Virus record (IMG/VR): IMGVR_UViG_3300012920_000103
Span: 1-37,661 of that record
Origin: a virus
Reading direction: 5' to 3' (one strand)
DNA: 37,661 nt
Shown: piece by piece, positions 1 through 37,661 of the stretch
Layout of the letters: each line of letters opens with the position of its first letter
Numbering within the stretch: the first letter of the stretch is position 1
Position numbers and translations under genes: made by a program
Notes under the pieces: model-generated
Databases searched by the model: none
What the model saw: the letters and a program-made list of their open reading frames with translations, nothing else
What the model was told of the DNA's origin: nothing

Positions 1-471
1 ACACTTTTGGCGGATTGGCAAACATTAACTTCGGCAACGGACGACACGCACGCGGTTGTTACGCCATTTGTTCACGAAGCAATTATCACGGCCGGTGAAG
101 CAATCACAAACGGTGGGGGTGATAACTCAACGTTGAACGGTGAATCGGAACTTGTTGGAATCAATCCTTCTACATTCACGGGCGTTTTCAAATCGTTATC
201 AAAGGACGTTATCCAAGCGTTATTCGACCTACGTTGTGAAACAAACCTTGTTGTTTTCTTTTTCAACGAAAACGGTGAAATAATCGCCGAAGAAAAAACG
301 ACCGGGAATTATACTGGTTTTTCAATTTCTTCATTCTTTGTTGGTGATACTAACAACGAAGGGTTTGCAACAAATGACACTCACGCGGTTTCATACAATT
401 TAAAAAAGGACTGGTCAAAATATCAATCAATTGTAACGCCTGCGGATTTCGATCCATTAACAGACCTTTAA
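1..471 (+). CDS. Putative abundant virion protein, 3' part (starts at 37395)
   Basis: This is the C-terminal 156 residues of the 204-residue protein that starts at 37395 across the contig junction. The TTG at 7 is not the real start; the frame is open from base 1. The body contains an alternating hydrophobic beta-type pattern (for example LVVFFFNENGEII and TGFSISSFFVG) and no catalytic motif or membrane segment, as expected of a structural beta-rich protein. It ends TPADFDPLTDL. The next gene starts four bases after its stop codon. Function is inferred only from position and character; tail tube protein is the leading guess. Confidence 0.8.
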   Translation, partial: TLLADWQTLTSATDDTHAVVTPFVHEAIITAGEAITNGGGDNSTLNGESELVGINPSTFTGVFKSLSKDVIQALFDLRCETNLVVFFFNENGEIIAEEKTTGNYTGFSISSFFVGDTNNEGFATNDTHAVSYNLKKDWSKYQSIVTPADFDPLTDL

Positions 472-475
472 AAAA

Positions 476-700
476 ATGGCGAAAACAATCGAACTAATAG
501 AAAAAAACGGACGTGTTCAAGAGTTTACTTTTGAACACGCCGTTTCTATTTTATCGCTAAAAAATAGCGTTTGGACTATTCCGGCAACAAGTGAATTTGA
601 ATTCGTGAACAATGCAATTACAAAAAAACCAGGTTCAACACCTAATCGAAAAAAGACCAAAAAGAAACCTTCTTCAGAAAGCGGAACGTCACCAAAATAG
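476..700 (+). CDS. Small conserved-type phage protein, function unknown
   Basis: A 74-residue protein starting MAKTIELIEKNGRVQEF at an ATG behind a run of A, the usual start context here. The N-terminal 50 residues look folded (beta-type, with an aromatic core); the C-terminal 25 residues are a basic, low-complexity tail rich in Lys, Ser and Pro. It sits between the candidate virion protein and the portal gene and overlaps the proposed portal start by 89 bases. No function can be assigned; a small virion or assembly accessory protein fits the location. Confidence 0.7.
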   Translation: MAKTIELIEKNGRVQEFTFEHAVSILSLKNSVWTIPATSEFEFVNNAITKKPGSTPNRKKTKKKPSSESGTSPK

Positions 701-2318
701 ATTAAAATTACACGGTGAAACCGAAATTGAATCTATTCGAACAAATCCGGCCTATGTTGAATTGTTGAATTATGTTGAATCGTTTTTGACACGGGATAAA
801 TACAAGCGGTTTTGTGATTTGTTGCGTTTGCCGGTTGTGTCTTTGGAAATCACACAAGACATTTATCAAGAATATTTTAGAATCTTTGAAGGACAAAACC
901 CGTTTTTTAATTATGAGTTTACGAATCCAGATTTTGCGGATACGTTCAAAGCATATTTAAAAAATGGTTTAAAAGATTTTAACTTTTTCAAAACAATCGG
1001 TTTTGAACAATTAAAATACTCAATTAATTCAATTTTAGTTGTTGATATGCCGTCCGACGGCGATGGTAATCCTTATTATTATTTTGTTGACGTTTCAAGG
1101 GTTGTTGATGTTAAGTCGGACAAAAACGGAACGATTCACCATTTAATTTTCCAAGTTGACGCGGAATCGGTCGCGGTTTACGATTCGGAATCATATCGAA
1201 TTTACAAAATCAACGGAACCAAAATCATTGGCGAACCGATTGTTGAAAACCTTCACGGTTTGGGATATTGTCCCGCGTCTTATTTTTGGAATAAAAATTT
1301 GAAGGGTTCGAACACGGTTGAAAAGAAGTCACCAATTACCGACGTACTTGGTCGCCTGGATAAATATTTGATTGAAGACACGTTCAAAGAATATGCGGAC
1401 CTTTACGGAACTTTTCCAATTATTACGACATACGAAGAACTTTGTAACTTCGAAGGGTGCGACAATGGATTCATTTCCGAAGATTTCACATACCTTGAAA
1501 ACGGTATTGAAACAATAAAGAAACGACAAATCAAATGCCCGTCGTGTAGCGAATCGGAAGAAATCGGACCGGGAACAATCTTTGAAATTCCAGTTCCACA
1601 AACAACGGACGATCCGAACTTGTCGAATCCGGTTTCAATTATTTCACCGGACACAAAGTCACTTGAATACGTTAAACAAAAATTGGTTGAATACGCGGAA
1701 ATTATTCGCGAAGTCACAATCGGAACGCGTGGACGGGTTCTTGATGAAAAGCAAGTCAACGAAACACAAATTTTTGGTTCGTTTGAATCGCGTCAAAATA
1801 TTTTGTTGTCGATTGCTTCCAGTTTCGAAGCAATTCACAAATTCGCGAACGACACGGTTGCGCGGTTGATGTTTGGCGATTCGTTCTTGTCTTCAACGGT
1901 TTATTATGGTGACCAATTCTTTTTGAAGTCGGTTGAAACATTGCAAAACGAATACGAAAAAGCTAAGGCAAGCGGGGAACCCGACGAAGAAATTGACCAA
2001 ATTTATCGTCAAATTTTAGCGACGAAATACAAAGGAAACGACGAACGAATCGAACGCGCTTGGATTCTTTACAACTTAAATCCGGAACCGCACAAGACCG
2101 TTGAACAATCGCGCAAATTGGTTGATTTTGGCGCGATGGACCAAACGGATTTTGTTATTAAGTCGCGTTTTAATACTTTTATAGCAAGATTCGAACGTGA
2201 ACAAACGAACGTTTTGGACTTTGGGCGTGAATTGGATTTTGACGTTAAAATTGAAACAATTTACGACATTTTAAAAACTTACATAAACATAAACAATTCA
2301 GAAAATGAAGAAAATTAA
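612..2318 (+). CDS. Putative portal protein
   Basis: A 568-residue protein just downstream of the terminase genes and upstream of the scaffold and capsid genes, the normal place and size for a portal, the dodecameric ring through which DNA enters the head. Sequence similarity to a named portal family is not obvious by eye, so the call rests on context, length and mixed helical character. A C-x4-C (278, 283) followed by CPSC (309-312) suggests a zinc-binding insertion. The ATG at 612 overlaps the upstream gene by 89 bases; no better ATG exists near the end of that gene, so the true start may be a non-ATG codon around 700. The C-terminus overlaps the next gene. Confidence 0.65.
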   Translation: MQLQKNQVQHLIEKRPKRNLLQKAERHQNRLKLHGETEIESIRTNPAYVELLNYVESFLTRDKYKRFCDLLRLPVVSLEITQDIYQEYFRIFEGQNPFFNYEFTNPDFADTFKAYLKNGLKDFNFFKTIGFEQLKYSINSILVVDMPSDGDGNPYYYFVDVSRVVDVKSDKNGTIHHLIFQVDAESVAVYDSESYRIYKINGTKIIGEPIVENLHGLGYCPASYFWNKNLKGSNTVEKKSPITDVLGRLDKYLIEDTFKEYADLYGTFPIITTYEELCNFEGCDNGFISEDFTYLENGIETIKKRQIKCPSCSESEEIGPGTIFEIPVPQTTDDPNLSNPVSIISPDTKSLEYVKQKLVEYAEIIREVTIGTRGRVLDEKQVNETQIFGSFESRQNILLSIASSFEAIHKFANDTVARLMFGDSFLSSTVYYGDQFFLKSVETLQNEYEKAKASGEPDEEIDQIYRQILATKYKGNDERIERAWILYNLNPEPHKTVEQSRKLVDFGAMDQTDFVIKSRFNTFIARFEREQTNVLDFGRELDFDVKIETIYDILKTYININNSENEEN

Positions 2319-2658
2319 ACCAAACAAATTGACGGAATGTCAAAAGCAAATTGGAAGTTTCGACGTTGAGGTTCCAACGGAAATAAACGAACACGAATCA
2401 AGGTTTTATCACCTTGCATTGGTTGAACAAGTTCACCGTCCGAAATTAATGAAATACGACACGCGGTTGACAATTATCAAGATGAACCAAACGGACTATA
2501 TCACAAAAATTCAAGGCGCGTCGACAAAAGGTTCAAGCGTGAACGCAATGGCTTTGCTTGGATATACAAACCTTTTTATTTTACACGATCCGACATTCAA
2601 AGCACCGGCAAAGAAAAAACCGGCGGTAAAAAAACCAGTTGAACCAAAAGCGGAATAA
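2305..2658 (+). CDS. Hypothetical structural-region protein
   Basis: A 117-residue protein starting 14 bases inside the end of the portal candidate (translationally coupled). The body has no recognised motif; the last 20 residues form an Ala/Pro/Lys-rich tail (KKKPAVKKPVEPK) like those of small DNA- or protein-binding head proteins. A head or head-assembly accessory role is inferred from its place between portal and scaffold. Confidence 0.7.
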   Translation: MKKIKPNKLTECQKQIGSFDVEVPTEINEHESRFYHLALVEQVHRPKLMKYDTRLTIIKMNQTDYITKIQGASTKGSSVNAMALLGYTNLFILHDPTFKAPAKKKPAVKKPVEPKAE

Positions 2659-2709
2659 ATGGCAAAAAAGAAAAAAACATACAAACCAAAAACAAAAACA
2701 AAAAAATAA
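2659..2709 (+). CDS. Tiny Lys-rich peptide (16 aa), tentative
   Basis: Immediately after the preceding stop codon an ATG opens MAKKKKTYKPKTKTKK and a stop. Nine of 16 residues are lysine. The start directly abuts the upstream stop and the MAK beginning resembles other genes here, so translation by coupling is plausible, but a frame this short could be chance in A-rich DNA. Confidence 0.3.
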   Translation: MAKKKKTYKPKTKTKK

Positions 2710-2728
2710 TCATAAAAACGAGTAATTT

Positions 2729-3658
2729 ATGAACGATTTAACCATTGAACAAATAAACGAAGCGTTTGAGAATAACGCGGAACTGAAGAACGAATTTTTG
2801 AACAATTACAGAAATTCGGAAGAAATGCGAACTTTGTTGAACAATCACGCTAAAAACTATTGGGAATCAAAAATCGGTGACGAAATCGGAAAAGTTCACG
2901 GCGGTTACGACCAGGACTTCAAGGAAGTTTTAGGCGTTGAGAAACCGCAAGGCGTGAAATCTTACACGTTTTGGAAGGAACAAGTCGCAAAATTAAAGGA
3001 AAACGCAAACCCGGAATTGTTGAGCGAAAAAGACCAACAAATTGCGGAATTGCAAAAAGCGGTTGAACAATCGGCCGGTTCGGAACATTTCAAATCTTTG
3101 TACGAAAAACTTCAAAGTGATTCGGAAACAAGAATCGCGGAATTGAACGAACAATTGAACCAGTTCGAAAACAAATTCAGAACGAACAAAATTGAATCGT
3201 TGATTAATAAGTCAATGAACGGTTTTGAATTTAATTCGGATTTACCCGAAGACGTTAGAACAAGTTTTGTTGACGGAATTGTTTCGAAACTTATTGAAGG
3301 GGCAAAAGTTATGGAAGACGGAACGGTCACTTTTTACGAAAACAACGAACCGATTTTGAACCCGAAAACATTGGCAAAAATGGAAGCGGGCGACATTTTA
3401 AAAACAAAATTGGCTTCAGTACTTTTGAAAAAAGAAAATTCGGCCGGCGGTGGGGTGAATCCTAAAACGGTTGATCCAAACAACCCGAACCGATTGAACA
3501 CACCGGCAACGATAACGACGGCCAAAACCCAAACGCAATTGTTTGAAGCAATTACAAAAGAATTGAGTTTAAAAGGAATGCGCAAAGGTTCGAAGGAATA
3601 CACGGGCGAATTTGACAAATTGTTTGCGGAAAATTCCGAAGGGTTGCCGATAAAATAA
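2729..3658 (+). CDS. Putative capsid scaffolding protein
   Basis: A 309-residue, highly charged, predominantly helical protein directly upstream of the major capsid gene. The N-terminal third is acidic and helical; a coiled coil rich in Glu, Gln and Lys spans roughly residues 90-155 (for example LSEKDQQIAELQKAVEQ). A Gly/Pro/Asn-rich linker around 240-260 leads to a small basic C-terminal helical domain, the arrangement expected of a scaffold whose C-terminus contacts the capsid protein. No protease motif is seen. The identification is by composition and synteny; a minor head protein is the alternative. Confidence 0.65.
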   Translation: MNDLTIEQINEAFENNAELKNEFLNNYRNSEEMRTLLNNHAKNYWESKIGDEIGKVHGGYDQDFKEVLGVEKPQGVKSYTFWKEQVAKLKENANPELLSEKDQQIAELQKAVEQSAGSEHFKSLYEKLQSDSETRIAELNEQLNQFENKFRTNKIESLINKSMNGFEFNSDLPEDVRTSFVDGIVSKLIEGAKVMEDGTVTFYENNEPILNPKTLAKMEAGDILKTKLASVLLKKENSAGGGVNPKTVDPNNPNRLNTPATITTAKTQTQLFEAITKELSLKGMRKGSKEYTGEFDKLFAENSEGLPIK

Positions 3659-3755
3659 TTTTTACTATTTTAGCAAATAACAGTCGTTTATTGTCAAGGG
3701 TAAACAAACACGGCGCAACAATTAATTTTTTTATAAATTTTTAAACACTTTTAAA

Positions 3756-4817
3756 ATGAGTTTAGTAAATACTAGATTACAGGCGATTAGAAGCGCATAC
3801 GCCGGAACCCTTGACAAGTACGAAGATAGATTGTCAAATTATGGGGCATGGGCGAAATTTGTTGAAGACACAACCGATCCGGAATCAATAGTAACGCCGG
3901 ACATTCTTGAAAAAGCGGGATTGAGTGCGGGTAATTCTTTAGCGATTCCAGTTATTGACGGTGAATCCGTAACAATTTCAAATACGAGAACGTGTACGAT
4001 TGCGGACGATGAATCAACGTCGGCACTTGTTACCGTAACTTTTGCAACGTATCAATTTGGATTCACAATGATTCCTGGACAATACGCAAACAATGAAATC
4101 GGATACCAAGCGGACTTTGAAAGAAAAATCTTGAGATACGGGAAGAAATTCGCGGAAACTTTAGATTCGGCCGGAATTACAAAACTTGAAGCGGACAAGT
4201 CGGCGGTTATGAATTCACCGTTTGTTGGTGCGGGTGCGAAATATGGAGCATTAGCGGGTGACGCGGTTCAAGTAACTTCGGCACAAAAACAATTCTTCTT
4301 TAACGACTTGGGTGTTATAATGCAAGGCGATGACTTTGAAGGGCGTTATAATGTGTTAGGTTCTACGACTTTACAAAGTACGGTAAATCAATACTTAAAT
4401 CAAGGGACGCAAAACGGAACAAATTCACTTTTTCAATTTGGACAATTTGATTTTGGATATTCAAACCGCGTTTCTGTTGACACGGCGGGTGGAAAAGAAG
4501 CGACGTTGTATTGTATGCCAAAAGGTTCACTTGCTACAATGAACAGAAACATTCCGGACGCGATAAATGGTGAAGTAATAAACGAAAACAATTTCTTTGA
4601 TATATTCCGTTATCCTATCGTTGACCTTGACATGGCGTTAAGATATTCGAAAGAATGTGACGATAATGAAACTGCGGTTGGTGGATCACAACCACAATTG
4701 AAGGCGTCGGTGAAGGAAACTTTTATATTCTCGACTGATGTTGCATTTATTACTGCTTACAACCGTGACGCGGTAACATTACCGGGTGCGATTCACAAAG
4801 CGGAATTGGACGCATAA
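3756..4817 (+). CDS. Major capsid protein
   Basis: A 353-residue protein starting MSLVNTRLQAIRSAYAG, with typical length and composition for an HK97-fold capsid subunit: a helical N-terminal arm, few cysteines, many Gly/Asn/Thr, and a late beta-rich domain with RYPIVDLDMALRYSKE. It follows the scaffold candidate with a 97-base AT-rich leader and is followed by the strongest terminator in the structural region, both expected for the most highly expressed gene of the phage. No specific Pfam-type motif can be quoted by eye; position and size carry the call. Confidence 0.75.
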   Translation: MSLVNTRLQAIRSAYAGTLDKYEDRLSNYGAWAKFVEDTTDPESIVTPDILEKAGLSAGNSLAIPVIDGESVTISNTRTCTIADDESTSALVTVTFATYQFGFTMIPGQYANNEIGYQADFERKILRYGKKFAETLDSAGITKLEADKSAVMNSPFVGAGAKYGALAGDAVQVTSAQKQFFFNDLGVIMQGDDFEGRYNVLGSTTLQSTVNQYLNQGTQNGTNSLFQFGQFDFGYSNRVSVDTAGGKEATLYCMPKGSLATMNRNIPDAINGEVINENNFFDIFRYPIVDLDMALRYSKECDDNETAVGGSQPQLKASVKETFIFSTDVAFITAYNRDAVTLPGAIHKAELDA

Positions 4818-4868
4818 TAAAAAAACTTTTGGGTTAATTTTATAATTAATTAGCTTTATTGCAAGAAT

Positions 4869-4895
4869 CCCGAACCAATTGGTTCGGGTTTTTTT
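4869..4895 (+). terminator. Rho-independent terminator after the capsid gene
   Basis: A perfect 8-bp stem CCCGAACC/GGTTCGGG with an AATT loop is followed by seven T. It lies 52 bases after the capsid stop codon and separates the capsid gene from the connector/tail genes, so capsid and downstream genes can be expressed at different levels. Confidence 0.9.
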
Positions 4896-4920
4896 GTGTT
4901 CTTTTTTATTCGGTTCAAAT

Positions 4921-4931
4921 TTGTATATTTG
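4921..4931 (+). promoter_or_regulatory. Possible promoter -7 element (TATATTTG)
   Basis: TATATTTG at 4924-4931 matches the Bacteroidota -7 consensus TAnnTTTG just after the terminator and 15 bases before the next ATG. No TTG lies at the expected distance upstream, so this is half a promoter at best. The ten bases TTGTATATTT recur at 37311-37320 in the same setting, after a terminator and before a structural gene. Confidence 0.3.
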
Positions 4932-4946
4932 AATAAATCGATTTTT

Positions 4947-6098
4947 ATGTTCAATCCGACAATTATTCAAAATTGCATGACTTCCCTTCTTGGTTGGCGA
5001 AACGATGCAAACACAAGCGTTCCACAAATCACAAACACCGCGTTATTGACAAGCGATTCGGGGTTGTTTTACAACGATTTTCACCCGTTGTTGTTGATTG
5101 AGAATATTGCAAACACGCTTCCAGAAGACAAAACAATTGATAACTATTTGACGGAAAAAGTCAATTCTGGAATTAACAAAGCATTGACAAAAGTTGTTTT
5201 GGAAAAGAAATTGAACGAATCGACAAAAACTTTGTTAAATAGTTCAAAATTGTTTGACGGAATTGGAAGGTTTCAAGACACGGTAATTTCAAACGGTCGG
5301 TTTGTTGGCGTTGAACTTGAAATTTTTCCGTCTTATGGCGCGAAAGTAATAATCGACAAAATCGGTTTGCAATTTACACAAACACAAACAAACCTTCCAA
5401 TTTATATTTTTCACACGTCACAACTTGATCCGATTAAAACAGTAACGGCAACAACTACAAAGGCTAATTCTTTGGAATGGTTGACGTTGTCCGAAACAAT
5501 CGATTTGTCTTATTTGTCGGAAACTTACGATTCGGGCGGAATGTTTTATATTGGATACTTCCAGGACGACATAAGCGGACAAGCAATTAAAAAAGAATTT
5601 AATTTTCTTGACGGACCTTGCAACACTTGTCGGGGTGGGGCGAATGCGATGAAGGTTTGGAATGAGCGGTTGAACTTTGTTCGAATTGTTCCGATTGAGG
5701 TTGCAAACGGTTCGTTGAATGGAACACAAATGTTTGATTATACAAAACGAAAATATAACGCAACAAACAATTTTGGTTTGAATTTTGGTGTCACCGTTCA
5801 ATGCGACATTTCGCAATATTTATGCGAACAAAAATTGATTTTAACCGATTTGATTGGAAAACAAGTCGCGGTTGATATATTAAATGATATGAAGCATTCA
5901 ACACGGTTGAATCGAATCGCGAACGTTTCACAAAATATGATAATTCGCGACCTTGAAGGGGACCGCGAAACATTTGAACCGGGACTTGCAAAAAGGTTGT
6001 CGGATTCAATCAAGGCCGTTGACTTTGATTTTTCAAAGATTGATTCGCCTTGTTTGCCTTGCAACAAAAAATTCGGGATAACAAAACGCGGAATTTAA
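4947..6098 (+). CDS. Hypothetical head/connector-region protein with two Cys pairs
   Basis: A 383-residue protein starting MFNPTIIQNCMTSLLGW at the first ATG after the terminator; an in-frame GTG at 4896 overlaps the terminator tail and is unlikely. It has two CxxC motifs (C225/C228 and C369/C372), the second near the C-terminus in CLPCNKKFG, which could bind a metal or form disulphides. The centre is beta-rich. I recall similar-sized proteins directly after the capsid gene in other flavobacterial phages, with no function known to me. Neck or head-completion protein is the contextual guess. Confidence 0.75.
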   Translation: MFNPTIIQNCMTSLLGWRNDANTSVPQITNTALLTSDSGLFYNDFHPLLLIENIANTLPEDKTIDNYLTEKVNSGINKALTKVVLEKKLNESTKTLLNSSKLFDGIGRFQDTVISNGRFVGVELEIFPSYGAKVIIDKIGLQFTQTQTNLPIYIFHTSQLDPIKTVTATTTKANSLEWLTLSETIDLSYLSETYDSGGMFYIGYFQDDISGQAIKKEFNFLDGPCNTCRGGANAMKVWNERLNFVRIVPIEVANGSLNGTQMFDYTKRKYNATNNFGLNFGVTVQCDISQYLCEQKLILTDLIGKQVAVDILNDMKHSTRLNRIANVSQNMIIRDLEGDRETFEPGLAKRLSDSIKAVDFDFSKIDSPCLPCNKKFGITKRGI

Positions 6099-6101
6099 AA
6101 A

Positions 6102-6551
6102 ATGGCTTTACCGTTTGAAGGACTTAGGAAAACAATGCGAACAATTCAAAACGATTTTATTGTTGATGTTGTTCGTTCGGTTGTTGAACAAAATTCAAAC
6201 GAAATAATCGACATAAACACAAACAAACAATTGTTTGACAAAGGAATCGGAAGTGATGGAAAAAGTTTGGAACCGCCATATTCGAACCCGTATAAAAAAC
6301 TAAAAAAGAAACTTGGACAACCGACCGACCGCGTGACTTTACGTTTGGAAGGTGATTTTTACAAATCTTTTGAAGTAATAATCGGAAACGAACAATTCCG
6401 AATCAATGCAACCGATTTTAAAACAAAATTTTTGTTAAAACGTTACGGTCAAAAAATTTTTGGATTAACTGGTTCGAATGTTGCGGAATTCAATCAAATG
6501 GTTGTCCGTCCGGAACTATTAAAAGAAATTAGAAAAAAGATAAAATTATGA
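6102..6551 (+). CDS. Putative head-tail connector / virion morphogenesis protein
   Basis: A 149-residue basic protein beginning MALPFEGLRKTMRTIQ behind an A-tract. The segment LFDKGIGSDGKSLEPPYSNPYKK followed by LRLEGDFYKSF, and the Arg-Tyr-Gly-x-x-x-Phe-Gly-Leu region, resemble what I remember of small morphogenesis/neck proteins of Bacteroidota phages. It lies between the connector-region protein and the tail completion candidate and overlaps the next gene by four bases (ATGA). Assignment is tentative. Confidence 0.65.
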   Translation: MALPFEGLRKTMRTIQNDFIVDVVRSVVEQNSNEIIDINTNKQLFDKGIGSDGKSLEPPYSNPYKKLKKKLGQPTDRVTLRLEGDFYKSFEVIIGNEQFRINATDFKTKFLLKRYGQKIFGLTGSNVAEFNQMVVRPELLKEIRKKIKL

Positions 6552-7135
6552 GTTCATACGCAAACCCAACGGTTCCAATTCCGCCGAATCCGGTCTTTGT
6601 TGACGCATTAATCGGAAAACTTCAAACGTTGTTTGGTTCAATTAGTTGGTTGACACATTCGTTCGGGCGGTCCTATATTAAGAAAACAAACCGCAACGGA
6701 ATCGAATTTGTTGAACCAATGGTTTACCAGTCAAACGGAAATTATTATTCCGTTGAGTTTAACGATAATTTGCAAGCGATGTCGTTTTTTGAAGTTGGAA
6801 CGCAAACAATAAACGGTGATTTTGAACGAAACGTGACGAACTATTATGATGTTGAACTTGGCGCAATTTTTTGGGTGAACCTGGAAAGGATAAATTCAAC
6901 GAAGGGCGCGAATTATTATTTTACTGAAGAATTAAAAAGGGACGTTCGCAACAAGTTGACAAACTCAATTCCAACGGGTGTTTTTTTGACAATTGATTCG
7001 ATTGAAGAAAACATCGACGAAATTTTTGCAAAGTATTCGTTTAACCAGTTGGACCAAAAAGATTTCTTTTCGTATCCATACGCAAGTTTCAAATTTAATT
7101 TAACCGCAACAATCGCCGAAAGTTGTTCTATATAG
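6548..7135 (+). CDS. Putative tail completion / tail terminator-type protein
   Basis: A 195-residue protein coupled to its upstream neighbour by an ATGA overlap. It is rich in aromatic beta segments (YYSVEFNDNLQAMSFFEVGTQ) and has the general size of tail-completion proteins found between the connector and tail genes. No diagnostic motif is visible. The C-terminus (IAESCSI) overlaps the TTG start proposed for the next gene. Confidence 0.65.
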   Translation: MSSYANPTVPIPPNPVFVDALIGKLQTLFGSISWLTHSFGRSYIKKTNRNGIEFVEPMVYQSNGNYYSVEFNDNLQAMSFFEVGTQTINGDFERNVTNYYDVELGAIFWVNLERINSTKGANYYFTEELKRDVRNKLTNSIPTGVFLTIDSIEENIDEIFAKYSFNQLDQKDFFSYPYASFKFNLTATIAESCSI

Positions 7136-7383
7136 AAAACGTATTCTTTTATGGTTTATTGACCTGGTCAATCATTAACCTTTTTGAAAAGTGGGGAATC
7201 CGTGAACAAATAAGCGGACGCGCACCGAATCGGATTATTCAAACGGCGGTCGAATGCAATTTTTGTTTTGCGCATCATATCGCGTTTATTTGTGTCGTTC
7301 CGGAATTTATTGGTTGTTTTGATTTTCGGTTTTTATTAATACCTTTATTCGTAGCAACAACCGTAAACAAATGCTTAAACTAG
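7123..7383 (+). CDS. Small membrane protein with a CxxC-H-H motif, TTG start
   Basis: An 86-residue frame with two hydrophobic segments (about residues 5-20 and 50-80) around an ECNFCFAHHIAF motif that could bind metal or heme. The pattern 'Leu-Phe-Glu-Lys-Trp-Gly ... Cys-x-Phe-Cys ... His-His-x-Ala' resembles small membrane proteins I remember from this position in related phages. There is no in-frame ATG at the front, so it is placed at TTG 7123, overlapping the preceding gene by 13 bases; TTG 7159 is an alternative. It overlaps the next ATG by 13 bases, which supports it as a real cistron. Confidence 0.55.
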   Translation: MFYIENVFFYGLLTWSIINLFEKWGIREQISGRAPNRIIQTAVECNFCFAHHIAFICVVPEFIGCFDFRFLLIPLFVATTVNKCLN

Positions 7384-7775
7384 GAAAACACACGGTCGAA
7401 TTTTACGATTCGATTGATTCTTTGCCGTTTGCAAGATTTAATTCATTCAACAAGTTTGTAATGTTGGACGCGGAACTTGGTTCCGACGTGATTGCATTCG
7501 ACCAAAAGATTTGTAAAATATTCCAGTTCTTAGGAAAAGAAATGACAAAGGAAGCAACCGGCGAACTTTACAACTTGCGGAACACGTATCACAACGTAAT
7601 GACGGAAAACAATGTTCGGGGTTTGGCGTTTGCGTGTTTGATTCGCAAAATTGACGGCGAAAAGATTGAAGACTATTCGGTTGAAAATTTAAAAGTTGTT
7701 TTGGATAAATTGTCAAATTGGGGACTTGAAATCGGACAAGTCAAACAAACAAGCGAATCGATAAAAAAAAACTAG
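7371..7775 (+). CDS. Putative tail assembly chaperone (G-type)
   Basis: A 134-residue protein located two genes upstream of the tape measure gene. It is mixed helical, ends in SESIKKN and terminates at TAG directly after the heptamer A-AAA-AAC in the zero frame. By position and by the frameshift arrangement it corresponds to gpG-type tail chaperones, which bind the tape measure protein during tail assembly. The sequence shows no enzymatic motif. The unshifted product is predicted to be the more abundant form. Confidence 0.7.
   Translation: MLKLGKHTVEFYDSIDSLPFARFNSFNKFVMLDAELGSDVIAFDQKICKIFQFLGKEMTKEATGELYNLRNTYHNVMTENNVRGLAFACLIRKIDGEKIEDYSVENLKVVLDKLSNWGLEIGQVKQTSESIKKN
7766..7772 (+). promoter_or_regulatory. 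Programmed -1 frameshift site AAAAAAC (tail chaperone G to GT)
   Basis: The zero frame reads ATA AAA AAA AAC TAG. A-AAA-AAC fits the X-XXY-YYZ slippery pattern and lies within a run of nine A immediately before the stop codon. A one-base backward slip continues CTA GAA ACG into the downstream frame, which has no stop until 8120-8122 and no ATG near its beginning. This is the arrangement known from many long-tailed phages just before the tape measure gene. Confidence 0.85.
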
Positions 7776-8122
7776 AAACGGAACTAAATTTGTTCTTCCC
7801 GGCAAAGTTCAACAACCTTGACCGCAAAAATATATTCGTTAACCGTAAAAAACGTATATTAGCACTATGCGACAACTTGTTGACGGGTAGTGAAAACGAA
7901 GTCGCGGAAAAAATTGAACGTTATTTGTTAAGTTTGGCCAAACCAAAAACCTTCACCGGTTCGGGAAGTTACGAAATCGAGTTTGACAAAGCATTTGAAG
8001 AACTTTGTCACACGTTAAGCGCGAACGCAAACGGTCGCAACATTAAACAAATGACGGTTAAAGAAGTTTATATTTTAATTGATTTAAACAATAAACAAAT
8101 CAAAGAACATGGCCGAAGGTAA
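7772..8122 (+). CDS. Tail assembly chaperone extension (T-type), expressed by -1 frameshift
   Basis: This frame encodes 116 residues that would be fused to the 134-residue G-type protein, giving a GT-type chaperone of about 250 residues. The only possible independent start near its beginning is TTG at 7790, which has no supporting signal; the frame is open back to the slippery heptamer. The product is helical and charged and ends in KEHGRR, overlapping the tape measure start by 14 bases. In known phages the GT fusion recruits tail tube subunits to the tape measure; that role here is inferred from synteny. Confidence 0.75.
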   Translation, partial: LETELNLFFPAKFNNLDRKNIFVNRKKRILALCDNLLTGSENEVAEKIERYLLSLAKPKTFTGSGSYEIEFDKAFEELCHTLSANANGRNIKQMTVKEVYILIDLNNKQIKEHGRR

Positions 8123-11100
8123 TCCAATTAAATATTCTGATTTAGTAATTGATGACGGGGCAATTGAACGCCTAATTAAAGCAATCGACACGCTTGAAAA
8201 GCGTTTTTTGGGCGCACAAAAGAAATTCCGCGCGGAAATTGAAAAAACAAAAAAATCCGCCGAAGACTTCACGGACGCAACCGAAGAACAAGACGCGGAA
8301 CTTGAAAAGTTGGAAAAACAACTTGAAAAATTAATCAAAGCAAATAAGGAATTGCAAGACACGGACGGCAAACTTACCGAACAAAAGAAAAAGGCCGTTA
8401 AACTAGCAAAGGAAGAAGAAAAGTTGCGCAAAAAATTAATTGAATTAACCGATGACCAGGCCGTTGCGAATGAAGAATTGAAAATCGAAATTCAACAACA
8501 ACGTAAAGTTGTAAAGGATCAAGCAAAGGCGAACAAAGGTTTGACGGGTGAATACGACAAGCAATCAAAACGACTTAATGAACTTCGTAAACAATACAAA
8601 AATTTAGCGGTTGCGGGCAAAGAAAACACGGCCGAAGCTAAAAAGCTATTAACTGAAGTCACCGAACTTGATGACAAATTGAAGGCGGTTGACAAATCGG
8701 TCGGGCAAACACAACGTTCGGTTGGTAACTACAAAGACGAAATAAAAGAAGCATTGGCGGAAACCGACTTGTTTGGTGCGTCGATGGGGTTTGCGTCCGA
8801 ACAATCCGGCGCGTTTGGAACCATTATTTCACAACTGCAAGTAATTATCGGTTTGTTATCAAAAACGTTTATAAAGAACACCGCCGAAGTAACTGGAAAC
8901 ACGGTCGCGCAAGAGGTGAACACAAAGGCCACAAAAAAGGCGACATTCGTTCAACGTATTTTAGCGGGTGCGGTAAATTTCACTTCAAAAAGTTTTAGAA
9001 AATTAAAAGTCGCGTTGACACGTTCGGGAATTGGGTTGATTATTGTTGCGCTTGGCGGATTGATAGCGTTTTTCAAAGAATCAACGGCCGGTGTTGACGC
9101 GTTATCCGGTGGACTTGCGGGACTTGGTCAAGTTTTTAAAGTTTTGGCCGGCCGTCTTGGATTAATTGGGAAGGGTGTTATTGATTTGTATCAAACGGCG
9201 ATTCTTTTTTGGCAAGCAATTGGGAATTTAATTTCTGGAAGTTTTTCGGACGCAAGAAAACTAATTAAAGAAGCCGGCGAACAAGGAAAACAAGCAATTG
9301 CAAGTTTTGGAAAAGCGTTTGACGGTATTGTTCCGGCGATAAAAAAGGCGTTTGAAGCCGGTCAAGAATACAATAAACTAATTCGACAACTTCAAAAAGA
9401 CTTAATCGGATTGAATGTTGAGATTGCAAGGTTGAACGCCGAAAGTGAAAAACAAGAAGAAATCGAAGCGGACGCAACAAAAACGTTTGAAGAACGAAAC
9501 ATTGCGGTTTTGAAATCAATTGAAGCGCAAAAAAAAGCGTCCGAATTAAGATTACAAATTGCGGAACGTGAACTTGAAGCGGAACAACTTTTGTTGAAAT
9601 CGTTGGAAAAAAACAACGAATCAACACTTGAACAATCGCGAATCGTTTCCGAAAAACAAATCGCATTGATTGACGCACAAAAGGAAGCGGAAATCAAAGC
9701 GTTGGCACTAAGGCGAACGGCAAATCAACTAAACCAGGATTTAATAGAAAAGAATCTTGACATTTTAATCGATGGTTTTGACAATCAAAAAACAATTAAC
9801 GAACGGGTGATTGCCGACGAAAAAAGGCGATTTGATGAACGTCGTAAATTGTTGGAAGAAACAATCGCACTTCAAAAAGAAATTTTAAAACAAGAAGTTG
9901 CGGAAATTAACAAAGTCGCAAAACGAAAAATTGACATTGATAAATTATTAAAAATAAACGATTCCAAGCAATTGAATGACAAGATTCGCGCAATTGGATT
10001 GTCCGAAATTCTTGAAGGGCGTTTGTTGGAAGTTGTTCGCGAAGCGCGAACGCAAGAATCTGAATTGAATCAAACTTTGATTGATTTGGACCGCGACCGT
10101 TTGCAATTGAAAAAGGAAATTCAAGAACAATTGGAAGATTTAATCGCGCAAAATATACAAGACGAAACAAAACAAGCGATTGAACTTCAAAGACTGGAAG
10201 AAAAGCGGGCGTTGTTTGAAATCGAAGAACGTCAAAAAGTTTACAACATTGACGAACAAGAATTCAAATTGTTGGAAAAGCAAAAAACAGAAATAAAACA
10301 AAAAGGCGTTGAAGACCGCGAAACAATTGAAATCAACGCGTTGGAACGTGAAAACGCAAGAAATCAAAAAGTTTTAGAATTAAAATTGTTAAATGAAGAA
10401 ACAACACAAAAGGAAATCAACGAAGAATTAACAAAGTTGAAAATTGAACAACTAACAAAAGAAATCGAACTTGAAAAAAACGCGGGACGGGACGCAATCG
10501 ACAAGGAACTTGAGCTTGCAAAATTGAAAAGTGACGTTCGAATTGCACAAGAAAAGAAAACGGCCGACGCAATCAAGGAAATCCAAGACGTGACCGCAAA
10601 AGCGTTGTTTGATTCATTTCAAATGAATTTAGACAAGCAAATCAACGAATTGGATCGACTGGAAGAAAAACAAACCGGAATCGTTGACCGTCAAATTGAA
10701 CGCGCACAACAAGGTTTGGAAAATAACCTTGCGTTTGAGGAACAACAACTTGCGGAACTTGAGCAAAAGAAAATTAAAGCGCAAAAGAAACAAATCCAAC
10801 TTGATAAAATTCGAACATTATACAACGCGTATTCGAGCGCGTCCGCAAGCGGTGAGAAAAACGCAATCGCAAAGGTTTTGCGGGACTTTTCAATCTTGCA
10901 AGGACTTGAGTCGGCGGTGATGTCGTTCGGTGCGGGTACGGGCGAAAAAGGGGACATCAAAGACGTTTTGGACGCAAATTCAAACGGTTCGAAAAATGGC
11001 AATTCAATTCAAAATGGTGTTGTTCGCGGTGAATCACACGGAAAACGCGGTTTTGGAATTCCAATTTTGGTTGAAGGTAATGAAGGAATTTGGAAGGGTT

Positions 11101-11402
11101 CAACAATGGCGAAATTTGGCAAAGATAATTTTATGGCTTTGACAAAGGCGATTGACACGGGAACAATCGGTTCGAACTTTATGCAACCACAAGTCAACGC
11201 AATTCAGATACAACAACAAAACGGGGTTGATTCCAGGTTGTTGAACGAAATGAAGGCAACGCGACAAGCGATTGAAAACAAACCCGAACAAGTTGTTGAC
11301 GTTGAAAAGGTGACGCGCGGGGTGATGGACTTTATTGATACAAGAAAAAGCGCAAACAAAAAAATCATTAACCGACACCGAATCACAAAAAAACGATTTT
11401 AA
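8109..11402 (+). CDS. Tail tape measure protein
   Basis: The longest gene, 1,097 residues. It shows the tape measure architecture: an N-terminal coiled coil (about 20-210), a hydrophobic middle with Gly-rich segments (SGIGLIIVALGGLIAFF near 305-322 and further hydrophobic stretches to about 375), a very long central coiled coil rich in Glu, Lys, Gln and Ile (about 430-890), and a basic C-terminus. It sets tail length and is ejected with the DNA. At the usual 0.15 nm per residue it predicts a tail of about 160 nm. Its start overlaps the end of the chaperone extension, and the distal tail gene follows after three bases. Confidence 0.92.
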   Translation: MAEGNPIKYSDLVIDDGAIERLIKAIDTLEKRFLGAQKKFRAEIEKTKKSAEDFTDATEEQDAELEKLEKQLEKLIKANKELQDTDGKLTEQKKKAVKLAKEEEKLRKKLIELTDDQAVANEELKIEIQQQRKVVKDQAKANKGLTGEYDKQSKRLNELRKQYKNLAVAGKENTAEAKKLLTEVTELDDKLKAVDKSVGQTQRSVGNYKDEIKEALAETDLFGASMGFASEQSGAFGTIISQLQVIIGLLSKTFIKNTAEVTGNTVAQEVNTKATKKATFVQRILAGAVNFTSKSFRKLKVALTRSGIGLIIVALGGLIAFFKESTAGVDALSGGLAGLGQVFKVLAGRLGLIGKGVIDLYQTAILFWQAIGNLISGSFSDARKLIKEAGEQGKQAIASFGKAFDGIVPAIKKAFEAGQEYNKLIRQLQKDLIGLNVEIARLNAESEKQEEIEADATKTFEERNIAVLKSIEAQKKASELRLQIAERELEAEQLLLKSLEKNNESTLEQSRIVSEKQIALIDAQKEAEIKALALRRTANQLNQDLIEKNLDILIDGFDNQKTINERVIADEKRRFDERRKLLEETIALQKEILKQEVAEINKVAKRKIDIDKLLKINDSKQLNDKIRAIGLSEILEGRLLEVVREARTQESELNQTLIDLDRDRLQLKKEIQEQLEDLIAQNIQDETKQAIELQRLEEKRALFEIEERQKVYNIDEQEFKLLEKQKTEIKQKGVEDRETIEINALERENARNQKVLELKLLNEETTQKEINEELTKLKIEQLTKEIELEKNAGRDAIDKELELAKLKSDVRIAQEKKTADAIKEIQDVTAKALFDSFQMNLDKQINELDRLEEKQTGIVDRQIERAQQGLENNLAFEEQQLAELEQKKIKAQKKQIQLDKIRTLYNAYSSASASGEKNAIAKVLRDFSILQGLESAVMSFGAGTGEKGDIKDVLDANSNGSKNGNSIQNGVVRGESHGKRGFGIPILVEGNEGIWKGSTMAKFGKDNFMALTKAIDTGTIGSNFMQPQVNAIQIQQQNGVDSRLLNEMKATRQAIENKPEQVVDVEKVTRGVMDFIDTRKSANKKIINRHRITKKRF

Positions 11403-11405
11403 ACA

Positions 11406-13151
11406 ATGGCAAATCAAAATATAACGTTTGAAATTGACGGACAACCGGCGGGAACACCGGCAAATTTGGCGGAAATCACTTTGTCCGCGAATTGGGGAAC
11501 ACGTGAAGGAATCGCCGAACAAGAAATTTCAACAACATCGATTGAATTTGTTCTTGAAGACGCGAAACGATTGATTCAACACGTTTCGGACGGTATGAAC
11601 GGCGGTGTTGGAATTTTTGAAGGTTTGCCGTACAAAATAAACATTGACAACACGAATATTTTTGACGGTTTTATTAATTTAAGCGAAGACGCGGAATTCA
11701 TTGAATCAGAAAAAGTTATTGCGAACTTGGTCAAGTCGGGCGGTTCGGACTGGTTAAATGATGTCGCGGACGGTTTTTCATTCGGGTTTTTACGGTCGGA
11801 AAACTATATAACAAACGCGGATTATGTTGTTGTCCCGTATGTTTTGAATTTTAGGCCGGAAGCGTTTGTTGTTGGTCAATTGTCAATCGCGTTGTTTTTA
11901 TTACAAAAAGAATTGATTCAAGGAATTCGCGACACGGCGGATTCAATCGCAAATTTTTCCGAAGCGTTTGGAAAAGTGAACCCAATTGGTGAAATCATTT
12001 CCGCGTCTTTAAAATTAATTGCACAAATTGCATACACAACGGCGGTGATTGTCGCACTTGTTCAAACAATAACGGATTTAATTAACCAATTTTTTCCGCC
12101 GGTTCGACGTTACCGGGCAATGACAATCAAAAAAATGTTTGAAGTTGGTTTGAATTATCTTGGTTTGAATTTTCAATCAACAATTTTCAACGATCCGACT
12201 TTTAAAAAATCTGTTTTCCTGCCATCAAAATCCAAACGCGGGGGAATATTTGGTGAAACCGACCAATTTGGACACCCAAACCAAAATAGTTCGGTTTATA
12301 ATTTTGGCGATTTTATTCGTGTAATGTTGACAATGTTTAATGCCGACTACAAGATTGAAAACGGAACTTTTATTTTTGAACGTCGGGACTATTGGGATAA
12401 CTTGTCAACGTATATTTTGCCGGACGTTGAAACAAATCAAACGGCGCGTTTGAGTGAATTACAATACAACACAAACGAATTTGTTAAAAATTATTTTATT
12501 TCGTTTCAAACCGACATTCAAGACCAAAACAGTTTGGAAAATTTCGCGGGTACAAATTACCAGGTTATAAACGAACCGATAACAATTAACAACAAATCAA
12601 TGATTTCGGGCAAAGGTTTGGGACAAATTCGACCGCCATTTGCAAGAGCAACAAGAAAAAACGAATTGACCGCCTATGAAAAAACGTTGTTAAAGGTTGC
12701 AAAATTATGTGACACGGTTGTAAATACTTTGGGTGGAAATTCAAATCTTGGTCCATCAATTCAAAATCGCGCCGGAATGATGTCACTTTCGGCCGACACA
12801 ACGACGGTCGATAAATTTCTTTTTATTGAAAATCAACAATTAGATACAAGTCAAATTTCCGCGCAATTACTTTGGGATAATTTTCACTTTATCGAATCGT
12901 TTGCGGAAATAATACAAAATGGACAAGTTTTCCACAATCAACATATTTTACAAACATCTGAAAAAGTACCGTTTTGTTTGTCGGACTGGAATGAACTTTT
13001 GAACAACAACAAGTTTACGACAACCGACGGGAAAACGGGTGAAATAATTTCAATTGATTGGGATTTTCAAAAGGGTTTGGCAAATATTCAATATAAAATC
13101 AAACAAGTTTATACGAAAAACATTAAATTAGTAATTAATGCGGGCGAATAA
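11406..13151 (+). CDS. Putative distal tail / tail hub protein
   Basis: A 581-residue protein directly after the tape measure gene, where the distal tail and hub proteins lie. The N-terminus is beta-rich (ITFEIDGQPAGTPANLAEITL); residues about 155-230 are a hydrophobic, helix-prone region (FVVGQLSIALFLLQKE, AYTTAVIVALVQT), unusual in a hub and possibly an interface with the membrane or tape measure; the rest is mixed beta with aromatic residues. No lysozyme or protease motif is seen. Function is by position only. Confidence 0.65.
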   Translation: MANQNITFEIDGQPAGTPANLAEITLSANWGTREGIAEQEISTTSIEFVLEDAKRLIQHVSDGMNGGVGIFEGLPYKINIDNTNIFDGFINLSEDAEFIESEKVIANLVKSGGSDWLNDVADGFSFGFLRSENYITNADYVVVPYVLNFRPEAFVVGQLSIALFLLQKELIQGIRDTADSIANFSEAFGKVNPIGEIISASLKLIAQIAYTTAVIVALVQTITDLINQFFPPVRRYRAMTIKKMFEVGLNYLGLNFQSTIFNDPTFKKSVFLPSKSKRGGIFGETDQFGHPNQNSSVYNFGDFIRVMLTMFNADYKIENGTFIFERRDYWDNLSTYILPDVETNQTARLSELQYNTNEFVKNYFISFQTDIQDQNSLENFAGTNYQVINEPITINNKSMISGKGLGQIRPPFARATRKNELTAYEKTLLKVAKLCDTVVNTLGGNSNLGPSIQNRAGMMSLSADTTTVDKFLFIENQQLDTSQISAQLLWDNFHFIESFAEIIQNGQVFHNQHILQTSEKVPFCLSDWNELLNNNKFTTTDGKTGEIISIDWDFQKGLANIQYKIKQVYTKNIKLVINAGE

Positions 13152-13401
13152 CATCTTCGAGCAATCTTTGAAACTTGCGGAACAATACGCGAAGGACGTT
13201 GAAAACGTTCCAAAAATGTTTGATTTAATGTTGTCCGAAATTCTTCCGAAGGCAACAACGGAAGAAAAAATCAAATTGCAATCACTTGTTAAGGAGTCAA
13301 ACAAAGTTATTGAAGAAGCGCGAAAAACTGGCGATTTTGTGAAAATAAAACAATCAATTGACGAATTAACGGCGAAACATGGGCGCAATAATAACACGTA
13401 G
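13138..13401 (+). CDS. Small helical tail-region protein
   Basis: An 87-residue, almost wholly helical, charged protein whose ATG overlaps the end of the previous gene by 14 bases and whose end overlaps the next start by 23 bases. The packing supports a real, coupled gene. No known family is recognised. A role in tail tip assembly is inferred from its neighbours. Confidence 0.65.
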   Translation: MRANNIFEQSLKLAEQYAKDVENVPKMFDLMLSEILPKATTEEKIKLQSLVKESNKVIEEARKTGDFVKIKQSIDELTAKHGRNNNT

Positions 13402-15829
13402 AGAATATACAAACGAATTCAGACCGGAAGTGACTTCCTGGTTATTGGGGAACGTTGGCGACCGAATAACGCTTGAAATTGACGTTGAAATTTCAATCAA
13501 TGTTGATTCTGGTTTTTCAAATCCGTTCAATTCAAACGGTTCGAATCAAATCACACGTTCGACCGGCTCTTTTCTTGATGACGGTTTTTTTGTTGGTTCA
13601 AATGTTAGTTGGTCCGGAACTGGTTCGGGAACACCGTTCACGGGTTCGGGTGTTATTTCAACATTAACACCGACAACGATGCGATTGTCTTCAATTACGG
13701 GAACTTTTCCCGGTTCGGGTGACTATCCGTTCAACGATGGGACAACAGTCAATTTGTCGATGAATATTCAATCAACCGACAATGTTCAAGGCGTTAATTT
13801 TAATTATAATTTAATAGCAAATTCGGAAATCAATTCCGCGTCGTTAAATAGCTTAGTCGATGGAACAACACCGCGATTTGAAGCGGTTGGACTTGATCCG
13901 ACCGACACGGTGACAATCATTCCATTGACACCGGTTGGATTCAATTCGGGACATTCCGTCTTCAGTTCTTCGATTGTTGGACTTGGAAAAACGGGACTAG
14001 TTCAAAAATTTAAAATTTCGGTTAATTTTCAAATAATTCCTTTATTTGATAATTTGTCGGACTTTCAAAACAATGTCGCGCCGTCTTTTTTGTTTGATTC
14101 CGATTCGTTGACGGACGTTTTCAAATTGCAATTTTTACCACAATTAAACAATCCAAACATTTCAATTTTTACCGATTCAACAACAACGGCGTTGTCCGGA
14201 AATGTTGGTTGGTTTGATGAAAATTTTAACGGGAATGCAACAATTTATTCAAACGTTGGTGTTTCGTACACAAACACCGACGGCGTAAATGTTGCGGGCG
14301 TTTCAAAAGACGAACCGACGAATTTTCAAATCACTTTGAATCAAACCGGTGCGTCCGCAACGTCAAAATATAAAATCGGATTTTTGACCGTACCGTTTGA
14401 AAAAGCATTGATTCAAGAAAACACAAAAAAGAATTATGAAAATTTGATGTTGAACGATTTGAATCAAGTTGTTGACCAGTCAACCACGCAATTCACATTC
14501 GCGGGATATGGCAACACTTCGGGCGCAAAAATGGGAATCCGTTTTGATTCCGTTTCAAATTCTGGTTCAACCGTATTTATTAACGGACAATTTCAACCAA
14601 ACAATGACTTTATTACTTTTTTTGATTCAATTAACAAGTCGAATTGGAATTATATCTTTTATGTTTCGCTTGCAAACGAAACGCTTGCGTCAAATGTTTC
14701 GGATCGGACGACGTTACTTTGTGACTTCAATCAATTAGTCGAAGTTGCGCCTTCCTTCGTTTTAGGTGACGCAACAATTGAACTTTTGAATCATGCACAA
14801 GCAACAACAAACGTTGGTGTTTCGAATTATCTTGGAACAATTGAAGACGAAGTTTTGACCAAAACTTTGTTTTATTTGGACGCGTCAAAAACCGAATCGA
14901 TTCAAACGATAAATTTCAAAGTCGAAGGATTCAACACCGTTGATGGTTCAACTTTTGATTGTGAAAACTACGAAATTGACACGTCCGGTTTCGATTTAGA
15001 TTCAAACGGCGTTCAACTTTTCAACGTTGACACAACACGCGGTTTTCAAATGGTTCCAGGTGTTGAAAAAAACTTTGTGAAAATAGTTCGGGACCAAACC
15101 GAAGACGTTGGAACAAAAAAGGCTTTTTATTTTTATTATGCAATCCGTCCGCGTTGGGAGTATTGGATTAAAAACACAAACGTTCCAAACGATTTGATTG
15201 ACGGAACAAAACAATTTGACGGGAAAAATCAAAATTGGGCGCGTCTTGATTCGGTGTTCAATTACTGGAAGTTAAGGTTTTCACTTGAAACAAAAATGAC
15301 TTCCAACGCTTTGACCGTGAACACAAAAAATTCACAAAATCTTTACATTCGAACTTTTGATGAATCAACGATTTGGGACGGTTCAATAAATCATTACGAC
15401 GAAACAAAGGCGGTCAATTTATACACCGGTTTGAATGCGGACGGTGTTCGCACAAATGCAATTCTTGAAGCGGAAAATACTTTGATTGAAGCGGATTTCG
15501 ACCTTCAAGACGTTTCGGGGAATGTTGGGACAATTTCGGATTATTACGGTGTGATACGAATCGAAATTTTTCAAGAAGGCGGAATCAAAGGAATTGAAAT
15601 GATTTCGACCGTTTTAGATAATGTAGACGGAATTTTGAAACCGGTTTCTGGTTCAACAAAATGTAAAATTGAAAAAATAAGCAACACAAAAATTCGTTTG
15701 TCCGCTTTAATTGATTATAATTTCTTAAATTTAAGCGGTGTCCAGTACAAAACGAGTGGAAGAATAGGTTTTAAGAATTTAACAACGCCGGGAATATACG
15801 GGCAACAATACGGCAACCAATACGCATAA
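13379..15829 (+). CDS. Large tail / baseplate protein
   Basis: An 816-residue protein, rich in Ser, Thr, Asn, Phe and Val with long alternating beta strands and Gly-Ser-Gly-Thr loops (for example GTGSGTPFTGSG around residue 80), typical of baseplate or receptor-binding tail proteins. No catalytic motif is visible. It overlaps the preceding small gene and is followed after three bases by the fibre gene. It probably forms part of the tail tip that carries the host-recognition proteins. Confidence 0.65.
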   Translation: MGAIITRREYTNEFRPEVTSWLLGNVGDRITLEIDVEISINVDSGFSNPFNSNGSNQITRSTGSFLDDGFFVGSNVSWSGTGSGTPFTGSGVISTLTPTTMRLSSITGTFPGSGDYPFNDGTTVNLSMNIQSTDNVQGVNFNYNLIANSEINSASLNSLVDGTTPRFEAVGLDPTDTVTIIPLTPVGFNSGHSVFSSSIVGLGKTGLVQKFKISVNFQIIPLFDNLSDFQNNVAPSFLFDSDSLTDVFKLQFLPQLNNPNISIFTDSTTTALSGNVGWFDENFNGNATIYSNVGVSYTNTDGVNVAGVSKDEPTNFQITLNQTGASATSKYKIGFLTVPFEKALIQENTKKNYENLMLNDLNQVVDQSTTQFTFAGYGNTSGAKMGIRFDSVSNSGSTVFINGQFQPNNDFITFFDSINKSNWNYIFYVSLANETLASNVSDRTTLLCDFNQLVEVAPSFVLGDATIELLNHAQATTNVGVSNYLGTIEDEVLTKTLFYLDASKTESIQTINFKVEGFNTVDGSTFDCENYEIDTSGFDLDSNGVQLFNVDTTRGFQMVPGVEKNFVKIVRDQTEDVGTKKAFYFYYAIRPRWEYWIKNTNVPNDLIDGTKQFDGKNQNWARLDSVFNYWKLRFSLETKMTSNALTVNTKNSQNLYIRTFDESTIWDGSINHYDETKAVNLYTGLNADGVRTNAILEAENTLIEADFDLQDVSGNVGTISDYYGVIRIEIFQEGGIKGIEMISTVLDNVDGILKPVSGSTKCKIEKISNTKIRLSALIDYNFLNLSGVQYKTSGRIGFKNLTTPGIYGQQYGNQYA

Positions 15830-15832
15830 AAT

Positions 15833-17314
15833 ATGGCGGACTTAGGAAGTAGAACAAATTTAGACACGGCAATCAATACGTTGTTGGACGATGCGCAACC
15901 GAATGAAGCAATTCAACCGTCGGATCACAACACGTTGTTAAAAAACGCACTTGATACGGTCGCGAACGGTCTTCCAAACACATTAAGAACAAACCCGGAA
16001 ACGGGCGGACAAGATTTGGAAGTCACTTCGGGCGATAATATCGATTTTAAAAATTCGGGTTTTGTTGGCGCATTGACTTCGGGAACTTTGACCGGAAATC
16101 AAACTTATACTTTACCGGATAACACCGGAACGATTGCATTAACTTCGGACATCGTTTCGGGTGGGGGTGTTGTTGGGATTTCGGATTCTTCCGGAAGTTA
16201 CACTTATTATTCAACTTATGCCCTTGCGGTAGCTTCGGCGGGTGCGGGCGACATAATCGAACAATTTGGCAATATTACCGAAACGGGGAATGTCACAATT
16301 ACAATTCCGATTGGTGTTAGCGTAAACATGAACGGTTATACCTACACTTTGGACGGAAGCGACAACAGCGCGTTCGTTTATAATGGTGTAGGAACAAAAA
16401 CAAAAATTATAAATGGAACCATTATAAAACAAAATAGTCCGACACCGAACGGTGGCGGTGTTGGTTTGGAAATTGGTCAAACGGCGGAATTGGATTTGTC
16501 CGGATTGACGGTAATTTCCGACGGTTTATATTGTTTGAACTTTAATACTTCTGGAAGTGGTCAAGGTTTAATCGTTGGCGGAATATTTTATTACACGGGA
16601 ACCGGGACCGGATTTGGACACATTGTTGAAGGTAAAATGAAAAACGCCTTTTTTAATACAGGGACAAGTATTCTTCGTGTAATTGGCGAAAGTTTACAAG
16701 ATTCAATGGTTTTGGGTGCGGTACAATTAGCAACCAACGGAGTTTTAAAGAATGTCAATATATATAATACTTTAGCAACACACGCTTTAAATCTTGCTGA
16801 CGGTAAAGCATATAATTGTGAAGTATATTCGCAAAGTTCATACGGTATTTATTCCATTAGTAACAACAGCGAAGTATATAATTCAACCGCAAGAAGCGAT
16901 TCAAATCACGGAATCCATTTGGGAAGGGGAAAGGCGTTCAATTGTTATGGATTTTCAAACGCAAATGTCGGCCTTTTTGTAAACCAATTAAACGCCGAAG
17001 CATATAATTGCACCGGCGAAAGTTCGGCCACCGCGGGTGCGGAATTAAGGATTGGAAAACTTGTGAATTGTATTGGAATATCAACATTTAATAACACAGC
17101 CGGACACGGGTTTTTGATTAACAACAACGGGGGAAAATTAATTAATTGTTTTGCACAAGTGACAAACGCGGGTGCGTATGCACTTCAAGGAACCGTCGCA
17201 AGAAATCTAACTTTTGCGAACTTAACCGGAACCGGAATGACAACTTTAATCGGAACGAATATAACAAACAATCAAACAAACACGCCGGACGCGTACGGGA
17301 ATATCTTAATTTAA
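15833..17314 (+). CDS. Tail fibre / spike with beta-helix repeats
   Basis: A 493-residue protein. Residues 1-70 form an adaptor region with DLGSRTNLDTAINTLLDDA and ATV/DNTGTIALTSD-like fibre sequence. From about 115 on there are repeated rungs with the spacing and Asn/Cys/Gly pattern of a right-handed parallel beta-helix (AYNCEVYSQSSYGIYSI, AFNCYGFSNANVGLFV, AYNCTGESSATAGAEL, LVNCIGIS). Such helices occur in phage spikes that bind or cleave surface polysaccharides; no catalytic residues can be assigned. Of the structural genes it is among the most likely host-range determinants. Confidence 0.75.
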   Translation: MADLGSRTNLDTAINTLLDDAQPNEAIQPSDHNTLLKNALDTVANGLPNTLRTNPETGGQDLEVTSGDNIDFKNSGFVGALTSGTLTGNQTYTLPDNTGTIALTSDIVSGGGVVGISDSSGSYTYYSTYALAVASAGAGDIIEQFGNITETGNVTITIPIGVSVNMNGYTYTLDGSDNSAFVYNGVGTKTKIINGTIIKQNSPTPNGGGVGLEIGQTAELDLSGLTVISDGLYCLNFNTSGSGQGLIVGGIFYYTGTGTGFGHIVEGKMKNAFFNTGTSILRVIGESLQDSMVLGAVQLATNGVLKNVNIYNTLATHALNLADGKAYNCEVYSQSSYGIYSISNNSEVYNSTARSDSNHGIHLGRGKAFNCYGFSNANVGLFVNQLNAEAYNCTGESSATAGAELRIGKLVNCIGISTFNNTAGHGFLINNNGGKLINCFAQVTNAGAYALQGTVARNLTFANLTGTGMTTLIGTNITNNQTNTPDAYGNILI

Positions 17315-17325
17315 TTTTTAAAAAA

Positions 17326-17514
17326 ATGGCAAACACACTTAAACAAACGATTTTTCAAGTAATTCAAGAAGAAATTCCGGAACGAATGATTGTTCAATTT
17401 ATAGATAATGAAGGAACATCGATGCAAAATATTGTTAATTATTCGGAATTAACACCGGAAGAAAAAACAACATTTGACGCGTTCAAAGAATTATCAATTT
17501 CAAAAATGGTTTAA
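17326..17514 (+). CDS. Small acidic protein after the fibre gene
   Basis: A 62-residue protein starting MANTLKQTIFQVIQEE at an ATG behind six A, the usual context here; the frame is open further upstream but inside the fibre gene. It is acidic and helical (NYSELTPEEKTTFDAFKEL). It may be a fibre assembly chaperone or a small accessory virion protein; nothing in the sequence decides. Confidence 0.65.
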   Translation: MANTLKQTIFQVIQEEIPERMIVQFIDNEGTSMQNIVNYSELTPEEKTTFDAFKELSISKMV

Positions 17515-17517
17515 AAA

Positions 17518-17880
17518 ATGGCGAATAAAAGTTTTAAAATATTTGATGCGGAAACAATAAGCACAAGCCCAACGGCAAAAGAAAAGGTTTCCTCAAATTA
17601 TGCAATTGCTTTGCAAATTGTTTGGACTGGATTCAGTGGAACCGCGTCTTTGGGTGTTGGTGTTTCAATGGATAATGTAAATTTTGACGATTTTCCATTT
17701 GTAGATACAAGCGGAACGCGAGTGACTTCAATTCCGATTTCGGGCGCAAGTGGTTCGGCAACAATTGAAATTGAATCGGTTGTTTCCGATTGGATAAAAT
17801 TCACCGTTGACGGATCGAGCGCAACGGGGGGAACAATATCCGGTTATTATTCACAAATTGACAATCAAGACACTTACTAA
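17518..17880 (+). CDS. Small beta-sandwich virion/appendage protein
   Basis: A 120-residue protein starting MANKSFKIFDAETISTS three bases after the previous stop. The pattern ALQIVWTGFSGTASLGVGVSMDNVNFDDF and the C-terminal 'DWIKFTVDGSSATGGTISGYYSQI' resemble small beta-sandwich domains that I remember from phage tail appendages, which measure deviations around a central strand pair. It probably decorates the tail or binds receptor; confidence in the exact role is low. Confidence 0.65.
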   Translation: MANKSFKIFDAETISTSPTAKEKVSSNYAIALQIVWTGFSGTASLGVGVSMDNVNFDDFPFVDTSGTRVTSIPISGASGSATIEIESVVSDWIKFTVDGSSATGGTISGYYSQIDNQDTY

Positions 17881-17882
17881 AA

Positions 17883-18554
17883 ATGGGACAAGTTTATAAA
17901 GGTGCATTAAAACAATCAAGCGGGGGCGGAACCGGAACCGATTCGGACGCGGTTCACGTGAACGTTGGTTCGGAAATTTCGGGCGTGACGGCAAAGGCAA
18001 CACCAACAACAAGTGATTTGTTATTGATTGAAGACGTTGCGGATTCGAACAACAAGAAAAAAATCACAATTGGGGACATTCCAGGAACACCCGACGCGGA
18101 CGCGATACACGTAAACGTGGCGAATGAAATCACGGGAATAACTGAAAAAACAACGGTTGACAATCAAGACGAATTTATCATTGAAGATTCCGGCGCGTCG
18201 TTTGTTAAAAAAAGCATTAAAAGAAAAACCATTGTTTCACCAATTGACAACACGGTTGCAAGTTCGGCAACATTGATACCAAACGTTGATGAATACGAAC
18301 AAGAAACAATCACGGCGTTGTCAACGGCGTTGGCAATAAACGCACCAACGGGAACACCTTCCAACGGAATGAAATTGGTTTTAAGAATTACCGATGACGG
18401 AACCGGACGTGGGTTGACGTGGGACGCAATATTCCAAGAAATTGGGGTGACATTACCAACAACAACGACGGCAAATAAAACAATTTATATCGGTTGTATA
18501 TACAACGCAACCGCAACAAAATGGGACGTTGTCGCAATAAAAGAACAAGCGTAA
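17883..18554 (+). CDS. Tail appendage protein with an internal tandem duplication
   Basis: A 223-residue protein. After a Gly-rich start it contains two diverged copies of a roughly 46-residue unit, residues 20-65 (DSDAVHVNVGSEISGVTAKA ... ITIGDI) and 71-116 (DADAIHVNVANEITGITEKT ... SIKRKTI). The unit resembles repeats of trimeric phage fibres that precede a C-terminal tip. The last 100 residues form a beta-rich tip (LTWDAIFQEIGVTLPTTTT). A tail fibre component is likely. Confidence 0.65.
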   Translation: MGQVYKGALKQSSGGGTGTDSDAVHVNVGSEISGVTAKATPTTSDLLLIEDVADSNNKKKITIGDIPGTPDADAIHVNVANEITGITEKTTVDNQDEFIIEDSGASFVKKSIKRKTIVSPIDNTVASSATLIPNVDEYEQETITALSTALAINAPTGTPSNGMKLVLRITDDGTGRGLTWDAIFQEIGVTLPTTTTANKTIYIGCIYNATATKWDVVAIKEQA

Positions 18555-18836
18555 ATGTATTATATAATTTCAAAAATAGAACTAGACGGAACGGACAGTT
18601 TGAAATATTCAGACTACGCAACAACCGAAAGTGATGAAGTCGCGATTCAAGTGAATGAAGACTATGACGCAACACTTGGGAAATTTTTGGCGGAAAATCG
18701 AACAAAATTAAACATCGGTGAAGCTAGCGTTTCAACATTTTTTGAAACAACTTCGTTTGTTTACGAAGCAAGAACACAAGTTGACAATGTTGACGATTTG
18801 AATCTTTTATCAATAACCGAATTCAATCAATTGTAA
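18555..18836 (+). CDS. Small appendage-region protein, function unknown
   Basis: A 93-residue protein whose ATG follows the preceding stop codon directly and whose stop is directly followed by the next ATG. It is acidic (YATTESDEVAIQVNEDYDATLG) with no recognised motif. The zero-spacing arrangement shows it belongs to the fibre cluster; it could be a fibre cap or chaperone. Confidence 0.65.
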   Translation: MYYIISKIELDGTDSLKYSDYATTESDEVAIQVNEDYDATLGKFLAENRTKLNIGEASVSTFFETTSFVYEARTQVDNVDDLNLLSITEFNQL

Positions 18837-19502
18837 ATGTCCGCACCAATAAAAGGAAATACAACGAGCGCGAACCCGACACCGGGCGCAAACTCATACA
18901 GTTTCACGCACAACCAAAACACGGGAACAAATCGGTTGTTGATTCTTCAATTGACAATGTCAAACGTTCGCACATATACGGGTTGCACATACGACGGTGT
19001 TGCAATGACGCAATTATACACAATCAATCGAGGCGGTTTAAGTCAAAGAATGGCGTTTTTTTATTTAGTTGATCCGCCAACGGGAAACAACACGGTTGTA
19101 ATAAATTTCAACAATTCGGTTTGGAATCCGATTTCGATTCATGCGCGTTCGTTCACTGGTTCGGGCGGTATTGGTAACGAAGGCAAAACGGGCGGTCAAG
19201 CAACACCAAACACGCAAAGTTTGACCGTTTCGGACGATTCGTTGATAATCGCGACGGCGTGTTCCGTGAATGTTGTTTCAACGATTCAAATTCCACAAGG
19301 GGACAATCGAACGTTTGCAACACACAACACGAACCGACAAGTTGGAACGGGTGCGATTTCGGCAAATGCGGGATTTTCGGCGGGAACTGAAAACATTCGA
19401 ACAACTTCAACTTCTGGAAGCGTAACAAACGACCGTGTTGAAATTTTAGGAATCAGTTCACCGGCAACAAACACCGACGGCGATTTCTTTATGTTAATGT
19501 AA
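18837..19502 (+). CDS. Beta-rich tail appendage / putative receptor-binding protein
   Basis: A 221-residue protein very rich in Thr, Ser, Asn and Gly with a regular beta-sandwich pattern (NRLLILQLTMSNVRTYTGCTYDGVAMTQL, then DDSLIIATACSVN). The 'T-Y-T-G-x-T-Y-D-G-V-A-M-T' segment resembles domains found in environmental phage and bacterial surface proteins that I cannot name with certainty. Position in the fibre cluster supports a receptor-binding or carbohydrate-binding role. Confidence 0.6.
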   Translation: MSAPIKGNTTSANPTPGANSYSFTHNQNTGTNRLLILQLTMSNVRTYTGCTYDGVAMTQLYTINRGGLSQRMAFFYLVDPPTGNNTVVINFNNSVWNPISIHARSFTGSGGIGNEGKTGGQATPNTQSLTVSDDSLIIATACSVNVVSTIQIPQGDNRTFATHNTNRQVGTGAISANAGFSAGTENIRTTSTSGSVTNDRVEILGISSPATNTDGDFFMLM

Positions 19503-19509
19503 AAACAAA

Positions 19510-21081
19510 ATGACAAAGGCGTATTTTTATATAAAAAATTTATTCCAGGAAGCACAAACGAACGACGGAACAAAATGGCGTGTTGTGTTGGAATCTTTAA
19601 AAGTTGCCGGAGTTGAGCAATTGACAACCGCATTCACAACCGAACGCGACACGTCTTTGAATTTGCCTTTGTCCGCTTTTGAATACTCAAATTGTTCCGA
19701 CGATGGAACAACAATTGACGCGTGCGAATTAGGCGGTTTAAATGATTCGTGGAACCCGTTTGTTTTGATGTTAAACGGAACTTATGACAACGTTGTCAAT
19801 ACTAAAAATAGGGGTTCGTTTCTTGCGTCGAATTCTTCTAATCTTTACGGAATTGAGGGTTTTGGATTTGGGTTTGACAATTTATCGGTTCCAATCAACG
19901 ACATTCCTTCGGGCGGTTCAACCGGCGCAAGTTCAAACGGTGCGTTTTTTGTAAACTTTGACGAATCGCAAAACTTTGAATTTATTATAAAAGTAAAGCA
20001 AACCGACAACGCCGGAACAACAACTTTAAAGGAAGACCAACACCTTTATTCGTACACGGCGACAAGTTGTTCATTTGTATATAATTTTCAAGACATTTTT
20101 AACACGGGACCAGTTATCACACAAAACGAATACGCCTTTTTAAGTGGCGGTTCGGCGGGGTGGGTTGACTTTGCTTGCGGTTCTTCGGGCGGTGCGTTGG
20201 GTGACGATCCGATTGTCACGCAATCATTTTGCACCGTACCAACAACACCGGAAATTCCGCAATCAATTGTTTCGGAAGACCTGGAAGAATGTTGCTATCA
20301 ATCGCCGGTTTTAGCTTCGACAACTTCGAACGATAACTTTAAAAACGATATTAATTCATTTTTATTCAAAAGAAATTTTTCTTCGGAATCAATCACATTA
20401 ACGCTTCAGAAAAATGGGACAACAAACATTCCAATCGTCAACGACGATTACGGAATATATTATGACTTCGGAACGTTTTTGGATTTCCCGAACTACAAAG
20501 GAATTCAAATACAATGGCAAAAGGTTTTATTATTGCAAGGAACCGGAGTTTATAGGCTTAAGGTTGAATCAACCTTTTTAACTGGTTCAACAACAACTTA
20601 TTCAATACCTTTTAAACTTGATGAATACACGCAAGACAAAGCGAACGGAACATTCCGAATCCAATCAATTCAAAATGGTTTTCTTCGTCACCTTGATTTT
20701 GATTATAAAAATATTAATTGGTTAGACGGTTTAAGGGTTCCAGGTTTCTTCGGAAACCGGCAAACTGAATACGAACAAGAATTTGTTCTTTATGCAAACC
20801 GCGATTCAAAACAAGTTCGGTCGGAATTAATCAACACTTACGTTTGTCAAACAATGCACGTTCCAGATTGTATAACGGATCTTATTATTGAGTATCACAA
20901 TTTTGGAAACGAATTGTTCTTCACGGACTACAATTTAAACAACCATAAAAAGACGTACATTCAAAAGAAAGTTGTTTTTGATTCAATGGATTCTATTGAA
21001 TACAAGGACACGACAACTTTTGCGCCTTTACAATTAAACTACAAAGATTTTAATCAAAATTTTGTCAAAACAAATTGTTAA
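19510..21081 (+). CDS. Large tail appendage protein
   Basis: A 523-residue protein starting MTKAYFYIKNLFQEAQTND, last gene of the tail block. It is beta-rich, with a Gly/Ser loop region, a Cys-containing segment EECCYQSPVL in the middle, and a C-terminal half with repeated aromatic strands (GIYYDFGTFLDFPNYKGIQIQW). No enzymatic motif is recognised. It is probably a virion protein of the tail tip. Confidence 0.65.
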   Translation: MTKAYFYIKNLFQEAQTNDGTKWRVVLESLKVAGVEQLTTAFTTERDTSLNLPLSAFEYSNCSDDGTTIDACELGGLNDSWNPFVLMLNGTYDNVVNTKNRGSFLASNSSNLYGIEGFGFGFDNLSVPINDIPSGGSTGASSNGAFFVNFDESQNFEFIIKVKQTDNAGTTTLKEDQHLYSYTATSCSFVYNFQDIFNTGPVITQNEYAFLSGGSAGWVDFACGSSGGALGDDPIVTQSFCTVPTTPEIPQSIVSEDLEECCYQSPVLASTTSNDNFKNDINSFLFKRNFSSESITLTLQKNGTTNIPIVNDDYGIYYDFGTFLDFPNYKGIQIQWQKVLLLQGTGVYRLKVESTFLTGSTTTYSIPFKLDEYTQDKANGTFRIQSIQNGFLRHLDFDYKNINWLDGLRVPGFFGNRQTEYEQEFVLYANRDSKQVRSELINTYVCQTMHVPDCITDLIIEYHNFGNELFFTDYNLNNHKKTYIQKKVVFDSMDSIEYKDTTTFAPLQLNYKDFNQNFVKTNC

Positions 21082-21130
21082 ATTAACATTTGTTGCATTT
21101 TATCGAAAATTCATTTTTTTTACGGAAACG

Positions 21131-21165
21131 TTTTGCAATTAAAAAACTTTTTTGTATTAAATTCG
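21131..21165 (+). promoter_or_regulatory. Candidate promoter for the lysis genes
   Basis: TTTTG (21131-21135), a 22-base spacer and TAAATTCG (21158-21165, seven of eight against TAnnTTTG) lie in the AT-rich gap after the tail block and 55 bases before the holin-like gene. The same TAAATT-G form with a 21-base spacer precedes the terminase genes. Confidence 0.4.
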
Positions 21166-21219
21166 TACGGTAAAGGGAAGGGAAGTTTTTTATTTCAATA
21201 ACAATTTTTTAAATTCGCC

Positions 21220-21486
21220 ATGATTAAACACGAGCGAATGGAAAATAATTTTTTGGTTGATGTCGTTGGCGATTTTATTCTTGTTTTTATTAGCATTACG
21301 GGTACTTTTATCGGCCTGGATTCGTTACCACAAGAAGAAACATTGATTCAAATTATAAACACGACGGAAGCAACAACAACAATTGATTCCATTCAAAAAA
21401 TAATGACAATTTTTTCTTTGTGTATTTCTACAATCGCGGGTTTTATTCCCATAATCAAATTTTGCAAGCGTAACAAAAACAAATAA
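21220..21486 (+). CDS. Putative holin (two membrane segments)
   Basis: An 88-residue protein with a hydrophobic segment at about 14-33 (FILVFISITGTFIGL) and a second at about 62-80 (IFSLCISTIAGFIPIIKF), and a basic C-terminus KRNKNK. Size, topology and position just upstream of the endolysin fit a holin, the inner-membrane pore former that times lysis. There is no family motif to confirm it. An internal ATG at 21238 gives a shorter form (MENNFLV), so a dual-start holin/antiholin pair is possible. Confidence 0.6.
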   Translation: MIKHERMENNFLVDVVGDFILVFISITGTFIGLDSLPQEETLIQIINTTEATTTIDSIQKIMTIFSLCISTIAGFIPIIKFCKRNKNK

Positions 21487-21506
21487 TTTTCGTATTTGGG
21501 CGCGGT

Positions 21507-21641
21507 ATGAAACGAATAACAATTTGCGCGAACAAAATGAACAACAAAAAGTTTTTTAAATTATTCAAAAAACTATTGTTTGTTTTTTACTTTTCTTTTT
21601 TAATTTATCGGTTGATTTTGTATTGTTTAAAAGTTTTTTAA
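21507..21641 (+). CDS. Tiny membrane ORF between holin and endolysin, tentative
   Basis: A 44-residue frame (ATG 21507; in-frame ATG 21537 behind AACAAA gives 34 residues) with a strongly hydrophobic aromatic segment FVFYFSFLIYRLILYC after a Lys-rich N-terminus. The position suggests a second small lysis protein, but AT-rich DNA easily yields such Phe/Leu-rich frames by chance. Confidence 0.35.
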   Translation: MKRITICANKMNNKKFFKLFKKLLFVFYFSFLIYRLILYCLKVF

Positions 21642-21702
21642 AATGTTAGTATATAAAATTAGAGAACTTTTAATGTTTTAAAATAACTTTAAAAAAAACA
21701 CA

Positions 21703-22131
21703 ATGTCAAAAAATTATAATTGGGGAAAAACAAGTTTGAAAAGAATGCAAGGAATCGACGAACGTTTGGTTCGTGTTTTATTCAGGGCGATTCGTATCGC
21801 GTCAAAGAAAAAGGACGGAATCGACATGACAATTCCTCAATTTGGCGGATTGAGAACGGCCGACGAACAAAACAAATTGTTTGAAAATGGTTTCAGTAAA
21901 TGCGACGGTTACGAAAAAAAATCATATCATCAAAGCGGTCGAGCGGTTGACGTTATTCCATACATTAAAGGAAAAAACGTTTATAAAATGGAAGAAACAG
22001 AAAAACAACTTGCGTTCCACAAGGTCGCCGTTTGTATGCTTGAAGCGTCCAACAAAGAAGGCGTTCGGTTAAATTGGGGCGGAAATTGGTCTTCCTGGTT
22101 GGACCGTCCACATTTTGAAATAAGAAATTGA
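21703..22131 (+). CDS. Endolysin, M15-family peptidase
   Basis: A 142-residue protein with the D-Ala-D-Ala carboxypeptidase/L-Ala-D-Glu peptidase signature: GLRT (49-52), SYHQSGRAVDV (74-84) with zinc ligands H76 and D83, and DRPHFE (134-139) with H137. The fold is that of VanY/M15C lysins that cut peptidoglycan stem peptides. It has no signal peptide and no extra binding domain, so release through the holin is expected. It lies downstream of the holin-like gene and upstream of a small membrane protein. Confidence 0.92.
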   Translation: MSKNYNWGKTSLKRMQGIDERLVRVLFRAIRIASKKKDGIDMTIPQFGGLRTADEQNKLFENGFSKCDGYEKKSYHQSGRAVDVIPYIKGKNVYKMEETEKQLAFHKVAVCMLEASNKEGVRLNWGGNWSSWLDRPHFEIRN

Positions 22132-22142
22132 ACACAATTATT

Positions 22143-22328
22143 ATGATAAAAAAATTATTTGACATGGTTCCGAAACTTGATCCAATGGTTTCGAAGGTGA
22201 CAACGAACGCGAAACATCGCAAAATCGCGAAATTGGTTGTTCGTGTCATTCAAATCGGTGCGGTTGTTTACTTATTAAAAAAAGGTTTAATTGATAGTGA
22301 CCAGGCCGTTGAAATAATAAAAGATTGA
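22143..22328 (+). CDS. Small membrane protein of the lysis block
   Basis: A 61-residue protein starting MIKKLFDMVPKLDPM at ATG 22143; the frame extends to a TTG at 22128 which overlaps the endolysin stop. It has one hydrophobic segment (VVRVIQIGAVVYLLKKG, about 33-49) and an acidic C-terminus. It may be a holin, antiholin or spanin-like protein; the sequence does not decide. It is the last gene before the late terminator. Confidence 0.6.
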   Translation: MIKKLFDMVPKLDPMVSKVTTNAKHRKIAKLVVRVIQIGAVVYLLKKGLIDSDQAVEIIKD

Positions 22329-22370
22329 TTGATTCTTTTTCGTTTATTCATGGCGATAAAGTTGTGTTTT

Positions 22371-22400
22371 AAGGGGATTCCTTCGGGTTTTCCCTTTTTT
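22371..22400 (+). terminator. Terminator at the end of the late region
   Basis: AAGGG at 22371 pairs with CCCTT at 22392-22396 around an inner CC-TTC-GG hairpin, and six T follow (22395-22400). It separates the lysis block from the early promoter at 22425. Confidence 0.75.
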
Positions 22401-22412
22401 AATTAAAAAATA

Positions 22413-22436
22413 TTAGTGAACGTATTTGTTTAGTAA
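22413..22436. promoter_or_regulatory. Imperfect dyad over the -33 box (operator candidate)
   Basis: TTAGTGAAC-GTATTT-GTTTAGTAA matches its reverse complement at seven of nine arm positions and is centred on the -33 TTTG. A second dyad with the same centre and related arms covers the promoter at 30160. Confidence 0.5.
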
Positions 22437-22456
22437 GTTAAAAAAATATATCTTTG
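22425..22456 (+). promoter_or_regulatory. Consensus Bacteroidota promoter of the early operon
   Basis: TTTG (22425-22428), a 20-base spacer and TATCTTTG (22449-22456) match the TTTG/TAnnTTTG consensus exactly, just after the late terminator and 18 bases before the first early ATG. Confidence 0.8.
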
Positions 22457-22474
22457 ATAAAAAAACACAACGTT

Positions 22475-22621
22475 ATGGAAAGTTTAAACAAATTAATAAA
22501 AGAAAGAAAAGAGTTGACAAAAGCATTAAAAAACGGTGACATAACTACAAACGAATATCAAAGTTTTTATTATTCGTATAGTCAAAGGATTAAAAAATTA
22601 AATCAAACACAACTAAAATGA
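22475..22621 (+). CDS. Small early protein (48 aa)
   Basis: First gene of the early operon. ATG 22475 lies 18 bases after the -7 box and opens MESLNKLIKERKELTKALK, a basic helical protein of 48 residues. Its stop overlaps the next ATG (ATGA), so it is translationally coupled. Early position and size suggest a host-interaction peptide; nothing more can be said. Confidence 0.6.
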   Translation: MESLNKLIKERKELTKALKNGDITTNEYQSFYYSYSQRIKKLNQTQLK

Positions 22622-22761
22622 AGGACAAGCGATTCAAAATAAAAAACGAAAATTTGTTTTTTGCTTTATTGACATTATTGGCAATTTTCACAAGCGGTTT
22701 ATTTTATTGCGAAAAACTTTTCTTATTTATTAAATCACTATTTAAAAAGGATCACAAATGA
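22618..22761 (+). CDS. Small early membrane protein (47 aa)
   Basis: The 47-residue frame starts at an ATGA overlap and ends at another ATGA overlap with the next gene. A hydrophobic segment at about 13-31 (LFFALLTLLAIFTSGLFY) between basic ends predicts one membrane span. It could act in superinfection exclusion or membrane anchoring; this is a guess from early position and topology. Confidence 0.6.
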   Translation: MKDKRFKIKNENLFFALLTLLAIFTSGLFYCEKLFLFIKSLFKKDHK

Positions 22762-22943
22762 ATTACGAAGAATTAAAACAACAAAGAATCGACGAACTGG
22801 AAAAGAAACTTCGGAACAATGAATACGTTCGGGTGTGGAATGTTATTCCGTACCGTTTCGAATTGCGCGACCGTCTTGTTGACGATGAACGCGCGTCCGA
22901 ATATATTCGAGAATGTATCGACTTAGCAAATGACACAATTTAA
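22758..22943 (+). CDS. Small early protein (61 aa)
   Basis: A 61-residue, charged, helical protein (MNYEELKQQRIDELEKKL, then RFELRDRLVDDERASEYIREC) coupled to the preceding membrane protein by an ATGA overlap. No family is recognised. Confidence 0.65.
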   Translation: MNYEELKQQRIDELEKKLRNNEYVRVWNVIPYRFELRDRLVDDERASEYIRECIDLANDTI

Positions 22944-22967
22944 AACAATCAAAAACAATTAATAAAA

Positions 22968-23261
22968 ATGCAAGCAATCAAAAACAACATTGAACAACGC
23001 GTTCAAGAATTAACAAAGTATTACTACGAAAACCCGGAAAAAATTGCAACAATTAATCTACTGGAAGAACTTGCGGACGCGGTTGACTTTTATCAAAAAC
23101 AAGTCGCGTCGTATTATTGCGCAATTGACTGGAATCGACAACAAGGATTTACCGCGTCGGCAAAAGTTCGATTTCATAACTGGGAAATCAAGAAAAAGAC
23201 GTTGACACGACTTCAAAACAGATATAAAATTGTCTTGGAGTTGTTATACGAAACAAGATAA
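22968..23261 (+). CDS. Early helical protein (97 aa)
   Basis: A 97-residue, wholly helical protein starting MQAIKNNIEQRVQELTKYY at an ATG behind AATAAAA. It has heptad-like hydrophobic spacing and is probably oligomeric. It belongs to the run of small early genes before the recombination genes. Function unknown. Confidence 0.65.
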   Translation: MQAIKNNIEQRVQELTKYYYENPEKIATINLLEELADAVDFYQKQVASYYCAIDWNRQQGFTASAKVRFHNWEIKKKTLTRLQNRYKIVLELLYETR

Positions 23262-23283
23262 AACCACAAACAAATACCACACA

Positions 23284-23481
23284 ATGAAACAAGAATTGAA
23301 ACAAATCGCAAAACCCGAATCGGTTCATTCGGTTGCGCGTAAAATCAGAAATCACGAAACCGCCTTCCATAGGGCGGTGCGAACCAAAAGTTTGAAATTT
23401 ACGGAATTTAAAAAATTTTGTGAACTATGCGACGCAACAATTGTTGTTCGTAAACACGACGGAACGGAAATAAAAGTTTGA
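23284..23481 (+). CDS. Small basic protein, possible helix-turn-helix regulator
   Basis: A 65-residue basic protein starting MKQELKQIAKPESVHSVARK at ATG 23284. The order of short helices followed by a strand (TEFKKFCELCDATIVVRKHDG) resembles small XRE-type phage regulators, in which a C-terminal strand follows the recognition helices. The next promoter lies right at its end and contains a dyad in the spacer, so autoregulation is conceivable. The regulator call is weak. Confidence 0.5.
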   Translation: MKQELKQIAKPESVHSVARKIRNHETAFHRAVRTKSLKFTEFKKFCELCDATIVVRKHDGTEIKV

Positions 23482-23509
23482 TTGACGTTTGTCAATGTTG
23501 ATAACTTTT
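23477..23509 (+). promoter_or_regulatory. Candidate promoter with a dyad in the spacer
   Basis: TTTG (23477-23480), a 21-base spacer and TAACTTTT (23502-23509, seven of eight) precede the recombination genes. A perfect 6-bp inverted repeat ATTGAC-GTTT-GTCAAT (23481-23496) lies between the two boxes, a good operator position. Confidence 0.45.
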
Positions 23510-23543
23510 ATAATTTTATAATAACTTTTAAAACACAACAAAA

Positions 23544-24035
23544 ATGAGTGAATCAAAAACACATTGGAAAAACAATTTCGATTATACCTACTTAGGGGGA
23601 TATTCAATCGAAGACGAAGACCTTGAATTGACAATTTTAAAGGTTCAAAATGAAATGGTAAAGGGACAAAGCGGACGCGATGAATCTTGCATGGTAATTT
23701 ATTTCGAAGAACTTGACAAAGGAATGATTTGCAACAAGACGAACGCGAAGACAATCACAACCGTTCACGGAACGCCATATATTGAAGAATGGCCGGGCAA
23801 AAAAATACTTCTTGGAACTGAACGCGTTTCGGCGTTTGGTGAAACAACCGACGCACTACGAATTCGACAAATTAAGCCAAAAACAAAGGTTGATCCTTCG
23901 CAAGCGGTCGCAAGGTTAAAAGGCGCTTTGGACATGGCCGACCTTCAATCAATTTGGAAGTCTTTGACAAAGGCCGAACAACAAAATAAAACTATTATTA
24001 ACACTAAAAACACAATGAAGAATGAACTTAATTAA
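23544..24035 (+). CDS. Phage protein upstream of the exonuclease, possible ssDNA-binding/annealing partner
   Basis: A 163-residue protein with FDYTYLGGYSIEDEDLELTI, KTITTVHGTPYIEEWPGKKILL and a C-terminal acidic helix. I remember this family immediately upstream of YqaJ-type exonucleases in Bacteroidota phages. The beta-rich core with 'Trp-x-Gly-Lys-x-Ile' resembles OB-like phage proteins, so a role in handling ssDNA for recombination or replication is plausible. It overlaps the exonuclease start by 14 bases. Confidence 0.65.
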   Translation: MSESKTHWKNNFDYTYLGGYSIEDEDLELTILKVQNEMVKGQSGRDESCMVIYFEELDKGMICNKTNAKTITTVHGTPYIEEWPGKKILLGTERVSAFGETTDALRIRQIKPKTKVDPSQAVARLKGALDMADLQSIWKSLTKAEQQNKTIINTKNTMKNELN

Positions 24036-24648
24036 AGATTTAGAGCAACGCACCGAAGAATGGAAACAAATCCGAAAAGGTTCAATCGGTGGAACCCGCG
24101 TCAAAACGGTAATGGCGAAAAATAACCTTCCATTGGTTGACGAATTAATCGCGGAAAAACATTCAGATTTGATTGAAGAAACATTCGTGAATGACGCAAT
24201 GCAACGGGGAATCGATTTGGAACCGTTTGCAATTGCGGAATTTGAAGACCGAATCGAAATGAAGGTTGATTCGTTTGGACTTGTTACAAACGATGATTTT
24301 CCAGGTTGTCACCTATCACCGGACGGATTGATTCTTGATGGTTCCGGCGTACCTTTGTCGGGTGTTGAAGTGAAATGTCCGTCAACAAAAAAACACGTTG
24401 AATATATTCGAACAAACCGCATTCCGGCGGAATACAAATTCCAAGTTTATCACTATTTTACAATTTGCGAAACGATTGAATCAATGTATTTTGTTTCTTA
24501 TGATCCGCGTTTTGAAGTTCGACCGTTTCACTTTATAAAAATAACACGCGAAGAACACGCGGACCAGCTGGAAGAATTTGAAACCAAACTTTACAAATTT
24601 ATTGATAAATTAAGTGAATACGAATCCGCAATAATTGACACTTTTTAA
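24022..24648 (+). CDS. YqaJ / lambda-exonuclease-like recombination nuclease
   Basis: A 208-residue protein with the viral recombinase nuclease signature: RTEEWKQIRKGSIGGT at the N-terminus, RGIDLEPFA (62-70), SPDGL (99-103) with catalytic D101, GVEVKCP (114-120) with E116 and K118, and Q141 in FQVYHYF. These form a PD-(D/E)xK nuclease active site. Such enzymes resect double-stranded ends for annealing-type recombination. Its partner is probably the protein encoded just upstream. Length and motif spacing are normal, with no sign of decay. Confidence 0.9.
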   Translation: MNLIKDLEQRTEEWKQIRKGSIGGTRVKTVMAKNNLPLVDELIAEKHSDLIEETFVNDAMQRGIDLEPFAIAEFEDRIEMKVDSFGLVTNDDFPGCHLSPDGLILDGSGVPLSGVEVKCPSTKKHVEYIRTNRIPAEYKFQVYHYFTICETIESMYFVSYDPRFEVRPFHFIKITREEHADQLEEFETKLYKFIDKLSEYESAIIDTF

Positions 24649-24649
24649 A

Positions 24650-25549
24650 ATGAATCATATTTCATTATTTAGTGGAATAGGCGGTTTTGACTTGGCGTCT
24701 GAATGGATTGGTTGGAACAACATTGCAAGTTGTGAAATCAATCCGTTTGGTCGTAAAGTTTTAAATCACTATTGGCCGGACGCGTTACATCACGACGACG
24801 TTCACACATTCACAAAAAAATTATTAAATGAAAAAATTAAAAACTGGAATTCAAAAGACGTTATTTTGTCCGGCGGATTCCCTTGTCAACCGTACTCACA
24901 AGCCGGAAAACGAAAAGGAAAAGAAGACGAACGTCATCTTTGGCCGGAAATGCTTAGAATCATTCGCGAGATTCGACCGCGTTGGATCGTGGGCGAAAAC
25001 GTTCGCGGGCTTGTTAATTGGAACGGGGGATTGGTATTCGACGAAATCCATTTTGACTTGGAAACTCTCGGGTACGAAGTGCAATCGTTTGTTCTTCCAG
25101 CTTGTTCCAAAAATGCACCGCACCGACGCGACCGAATTTGGATTGTTGCCTACACCAATGACACAAACACGGGATCGGACAATCGAGGAAACGAAGGAAC
25201 GGCAAAAGAAATACGGCGGAAAAAAACGGGCGATGTACTTGGAACACTTTGCGACGTTGGGAATGTTACCGACGCCGAAATGCCAAAAAGCGCGGGGAAA
25301 TTCATCAAGAAATCGAGGAAAAGCAAATTTAACGGACAAAATTGCGGAAATATACAAACCGGTTTCGAAAAGTTCCCAACTCAACCCCCGATTTGTAGCG
25401 GAAATGATGGGATTTCCCGCGAATTGGACGGAATTACCTTTCCAAAATGGCGAAACGAATCAATTAAAGCGTACGGAAACGCCGTCGTCCCGCAAGTAGT
25501 ATTTGAAATTTTTAAAGCAATTCAGAAATACAACGAACTTGAAAAATAA
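24650..25549 (+). CDS. C5 cytosine DNA methyltransferase
   Basis: A 299-residue enzyme with all main C5 motifs: I LFSGIGGFD (6-14), IV GGFPCQPYS (75-83) with catalytic C79, VI ENVRG (116-120), VIII APHRRDRIWIV (156-166) and X GNAVVPQV (276-283). The target-recognition region (about 175-265) is short. ATG 24650 is chosen over an upstream in-frame TTG because it follows AAAA and encodes the conserved beginning. It probably protects phage DNA from host restriction. No cognate endonuclease is nearby. A second long frame is embedded in the +1 phase at 24828-25499. Confidence 0.93.
   Translation: MNHISLFSGIGGFDLASEWIGWNNIASCEINPFGRKVLNHYWPDALHHDDVHTFTKKLLNEKIKNWNSKDVILSGGFPCQPYSQAGKRKGKEDERHLWPEMLRIIREIRPRWIVGENVRGLVNWNGGLVFDEIHFDLETLGYEVQSFVLPACSKNAPHRRDRIWIVAYTNDTNTGSDNRGNEGTAKEIRRKKTGDVLGTLCDVGNVTDAEMPKSAGKFIKKSRKSKFNGQNCGNIQTGFEKFPTQPPICSGNDGISRELDGITFPKWRNESIKAYGNAVVPQVVFEIFKAIQKYNELEK
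24828..25499 (+). CDS. Overprinted protein in the +1 frame of the C5 methyltransferase gene
   Basis: A 223-residue frame lies wholly inside the methyltransferase gene. It carries a motif series that I recognise from separate phage proteins overlapping or following C5 methyltransferases: DWYSTKSILTWK (68-79), RLFFQLVP (87-94), GLLPTP (105-110), GMLPTP (145-150) and LNPRFVAEMMGFPANWTEL (185-203). The other frame keeps intact motifs VI, VIII and X over the same DNA, so this is not a frameshifted remnant. ATG 24828 is the likely start. Function is unknown; a partner in target recognition is one possibility. Part of the conservation could be a shadow of the methyltransferase frame. Confidence 0.6.
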   Translation: MKKLKTGIQKTLFCPADSLVNRTHKPENEKEKKTNVIFGRKCLESFARFDRVGSWAKTFAGLLIGTGDWYSTKSILTWKLSGTKCNRLFFQLVPKMHRTDATEFGLLPTPMTQTRDRTIEETKERQKKYGGKKRAMYLEHFATLGMLPTPKCQKARGNSSRNRGKANLTDKIAEIYKPVSKSSQLNPRFVAEMMGFPANWTELPFQNGETNQLKRTETPSSRK

Positions 25550-25568
25550 ACCCAAAATTCAATTGTCC

Positions 25569-25700
25569 ATGTTCCCGCAATTCATTTGTGAAATTTGCGG
25601 GGACAAATTGGACCACAACGGGACAACTTGTCAAGAATGCGCAACCGCCTGGATAAAAAAACTTAACGAAAAAACACCAATCAATCAAAATGCAAATTAA
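25569..25700 (+). CDS. Small zinc-ribbon protein
   Basis: A 43-residue protein starting MFPQFICEICGDKLDHN at ATG 25569, with CEIC and CQEC (C8/C11 and C23/C26) arranged as a four-cysteine zinc ribbon. The frame is open further upstream into the methyltransferase gene, but the ATG fits a protein with the ribbon at its beginning. It overlaps the DnaA-like gene by 11 bases. Nucleic-acid or protein binding in replication is possible. Confidence 0.65.
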   Translation: MFPQFICEICGDKLDHNGTTCQECATAWIKKLNEKTPINQNAN

Positions 25701-26115
25701 TAAGGAACTTGTTTGGAATGCAATGCAACACATTCAAAAACAACAATTCACAATGAACGAATTGTTCAAATCAATAGCCGAAGAAATCGAACAAGAAAAC
25801 GGAAGCTATCCGAAAATTTTTAGATACAACGATATTATTCAAACGGCCGTTATTGTGACGGGAATCACAATCAATCAACTAAAATCCAAAACACGCCTTC
25901 GATCCGTTGTTTATGTTCGTCAAGCAACGATTTATTTGATACAAAAATACACGCCTTTGACAATGCTTAGAACGGGACAAATTTTCAACCGTGACCATTC
26001 TACCGTAATTGCTTCAGTTAAGCGCGTAAACGACGCGAAAAACGGTTACAACGAACATTTAAAAGAGGTTTTGGAACTCATTGAATCTTGTTTGTTGACC
26101 GAAAACCCAATTTGA
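25690..26115 (+). CDS. DnaA domain IV-like DNA-binding protein
   Basis: A 141-residue protein. Residues 96-113, GQIFNRDHSTVIASVKRV, match the DnaA signature around the recognition helix that contacts DnaA boxes (F-x-R-D-H-S-T-V). Helices before it (SVVYVRQATIYLIQKYTP) fit the rest of domain IV. There is no AAA+ domain, so it binds DNA without the ATPase. It lies just before a repeat-rich gap and the primase-helicase gene, which suggests a role in starting phage replication or recruiting host replisome parts. Confidence 0.8.
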   Translation: MQINKELVWNAMQHIQKQQFTMNELFKSIAEEIEQENGSYPKIFRYNDIIQTAVIVTGITINQLKSKTRLRSVVYVRQATIYLIQKYTPLTMLRTGQIFNRDHSTVIASVKRVNDAKNGYNEHLKEVLELIESCLLTENPI

Positions 26116-26353
26116 AAAGGCGAAAAGGCGAAACAATACCGTTCAACTTATTTCCTATTTAATATTATTATATTCTTTATTTATTTATTAGTAATTTAAT
26201 CCGCCAAAATAAAGGAAAAAGAGAATAAAAGAATATAAAAGTATAATAAACATTAGGGTTTGAACGATGGCGGACTTGAAAATAAAAATCCGCCAACAAA
26301 CGCCAAAAAACCGCCGTTTATTTTTAATTTTAAAAACACAACTTTATTAGAAA
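26116..26353. other. Gene-free AT-rich region with GGCGG/CCGCC repeats, origin candidate
   Basis: This 238-base gap between the DnaA-like gene and the primase gene begins with a tandem AAAAGGCG (26115-26122, 26123-26130). It then has an AT-only stretch (about 26158-26198), followed by CCGCCAAAA (26201), GGCGG (26269-26273), CCGCCAA (26290), CGCCAAA (26301) and CCGCCG (26311). Short GC repeats beside an AT-rich block next to initiator-type genes is the form of a replication origin. No gene or clear promoter is visible. Confidence 0.5.
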
Positions 26354-28726
26354 ATGAAAATAACTTGTTACAAGTCACTATTTAATCCGAAAGCGGGTGA
26401 CTTTCAAATCCCAGTTGAAAAAGCATTTAGCCGAATCAAAAACGGTTCATCAAAAATACTTCTTGAAAAAATCCGAACCGTTGAAAACAAAGACGAAAAA
26501 AACAAATTAAAACAACAACTTCCGTGTTATTTATTTGCGGGAACGTTTTCCGCAAGAAACGACAATTCGATTGTTGAACATTCGGGATTAATTGCGTTGG
26601 ACTTTGACGGATTTCCCGACAAAAAAACTTTTAAGACTTGGCGCGATACATTGGAAGCGGACGAACACACAATGTCGGTTTTTACTTCACCAAGCGGGGA
26701 CGGACTGAAGGCAATCGTAAAAATTCCAAAATGCGACCGCGACGAACACAAATTGTATTTCACCGCATTAGAAAAGTATTTCGATTGTGAATATTTCGAC
26801 ACGTCTTGCAAAAACATATCGCGGGCGTGTTACGAATCGTATGATCCGAAAATATTTGTTAACCTTGAATCAAAACTTTGGACGGAAAAAACCGAAGAAC
26901 AAGGATACCAATTCACCGACCGCGAACCGCAAATTGTACTAAAGGAAACGAACGAAATAATTGAACGCCTTTTGAAATGGTGGAACCGTGATTTTGGACT
27001 TGTAAAGGGTTCAAGAAATAACAATCTTTTTATTCTTGCGTCTTCGTTTAATGAATACGGCGTTGACCAGTACGTTGCGGAATCGACAATTTTGTCGCAA
27101 ATCGTTGGCGGTTCAATGCCCGAAAAAGAAGTTGAAAACGTTATCAAATCCGCATATAAAGCGCGTCACCAATTCGGAACAAAATATTTTGAGGACCGCA
27201 AGACATACCGACAAATTGAAACGCAAGTCAAACGCGGGGTTCCGATGGAAAAAATTCAAGACGCAATCCCACAAGCCGACGCGCAAACAATCGACGCAAT
27301 CAAGAAAAGTTCAAAAGACATCATTTTTTGGTTTATGGTTGAAACCAGGCAAGGTGAACGCGTTGTGATTGACAACGTTCAATTAAAATTGTTTTTGGAA
27401 AAAGAAGGATTCTTCAAGTTTTATCAAGAAAAATCAGAAACGCCAATTTTTATAAACATAAAAGAAAACATCGTTCGAAATTCAAGCGCGACAAAAATCA
27501 AAGATTTTGTTTTGAATTACTTATTCGACCGAAACGAACTTCAAGTTTGGAATTATTTAGCGTCAACAACAAAATACTTTACCGACGTTTTTTTGTCGTT
27601 CTTGGAATCAATTGAATTAAAAATGCAAACCGATTCAAAAGACACGGTTTACCTTTATTTTCAAAACGGTGTTGTTGAGGTTAAAAAAGACGAACAAAGA
27701 TTTTTAGATTTCATGGATTGCGACGGGTACATTTGGGAAGACCAGATAATCAAGCGCGAATACAAAGCAAGCAAAACCGACGCGAACGATTTTAAAAAGT
27801 TTGTTCACCGAATAAGCGCGGACGAACAAAAACGAATTCAAACGATGGAATCAACACTTGGTTATCTTATGAGTTCGCACAAGGACAAAACCGACCAAAA
27901 ATCAATTATTTTCAATGACCAAGAAATATCCGACGGTAATCCGAACGGCGGTTCCGGGAAGTCTTTAATTTTAACCGCATTAGGGCAATTCAAAAAACTT
28001 GTCACAATTGACGGGAAATCATTCGACGCGAACAAATCGGATTTCGTTTACCAACGTGTCAACCTAGATACACAAGTTTTGGCGTTTGACGATGTCAAAA
28101 GAAAATTTAATTTCGAATCGTTGTTTTCGTTAATTACGGAAGGAATCACGGTAAACAGAAAAAACAAAGACGAAATTTTTATTCCCTTTGAGAATTCACC
28201 GAAAATAATAATCACAACGAACTATGTAATTGACGGCGCGGGATCTAGTCACGACCGACGAAGACACGAAGTTGAATTGTTTCAATATTTCAACCAATTC
28301 CGAACGCCTTTGGACGAATTTGGAAAACTTTTGTTTGACCAATGGGACGTGAACGAATGGCACAAGTTCGACGCGTACATGATTAATTGCGTCAAATTGT
28401 TTCTAAATTTTGGATTAATGAAACCCGAATCAATTAACGCGAACACGAAACGTTTTATTCAATCAACATCAAAAGACTTTTTCGACTGGATTCAAGACGA
28501 TTCACTTCCGCACAATTGCAAGGTTTACACGTCGGAAATTGTTGACGATTTCAAAAAGGAATTTTCAGATTTTTCGAAAATATCGAATCAACGCTTTATT
28601 TCTTGGGTGAAAAACTATTGTAATTTTAAAGGGTACGAATACGAAGCGTTTAAAACACCGCGACGCGGTTTTCAGATACTAACAAAAAAACACGACACAA
28701 TCGACGGTCAACCATTACCGTTTTAA
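26354..28726 (+). CDS. Primase (possible primase-polymerase) with SF3 helicase domain
   Basis: A 790-residue protein. Residues 1-175 match the BT4734/VirE N-terminal type related to archaeo-eukaryotic primases: ALDFDGFP (81-88), TSPSGDGLKAIVKI (111-124) and CKNISRACYESYDP (152-165). About 200-275 resembles a primase C-terminal helical domain (SRNNNLFILASSFNEYGV). The C-terminal part is a superfamily 3-type helicase: NGGSGKS Walker A (531-537), VLAFDDV Walker B, and the IIITTNY sensor. The layout recalls NrS-1-type primase-polymerases. It is the main replication protein here; no separate DNA polymerase was found. The start follows a gene-free origin candidate. Confidence 0.85.
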   Translation: MKITCYKSLFNPKAGDFQIPVEKAFSRIKNGSSKILLEKIRTVENKDEKNKLKQQLPCYLFAGTFSARNDNSIVEHSGLIALDFDGFPDKKTFKTWRDTLEADEHTMSVFTSPSGDGLKAIVKIPKCDRDEHKLYFTALEKYFDCEYFDTSCKNISRACYESYDPKIFVNLESKLWTEKTEEQGYQFTDREPQIVLKETNEIIERLLKWWNRDFGLVKGSRNNNLFILASSFNEYGVDQYVAESTILSQIVGGSMPEKEVENVIKSAYKARHQFGTKYFEDRKTYRQIETQVKRGVPMEKIQDAIPQADAQTIDAIKKSSKDIIFWFMVETRQGERVVIDNVQLKLFLEKEGFFKFYQEKSETPIFINIKENIVRNSSATKIKDFVLNYLFDRNELQVWNYLASTTKYFTDVFLSFLESIELKMQTDSKDTVYLYFQNGVVEVKKDEQRFLDFMDCDGYIWEDQIIKREYKASKTDANDFKKFVHRISADEQKRIQTMESTLGYLMSSHKDKTDQKSIIFNDQEISDGNPNGGSGKSLILTALGQFKKLVTIDGKSFDANKSDFVYQRVNLDTQVLAFDDVKRKFNFESLFSLITEGITVNRKNKDEIFIPFENSPKIIITTNYVIDGAGSSHDRRRHEVELFQYFNQFRTPLDEFGKLLFDQWDVNEWHKFDAYMINCVKLFLNFGLMKPESINANTKRFIQSTSKDFFDWIQDDSLPHNCKVYTSEIVDDFKKEFSDFSKISNQRFISWVKNYCNFKGYEYEAFKTPRRGFQILTKKHDTIDGQPLPF

Positions 28727-28738
28727 AAACTTTAAACA

Positions 28739-28927
28739 ATGTCAAAAATACTTATTACAAAAATGAAGGTTGAAAAGGGTTCAATCGAAATATCTGAAGC
28801 GAAAATTGTCGATTCGAACGGAAACCCGACAAGAAACATCGCAATCAACGAATCGTTTGCGGTTGCGTTAAAGGGTTCAATAATTAATTTGGATTTGTCA
28901 CACCTAAACGAAAAAGACAATGTTTAA
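28739..28927 (+). CDS. Small protein between primase and helicase
   Basis: A 62-residue beta-rich protein starting MSKILITKMKVEKGSIEIS, 12 bases after the primase stop; it overlaps the helicase ATG by eight bases. The pattern (short strands, DSNGNPTRN turn) could be an OB-like or beta-barrel mini-domain. No family recognised; a replication accessory role is inferred from position. Confidence 0.65.
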   Translation: MSKILITKMKVEKGSIEISEAKIVDSNGNPTRNIAINESFAVALKGSIINLDLSHLNEKDNV

Positions 28928-30146
28928 ACTTCGCGAAATCCAAGAACAAAAATCAACCGAACTGAAAAAAGTTGTTCGAAAACATCGCATTGGAATCCTT
29001 GCGGGTGAAGTTCGAAGCGGAAAAACATTGACCGTTTTAGCAACGGCCGAAAAGCTACTCAAAAAACACGTTCTTTTTTTAACCAAAAAACGCGCAATGT
29101 CTTCGATTTTATCCGACTATAAACTTGCGGGATTTACGTTTAAACTAACTTTAATCAATTACGAATCAATTCACAAAGCCGACACAAAATCGGTTGACCT
29201 GGTTGTTTGTGACGAATCGCACACAATGGGCGCGTTTCCCAAACCGTCCAAACGAACAAAGGCCGTTCGCGATATTGTCGCAACAAATAAACTTGATTTG
29301 ATTCTAGCAAGCGGAACAATTCACCCGGAATCGATTGCGCAAATATTTCATCAACTATTCGTGTCCTATTATACGCCGTTTAAAAGCGTGAATTTTTATC
29401 ATTGGGCAAAAAGATATGTTGATGTCTACAAGATAAAAATCAACGGTTACGACGTGAACCAATACGACCGAACACACGACCAGTTGATTGAAGAAGTTGT
29501 CGCGCCGTTAAAAGTGACAATGACACAAAATGAAGCGGGATTCACTTCGAAAGTTTTTGAGAACTTCGAAACGGTTGAACTTCGTCCAATTACTTATAAA
29601 TTAATAAACCAACTAAAAAAAGATTTAGTAATTGAAGGGAAAACCGAAACAATTCTTGCGGACACGTCGGTAAAATTGCAACAAAAACTTCATCAACTCT
29701 ATTCGGGAACAATAAAATTTGAATCTGGAAACCGAACCGTGATTGATCCGACAAAGGCGGAATTCATTGCAAAGAAATGGAACGGTCAAAAAATCGCGAT
29801 ATTTTACAAATTTGTTGCGGAACTGGACGCAATTAAATCCGTTTATGGCGATAATATCACGACGGATTTAGACGAATTCAACGCAACCGGTAAAAGTTAC
29901 GCGGGGCAAATTGTTTCTTCGCGTGAAGGCGTTAATTTAAGCAAAGCGGACGTTTTGGTTTTTTACAACATCGATTTTTCCGCCGTGTCTTATTTTCAAG
30001 CGCGGGACCGCCTAACAACAAAAGAACGAACCGAAAACAATGTTTTTTGGATATTCTCAAAAGACGGAATCGAATCCGCAATTTATAAGGCCGTGTCGAA
30101 GAAAAAAGACTTTACATTGAAGGTTTTTAAAAATTATTTGAAATAA
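28920..30146 (+). CDS. Superfamily 2 DNA helicase
   Basis: A 408-residue helicase with motif I GEVRSGKT (29-36), motif II DESH (98-101), motif III SGT (131-133), a motif V-like REGVNLSKADVLVFYN (335-350) and a motif VI-like QARDR (360-364). The compact size and the SNF2/DEAD-like order are normal for phage SF2 helicases placed next to the primase-helicase. It probably remodels replication or recombination intermediates. It is the last gene before a new promoter. Confidence 0.88.
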   Translation: MFKLREIQEQKSTELKKVVRKHRIGILAGEVRSGKTLTVLATAEKLLKKHVLFLTKKRAMSSILSDYKLAGFTFKLTLINYESIHKADTKSVDLVVCDESHTMGAFPKPSKRTKAVRDIVATNKLDLILASGTIHPESIAQIFHQLFVSYYTPFKSVNFYHWAKRYVDVYKIKINGYDVNQYDRTHDQLIEEVVAPLKVTMTQNEAGFTSKVFENFETVELRPITYKLINQLKKDLVIEGKTETILADTSVKLQQKLHQLYSGTIKFESGNRTVIDPTKAEFIAKKWNGQKIAIFYKFVAELDAIKSVYGDNITTDLDEFNATGKSYAGQIVSSREGVNLSKADVLVFYNIDFSAVSYFQARDRLTTKERTENNVFWIFSKDGIESAIYKAVSKKKDFTLKVFKNYLK

Positions 30147-30147
30147 A

Positions 30148-30171
30148 TTAATGAATGTATTTGTTCACTAG
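30148..30171. promoter_or_regulatory. Second copy of the -33-centred dyad (operator candidate)
   Basis: TTAATGAAT-GTATTT-GTTCACTAG has six of nine arm positions in dyad symmetry, and its centre GTATTT is the same as that of the dyad at 22413-22436. Taken together the two copies suggest a palindromic target close to TTAGTGAAC-N6-GTTCACTAA. Confidence 0.5.
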
Positions 30172-30190
30172 AATAAAAACACTATATTTA
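30160..30190 (+). promoter_or_regulatory. Bacteroidota-type promoter, second early operon
   Basis: TTTG (30160-30163), a 19-base spacer and TATATTTA (30183-30190, seven of eight) lie between the helicase stop and ATG 30208. The sequence GAATGTATTTGTT around the -33 box is nearly the same as that of the promoter at 22425. Confidence 0.75.
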
Positions 30191-30207
30191 AAAAAAACAC
30201 AACTAAA

Positions 30208-30363
30208 ATGAATCAAAAACAAATTATTAAAGAACTGGAAGAACTTGTCAAAATGGCAAGTTTTCCCGTTCCGTATGAAGACGATACGGAACAAACATTT
30301 CGAGCCGTCGAAGTTGGCGACATTGAAAAAATAATTGACAAAATAAAAAACGCAACAAAATGA
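30208..30363 (+). CDS. Small early protein (51 aa)
   Basis: First gene after the second early promoter: 51 residues, acidic and helical (MNQKQIIKELEELVKMASF, then VEVGDIEKIIDKIKN). Its stop overlaps the next ATG (ATGA). No family recognised. Confidence 0.65.
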   Translation: MNQKQIIKELEELVKMASFPVPYEDDTEQTFRAVEVGDIEKIIDKIKNATK

Positions 30364-30587
30364 AAGACATTCACGAACTTTTGGAATCGTTGGTTCAAAC
30401 ATACAACGAACGAAAACCAATGAAATACGAAGACCTTCGCGACCTTATCGCACAAGTTGACAATAAAAAATTGGTTCATCAATTTATTGAAGTTTACGAA
30501 AATAAAGAACAATTGAATTTTATACATTTAAGAAGTTTAGAAAACTATATTCAATACAAATTAACGGCAAATGAAAGCGGTCAATAG
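30360..30587 (+). CDS. Small early protein (75 aa)
   Basis: A 75-residue helical protein (MKDIHELLESLVQTYNERK, then DNKKLVHQFIEVYENKEQ), coupled to the upstream gene by an ATGA overlap and overlapping the PAPS-reductase-like gene by 17 bases. No family recognised; tight coupling suggests co-expression with the downstream enzyme. Confidence 0.65.
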   Translation: MKDIHELLESLVQTYNERKPMKYEDLRDLIAQVDNKKLVHQFIEVYENKEQLNFIHLRSLENYIQYKLTANESGQ

Positions 30588-31413
30588 TTTAAGCGGGGGG
30601 AAAACATCGTCTTTTATTGCGTCAAATTATCCGGCGGACCACAACGTTTTTGCACTGGTGAGAACCGATGACAAAAATTGTTTGTTTCCGGACGCAAAGG
30701 TCCGTCAAATGGTTTCGGATCGCATTGGAACCGAATTTGTTGGAACGTTGGAAATAGACGCGATAATTTACACGATGTTGGATTTGGAACAATTTATTGG
30801 ACACAAAATTGAATGGGTGACGGGTGAAACGTTTGAAAATGTTATCAAATCACATTACGAATATTTGCCAAACGTGACGCAAAGATTTTGCACAACCGAC
30901 ATGAAATTGAAACCCCTTTTTAATTGGTGGCTTAACAACATAAACGAACCGATTGAAATGCGAATCGGATTTCGCGCAAATGAACAATCCAGGGCGAAAA
31001 CAATGATTGAAAAAACAAATAAAAACGGTTTGTCGGAATTCAAACACGTTGTCGGTAAGTCGAAAAACGGAACACGAAACAAATGGAAAATGACCGGTTG
31101 GCAAAAACCATCTTTTCCGTTGATTGAAGACCGGATTTTCAAAGATTCAATCGAACAATATTGGAAGGACAAACCGGTGCGTTTCGCATACATGAACAAT
31201 TGTGTTGGTTGTTTTCATCGTTCACCGGCTTTGTTGAAATTAATGTCGGAAAAATATCCAAATAAATTTAATTGGTTTATTGAAGCGGAACAAAACGAAA
31301 CAAGAACGTTCAAAAACGGGACAACATATCAAAAAATAAAAAATAGTTTTAAACAAACACAATTGTTTGAAGACGATTTCAATGAATGCGATTCGGGTTA
31401 TTGTGGACTATAA
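30571..31413 (+). CDS. PAPS-reductase-like ATP pyrophosphatase
   Basis: A 280-residue protein of the adenine nucleotide alpha-hydrolase/PAPS reductase group: SGGKTS PP-loop (8-13), RFCTTDMKLKPLF (105-117), RIGFRANEQSRA (131-142), NNCVGCFHRS (209-218) and CDSGYC (273-278). C107, C211, C214 and the C-terminal cysteines could hold an Fe-S cluster as in DndC/TtcA-type sulfur transfer enzymes. Phage members are common, but their substrate is mostly unknown; sulfate reduction as such is doubtful because no partner enzymes are nearby. Nucleic-acid or nucleotide modification is a possibility. Confidence 0.8.
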   Translation: MKAVNSLSGGKTSSFIASNYPADHNVFALVRTDDKNCLFPDAKVRQMVSDRIGTEFVGTLEIDAIIYTMLDLEQFIGHKIEWVTGETFENVIKSHYEYLPNVTQRFCTTDMKLKPLFNWWLNNINEPIEMRIGFRANEQSRAKTMIEKTNKNGLSEFKHVVGKSKNGTRNKWKMTGWQKPSFPLIEDRIFKDSIEQYWKDKPVRFAYMNNCVGCFHRSPALLKLMSEKYPNKFNWFIEAEQNETRTFKNGTTYQKIKNSFKQTQLFEDDFNECDSGYCGL

Positions 31414-31426
31414 AACAAAAAAAACA

Positions 31427-31681
31427 ATGACCGAATCGAAAATTCAGAAACAAATAATTGACAACTTTACGGATCGCGGGTTCATGGTTATTAAGCTAAT
31501 GAAGACCAACACAAACGGAATTCCGGACTTGTTGATTTTAAAAAATGGAATCGCGAAATTTGTTGAGGTGAAGAAACCAGGCGGAAAAATATTACAACTA
31601 CAAAAATACCGAATCAAAAAACTTCGGGAACAAGGATTTGACGCGGTTGTGATGGACGGAATTGATTCAATAATTTATTAA
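31427..31681 (+). CDS. VRR-NUC nuclease
   Basis: An 84-residue single-domain nuclease starting MTESKIQKQIIDNFTDRGF at ATG 31427 (the frame opens earlier, within the preceding gene). It has the VRR-NUC pattern: GIPDLL (31-36) with D34, FVEVKKPGG (45-53) with E47 and K49, and Q57. These small phage enzymes are Holliday-junction or flap-type nucleases. It lies 13 bases after the PAPS-reductase-like gene. Length and motif spacing are complete. Confidence 0.88.
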   Translation: MTESKIQKQIIDNFTDRGFMVIKLMKTNTNGIPDLLILKNGIAKFVEVKKPGGKILQLQKYRIKKLREQGFDAVVMDGIDSIIY

Positions 31682-31687
31682 TACATT

Positions 31688-31834
31688 ATGAGCGAAAACA
31701 GTCTAATTCGAAAAGAAAAAAAAGGAAATTCACGTTCGTTCGAAGTCGTTGAATTTGGCAAAAAATACATTATTTTTGAGAAACGAACAAAGCGCGGGAA
31801 ATGGATTCGGTTCGGAAGAATGCGCATTGAATAA
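31688..31834 (+). CDS. Small basic protein (48 aa)
   Basis: ATG 31688, six bases after the VRR-NUC stop, opens a 48-residue, very basic beta-rich protein (EVVEFGKKYIIFEKRTKRGKW). The pattern of two strands and a basic loop suits nucleic-acid binding. Spacing and composition support a real gene although it is short. Confidence 0.55.
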   Translation: MSENSLIRKEKKGNSRSFEVVEFGKKYIIFEKRTKRGKWIRFGRMRIE

Positions 31835-31866
31835 TTAAATTAATAACTATAAAAACCAATAAACAA

Positions 31867-32145
31867 ATGGAAATCAAAGGGACAATCGTTCAAGTCAATC
31901 CGGTCGAAACGGTCGGAAAAAACAACTTCAAGAAATCAACAATTTGGATTGAAACGGCGGACCAATATCCGCAAACAATTGAAATCGAATTTGTAAAGGA
32001 CAAAGCCGACGAAATTCAATCGTTAGCACTTGGAACCAATATCACCGTTCAAATAAACATAAACGGCCGAAAATGGACCAGTTCGGAAGGTGTGACAAAG
32101 GTTTTTAATTCAATTCAAGGTTGGCGATATGAAACCGATTTTTAA
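31867..32145 (+). CDS. DUF3127-like OB-fold protein
   Basis: A 92-residue protein that resembles DUF3127: MEIKGTIVQVNPVETVGKNN, then IETADQYPQTIEIEFV and TVQININGRKW near 65-75. The family is Bacteroidota-typical and has an OB-like beta barrel, so ssDNA binding is likely. In this neighbourhood it may be the phage's single-strand-binding protein. ATG 31867 follows a short AT-rich gap; the end overlaps the next gene by 17 bases. Confidence 0.78.
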   Translation: MEIKGTIVQVNPVETVGKNNFKKSTIWIETADQYPQTIEIEFVKDKADEIQSLALGTNITVQININGRKWTSSEGVTKVFNSIQGWRYETDF

Positions 32146-32353
32146 TCCAAAAACAAGTGAAAAACGCAAAAAAATTGTGTTGGAACATATAAAAGAACAC
32201 CGCGAAGCAATTGACAACGTTCAAACATGTTTGGCGTATCACCCGGAAATCGACCTTGAAACATTTCAAAAACGATTCAACGCACTTGAAAGAAAACATC
32301 GACGATTAATAGCAACAATAACGCTTTATGAAACAACAAAAAAAAGTAATTAG
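32129..32353 (+). CDS. Small helical protein (74 aa)
   Basis: A basic, two-helix protein (KRKKIVLEHIKEHREAIDN, then LETFQKRFNALERKHRRLIATITLYE), coupled to the DUF3127-like gene by overlap and to the next gene by a 26-base overlap. Function unknown. Confidence 0.65.
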   Translation: MKPIFNPKTSEKRKKIVLEHIKEHREAIDNVQTCLAYHPEIDLETFQKRFNALERKHRRLIATITLYETTKKSN

Positions 32354-32564
32354 TACGGAAGAACTTCCAACAAAATTCGGTTGGCCGTTTTGGATCATTT
32401 ATTATTTAATACTTGACAAATTAAACGCAAACGCGACCGCCTGGATTGTTGGCGGTTCCGTTCTTTTTGTTTGGGTTCTTTTATTCGGGTTTATAAAAAG
32501 TCAGGAAGAATCGTTTTCAATACTCAAATTAAAAACAGCTATTCAAAAATGGATTTTGGAATGA
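32328..32564 (+). CDS. Small membrane protein (78 aa)
   Basis: A 78-residue protein with one strong membrane span at about 40-56 (IVGGSVLFVWVLLFGF) and a weaker hydrophobic stretch at about 18-30 (GWPFWIIYYLILD). The end overlaps the next ATG (ATGA). An early membrane protein, possibly for exclusion of other phages; this is only a guess. Confidence 0.65.
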   Translation: MKQQKKVISTEELPTKFGWPFWIIYYLILDKLNANATAWIVGGSVLFVWVLLFGFIKSQEESFSILKLKTAIQKWILE

Positions 32565-32776
32565 TTATCCAGGTTGACAACATAATTGAACAAACAATCG
32601 TTCAAAAGGATTTGGAAGAAAACGAAATCGAAACGCAAACAATCGAACCCAAAAACAACACCGCAAGTTTTATTGTTGTTAACTACACAAAACCAATTGA
32701 AAACGCGGTCGATTTTGTTCGTTGGAATGCGGACAAAATCGTCACGTTTGACCAATGGCGAAAAGGGTTTTTTTAA
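32549..32776 (+). CDS. Small acidic protein (75 aa)
   Basis: The frame starts at ATG 32549 (MDFGMIIQVDNIIEQ, behind AAAA) or at ATG 32561, which forms an ATGA overlap with the upstream stop and gives 71 residues. The product is acidic in the first half and ends in a Trp-rich part (FVRWNADKIVTFDQWRKGFF). No family recognised. It is the last phage-like gene before the foreign methyltransferase cassette. Confidence 0.6.
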   Translation: MDFGMIIQVDNIIEQTIVQKDLEENEIETQTIEPKNNTASFIVVNYTKPIENAVDFVRWNADKIVTFDQWRKGFF

Positions 32777-32832
32777 CTAATTTTAACAATGGTTCAAAAG
32801 CGTTTGGTGTGAATAAATGTTTGTCAAGAAAT

Positions 32833-32868
32833 GTTGATTATCATTTTTTCTCAATTCTAATAATCAAC
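32833..32868. repeat. Stem-loop GTTGATTAT/ATAATCAAC
   Basis: Perfect 9-bp inverted repeat with an 18-base loop in the gap between the acidic-protein gene and the methyltransferase cassette, followed by GTTTTGTTTT. It may act as a weak terminator or be a remnant of an attC-type site; the stem is AT-rich. Confidence 0.45.
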
Positions 32869-32882
32869 GTTTTGTTTTGAAA

Positions 32883-32933
32883 TAACGTCTAGTGTAAAAT
32901 GCGTTTTAATGCTTTTTATACCGTGTTAGGCAC
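32883..32933 (+). repeat. attC-like hairpin upstream of the methyltransferase (ends GTTAGGC)
   Basis: TAAC (32883-32886) pairs with GTTA (32925-32928), and an inner stem TAAAA-t-GC/GC-t-TTTTA closes the loop GTTTTAAT (32903-32910). The right end GTTAGGC (32925-32931) fits the integron core site GTTRRRY. The left end fits RYYYAAC only in AAC. This is the expected upstream boundary of an inserted cassette. Confidence 0.5.
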
Positions 32934-32959
32934 AGTTTATCACCGATAAAATTAATAGA

Positions 32960-33916
32960 ATGGAATTAAACACAGTACATAATATAGATTTTTTAAATAA
33001 TGATTTGCCAGATAAATGTGCAAACTTGATAATTGCAGACCCTCCATATTTTGAGGTAAAAGGGGACTTCGATTTTGTTTGGGATAGCTTTGAGGATTAT
33101 TTAAAAGACGTTGAAAAATGGGCGATTGAGTGTAAAAGGATTTTAGCAGATAACGGGACTTTGTTTTGGTATGGTGATGATAAAAAAATAGCTTATGCAC
33201 AAATTTTAATGGATAAACATTTTAACCTAATAAATAACTTAGTTTGGAATAAGGGAATTTTTATGGGGTTAGAAAAAAGTGAGGGGTTAAGAAGTTTTGC
33301 ACCTTGTACTGAAAGAATATTAATGTATGGAAGTTTAGCGCAAGATACAACGGGTCGTGATTTTATAGAAGAAAAATACATAGCACCAAGAAACCCATTT
33401 AGCAGAGAAATATACAAAGGGATGAAAAAGTATAATTTACGAGAAATTGATTTTAGAAAATTAAGACCAAGCAAAAACGGCAATTTGACGGGGTGGTGTA
33501 GTAATATAATATTGGGAAGTAGTAACCCAACGCAAAAAGATTGGGAATTAATACAAACGATTATAAAAAGTAATAAAAAATACGAGGAACTACGCAAGGA
33601 ATACGAACATTTAAGACGACCATTTAACAACGTTTTTAAATTACAAGAAGTTTTAAATTTTAGTAACGAACAAGCAAAAACAGGTGCAAAATACGACCAC
33701 GATACGGTAAAACCCGAAACATTAACAAGAGCGATAATTCTAACTTGTTCACGTGAAAATGATTTAGTAGTTGTTCCCTTTGCAGGAAGTGGTACAGAGT
33801 GTGCTATGAGTGTTAAAGAAAAACGTAATTTTGTAGGTTATGAGATAACAGAGAAACACGCAAAGATGGCACAAGATAGAGCGAATAAAATATTAAAAGA
33901 ACCTACGTTGTTTTAA
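32960..33916 (+). CDS. N6/N4 DNA methyltransferase (beta-type motif order), foreign cassette
   Basis: A 318-residue enzyme with motif IV DPPY at 27-30 and motif I FAGSGT at 274-279; HDTVKP (247-252) precedes motif I. DPPY before FAGSGT is the beta-group order of N6-adenine or N4-cytosine methyltransferases; DPPY favours adenine. Leucine is mostly TTA and arginine mostly AGA, whereas the neighbours use TTG and CGN, so the gene has a different origin. It is flanked by inverted TGTTAGGCACA and TGTGCCTAACA and by hairpins. No cognate endonuclease is present; protection against host restriction is the likely benefit. Confidence 0.93.
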   Translation: MELNTVHNIDFLNNDLPDKCANLIIADPPYFEVKGDFDFVWDSFEDYLKDVEKWAIECKRILADNGTLFWYGDDKKIAYAQILMDKHFNLINNLVWNKGIFMGLEKSEGLRSFAPCTERILMYGSLAQDTTGRDFIEEKYIAPRNPFSREIYKGMKKYNLREIDFRKLRPSKNGNLTGWCSNIILGSSNPTQKDWELIQTIIKSNKKYEELRKEYEHLRRPFNNVFKLQEVLNFSNEQAKTGAKYDHDTVKPETLTRAIILTCSRENDLVVVPFAGSGTECAMSVKEKRNFVGYEITEKHAKMAQDRANKILKEPTLF

Positions 33917-33917
33917 T

Positions 33918-33971
33918 TGTGCCTAACATACAAATAAAACCCGTTTTAATGGGTTTTATATATTGTTAAAA
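33918..33971 (+). repeat. attC-like hairpin downstream of the methyltransferase (GCCTAAC ... GTTAAAA)
   Basis: GCCTAAC (33921-33927) is the exact complement of GTTAGGC at the cassette start and fits RYYYAAC. TAACA (33924-33928) pairs with TGTTA (33964-33968), and AAAACCC (33936-33942) with GGGTTTT (33951-33957) around the loop GTTTTAAT. The right core GTTAAAA fits GTTRRRY at six of seven positions. This is the layout of an integron attC site at the end of a gene cassette. Confidence 0.55.
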
Positions 33972-34005
33972 GCCGTTTTAATGGCTTTATTTTTAATTAT
34001 AACAA
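33963..34005. repeat. Third hairpin of the same family
   Basis: TTGTTA (33963-33968) pairs with TAACAA (34000-34005), and AAAGCC (33969-33974) with GGCTTT (33983-33988) around the same loop GTTTTAAT. It shares TTGTTA with the preceding hairpin and ends at the start codon of the next gene. Confidence 0.55.
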
Positions 34006-34355
34006 TGAGTAAAAAAAAGTATATATTTTTAATTTATGCCGACAATTATATTGTTTGGAATGATGAAAAACAAGATTTTAATCACAACGACACATATAAA
34101 GGAACGTTTTTAGACGCGCATCAATACGCTAGAAATAAATACGGAAAATATTATACTTTGCATAAAAAACAATTAAATAAAATGCCGAAAACATATAAAA
34201 TCGAAATAACCGAAACACTACAAAAACAAATCGAAATCGAAGCAAATTCACCCGTTGACGCGTCGATAAAAGCACAAGAACAATGGAACGAAGACAAAAT
34301 CATTTTGGATTCTGAAGACTTTGTGAACGTAGAAATAAAAGTGATAAAACAATAA
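34005..34355 (+). CDS. DpnD/PcfM-like small protein
   Basis: A 116-residue protein starting MSKKKYIFLIYADNYIVWN at ATG 34005; the frame is open upstream only within the hairpin. The C-terminal part from about residue 60 (MPKTYKIEITETLQKQIEIEA, then EDKIILDSEDFVNVEI) fits the DpnD/PcfM-type domain, a small beta-alpha-beta unit common in phages and plasmids with no firm function. The N-terminal 55 residues are a separate small domain. Codon use returns to the phage pattern, so the foreign segment ends before or at this gene. Confidence 0.7.
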   Translation: MSKKKYIFLIYADNYIVWNDEKQDFNHNDTYKGTFLDAHQYARNKYGKYYTLHKKQLNKMPKTYKIEITETLQKQIEIEANSPVDASIKAQEQWNEDKIILDSEDFVNVEIKVIKQ

Positions 34356-34361
34356 AACACA

Positions 34362-34595
34362 ATGACGGATCAAGACAAAGAAATATTGGAAACCGAACTA
34401 TTCAACAAAGTTTTATTAAATAGAATCGAGCAAAAACGCGACGAAATAAAACAACTAAAATTGACCAATTACAAGCTAAAAACACAACTAAAAAAACAAT
34501 CCGGTTCCCAGTTAATCAAAGAAATTTTCGCCTTTGTCGGAATGATTTCAATCGCTATTTTTACACTTTTCGCACTTTATAAAGCGTTTTTGTAA
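34362..34595 (+). CDS. Small coiled-coil membrane protein (77 aa)
   Basis: A 77-residue protein with an N-terminal charged coiled coil (about 8-48, IEQKRDEIKQLKLTNYKLK) and a C-terminal membrane span (about 54-75, IFAFVGMISIAIFTLFALY), a tail-anchored topology. ATG 34362 lies six bases after the preceding stop. Function unknown; membrane anchoring of an early complex is possible. Confidence 0.65.
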   Translation: MTDQDKEILETELFNKVLLNRIEQKRDEIKQLKLTNYKLKTQLKKQSGSQLIKEIFAFVGMISIAIFTLFALYKAFL

Positions 34596-34604
34596 ATTCG
34601 TACA

Positions 34605-34901
34605 ATGAGCGAAAACCAAAAAATCAAGCTAACACGTAAACAAATTACAACGCTTATTTCTATCGTTGTCCTATTCCTTAGCGGTGAAACTTTCGTCGGT
34701 GCGAAACTAATCGAATCCAAAATTCAAGACTTTTCACGTCCTGAAATCAATCCGTATTTCGTCGGTTTCTTTATCGAAAAAGCATCAAAAAAAATGCGAT
34801 TTAAGCACCTGGACGGTGAAATTTATCGACCAATAATCGACGAAAAAACCGGCCGATATTTCATTATTTTAGACAACAATCAACGCGTTTTTTGTTATTA
34901 A
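34605..34901 (+). CDS. Small protein with N-terminal membrane anchor (98 aa)
   Basis: A 98-residue protein with a basic N-terminus and a hydrophobic segment at about 15-33 (TTLISIVVLFLSGETFVGA), likely a signal anchor, followed by a soluble domain (FRHLDG-like MRFKHLDGEIYRPII). It is the last gene of the early region, in front of a long gene-free stretch. Function unknown. Confidence 0.65.
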   Translation: MSENQKIKLTRKQITTLISIVVLFLSGETFVGAKLIESKIQDFSRPEINPYFVGFFIEKASKKMRFKHLDGEIYRPIIDEKTGRYFIILDNNQRVFCY

Positions 34902-35326
34902 TTCGGGGCGAAACAAACTTTTTTTCCCGCCTTTTTTTCTGAAGTCAATCCGCCTTTTTCATTTTTTGCCGTTTTAGTTCTTCCAAAATCAACATTTTTT
35001 GTCGGGCGGTTTGATTTGTTCCGCCGTTTTTAGGTTCGTTCGCCTTGTATTCGCCTACAACTCCGCCTTTTAAAGTAAAGGTTTAATTAATCTTTGTATT
35101 TTGATTAGTATCAATTAGTTACCTTACTATTATTATATATTAATTAGTTTACTTTTCCCCTTTTTGGCGGAGTGGCGGAGTAGTCTATATAATAAATAAA
35201 ATAAAACAAGTTTATGAAATAGGAAATAAGTAAAAGAAAATCTTTGCCCATGCGCCAAACCGCACATTTGAAAAATTCGAGAAAATTTGCGTAAATTAGT
35301 TGAAATCGAAAAAGGGAAATTCGAAC
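34902..35326. other. 425-base gene-free region with CCGCC/GGCGG repeats and a late promoter
   Basis: No gene is visible. C/GGCC-rich cores stand out in AT-rich DNA: CCCGCC (34926), CCGCC (34950), GGGCGG (35004), CCGCC (35021), CGCC (35041 and 35052), CCGCC (35063), GGCGG (35166 and 35174) and CGCC (35253). Several are followed by runs of T. ATTAGT recurs around 35104-35147. The region lies directly before the terminase genes, so it could hold the packaging start (cos or pac), an origin, or control sites. Confidence 0.6.
35267..35299 (+). promoter_or_regulatory. Candidate late promoter before the terminase genes
   Basis: TTTG (35267-35270), a 21-base spacer and TAAATTAG (35292-35299, seven of eight against TAnnTTTG) lie 27 bases before ATG 35327. 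The element resembles the candidate at 21131-21165. Confidence 0.45.
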
Positions 35327-35779
35327 ATGAATTTTAAAATTAAACCAGGCCGTCCAAGAAAAATAAAATCAGTTGATGAACTCATTGAACTTTGGAACAA
35401 ATATGTTGACGCGATTAATTCCGATGACAACAAATGGAAGTTGGTTGATTTTAGAGGTAAGGACGCAAAACGCGTCGAAGTACCTCACACCGTTCCGATG
35501 ACAAAAATTGGATTTGCTAATTTTTGCGGTTGTCACAAATGGGAAGTTTTAAAAGATTTGAAGGAAACAACAAAAGAATTTTCGGAAGTCATTACGCATA
35601 TAGAAAAATTGATTTATCAACACAAGTTCACCGGCGCTTCAGTTGGTGCGTTCAATTCTTCAATTATTGCGTCCGATTTAGGTTTGAAAAATCGAACCGA
35701 AAACACCAACAAAACCGAACTAAATATTTCCGTGTCCGACGGACTTGACAAAAAACTTGATGACTTGATTTCGGATTGA
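35327..35779 (+). CDS. Terminase small subunit
   Basis: A 150-residue protein starting MNFKIKPGRPRKIKSVDELIE at ATG 35327; an in-frame TTG at 35300 is less likely. It has an N-terminal helix-turn-helix-like part with KIGFANFCGCHKWEV, and a C-terminal segment GASVGAFNSSIIASDLGLKNRTE, which I recognise from small terminases of this group. It recognises phage DNA and starts packaging with the large subunit, whose ATG overlaps its stop by one base. Confidence 0.85.
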   Translation: MNFKIKPGRPRKIKSVDELIELWNKYVDAINSDDNKWKLVDFRGKDAKRVEVPHTVPMTKIGFANFCGCHKWEVLKDLKETTKEFSEVITHIEKLIYQHKFTGASVGAFNSSIIASDLGLKNRTENTNKTELNISVSDGLDKKLDDLISD

Positions 35780-37002
35780 TGAAACTTTCAAAGCTATTCG
35801 AAAAAATTGCGGGCGGTTTCAAACAAAATCGTTTTGTAATTAATCAAGGCGGAACCAGTTCGGGCAAAACTTATTCAACATTACAATTTTTGATTGTTTG
35901 GTCTTTGAAATCGGATCACAACAAATTGGTTTCAATTGTTGCCGAATCGATTCCACATTTAAAGCGGGGCGCGTATCGCGATTTCTTAAAAATATTAATT
36001 GAATCAAACCTTTACCAGGAAGACAAACACAACAAGACGGATTTCACATACAAATTAGGTTCGTTTTATTTCGAATTCTTTTCGGCCGACAATGACGCAA
36101 AACTTCGCGGGGCGCGTCGTGACGTTCTTTACATTAACGAATGTAACAATGTAACTTGGGACGCATTCACACAATTAGAAATCCGAACCCGTGACAAAAT
36201 ATTTTTGGACTTTAATCCCGTGTCCCGGTTTTGGGTTCATTCGAAATTGATGAATCCAAACAATTCATATTCGTTTATAAAATCAACCTATCTTGACAAC
36301 GTGGACCATTTGACCGGACAACCGTTGTTGGAAGAATCAATCATTAAATCGATTGAATCGCGCAAACCCGTCTATGATTCGGACGGGAATATTTTGAACG
36401 GTGACGAACAATTCTGGAAGGTTTACGGATTGGGCGAAGTTGGTTCGATGGAAGGCGTTATTTTCAACAATTGGGAAACGGTCGATTCAATTCCCGACGT
36501 TGGCAAATGGTCGGCGTTTGGTCTTGACTTTGGTTTTACGAATGATCCGACCGCAATTGTTCGCGTCGTGTATCAAGGCGGGGACTTATGGATTGAAGAA
36601 CTTTGCTTTGAACCTGGATTGACAAACCCGGAAATTGTTGAAAAATTGAAATTGGTCGGAGTTGGAACGCTTGATGACATAATCGCGGATTCTTCGGAAC
36701 CGAAATCAATTGCGGAAATTCGTCGCGGTGGGTTTCGTGCGTGTCGAGGTGTCAAAAAGGGACCGGATTCAATCACAAACGGAATTGATATTTTGAAACG
36801 CTATCGAATAAAAATTCACAAAAAAAGCACTAACTTGATTGAAGAATTTTCGAATTACCAATGGTTCAAAACAAAAGACGGGGAATATTTGAACAAACCG
36901 ATTGACAACTTCAATCACGGAATTGACGCAATTCGATACGTTTGTTTTGATAAAATTGGAATGAATCGACAAATCAAAAAAGGAATAAAACGAAGAAATT
37001 GA
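35779..37002 (+). CDS. terL: Terminase large subunit
   Basis: A 407-residue packaging motor starting MKLSKLFEKIAGGFKQNRF, PBSX-like in size and motif order. Walker A GGTSSGKT (24-31), Walker B VLYINE (116-121) with E121, and the coupling region IFLDFNP (141-147) form the ATPase. The nuclease has D250 in GLDFGF, D304 in IIADSSEP and D383 in GIDAIRY. It translocates DNA into the prohead and cuts it. The start ATG 35779 overlaps the small-subunit stop (TGATG). Confidence 0.95.
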   Translation: MKLSKLFEKIAGGFKQNRFVINQGGTSSGKTYSTLQFLIVWSLKSDHNKLVSIVAESIPHLKRGAYRDFLKILIESNLYQEDKHNKTDFTYKLGSFYFEFFSADNDAKLRGARRDVLYINECNNVTWDAFTQLEIRTRDKIFLDFNPVSRFWVHSKLMNPNNSYSFIKSTYLDNVDHLTGQPLLEESIIKSIESRKPVYDSDGNILNGDEQFWKVYGLGEVGSMEGVIFNNWETVDSIPDVGKWSAFGLDFGFTNDPTAIVRVVYQGGDLWIEELCFEPGLTNPEIVEKLKLVGVGTLDDIIADSSEPKSIAEIRRGGFRACRGVKKGPDSITNGIDILKRYRIKIHKKSTNLIEEFSNYQWFKTKDGEYLNKPIDNFNHGIDAIRYVCFDKIGMNRQIKKGIKRRN

Positions 37003-37242
37003 ATGACAATCAAAACGCAAATACTTTGCAAGGAACAAACCGAACACGATTCAACACCGCGCGAATATTGGGAAAAGTTTGAATTTGATATTCGGTCGTA
37101 TGTTGCGCATTCCGAACACGATTTCGGATCGGTTTTGTATTTGTCCGGATTGCTTGTTTCGGTTGTGATTAAATTATCTTTTGAAGAATTATCCGAAAAA
37201 TTACAAATTTTTAATAGTTTTGAAACGATAGGCCTAAACTAA
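37003..37242 (+). CDS. Small protein after terminase, function unknown
   Basis: A 79-residue protein starting MTIKTQILCKEQTEHDS directly after the terminase stop. It has a charged N-terminal half, a short hydrophobic segment (VLYLSGLLVSVVIKL, about 44-58) and an acidic end. No family recognised. The terminator that follows closes the terminase operon. Confidence 0.65.
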   Translation: MTIKTQILCKEQTEHDSTPREYWEKFEFDIRSYVAHSEHDFGSVLYLSGLLVSVVIKLSFEELSEKLQIFNSFETIGLN

Positions 37243-37261
37243 AAGTTTTTGTTTATGGTTT

Positions 37262-37296
37262 CGGGGGTTGAACGCGTACGGTTCACCCTCGTTTTT
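37262..37296 (+). terminator. Terminator after the terminase operon
   Basis: CGGGGGTTGAAC (37262-37273) pairs with GTTCACCCTCG (37281-37291) with one bulge and G-T pairs, followed by TTTTT (37292-37296). It lies 19 bases after the last terminase-operon gene. Confidence 0.8.
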
Positions 37297-37310
37297 AAAA
37301 TAAAAAAAAA

Positions 37311-37321
37311 TTGTATATTTA
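37311..37321 (+). promoter_or_regulatory. Possible promoter -7 element (TATATTTA) before the virion protein gene
   Basis: TATATTTA (37314-37321) matches seven of eight of TAnnTTTG after the terminator and about 75 bases before ATG 37395. No -33 TTG at the right distance. The preceding bases give TTGTATATTT, as at 4921. Confidence 0.3.
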
Positions 37322-37394
37322 CAACAAACACCGTTTGGATTTTTAAGGGTAGAAACCAAAAGGATTATTTTTAAACTTTTTAAAAAGAATAAAT

Positions 37395-37661
37395 ATGTCT
37401 TTATCTTGTCAATGCCCAAATCCAACGGCGATTGGGAACATTCCGGCACAAACTTGTCCGGAAAATTTTAATCAAATTCAAAAATTTGCAATTCAAAGAA
37501 GTGGATACACTTTCGACGGTACAACCGGGAAGGATATTACACTTTTGGCGGATTGGCAAACATTAACTTCGGCAACGGACGACACGCACGCGGTTGTTAC
37601 GCCATTTGTTCACGAAGCAATTATCACGGCCGGTGAAGCAATCACAAACGGTGGGGGTGAT
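37395..37661 (+). CDS. Putative abundant virion protein, 5' part (continues at 1-471)
   Basis: ATG at 37395 opens a frame that reaches the contig end and continues in phase at position 1, giving a 204-residue protein once the circle is closed. The N-terminus (MSLSCQCPNP, then a CPENFNQIQKFA stretch) is Cys/Pro rich. It is preceded by a terminator hairpin and a possible promoter, so it begins its own transcription unit upstream of the portal and capsid genes. I remember similar proteins in this position in other Bacteroidota phages, without a firm function. With no other obvious tail-tube gene in the window, a major tail/tube or other abundant virion role is a reasonable guess, not an identification. 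Confidence 0.8.
   Translation, partial: MSLSCQCPNPTAIGNIPAQTCPENFNQIQKFAIQRSGYTFDGTTGKDITLLADWQTLTSATDDTHAVVTPFVHEAIITAGEAITNGGGD
37539..37661. repeat. Terminal direct repeat (123 bp), identical to 1-123
   Basis: The last 123 bases are identical to the first 123, and the reading frame of the gene at the right end continues without a break into the gene at the left end. The simplest reading is a circularly assembled or circularly permuted genome whose contig overlaps itself, giving a unique length of about 37,538 bp. Because the repeat lies inside a coding sequence and carries no visible packaging signal, it is more likely an assembly overlap than a biological terminal repeat; the sequence alone cannot exclude a short true direct terminal repeat. 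Confidence 0.95.

Follow-up and report, generated by a model that had tools for sequence, protein, structure and literature searches.

A DNA methyltransferase gene as a probable integron-type mobile cassette at an attC-like hairpin of a phage genome

The window analysed here, meaning the whole 37,661-nt stretch of IMG/VR record IMGVR_UViG_3300012920_000103, is a 37.7-kb virus carrying terminase and YqaJ-type recombinase genes. One of its genes, encoding an N6/N4 DNA methyltransferase (MTase), most likely represents a one-gene integron-type mobile cassette that was site-specifically captured at a resident attC-like hairpin, a reading to which we give a probability of about 80%, the proposed exchange at the 5' box and the pool of anti-restriction genes included. 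Judged by sequence comparison, the unit has precise ends, is replaced by alternative alleles in relatives, recurs in other phages and belongs to a family whose two ends change together.

The methyltransferase gene and its repeats

The MTase (318 aa; PF01555, E 7.1e-37) is encoded between GTTAGGC (32925-32931) and GCCTAAC (33921-33927), which lie, as originally predicted, inside an 11-bp perfect inverted repeat (TGTTAGGCACA/TGTGCCTAACA, 32924-32934 and 33918-33928) with no other copy in the window. The predicted association of both cores with hairpins was confirmed by folding, each cassette end adjoining one (Table 1), and a looser structural scan recovered the two window hairpins in the form AAC-spacer-stem-gttttaat-stem-spacer-GTT. 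Most of both hairpins is spanned by a 34-nt direct repeat (32895-32928 and 33935-33968) of 79% identity and a spacing of 1040. The GC skew of the MTase gene is 0.15-0.39, compared with about 0 in the flanks. An Rfam search gave no match. A profile search found no PF00589 tyrosine recombinase in the record, which agrees with the predicted absence of an integrase from the phage and leaves the window without the intI gene of a complete integron. A CALIN is defined by at least two attC sites and the absence of an integrase, and the two attC-like hairpins of the window are candidates for such sites.

The window also encodes a C5 cytosine methyltransferase (24635-25549), outside any recognised cassette. 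Both ends of the cassette gene are highly similar in DNA sequence to other MTase cassettes, and this similarity is lost mid-gene (33330-33575), which suggests an exchange of the target-recognition region.

Taken by itself the inverted repeat is a weak argument, and it was rejected as stand-alone evidence, being at chance level by shuffling of the window: 10-bp GTT.../...AAC inverted repeats within 2.6 kb were seen nine times, mostly inside genes, with about three per strand expected from Markov shuffles. It is raised above chance because of the 34-nt direct repeat, the same ends at the same base in an unrelated phage and the different self-matching ends of homologous genes; comparison with other phages is what makes the case. 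Such repeats being common in an AT-rich window, one could have fallen by chance beside two terminators, an explanation whose probability is negligible and which is refuted by the alternative alleles, by the recurrence of this cut in a different phage and by parallel cassettes numbering in the dozens.

Table 1. Features of the cassette region, in window coordinates
Feature	Position	Strand	Remarks
Left attC-like site	32880..32931	+	Upstream box AAATAAC (AAC 32884-32886); hairpin GTGTAAAATGC-gttttaat-GCTTTTTATAC; downstream box GTTAGGC 32925-32931; degenerate copy of phage-wide type AACGCATTGTATAAGGTGCGTTTTAATGCACTTTATACGTTGTT
Cassette start, inverted-repeat arm TGTTAGGCACA	32924..32934	+	Same GTTAGGCACA start in L012
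N6/N4 DNA methyltransferase, cassette cargo	32960..33916	+	PF01555
Cassette end, inverted-repeat arm TGTGCCTAACA	33918..33928	+	GTTTTAATTGTGCCTAAC end common to 24 viral contigs
Right attC-like site	33921..33971	+	Box GCCTAAC; hairpin ATAAAACCC-gttttaat-GGGTTTTAT; box GTTAAAA
Third hairpin AAAGCC-gttttaat-GGCTTT and T-rich tail	33967..33988	+	Resident terminator-like structure; in L044, diverged in L045
Inferred mobile unit (hairpin, gene and end)	32886..33926	+	1041 bp; exchange at upstream box AA|C
Canonical alternative unit	32926-33965		1040 bp; exchange at G|TT
Left flanking phage gene	32471..32776	+	Gene end conserved in L040, L041, L044, L045
Right flanking DpnD/PcfM-like gene	34188..34355	+	Directly follows left gene in cassette-free L040, L041
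Next phage gene	34362..34595	+	Directly 3' of resident hairpins in L044, L045

Alternative alleles at the insertion site

Close relatives were gathered by a terminase-based scan and compared at the orthologous spot. In one of them (L044) the same flanks enclose another MTase, whose ends (GTTACCTGC/GCAGGTAAC) are its own, and the right hairpin is nearly identical. Another (L045) holds a single hairpin and no gene, reading TTTTTTTAAC-hairpin-TTGTTACCAGCCGTTTTAATGGC where the right end of L044 reads TTGTTAAAAGCCGTTTTAATGGC. In L040 and L041 the left gene is followed by the right gene with few bases between them and no cassette, and in L043 the region is absent. The search for relatives devoid of the insert yielded empty (L045), alternative-cassette (L044) and no-site (L040, L041 and L043) alleles; the lack of any empty-site allele, the outcome that would have told against the original prediction, was therefore not what the relatives displayed. 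An unrelated phage (L012) contains the same cassette at 85-88% identity; the cut is at the same core, and the two copies agree in their cores and differ in their hairpins. The empty-site alleles and this shared cassette therefore support mobility, and precise mobility of this kind, with empty or alternative alleles and the same unit elsewhere, is a property of integron cassettes.

A homologue of the window MTase is found elsewhere in the close relative L041 (1706-2646) without hairpins or cassette ends, and the MTase family therefore also moves or persists outside cassettes.

Self-matching ends and the cassette pool

Homologues of the window MTase collected by protein similarity alone fall into two groups, one with no special flanks and the other with cassette ends. 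In the latter each gene has an end that matches its own start GTTNNNNNNN, and this holds for each of several different cores (GTTAGGCACA, GTTACAAGCA, GTTATGGGCA, GTTAGTGGC and GTTGTGTGC), one pairing being G-T. The GTTRRRY/RYYYAAC cores and the anticipated complementarity between cassette start and own end are seen in the window and in these homologues alike. In the absence of a site-specific system, phage modules might be shuffled at recurrent terminator hairpins through homologous or illegitimate recombination, as could be suspected from the terminator-like appearance of the hairpins, their common gttttaat loop and the YqaJ-type recombinase encoded by the phage. This is very improbable, however, in view of unrelated hairpins joined at the same few bases, and homologous exchange leaves unexplained why the ends of any one cassette covary in sequence.

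Pattern scans located the cassette-end motif GTTTTAATTGTGCCTAAC in 24 viral contigs and the hairpin core GGTGCGTTTTAATGCAC of one attC-like type in 68, nearly all of which present the site YAAC-GCATT-GTATAAGGTGC-GTTTTAAT-GCACTTTATAC-GTT-GTTR or a close form; cassettes with both hairpins numbered 42. A strict structural scan, which missed the weaker sites of the window, found nothing in shuffled sequence, and in several real contigs it detected sites in tandem. The 17-mer scan was biased to one hairpin type, a bias from which the protein-based scans are free. Scanning with a 205-aa MTase-like protein retrieved mostly genes without cassette ends, and in the last gene scan such ends were present at 10 of 79 genes.

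At least 25 of the 51 cassette-bearing contigs checked for two terminase families encode a terminase. DNA-modification families account for 29 of 40 cassette proteins (19 N6_N4, 4 Mom, 3 C5, 2 D12 and 1 MT-A70), on the assumption that each protein was counted once. The sample is made of metagenomic contigs, except for two isolated phages with such sites, Polaribacter phage P12002L and Tenacibaculum phage JQ. The hosts are therefore probably marine Flavobacteriaceae, to which the host of the window phage would by extension also belong.

Two further arrangements were observed. In one contig (L136, 1170-1248) two full attC-like sites lie 62 bp apart and enclose next to nothing, resembling an empty mini-cassette. 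In P12002L (L061) two separate cassette runs, near 29240 and 37250, have the same terminal sequence AACAACGGATAAAACAAGTTTTACCAAAC and unrelated last genes.

Polarity of the proposed mobile unit

In canonical integrons the attC site lies 3' of its gene and exchange takes place at G|TT of the R' box, on the bottom strand (PMC2727003, PMC8946536). This layout, with attC at the cassette 3' end, had been predicted for the window and was not supported: several breakpoint sets show that the hairpin located 5' of the gene travels with it and that exchange falls at the upstream AAC rather than at a G|TT 3' of the gene. In the near-identical cassettes of L018, L028, L029, L031 and L034 the conserved block begins with the AAC that precedes the left hairpin, and most 3' flanks diverge past the cassette-ending AAC (L028 and L029 share part of the 3' side); L361/L383, L019/L021 and L017/L032 likewise have the same left boundary and different 3' flanks. 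Among homologous cassette pairs from different contigs, the 5' hairpin alone was common in about 18 and the 3' hairpin alone in one, same-locus artefacts having been removed by hand from raw tallies of 23 and 10 that include overlapping within-locus comparisons. Some of these pairs came from the biased 17-mer scan, and the pairs from protein-based scans alone agree in direction. The link with the 5' hairpin has exceptions, in that both hairpins differ in some homologous pairs (window/L012, P12002L/L081 and L072/L079).

Of 32 sites, 29 fold better on the sense strand. AAC-G opens 41 of the 42 5' hairpins, its G corresponding to the one conserved after the AAC of R' when canonical attC sites are read on the recombinogenic strand (PMC2727003). 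In the short sites the extra unpaired bases are on the 5' arm (spacers of 5 and 3); read canonically, this would point to use of the bottom strand. Canonical attC sites have extrahelical bases on the R''-L'' arm (PMC2727003). Such bases had also been expected here and were not found in the folded stems of the short sites; some longer sites do have extra bases.

The window shares its right hairpin with L044 despite the different cassettes, so that this hairpin is probably a resident part of the phage. This would set the polarity of the window's own unit, whose hairpin appears to travel with the gene on the side opposite to that of ordinary integron cassettes. An ordinary cassette would instead consist of the gene followed by its attC (the right hairpin), inserted at the G|TT of the left site by an integron integrase, from the host or otherwise. 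Such a cassette would account for the fit of the cores to GTTRRRY/RYYYAAC, its joined circle site folds well (-17.2 kcal/mol, compared with -13.9 for the reverse unit), and IntI1 recombined an attC of the related phage P12002L at the R' box (PMC9892861). It is nevertheless unlikely, given that the right flank as well as the right hairpin is common to the window and L044, that 5' and not 3' hairpins follow the gene in the breakpoint sets, and that integron integrases are rare in Bacteroidia genomes (see below). The predicted one-gene cassette of about 1,040 bp thus stood as regards its integron-type cores, its precise ends and the mobility deduced from allele comparison, and was not supported as regards the canonical 3' position of attC. 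As the polarity appears not to be the canonical one and extrahelical bases were not confirmed, the unit is not classed as a canonical integron cassette.

Source of the recombinase and proposed mechanism

Searches of 22 related records with the integron integrase model TIGR02249 gave no match at E 0.01, and any PF00589 gene was present in 4 of 46 attC-bearing records. Two attC-bearing viral contigs encode small tyrosine recombinases of 267 and 294 aa (L160, 28-831; L161, 1423-2307), closest to XerA/integron models and below their cut-offs. A phage-encoded recombinase as the general answer was rejected on the 4 of 46 records and on the rarity of the L161 type in viral contigs.

The original prediction called on a host integron integrase, a role that the sampled genomes do not bear out: among 395 from Bacteroidia, one contained an integron integrase scoring over the cut-off and none contained the main attC hairpin core. 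In a further order the integrase count was 1 of 64, in a small, blindly chosen set not specifically of marine Flavobacteriaceae. Common host integrons as the source of the cassettes were rejected on these figures. Both integrase counts are in keeping with PMC9024848, which reports that complete integrons are rare in Bacteroidetes. One Bacteroidia genome (L202, G211) has a true integron integrase gene at about 3300-4540 and no attC array in the first 20 kb.

In the mechanism that we favour, the cassette would be captured at the resident attC-like hairpin of the phage by site-specific recombination. A hairpin would form on single-stranded DNA, on the gene-sense strand, and a tyrosine recombinase supplied in trans by the host or a co-infecting element, presumably an integrase or a Xer enzyme, would carry out the exchange at AA|C of the 5' box. 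The unit carried would comprise hairpin and gene, the right-hand hairpin staying in the phage. The cargo would then methylate phage DNA and thereby evade host restriction, and phages of the group may draw on a common pool of mostly DNA-modification cassettes.

A variant differing in the enzyme only assigns the exchange to host XerC/XerD or to a small XerA-like tyrosine recombinase acting on the folded single strand, comparable to the integration of CTX phage through a hairpin. It is possible, if doubtful: the rarity of integron integrases in the sampled hosts, the absence of clear extrahelical bases from the short sites and the XerA/integron-like enzymes of L160 and L161 point towards it, and the scarcity of PF00589 genes among attC-bearing records and of the L161 type among viral contigs points away.

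Beyond the capture mechanism favoured above, it may tentatively be proposed, at somewhat less than even odds, that phages of Bacteroidota-type hosts keep an integron-like cassette system of their own, specialised in DNA modification, with sense-strand folding, exchange 5' of the hairpin and a recombinase distinct from known integron integrases. The cassettes would show that phages maintain, outside bacterial integrons, a common supply of anti-restriction genes that can be exchanged as integron-type cassettes, and they make testable which recombinase moves cassettes in integrase-less viruses and how attC polarity and strand choice reverse.

Comparison with known systems

The phage cassettes resemble those of class 1 integrons and the Vibrio superintegron in being one-gene units with GTTRRRY/RYYYAAC cores, hairpin sites and self-matching ends. 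They differ in having the hairpin 5' of the gene, in the better folding of the sense strand, in short sites that lack clear extrahelical bases, in having no recognised integrase or attI, and in a cargo consisting mostly of DNA-modification genes. With phage orphan DNA methyltransferases (morons) they have in common the gene families and a probable anti-restriction role, and relatives of the window MTase do occur in phages without cassette ends; unlike such morons, the window gene is a discrete mobile unit.

Integron cassettes in phages had been thought rarely reported, a view that needs correction, since such sites are common in IMG/VR and Qi et al. 2023 (PMC9892861) describe 17 CALINs in phages, with five MTases, and an IntI1-active attC (one site) from Polaribacter phage P12002L. 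Our literature search found no paper on phage cassettes later than that study. The CALINs of virulent phages such as P12002L likewise have MTase cassettes between attC-like hairpins, with no phage integrase reported (PMC9892861). The ends of P12002L gp35 and of the window cassette are the same (GTTAGGCAC/GTTTTAATTGTGCCTAAC), and P12002L (L085) is among the 24 contigs with the GTTTTAATTGTGCCTAAC motif. The window cassette is thus probably a member of the kind of phage CALIN described by Qi et al. 2023, whose main text contains no one-site allele series, phage-wide pool or travel of the 5' hairpin (PMC9892861); the new parts are the allele series, the size of the phage pool with its bias towards DNA modification, and the 5'-hairpin polarity.
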